Source: Thiomonas sp. (GTDB taxonomy: Bacteria > Pseudomonadota > Gammaproteobacteria > Burkholderiales > Burkholderiaceae_C). From it: a DNA stretch of 12,053 nt. The stretch lies in assembly GCA_028706735.1 (NCBI GenBank), contig JAQTVS010000054.1, positions 1-12,053 on the forward strand. Direction: 5' to 3'. A program made the translations under genes and the position numbers. Below the pieces are notes generated by a model. It was not told where the DNA came from. It saw only the letters and a list, made by a program, of their open reading frames with translations, and did not search any database. Positions 1 to 12,053 of this stretch are shown here, one piece after another (within the stretch, counting starts at the first letter, position 1; every line of letters begins with the position of its first letter).

Positions 1-3000
1 CAGATGAGCTCGGCCACTTCGCCGGCCAGGGGGTGCTGGAGGCCGATGTCGTAGCCGTCGTCGAGCTGTTTGCGCACGGCATCGATGATGAAGGGTGGCT
101 GCCAGCCTAACAGGCTCATGCCGAAGCCGCTGAGGGCGTCCACATACTCATTGCCGTCGAGATCCCACATATGGCACCCGGCGGAGCGATTGATGACGAT
201 CTGGTAAATGATTTCCTTGAGCTGCGGGCGGAAGCCGTTGACCACGCGCGGGTCGGCCAGATGCGGACGATGGCGGACGGTGTAGGCCTTGGAAGCCTTG
301 GTGCGCTCGATGTAGCGGCGCATGAAGGCGTCGAGCCGCGCCTGCTGCCGGGCGCTGAGTGTGCCGGTGGGGGTGGTGTGGATGCGGGCGATGGCGCCGA
401 AGGCCTTTTTCACGTCGTACTTGGCGTTGGCGTTCGGGCCTTCGTCATCCGCGGGCGGGGCGCTTGCCGCGGCGGGAGCGGTGTGCGCTGCGGGCGATGG
501 GGCAGGGGGCGTGGCTGCAATCGCTTGGGGGGCGGCGGGCTGAGGCGTTTGGGGCGCGGACTGCGTCTCCGCTACCGTCGGCAGGGTGAACGCTGCGGGC
601 GAGCCTCCGAGCAGGGCGAGTTGCTGCGCCATGAGTTGCATCTGCTGGGTGATGAGCTGCTGCATGAAGGGCGCGTTCGCGGTCATGGTCAGCGCAGCGG
701 GCATGGCTTGCGGGGCGAGGGCGGCGGGCTGGGTCATGGCGAGACCTCCTGCGGGTTGCGCGAGCGGGGTTTGCGGTGCGGCCTGGGGCGCGGCTGCGGG
801 CTGGACGGCGGGTTGGGCCACTTCGGGCGGGAGCTGGCTGTCGATGTGGCGGGCCAGGGCGTCGACGCTGCGGTAGCGTTCCATCAGGTCGCGGAAGGTG
901 ATGGGCAGGGCGAAGTCTTTTTTGATCTGCAGCGCGGCCTGGGTGAGGGTGAGCGAATCGAGCCCCAGTTCGACAAAGGCGGCGGTCGGGTCGGCATCGG
1001 CCAGCTCGACGCCGGAGCTGTCTTCGAACAGGGCGTTGAGGCGGGAGATGAGCGTCGGCAGGCGAGAGGCGGCTTGGTTCATGGCGGCGGTCGTCGGAAT
1101 GGGAAGGGAAGGGGCGGCGCAGTTTGCAGCGCTGGCTGGCGATGCGGCGGGCTGGAATGTGGCTGGCTGGAACGCAGCGGGTTGCGGGCTGGCTTGGGGC
1201 GCCACGGCGGCGTCCAGCCAGTAGCGTTTGCGCTCGAAGGGGTAGGTGGGCAAGAGAACGCGCTGGCGCGGCTCGGCGGCGTCGAACCAGGGGATGTCGT
1301 GCCCAAGCGTCCACAGTTGGCCGACCGCGCTGGCGAGCTGGCGCAGTTCGCTGTCGGCCGCGTCGTGCAGGCTGGGCAGGGCGATGGGCGTTCGTGCGTG
1401 CTGGCGCACCAGGGTGCTGAGCGAACCGCGCGGGCCGCACTCGATGCAGGCCAGATCGGGGTGCGCGCTCAGCGCCGTCTGCACCGCGCTGGAGAAGCGC
1501 ACGGTTTCGCGCAGATGCCTAGCCCAGTACACGGGGTCGGTGGCTTGCTCGGTGGTGAGAGTCTGCCCGGTGCGGGTGGACACAATGGGCCGCTGCGGGG
1601 CTGCACGCGGCACAGCGCGCACGGCGGCCTCGAACGGCGCGAGCGCCGGGTCCATCATGGCGGAATGGAAGGCGTGCGAGGTTTGCAACGGGCGGCTGAC
1701 CACGCCGTCGGCTTCAAGCCGGGCCTGCAGGCGGCCGATGGCCTCGCACGAACCCGCCACCACGCTGGCCTGCGGACCGTTTTCTCCGGCGAGGTCGAGA
1801 TCCGGCTGAAGATAGGGCTGCAGCGCATTGGCCGAGAGCCGCACCGACAACATGGCGCCAGGCGGCTGGGCCTGCATGAGCTGGCCGCGCAGGGCCACCA
1901 GGGCGGCGGCGTCTTCGAGTGAGAACACTCCGGCAAGCACGGCAGCGACGAATTCACCCACCGAGTGGCCGATGAGCACGCTGGGCTGCACTCCGCGCTG
2001 CAGCCACCATTGCGCCAGGGCGTATTCGACGCAGAAGGTCGCGGGCTGGGTGACGGCGGTCGGCTGCAGCGCGGCCGCATCGCCGCCGAACAGCAGCGCC
2101 TTGAGGTCGAACTCGGTGTGGGGCGCAAACGCTGCAAGGGCGTCGTCGAGCGCTTCGTGGAACTCGGGCAGTGCGTCGTAAAGGCCGCTGCCCATCGCCG
2201 CATATTGCGCGCCCTGGCCGGGAAACAGCAGGGCAAGTGGCGGCGGCGAAGCGGGCGCTTTGCGCTGGGCGCGCAGCGGGGTCTGGGAGCGCCCCCGGGG
2301 CTGGACTGCGTCCAGCCCGCCCCCCGAGGGGGACGAGGAAACTTGGGGCGGCCCTGCGTTTCCTTGCGCATCGCGCAGGGCGCGCGTGGCGTCGGCCGCG
2401 TCATCGGCCACCACGATCAGACGATGGGCAAAGGTCTTGCGGCCCACACGCAGGGTGTAGGCGCAATCGCCCAGCGGCGTGTCGGGCTGAGTGGCGAGAT
2501 GCACGGCGAGCTGCTCGGCGGACGCGGCGACGGCGCTTTCGCTGCGGGCCGATAGACGCAGGATGAACGGCCCTTGCGCGGGACTGCTGGGCGCGCGCAG
2601 CGGCGCTTCTTCCAGAACGGCGTGGGCGTTGGTGCCGCCGACGCCGAAACCGCTGACCCCGGCCCGCCTCGGCTGCGCGGTGCGCGGCCAGGGCGTGAGG
2701 TCGGCGTTGACGACGAAGGGTGTTTGCTTCAGCGCGAGCTTGGGATTGGGCGCGGTGAAATGCAGCGTGGCGGGCAGACGTTCGTGCTGCAACGCCAATG
2801 CCGTCTTGATGACCCCGGTGGCGCCCGCGGCGATGACGGTATGGCCGATATTGCTCTTGGCCGAGCCGATGCGGCAGAACTGGTTCTGGGCGGTGAACCG
2901 ACGGAACGCACGGGTGAGCGCTTCGACTTCCACCGGGTCGCCCAGCGGGGTGGCCGTGCCATGCGTTTCAACGTAGCTGATGTCCTGGGGCTCGACGCCG

Positions 3001-6000
3001 GCAGCCGCGAGCGCGGCGGCGACCACGGCGGCCTGCCCATCGACGCTGGGCGCGGTGAAGCTGGCCTTGCCGCCGCCGTCGTTGTTGATGGCGACGCTGC
3101 GGATCAGGGCGTGGATGGTGTCGCCATCGGCCAGGGCGTCAGCCAGGGGTTTGAGCAGCACCACGGCGGCGCCATCGGAGAACACCGTGCCTTGCGCCTG
3201 CGCGTCGAAGGTGCGGGTATGGCCGTCGGGCGAGAGCATCGCGCCCTCTTGGTAGAGATAACCGCTGTCGGGCGGGCAGGTGATGGAAGCGCCACCGGCC
3301 AGCGCCATGCCGCATTGCCCGCTGCGCAGGCTGTCCACGGCCTGGCCAATGGCCACCAGCGAGGTGGAGCAGCCGGTGTGCACGCTGACCGCCGGGCCAG
3401 TGAGGTCAAGGCGGTTGGCGGTGCGGGTGGCGATGTAGTCTTTCTCGTTGGCCAGCATGACCTGGAACTCGCCCAGGCGCTGCACCTTGTCGGGATGGGC
3501 GCTGACATGGCGCTGGAAATAGGTGGCGTTGTACATGCCGGCGAACACGCCCACCGGGGTGGCGGTCTGGCCCGGCACATGGCCCGCGCGCTCCATGCAC
3601 TCCCAGCACAGTTCCAGGAACACGCGCTGCTGAGGGTCCATCAGCTCGGCTTCGAGCGGGCTGATGCCGAAGAACGCGGCGTCGAAATCGGCCACGCCCT
3701 GCAGCACGCCGCGCGCGGCGACGTAGGCCGGATCGGCGCGCAGCGCGGCGGGAATGGCCGGGTCGAGTTCGTCAGGGCGGAAAAAGCGGATGCCTTCGCG
3801 GCCCTGGTCGAGCATGTCCCAGAAGGCCTCCACCGTTGCGGCGCCGGGAAAGCGCCCGGCCATGCCGATGATGGCGATGGGTTGGTCACGCAGGGTGCTG
3901 CTGTGAGCCCCATTGCGGTGGGCGGCGGTCAGGCGGTTGGCGGCGATGCCGACCTGCCCGTCGATCAGGGCGGCGATGCCGCGCGGCGTCGGGTCGCCAA
4001 AGAAGGCGGCGACGGTGAGGTCTGCATGGCCGCGCTGGCGCAGGGCGGCCAGCGCGCGCAACACCAGCAGGGAGTTGCCGCCGAGGGAGAAGAAGTTGTC
4101 ACTCGGATCGACCGCATCCAGCCCGAGCACGTGGGCGAACACGCTGGCCACTTCCTGCGCGGCAGAGGTGTCGTGCGGCTTGGATGGCGGGATGCTCGGT
4201 GCACGCCGCGTGTTGCGCGGCGGCGCTGGCAGGGCCTTGCGGTCGAGCTTGCCATTGAGGGTGACGGGCAGGCGCTCCAGCAGCATGAGGTGCGCGGGCG
4301 CCATGTAGTCGGGCAGGCGGGCGGCGAGGGCGAGGCGCAAGGCCTCTGCGCTGAGCGTCACGCCGGGCTGCTGCACCGCATAGCCCACAAGCTGCGGGCC
4401 GAGCGCGGGGTTTGGGTGAACGGCGACGGCGCAGGTGAGCACGCCGGGCTGCGCAGCCAGCGCGGCCTCGATCTCGCCAAGCTCGATGCGGTAGCCGCGT
4501 ATCTTGATCTGGCCGTCCGCACGTCCGATGAATTCGAGCGCGCCGTCGGGCCGCCAGCACACCAGATCGCCGGTGCGGTAGAGCTTGCCTTGCGGGTTGA
4601 GCGGATCGTCGATGAAGCGGCCGGTGCTCAGCTCGGGCCGGTTGAGGTAGCCGTTGGCCACGCCGCGCCCGCCCACGCACAACTCGCCCACCATGCCGCG
4701 CGGCAGCAGTTCACCGCTGGCGCTGCAGACCAGCACATGCGTGCCCTGGATGGGATGGCCGATGGGAATGGATGGGGTATCTTGTGGCAGGGTGTGGGGG
4801 ATGCGGCAGGTGGCGGTGAAGGTGGTGCACTCGGTGGGGCCGTAGCCGTTGATCAGTGCGGTGTCAGGCAGTGCGTCCAGGGCGCGGCGCACATGGGCGA
4901 CCGACAGCGCCTCGCCGCCGGTGAGCAATTGGGCCAGGCCGCGGAACCAGCGGGGATCGTCATCGACGATGGCGTTGAACAAGGCCGCGGTGAGCCAGGC
5001 GCTGTTGACGCGGTGTGCGGCAATGCTGCGGGCGATTCCGGGGCCGGTGGGGATGGTCTCGTCGTGCAGCACGCAGCAGCCGCCATTCAGCAGCGGCCCC
5101 CAGAGTTCCAGCGTCGAGGCGTCGAAACCCAGCGGGGCGGCGTGGAGCATCACGGTTGATGCGTCGAGGCGCATGAAGCGGGCGTCGCACACCAGCCGCA
5201 GGATGGCGCGGTGCGGGATGGCGATGCCCTTTGGCTCGCCGGTGGAGCCGGAGGTGTACATCACATAAGCGGTGGACTCGGGCGTGCAATTGACGCTGCG
5301 GCGGGCAGAGCGGAATGCGGCATCTTCCAGCAGCGCGCGGGCATCCAGAGCGGGCAGCGGCGCGGGGAACAGGTGTGCTGTATCAGGCTGGGTGAGGGCG
5401 AGCCGGGCCCCGGCGTCGCGCAACATGAAGGCGACGCGCTCAGCGGGAAATTTGGGGTCGATGGGCAGATAGGCGGCGCCCGCCATCAGGATGCCGAGCA
5501 CGGAGGCGATGGACGCCGGGCCGCGGTCGAGCGCGAGGGCGACGACATCGCCCGAGGCGACGCCATGCGCCTGCAGCGCGCCCGCAATCATGCCGGCCTT
5601 CAGATGCAGTTGTGCAGCGCTCCACTCGCCGCCATTCCAGCGCACGGCGGGCGCGTCGGGCTGCGCGGCAAGCATCTGCGCAGCCCGGGCGGGGACGCTG
5701 GACGCGTCGGGCGCGGCGCGTTCGGCGGGATTGAGCGCCAGCAGTTCGGCACGCTGCTCTGCACCGAGCAGATCGAACTGCCCGGCGCGCAGGGACGGAT
5801 CGGCCAGGATGGCTTGCGCTGTCTGGCCGAGGGTGCGCAGCAGGGCCTGGACGAATGCTTCGGGGTGCAGGCCGCTGGACACGAGTTGCAAGCGGCCTTC
5901 CCGTGCATCGGCCATGAGGAGCAGCGCGGACGGGTAATGGGCGAGCGATTCGGCTTCTCGCGCCGGGTCGGCCAGCCAGACGAGGTCGATCGCGTCTGGG

Positions 6001-6323
6001 TCAACCGGGGCGGCGGCCTGGGCGGAGGGGTTGTTTGCCCAGAGCGCGTTTGCGCGGTCGATGATGCTTTGCGCCACATCGCTCGCCGCACAGCCGAACA
6101 CGCAGGGTGCAGCCTTTGCAGGCAGCACGAGCAAGGCGCATTCGCTGCCGCACAGGCGATGCATCACTATGGCTGCTGCGGCCAGCCATGCGCTTTGCGC
6201 CGGTTCTTTTGCGGGTTTCAGCGACGCACGAAACGGCCTGCGCAGCGATGCCGGCACATGCGGCGCAAGCGCACCCAGACGATTCTGGTGAAAGCCGCTG
6301 TTGTTGTCGGTTGAGTTGCGCAC
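1..6323 (-). CDS. Hybrid NRPS-PKS with in-line aminotransferase (A-PCP-KS-AT-ACP-AMT), 3' end outside window
   Basis: The reading frame is uninterrupted from a GTG at 6323 to the left edge (at least 2107 residues). Residues 1-200 resemble the C-terminal half of a condensation domain and have no HHxxxDG. The A domain (about 205-700) shows AAYLPIDP near 285, [11 protein letters not shown] at 356, NGYGPTE at 492-498 and NGKLDRK at 690. The PCP has LGGNSL with Ser751. The KS (about 815-1240) has catalytic Cys985 (VHTGCSTS), His1121 (ETHGTAT) and His1161 (NIGHTV). The AT has GQGAQ at 1369, GHSVGEF with Ser1454 and HAFH at 1550, the usual malonyl-CoA signature. The ACP has LGLDSL with Ser1790. After a Pro/Ala/Gln linker comes an AMT (from about 1969, [10 protein letters not shown] at 2053), cut before its PLP lysine. 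No KR, DH or MT lies between AT and ACP. The ACP-AMT part recalls McyE and the MycA/ItuA synthases. Family and domain order are secure; product and downstream modules are unknown. Confidence 0.95.
1143..1184 (-). repeat. 15-bp tandem repeat encoding QPA(A/T)F in the AT-ACP linker
   Basis: The post-AT linker of the megasynthase contains the peptide unit Gln-Pro-Ala-Ala/Thr-Phe twice and the start of a third copy, from nearly identical 15-bp units. It is a flexible inter-domain linker and probably varies in length between strains. Confidence 0.6.
2285..2355. repeat. REP-like palindromic element inside the NRPS-PKS gene
   Basis: Three dyads follow one another: GCCCC/GGGGC (2291-2295 with 2297-2301), the perfect 8-bp arms GGCTGGAC/GTCCAGCC (2299-2306 with 2310-2317, 3-nt loop), and CCCCC/GGGGG (2320-2324 with 2328-2332). 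The block is in frame and encodes residues of about 1324-1348, a Ser/Gly/Pro/Arg-rich stretch between the post-KS linker and the AT motif GQGAQ. From memory this looks like palindromic elements that occur in many copies between genes in Burkholderiales. Copy number could not be tested here, so the dyads are observed and the REP identity is inferred. Confidence 0.55.
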
Positions 6324-6331
6324 GGAGACCG

Positions 6332-6338
6332 CCTTCCT
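6332..6338 (-). promoter_or_regulatory. Shine-Dalgarno site of the NRPS-PKS gene, fixing a GTG start
   Basis: On the minus strand AGGAAGG stands 8 nt before GTG (6323-6321). This GTG is the first ATG/GTG/TTG after the in-frame stop at 6407-6405. The first in-frame ATG lies far downstream at 6164 and has no ribosome binding site in front of it, so GTG is the preferred start. Confidence 0.75.
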
Positions 6339-6379
6339 GGTGCGGAAAGACCGTGTCGAACCCCCGTCCGGCAGATTCT

Positions 6380-6408
6380 TTCCTACGTTCGAATTGCACT
6401 GCGCTCAA
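6380..6408 (-). promoter_or_regulatory. Possible sigma-70-like promoter for the NRPS-PKS gene
   Basis: Reading the minus strand, TTGAGC (6408-6403) and TAGGAA (6385-6380) are separated by 17 bp and lie about 57 bp before the GTG start. Each hexamer matches its consensus only partly (four and three of six). The gap after the terminator-like hairpin is where a promoter would be needed. A GG-N10-GC sigma-54 pattern, which would fit PEP-CTERM regulation, was looked for in this gap and not found. Confidence 0.2.
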
Positions 6409-6491
6409 GCCAGGTTGGCTAGTCCCTAACTTGGGGTGAATGACCATCAAGACGTCAATTTCGGGAATTTTTCACCAGATGGCCACAAATG

Positions 6492-6518
6492 AAAACGCCC
6501 CGACAGGGGAGCGAGGCG
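6492..6518 (-). terminator. Rho-independent terminator-like hairpin after the tyrosine kinase gene
   Basis: On the minus strand the segment has pairing CGCCTC/GGGGCG (6518-6513 with 6501-6496) or an inner CCCC/GGGG hairpin (6509-6506 with 6501-6498), followed directly by TTTT (6495-6492). It begins 15 bp after the kinase stop codon. The T-run is short, so termination may be partial. The remaining gap to the NRPS-PKS start (6324-6491) holds no convincing gene. Confidence 0.6.
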
Positions 6519-6532
6519 CCCGGACGGAAGGG

Positions 6533-7468
6533 TCAGTAGGCGTAATAGCCGTAGGGCGAACCGGCCTTGGGCCCGCGGCTCTGGTTGAGCAGGGTGAACA
6601 CCATGGGATGGTCTTGCAGCATGCCAAGGGACTGTTGCACAGTGCCCTGGTGGGTGCGCCCGGCTTGCACCACGAACAGAATCTGCCCGGCGTGCAGTGA
6701 CAGGGCGCGCGCCTCGGCGGAGGGCAGCAGCGGCGGGGCGTCGAGAATGATGACGCGGTCGCGGTAACGGTGCGCCATTTCTTCCAGCAGCAGGTCCATC
6801 GAGGCGCTGGCGAACAGCTCGGTGGCTTGCGCGTTGGGTGTGCCTACCGGCAGGACGGCCAGCTTGGGTACGTTGGTGGCGAGGATGAGATCGGACAGGT
6901 CGAGATCGGGGTGGAGCAATTTGTCGATTAACCCCTGTGCCGGGGCGATGCCCAGACGTTCAAGCAGGGAACTGCGAGAGGGGTCGGCATCGACCAGCAG
7001 CACGGTGTGGTTGAGCTCTGCCGCGATGCTCATGGCCAGGTTGGCCGCGACGAAGGTCTTGCCTTCGCCGGGCAGTGAGCTGGTGACCATGATCAGGTTC
7101 GGGCGGTCGATCTTGCCAGCGGCTGATCCGGTGATGTTGCCAAGCAGCGGACGCTTGACCACGCGGAACTCGTCCACCAGCAGGGAACGTGTGGCATGGG
7201 GCACGATATAGCCCTGCGCCGCCAGCTTGTTGAGGTCGATCTCCACCTGCTTGGAGCGCGTGCCCATGTCCTGCGGCTTGGCCGCTGGCGGAGGCGGCTC
7301 AGCCGGTTTCACCGCGGTCGGCAGCGGACGCACGCTGCTCGGCTGCAGCAGTGGCGGTCCGGCGGGTGCGGCTGCGCCTTCAACGTTTGGGGTTGCGGCC
7401 CAGGGCACATCCACCCCTGCGGCGCGGAGTTCTTCGAGTCGTTTGACGGCTTGTTCGATGGTGCTCAT
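6533..7468 (-). CDS. XrtA-type exopolysaccharide tyrosine autokinase (BY-kinase, TIGR03018-like)
   Basis: This 311-residue cytoplasmic P-loop protein has the marks of a bacterial tyrosine kinase: Walker A LPGEGKT at 132-138 (Lys137), Walker A' VLLVDADP at 156-163, Walker B VIILDAPP at 239-246, and a C-terminal tyrosine cluster (Tyr306, 308, 309, 311) that is the usual autophosphorylation tail. The first 85 residues are a Pro/Ala-rich leader and a linker. Such kinases work with a separate Wzz-like membrane partner, here encoded just upstream, and their phosphorylation cycle sets polymer length and export. The ATG is chosen because AAGGA lies 5 nt before it. That site overlaps the upstream gene's TAA stop and the gap is 8 bp, which points to translational coupling. 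It is the last gene before the hairpin at 6492-6518. The family call is firm; EPS type is not known. Confidence 0.93.
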   Translation of the reverse strand: MSTIEQAVKRLEELRAAGVDVPWAATPNVEGAAAPAGPPLLQPSSVRPLPTAVKPAEPPPPAAKPQDMGTRSKQVEIDLNKLAAQGYIVPHATRSLLVDEFRVVKRPLLGNITGSAAGKIDRPNLIMVTSSLPGEGKTFVAANLAMSIAAELNHTVLLVDADPSRSSLLERLGIAPAQGLIDKLLHPDLDLSDLILATNVPKLAVLPVGTPNAQATELFASASMDLLLEEMAHRYRDRVIILDAPPLLPSAEARALSLHAGQILFVVQAGRTHQGTVQQSLGMLQDHPMVFTLLNQSRGPKAGSPYGYYAY

Positions 7469-7476
7469 GGTGGTCC

Positions 7477-9084
7477 TTAGACGCCAGCCTGCCGAGTGAA
7501 ATGCGACCAGATCGCCCAGAGCAGGCCGATCACGATCATTCCGGCAATGCTGAACGCCAGGTTCAGATTATTCCGCTTGTCACGGCTGAGGATTTCCGGC
7601 GAATTCAACATGGAAATACTGCCAAGGACCGGGCGGTCAATGGTTTCGCGCAAATGCCGCGGGCTGTGGAAGGTCGGCATGATTTGCGACACCACGAAGC
7701 TGGCAACCACGCCACAGGCCAGGGAGAAAAATACCAGCAGCGCAATCAACATGGGTTTGCTGGGAAACAGCGGGTGCTGCTCCACCCGCGGCGGATCGAC
7801 CACACGGAACACCGCGAGCTGCGATGACGCATCCACGCTTTGCGTCAGCCCGGCAGACTGGCGGCGGGCGACGAGGTCGTCGTAGCTCTTGCGGATGACG
7901 TCGTAGCCGCGCATCAGGCTGGCGTATTGCTGATCGAGCGCGGGCATCTGCCCGGCCTGGCTGCGCAGTTGATTCAGCCGCGACTGCGCCTCGGCCACCT
8001 GGGCCTGGAGCGACGCCACGTTGGCATCTGCCTGAGCGACCTGGACACGCAGTTGCTGGTAGGCCGGGTTGGCGGTGCTGAGCAGATTGCTGGCCGGAGC
8101 CTGCGCCGCAGCTTGGGCGGGGTGTTCAGCGGCGGCTCTCAGACGGGATTTCTTTTCCGCCTCCAGCCGGGCCAGCGTCTGGCGGGCGCTGATGACGTCG
8201 GGATAGTCATTGGTGTAGCGCTGCAGCAGGTCGTCGAGCCGGTTGCGCTGGGTCTGGATCTGGCGTTCGACGTCCAGAACGTCTGCGGGGACGGTCTGGC
8301 CAGACGGGGTGACTGCCGTTGCGCCGAGATAGGGCGAGGTGATCGTGATGGTGGGCGACTCGCCGCGCATCTGGCCGCTGATGGCATTGCGCGCAGCGAT
8401 GGCGGCGCTGAGTTGCCCCTGCATTTGCGACAGCTGATCGGAAGCCTGGTTGACGCGGGTGTAGTAGTCGACATTGGCCGCGCCGGAGTAGCCGGGATGC
8501 GCGGTCTTGAAGTCCTTGAGCTTTTGCTCGGCCGCGCTGAGCTGGCGCCCGTAGTCGGCCACCTGGGCATCGAGGAAGTTCAGCGCCTGCTGGGTGTCCT
8601 GCTGCTTGCCGCCGATGCCGGAGGTGAGAAACATATTGACCAGATCCTGCACCACGCCCAGTGCGACTTTCGGATCGCTGTTGACGTAGCTGACGCTGTA
8701 GAGGTTTTCACGCGCATTGATGCCGAGCTTGATGCTCTTGAGCAGTTGATCGACCGTGCGGTTGACAGCATCCGGCTTGCCATCATTGACCGCCAGATGC
8801 TTTTCGCGCACAAGCCGTTCCAGGTTGGGTCGGGCGAGCAGAGTGCGCGCCACCATGGCGACCTGTTCGTCGATATTGGGCTGGACGGTGAGGCCCTGCA
8901 TCAAGGGTTTGAGCAGGGTCTGGGTGTCCACATACACCCGCGCGGAGGCCATATAGCGTTCGTGGAACATGGCCACGCCGACACCGCCCAGCAGCAGGAC
9001 CACCCAGGCGGTGATCAGGCCGACCCAACGCCTGTCCCACATGCCGGGGAGGAGGTTGAAGAGAGGGCGCAGTAAATCATTCAT
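7477..9084 (-). CDS. XrtA-system polysaccharide chain-length determinant (Wzz/GNVR family, TIGR03007-like)
   Basis: This 535-residue inner-membrane polysaccharide co-polymerase has a first membrane helix at about 20-40, a long periplasmic part with heptad-like coiled-coil stretches (roughly 165-240, 270-320 and 345-410), and the Pro-rich VVDPPRVEQHPLFPSKP motif at 428-444 ahead of a second helix (about 445-467). A third hydrophobic segment lies at about 508-527. Proteins of this class control chain length and pair with the tyrosine kinase encoded next. The ATG at 9084 has no good Shine-Dalgarno (the sequence before it is CAAAGCAACACC) and overlaps the TGA of a 37-codon ORF as ATGA, so its translation is probably coupled to that ORF or to readthrough of ribosomes from upstream. 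I see no frameshift or damage. Confidence 0.93.
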   Translation of the reverse strand: MNDLLRPLFNLLPGMWDRRWVGLITAWVVLLLGGVGVAMFHERYMASARVYVDTQTLLKPLMQGLTVQPNIDEQVAMVARTLLARPNLERLVREKHLAVNDGKPDAVNRTVDQLLKSIKLGINARENLYSVSYVNSDPKVALGVVQDLVNMFLTSGIGGKQQDTQQALNFLDAQVADYGRQLSAAEQKLKDFKTAHPGYSGAANVDYYTRVNQASDQLSQMQGQLSAAIAARNAISGQMRGESPTITITSPYLGATAVTPSGQTVPADVLDVERQIQTQRNRLDDLLQRYTNDYPDVISARQTLARLEAEKKSRLRAAAEHPAQAAAQAPASNLLSTANPAYQQLRVQVAQADANVASLQAQVAEAQSRLNQLRSQAGQMPALDQQYASLMRGYDVIRKSYDDLVARRQSAGLTQSVDASSQLAVFRVVDPPRVEQHPLFPSKPMLIALLVFFSLACGVVASFVVSQIMPTFHSPRHLRETIDRPVLGSISMLNSPEILSRDKRNNLNLAFSIAGMIVIGLLWAIWSHFTRQAGV

Positions 9085-9194
9085 GGTGTTGCTTTGCGTA
9101 GAGAGGGGAGATGCGGGGCGCGAGTTCCGTGCGCTGGCGCGTTGAGCGCATTTTGTGCGGGCTCTGCGAAGTTGTCTGGATGCTCAGGAATCAT
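9081..9194 (-). CDS. Candidate 37-residue ORF bridging the ATPase-fusion and chain-length genes
   Basis: The ORF starts at an ATG whose last two bases belong to the TGA of the upstream fusion gene (ATGA, 9194-9191), and its own TGA overlaps the ATG of the chain-length gene in the same way (9084-9081). A strong GGAGG lies 7 nt before the ATG. The peptide begins MIPEHPDNF, is rich in Pro and Ala, ends with a basic LRKATP, and has no membrane segment, signal peptide or motif I recognise. It may be a real small protein, or a coupling ORF whose job is to hand ribosomes to the chain-length gene, which lacks a good site of its own. Translation is inferred from the signals only; it could also be chance in a 106-bp spacer. 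Confidence 0.5.
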   Translation of the reverse strand: MIPEHPDNFAEPAQNALNAPAHGTRAPHLPSLRKATP

Positions 9195-11341
9195 GCCTGA
9201 ACCTCCAAGGTTTCGAGTACCTGGTTTTCCCACTGAGTCATCAGCCAGGTTTCCAGCACTTGCGCGATGCGGTCGGCGGTCTTGCCATCGCAACCGAGCG
9301 GGTTCTGGCGGAATTTGTGATCGCCTTCCAGAATGTCGCCCATGGCCTGGAAAATGCGGCGGAAATCGCGTCCGACCACCAGATTGCTGCCAAGCTTGAG
9401 GGTCTGGGTCCGGGCGCAGTAGTCGTGCAGGGTGAGGCAGGGAACGCCCAGATACGAACTGGCGTCCTGCAGATTCGCGCGGTCGGTCAGCAGGCAGGTG
9501 GCCTGTTTGAGCAAGGCCAGAGTCTGGCGATAGGTGAGTTCTGGAACGCAGGCCACGCGCGCACCGCGCAAGGAGTTGCTCAGTCCGTACTGCAGCATCC
9601 GGCTGTGGATGCTGGAAGGCATCGGCCAGATCACGGGGAGGATGCGGCTCAGGCGCTTGGCATTGGCCAGCATGTCGATCATTTTTTCGCGCGCCGCGGC
9701 CCAATCGGCGTCCTGCAGCAACAGCAGTGCGTAGCCTTGCGCATTGGCGAGATAGGTCTTCGGCACGCCGATGTCTGGCGCGAATGCCTTGGGATCGGGG
9801 AGGGCGCCCAGGGACTGGATGAGGGCATCGGTGCGCAGATTGCCGACCACGCGGATGGAGTCGACGGGAATGCCGTCGTGCGTGAGCGGCGCCGTGCAGC
9901 CTGAACCGATGGTCAGATGCAAGTCCGCCAGCTGGTCGATGAGGATGCGGTCAATTTCATCCGGGTCAGCGCGCTGCCCATGACGCAGGCCCGATTCGAT
10001 GTGAGCGAGAGAGCGGCCCTGGCGCTTCGCGACCAGACCGGCCGCCAGCGCGGCATCGCTGTGTGAAAAGGTGAGGACGGCGGCCGGGCGATAGGTGATG
10101 AAAATCTGGTCGAGCCAGTTCACCCATGCGGCCAGCCCGGGCTGCGCGTCCTGCGTGTCCGGCAGCAGCGCGAGATCGATCTCGGCGAGCGCCGCATCAC
10201 TGGCGACGGCCGATGTGGACAGTTGCTCCAGCCCGACCAGAAGCGGCAGCGGCAGCCCGGAATAGCTCTTCATTTTCTGCATCAGGGGATGCAGGGCAAT
10301 GCGATCTTCCGCAGTCTGGGCGATGCAGAGCAGGGGCCCAGGCTCGCCCGGTTTGGGCGGCGCGGGCGCACGGGTGAGCGCCTCGGCAACGTCGCGAAGA
10401 ACGGGGAGGTTTTGCGAGGGGTCGTCAGCTCCGGCGCGCGGCGTGGATGGCGCGGCGCCAGGGCGGTGGACTGGGGCCGTGATGGTGGGGGGCGCGGGTT
10501 CCGCGCGCTCTGCAGGACGCAGCAGGCCGCCGATTTCCTCGCGGATTTCCCGGGCGACGGTATCGGCCCGCGTCGCGTCGATCTGGTCGGTGTTGTCGAG
10601 GAAGGCGGAGAGCAGCAGGCGGTTGCACAGCATGTTGATGCGCCTGGGCAAGCCCCCCGTCCAGTTGTAAATGGTCTCGAACGCTGCATCATCGAACTGC
10701 GGTCTTCCGGTCCAGCCCACGCGCTTGAGGCGGTGGAGGATGTAGGCGCGGGTTTCATCGGCGTCCATCGGGCCGATGTGGCAACTGGCGATGATGCGCT
10801 GGCGCAGTTGCTCCAGATTGGGGGCGCGCAGCACGTCGCGCAACTCAGGCTGCCCGACCAGGTAACTTTGCAGCAGGGCACGGTTGCCATACTGGAAGTT
10901 AGACAGCATGCGCAGCTCTTCAATGGCCGCGGGGTTGAGGTTCTGCGCCTCGTCGATGACCAGCAGCGCGCGTCGGTTCTGCAGCATCAGGGTGGTGAAG
11001 TGCGCTTCGATGGAGGCCAGCAGTTCGGCCTTGGAGGTGTTTTTGGACGGAATGCCAAACGCATTCGCCACGGCGCGCAGCAGATCGTCGGCCTCGAGTT
11101 GGGTGCTGACGATCTGGGCCGCGGCAACTTTGGTCGGATCGAGTTCGTTCAGCAGTGCGCGCACCAGGGTGGTTTTTCCCGCGCCGATCTCTCCCGTGAC
11201 AATGATGAAGCCCTCGCCCTGCATGGCGCCAAAGCGCAGGTACTGATGGGCGTAGTTGTGCCCTTTGCTCTCGAAAAGAAAGCTGGGATCGGGATTGAGC
11301 TGAAAGGGCGGGGCGCTCAGGCCGAAGTGTGCTGCGTACAT
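9191..11341 (-). CDS. Fusion of XrtA-associated ExeA-like AAA ATPase (TIGR03015-like) with UDP-GlcNAc 2-epimerase-like domain
   Basis: This is a single 716-residue ORF. Residues 1-275 are the ExeA/GspA-type ATPase that marks XrtA loci: MYAAHFGLSAPPF at the N-terminus, Walker A TGEIGAGKTT at 49-58 (Lys56), Walker B ALLVIDEAQN at 125-134, and GGLPRRIN at 229-236. A Pro/Ala linker (about 276-335) leads to a WecB-like fold: SHSD at 426-429, SLAHIESGLRHG at 444-455, DPDEIDRIL at 459-467, VVGNLRTDAL at 498-507 and a TDRANLQDASSYLG segment at 619-632. ATPases of this family are usually about 270-350 residues long and not fused. The epimerase half lacks the GTRPE arginine, the TGHRE histidine and the SGGxxEE loop of true WecB, so it is probably not an active epimerase and may only bind nucleotide-sugar. 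The gene starts 9 bp after the upstream stop without a clear Shine-Dalgarno, suggesting coupling. Confidence 0.88.
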   Translation of the reverse strand: MYAAHFGLSAPPFQLNPDPSFLFESKGHNYAHQYLRFGAMQGEGFIIVTGEIGAGKTTLVRALLNELDPTKVAAAQIVSTQLEADDLLRAVANAFGIPSKNTSKAELLASIEAHFTTLMLQNRRALLVIDEAQNLNPAAIEELRMLSNFQYGNRALLQSYLVGQPELRDVLRAPNLEQLRQRIIASCHIGPMDADETRAYILHRLKRVGWTGRPQFDDAAFETIYNWTGGLPRRINMLCNRLLLSAFLDNTDQIDATRADTVAREIREEIGGLLRPAERAEPAPPTITAPVHRPGAAPSTPRAGADDPSQNLPVLRDVAEALTRAPAPPKPGEPGPLLCIAQTAEDRIALHPLMQKMKSYSGLPLPLLVGLEQLSTSAVASDAALAEIDLALLPDTQDAQPGLAAWVNWLDQIFITYRPAAVLTFSHSDAALAAGLVAKRQGRSLAHIESGLRHGQRADPDEIDRILIDQLADLHLTIGSGCTAPLTHDGIPVDSIRVVGNLRTDALIQSLGALPDPKAFAPDIGVPKTYLANAQGYALLLLQDADWAAAREKMIDMLANAKRLSRILPVIWPMPSSIHSRMLQYGLSNSLRGARVACVPELTYRQTLALLKQATCLLTDRANLQDASSYLGVPCLTLHDYCARTQTLKLGSNLVVGRDFRRIFQAMGDILEGDHKFRQNPLGCDGKTADRIAQVLETWLMTQWENQVLETLEVQA
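9202..9207 (-). promoter_or_regulatory. Strong Shine-Dalgarno inside the end of the ATPase-fusion gene
   Basis: The minus strand reads TGGAGG (9207-9202), within the codons for the fusion protein's last residues (LEVQA), with a 7-nt spacer to the ATG at 9194. It is the best-matched ribosome binding site seen in this operon and serves no annotated start other than the 37-codon ORF. Confidence 0.6.
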
Positions 11342-11350
11342 GGGCCGTGG

Positions 11351-12053
11351 TCAGAATTGGTGCGTGAGACCCGCATAGATCGCCGATTCGTTGGCGTTCA
11401 GGATGCCGGTGTTGGCGGTATCGAGAAGCTGCCTGCGGGCGCCGACCACCAGGATGGTTTGCGGGGACAGGCGGCGATTGAGTTGCACGATGAAGCTGGT
11501 CTGGCGGGTGCTGATCCCTTCATTCAGGCCAAAGCCGGTGCTCAGCGCGCGCAGCACGCCGACGTTCAGACTCATCACCGGACTCAGACGCCGGCCGTAG
11601 CTCAGGCCAATGCCGTTCTGCACATAATTGGCTGAGCCGGTGAGCAGATTGTTCAAGGGCGGCGTGCCCGGCAGCATCAGATCCTGTGTCTTGGTGTGGA
11701 ACAGGGAAGCCGAGTAACTGTTGCGCTGCGCCAGCAACACGGCCGTTGCGGTGAACGTGTCTTGCAGCGTCGCCGACTGGGTGTAGTAATTGATGGCGTT
11801 GGGCAGGGTGGACGGCAGCCCGGTCACGGCCAGCAGGTTTTGCACAGCGCGCGCACGCGCTGTTGGATCCGGGTATTGCGAGGCCAGCATGCCGTTGAGC
11901 AGGGTGGATAGGCTCACGCCGGACGGAATGGTTTGCAGGCCGGCCAGGAAGGTCGATGGGCCGCGGTTCCAGTTCATGCGCAGACTGAGACGCTGGATTT
12001 GCTGCGAGGCATGGATGTCCCACCCCGTGCCGAAGAAGCGCCGCTCGACCACG
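11351..12053 (-). CDS. Outer-membrane beta-barrel protein of XrtA/PEP-CTERM EPS locus (TIGR03016-like), 5' end outside window
   Basis: The last 233 or more residues of this protein are present and the frame stays open to the right edge. The GTG at 12052-12050 is internal, not the start. The sequence alternates polar and hydrophobic residues in beta-strand fashion, for example QTSFIVQLNRRLSPQTILVV and the terminal ESAIYAGLTHQF, and ends in phenylalanine, the usual last residue of a BAM-inserted barrel. Position directly before the XrtA-type ATPase gene matches the uncharacterised PEP-CTERM-associated outer membrane family, which is thought to help polysaccharide leave the cell. Signal peptide and N-terminal strands lie outside the window. 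The barrel call is fairly sure; the family name rests partly on context. Confidence 0.75.
   Translation of the reverse strand, partial: VVERRFFGTGWDIHASQQIQRLSLRMNWNRGPSTFLAGLQTIPSGVSLSTLLNGMLASQYPDPTARARAVQNLLAVTGLPSTLPNAINYYTQSATLQDTFTATAVLLAQRNSYSASLFHTKTQDLMLPGTPPLNNLLTGSANYVQNGIGLSYGRRLSPVMSLNVGVLRALSTGFGLNEGISTRQTSFIVQLNRRLSPQTILVVGARRQLLDTANTGILNANESAIYAGLTHQF

Follow-up and report, generated by a model that had tools for sequence, protein, structure and literature searches.

Mycosubtilin synthase MycA follows the order AL-ACP-KS-AT-ACP-AMT-C-A-PCP-C. According to the part of Milano et al. 2013 used here (PMC3870968), MycA aminates its ACP-bound beta-ketothioester with Gln as the donor. 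The same part of that survey lists, in its Table 2, the order A-CP-KS-AT-CP-PLP1 for the Pedobacter heparinus protein C6XWU5 and reports related layouts in Salinisphaera and Thiorhodococcus; these are predicted chains with no isolated product, and no EPS context or C-terminal tail is mentioned for them there (PMC3870968). The locus from Thiomonas sp. described here resembles both, and taken together our comparisons suggest that it encodes a hybrid NRPS-PKS which is split over two genes, belongs to a widespread family and quite likely makes a 3,4-diaminoacyl chain (with Val, 3,4-diamino-5-methylhexanoyl), to which the second protein would add a Gly-like residue. Like MycA, the Thiomonas line runs KS-AT-ACP-AMT and then C-A-PCP-C, and its AMT has MycA (6kfm) as best PDB match. 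However, where MycA starts with a fatty acyl ligase and ACP, the Thiomonas line starts with an amino-acid A-PCP loading module, and it is split over two proteins without a thioesterase. The proteins listed by Milano et al. 2013 share the order and are likened here by description, their PLP domain being of the glutamate-1-semialdehyde aminomutase type (PMC3870968).

The window, i.e. the whole stretch of 12,053 nucleotides analysed, holds a minus-strand frame of 2107 residues in which all of its synthetase domains lie. Pfam finds there AMP-binding, AMP-binding_C, PP-binding (two stretches), ketoacyl-synt N and C, Acyl_transf_1 and the start of Aminotran_3, with scores far above chance for A (268 bits), KS (235) and AT (169), and with 31.9 bits against a cut-off of 30.5 for the AMT piece, of which only about 78 residues (3-236) fall inside the window. 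The features of the first protein are, in order of translation:

5709..6323, minus strand: N-terminal remnant, the C-terminal half of a condensation domain (hhalign; without HHxxxDG)
4248..5669, minus strand: A1 adenylation domain, Val-like (Pfam PF00501 and PF13193)
3963..4154, minus strand: PCP1 carrier (Pfam PF00550; serine motif GGNSLL)
2757..3884, minus strand: KS ketosynthase (Pfam PF00109 and PF02801; active-site Cys and His motifs present)
1398..2228, minus strand: AT acyltransferase (Pfam PF00698; motifs GHSVGE and HAFH)
834..1061, minus strand: ACP carrier (second stretch of Pfam PF00550; ELGLDSL, limits set around the motif)
3..236, minus strand: first part of the AMT, a class III aminotransferase (Pfam PF00202, in the window and on contig C168)
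L009:7539-8819, contig C168: rest of the AMT (Pfam PF00202), Lys codon L009:8184-8186

The order A-PCP-KS-AT-ACP-AMT given in an earlier note on this DNA is therefore confirmed in a single frame, but its start near 5280 was wrong, as the gene begins at 6323(-) with the half condensation domain ahead of A. Contig C168 overlaps window positions 1-155 (152/155 bases identical) and completes the AMT including its PLP lysine, and this join is supported by other Thiomonas genomes, in which the gene is uninterrupted (open frames of 2488, 2495, 2494 and 2510 aa in G001, G002, G003 and G005).

As a single sequence the N-terminus of the window protein has no Pfam match. When 61 family N-termini (some of them short) were compared by hhalign with 161 family C domains, they aligned with C-domain columns 235-459 only (probability 97.3, E 1.9e-11), and the HHxxxDG motif was found in 0/54 N-termini. 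A functional condensation domain thus appears to be missing ahead of A1, and since the kinase is the next gene upstream in the window there is no acylating module beside the gene, in keeping with the earlier reading that the amino group is not acylated first.

The A1 code, read by alignment at pocket positions that we take from PheA, is DALWLGGTF(K) and Val-like. Its nearest printed code is DALWIGGTFK (PMC12283262), and in the excerpts of the printed sources on which we draw both this code and that of the second-protein A domain lie one position away from known codes. Among fetched loci the first A domain has Asp first in 60/60, the Val-like pattern DA.[WF].G.TF in 48/60 and exactly DALWLGGTF in 26. 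The KS Cys motif is present in 63/63, and the second KS His in 58/63 with a broad pattern (a first, narrower pattern gave only 14/63). The AT motif HAFH, which we take to mark the malonyl type, is found in 66/67. No ketoreductase was found by Pfam in the 2107-residue frame, the 300-499 aa between AT end and AMT start in 64/64 fetched loci leave no room for one, and KR accession PF08659 appeared by eye in none of the 120 relatives listed of 2134; the claim that no ketoreductase is present was therefore borne out. In sum, an Asp-first A code, PCP, KS, malonyl AT and no KR are found together, as in an NRPS-PKS with an amino-acid starter, and fatty acyl (AL-ACP) loading of the MycA/iturin type is absent from the line, an A-PCP with an amino-acid code standing instead. 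The class III AMT beside the ACP resembles the MycA/iturin type, as had been proposed: in the PDB it scores 362.7 bits with MycA (6kfm) and 167.7 bits with glutamate-1-semialdehyde aminomutase. The PLP lysine, which the earlier note had advised seeking to the left of the window, lies on C168 in the motif YGKVVGGG, and this motif is kept in 80/80 fetched loci.

In the proposed chemistry A1 would load an amino acid, probably valine, onto PCP1, and the KS and malonyl-specific AT would extend it to a 4-amino-3-oxoacyl-ACP. As there is no ketoreductase, the 3-oxo group would be left for the MycA-like AMT, which would convert it to an amine to give the 3,4-diaminoacyl-ACP; because the line starts with A-PCP instead of a fatty acyl ligase, a second amine would be expected in the unit. 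Such vicinal 3,4-diamino acids are amino analogues of statine and seem to be little known as natural assembly-line units: within the literature records surveyed under such names only synthetic chemistry appeared, and 'vicinal diamine' was found in none of the 15 papers listed on the diamino unit.

The second gene follows on C168 and encodes C-A-PCP-C-PCP, without a thioesterase by Pfam, so that of the C-A-PCP-TE modules which the earlier note advised looking for after the AMT the C-A-PCP is there and the TE is not. The C domain after the AMT has HHxxxDG in 74/74 fetched loci. The A2 code is Gly-like, and DILQLG recurs in 37/76 second-protein A domains, that of the window genome among them; for a third A domain 13/24 rows are Gly-like, with 11 uninterpretable rows set aside. 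This protein would then add a Gly-like residue, and from the domains and codes our best prediction is a 3,4-diaminoacyl-Gly chain, probably 3,4-diamino-5-methylhexanoyl-Gly, which would stay on the last PCP in the absence of a thioesterase. Counting against this scheme, in Thiomonas PCP3 lacks an A domain in cis; a candidate loader is a stand-alone ligase on C403 that is ligase_PEP_1-like (448.5 bits, below the cut-off of 592.35), its neighbours being judged by eye. Partner ends were analysed in 72 of 74 proteins, two cut ones (L042 and L077) being dropped, and 67/72 lack a thioesterase as judged by length and tail. These 67 ends carry a net charge of +2 or more in 65 cases, while the helical moment of the tail is in the top 5% of shuffles in only 13/67. 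The basic C-terminal tail may hold the last PCP at the membrane, from which the chain might be handed to a polysaccharide-linked acceptor or leave with exopolysaccharide, a tentative reading that we put below the chemistry itself.

Directly upstream of the synthetase and co-directional with it are XrtA-type export and length-control genes:

6533..7468, minus strand: XrtA-type tyrosine autokinase (TIGR03018), above the curated cut-off
7477..9084, minus strand: XrtA-type polysaccharide chain length determinant (TIGR03007), above the curated cut-off
9191..11341, minus strand: fusion of an XrtA-type ATPase (TIGR03015, above cut-off) with a UDP-GlcNAc 2-epimerase-like domain (PF02350)
11351..12052, minus strand: part of a TIGR03016-like outer-membrane protein (82.7 bits for this fragment against a cut-off of 90.85), continuing on C177

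The outer-membrane protein fragment overlaps contig C177, and its full-length relative in G001 is above cut-off; pepcterm_export was tested in G001 and is also seen on C177. Thus, similar to XrtA/PEP-CTERM EPS systems, the window has a TIGR03016-like outer-membrane protein, pepcterm_ATPase, pepcterm_ChnLen and pepcterm_TyrKin in one direction. However, it differs from them in that the synthetase occupies the place where glycosyltransferases are expected (none was seen in the Thiomonas locus; Wzy_C and the sugar transferases detected sit elsewhere) and in that exosortase TIGR02602 is absent at E 0.001 from 5/5 Thiomonas genomes (completeness of the window genome, 92.5%), the same model giving 258 bits in G016. 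An exosortase-based locus in Thiomonas was accordingly rejected; among 50 relatives an exosortase match exceeds the cut-off in 3 and reaches E 0.001 in 17. A FemAB-type XrtA transferase (TIGR03019) was also rejected, with one weak match in 1/5 genomes, as was the G001 gene after the synthetase in that role, which is a Cupin_8/JmjC oxygenase. The ATPase-epimerase fusion we deem ordinary, since by eye both domains occur in the 120 relatives listed of 1399, a listing whose ranking and length limits favour fusions. Neither this polysaccharide-export setting nor the second gene without a thioesterase figured in the earlier note.

Contrary to a hint in the earlier note, the domain order is not unusual: besides its place in the part of the Milano 2013 survey consulted (PMC3870968) it occurs in many genomes, complete in 61/80 fetched named loci. 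Among Thiomonas genomes 12/13 have the family, and its members occur widely in Burkholderiales and Lysobacterales. From 198 relatives 80 loci were kept, and 50 of these, mostly on long contigs, were used in genome searches; L122 to L125, also fetched, were left out of the analysis. In 28/50 relatives, against about 2.4 expected, the AMT has a Wza-type (Poly_export) gene no more than 60 kb away, a count over genomes chosen from the 80 that are not phylogenetically independent. The synthetase genes are thus widespread and often near genes for surface-polysaccharide synthesis and export, and the Rhodanobacter C06 locus has GT2, Wzy_C, flippase, GT1, Wzz and Wza. No link of such synthetases to EPS or PEP-CTERM appeared in the titles and abstract beginnings covered. 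A more speculative and in our view unlikely extension is that these NRPS-PKSs without a thioesterase hand a 3,4-diaminoacyl-glycyl chain, through a membrane-seeking last carrier, to exopolysaccharide or a lipid-linked precursor, so that the cell surface would bear a cationic polymer decorated with peptide. Should the family prove to be connected with exopolysaccharide export, secondary-metabolite assembly lines would be linked to polymer decoration.

The strongest competitor, which we rate about level with membrane retention and polysaccharide-linked release, is an ordinary diffusible small molecule (a short peptide, siderophore or signal) containing the 3,4-diamino acid, with EPS genes as neighbours by chance or shared regulation and a hydrolase in trans releasing the chain. 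The Wza count is far above expectation for chance neighbours, although no Poly_export gene was found within 60 kb in 22/50, including most Variovorax and both myxobacteria, some contigs ending sooner. Most partners lack a thioesterase, yet 5/72 end in one, and alpha/beta hydrolases of two clusters adjoin the synthetase in 20/80 loci. The scanned representatives resemble hydr1/hydr2_PEP with scores below the curated cut-offs, and GxSxG is kept in 11/12 of one cluster and 3/13 of the other. In Thiomonas, however, the hydr2_PEP-like genes are below cut-off, the G001 copy and the AMT are some 500 kb apart and 7/14 control genomes also match; nor was a resistance or small-molecule export gene found among the five window proteins scanned. 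It is improbable that the AMT is inactive or acts at another position, so that the 3-oxo intermediate cyclises (to a tetramate or pyrrolidinone), or that ring closure takes place between the 3,4-diamine and its thioester. 4-Amino-3-oxo thioesters do readily cyclise, but the AMT is MycA-like with its lysine motif conserved, and HHxxxDG in the following C domain leads us to expect a linear acyl donor. Equally improbable is an acyl or aminoacyl group put on the C4 amine in trans before extension, leaving no free vicinal diamine, for although the half C domain suggests an ancestor with a full condensation domain, 3 among 120 relatives listed (P0085, P0102, P0110) have a Condensation domain and 1/61 complete first proteins (L100) has a C match at its N-terminus, the N-termini lack HHxxxDG and the upstream neighbour is the kinase. 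In the window genome, the next gene after the synthetase in the stretch of C168 read is glyoxalase II-like, named from its relative in L025.

Taken together, the contig joins and Pfam matches place the synthetase in two genes across two contigs of a 2.93 Mb draft genome assembled into 425 contigs; the window is one of these in full (C69). The aminotransferase (AMT) of the synthetase has Thiomonas proteins as its nearest named relatives in our search of genome contigs. A minus-strand frame of 2107 residues begins at 6323 and runs off the window's left end, and Pfam finds in it A, PCP, KS, AT and ACP domains and the beginning of a class III aminotransferase, so that the domain reading of the earlier note was right. 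Contig C168 overlaps window positions 1-155 at 152/155 identical bases and carries the frame onward to its stop (RLDA*), shortly after which a second gene (beginning MDTPNAS) encodes a partner of 1651 aa with the order C-A-PCP-C-PCP by Pfam matches and domain order; in the related genome G001 both genes are intact and uninterrupted. The three mismatches between the right end of C168 and the left end of the window may stem from a strain mixture in the assembly. A GC-rich repeat of ~80 bp (window 2284-2366), with dozens of further matches across the genome, lies in frame inside the KS-AT linker, and since this linker has 132 aa in the window protein and in locus L027 versus 105 aa in L025 and G001, an insertion of ~81 bp seems to be translated as part of the synthetase. 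The same genome also holds, apart from this synthetase:
Contig C266 (locus L011), about 9300-15750, minus strand: second long frame with two A-domain matches

The earlier note proposed that this domain order yields a 3,4-diamino acyl unit, and the motifs, the apparent malonyl AT and the lack of room for a KR are consistent with that chemistry, whose enzymology we infer and find plausible. The PLP lysine of the AMT (top PDB match MycA) lies on C168 within YGKVVGGG, a motif kept in 80/80 fetched loci, and the AT motif HAFH, which we take to be the malonyl motif, occurs in 66/67 family members. The AT-to-AMT span is 300-499 aa in 64/64, too short to hold a KR as well as the ACP and linkers. Acylation by an upstream module had also been considered; because the first 200 residues align solely to the C-terminal half of a condensation domain and HHxxxDG is found at 0/54 family N-termini, the first amino acid should not be acylated in cis. 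The diamino unit would probably arise by loading of Val on the first (A1) module, extension by malonate and beta-amination of the extended chain.

Pocket codes were obtained by alignment, at the pocket positions of PheA, and read DALWLGGTF in A1 and DILQLGMVW in A2, the A domain of the partner; the final lysine motif is found in both. Each is one residue off a code in PMC12283262, respectively DALWIGGTFK, among the commonest in its Leu/Ile/Val section and also beside Val codes, and DILQLGMIWK, the code of four Gly domains. The chain is predicted to be 3,4-diamino-5-methylhexanoyl-Gly. The first A domain code is Val-like in 48/60; a few others are, on our assignments, Thr-like (L035, L070, L089 and L093) or Pro-like (L079, L101 and L102), which suggests that these relatives may make different 3,4-diamino acids.

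The domain order itself is not new, as it was tabulated already in 2013 (PMC3870968). AMT relatives are encoded by 198 stretches in genome_contigs, and among the 80 loci retained the first protein is complete (A-T-KS-AT-T-AMT) in 61, counting a few with a doubled A or AT match or an extra N-terminal match, and cut or split in 19. Scoring of 7991 candidates in the protein collection gave 2134 that match the ACP-AMT part at 1e-20; by eye, 106 of the 120 listed among these carry PF00501 (A domain) and none PF08659. The AMT is present in 12/13 Thiomonas genomes, the window's own counted, and in 10/200 of the wider family, three of them Thiomonas; two of the seven other carriers match at only ~50%, inside far longer proteins.

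Second proteins are C-A-T-C-A-T in 22/73, plus one fused protein, and a third A domain is absent in Thiomonas. Among 72 uncut partners, five end in a TE (Pfam) and 67 have none, judged by length and tail, with Pfam run on the window genome's own end. The TE-less partners terminate in a short basic stretch (e.g. GGLIKRLFGGLSRNA), with a net charge of at least +2 over the last 25 residues in 65/67; the five TE-bearing partners have +1 or less. For helical moment, only 13/67 tails rank within the top 5% of shuffles; at most, this suggests an amphipathic helix.

Upstream of the synthetase and co-directional with it are genes for an XrtA-type tyrosine kinase, a chain-length protein, an ATPase-epimerase fusion and an outer-membrane protein, beyond which an export protein lies on C177 (its G001 relative was tested). 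The fusion is:
Window 9191-11341: an XrtA-associated ATPase joined in one protein to a UDP-GlcNAc 2-epimerase-like domain
By eye, this pairing is present in the 120 relatives listed, in a ranking that favours fusions. After beta-amination Gly would be added, the chain retained on the last PCP and then passed to a membrane or polysaccharide acceptor, a hand-over that we prefer only tentatively. A free metabolite instead of an acceptor-bound chain is an equal rival. Poly_export (Wza-type) genes lie within 60 kb of the AMT, on its contig, in 28/50 relatives (within 40 kb in 26/50), where ~2.4 are expected for random positions, contigs and kinship ignored; the lack of a near Wza in most Variovorax genomes, and of any glycosyltransferase seen in the Thiomonas locus, speaks against such a link. 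By our own taxon grouping the link is strong in Lysobacterales (21/24) and weaker elsewhere (7/26). In the literature searched we found no published account of this link or of a TE-less, tailed partner.

Within up to 21 kb per locus, and with each cluster named by one representative, 23/80 loci hold a sugar transferase, Wzy_C, GT2, polysaccharide deacetylase or PaaK-like cluster gene, or an export-cassette relative. A third NRPS protein (C-A-PCP) comes after the synthetase pair in Rhodanobacter C06, and beyond it lie GT2, Wzy_C, a flippase and GT1, then an alpha/beta hydrolase, a porin, Wzz and Wza. The exosortase model has no match in 5/5 Thiomonas genomes; among the same 50 relatives as above, taken from the 80, 3 give a match above the cut-off and 17 do so at E 0.001. 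A strong match lies ~35 kb from the AMT on one contig of G016 (L033), and therefore the synthetase can also neighbour a true XrtA system.

Members of either of two Cupin_8/JmjC-type clusters, one named via a representative under the Pfam cut-off, occur in 15/80 loci. Two oxygenase genes of this type were placed relative to the synthetase:
L115 (in G001), 12836-13876: Cupin_8/JmjC-type oxygenase, immediately following the gene for the second synthetase protein
L049, 470-1498: Cupin_8/JmjC-type oxygenase, upstream of the synthetase pair
Such an oxygenase could hydroxylate the synthetase product.
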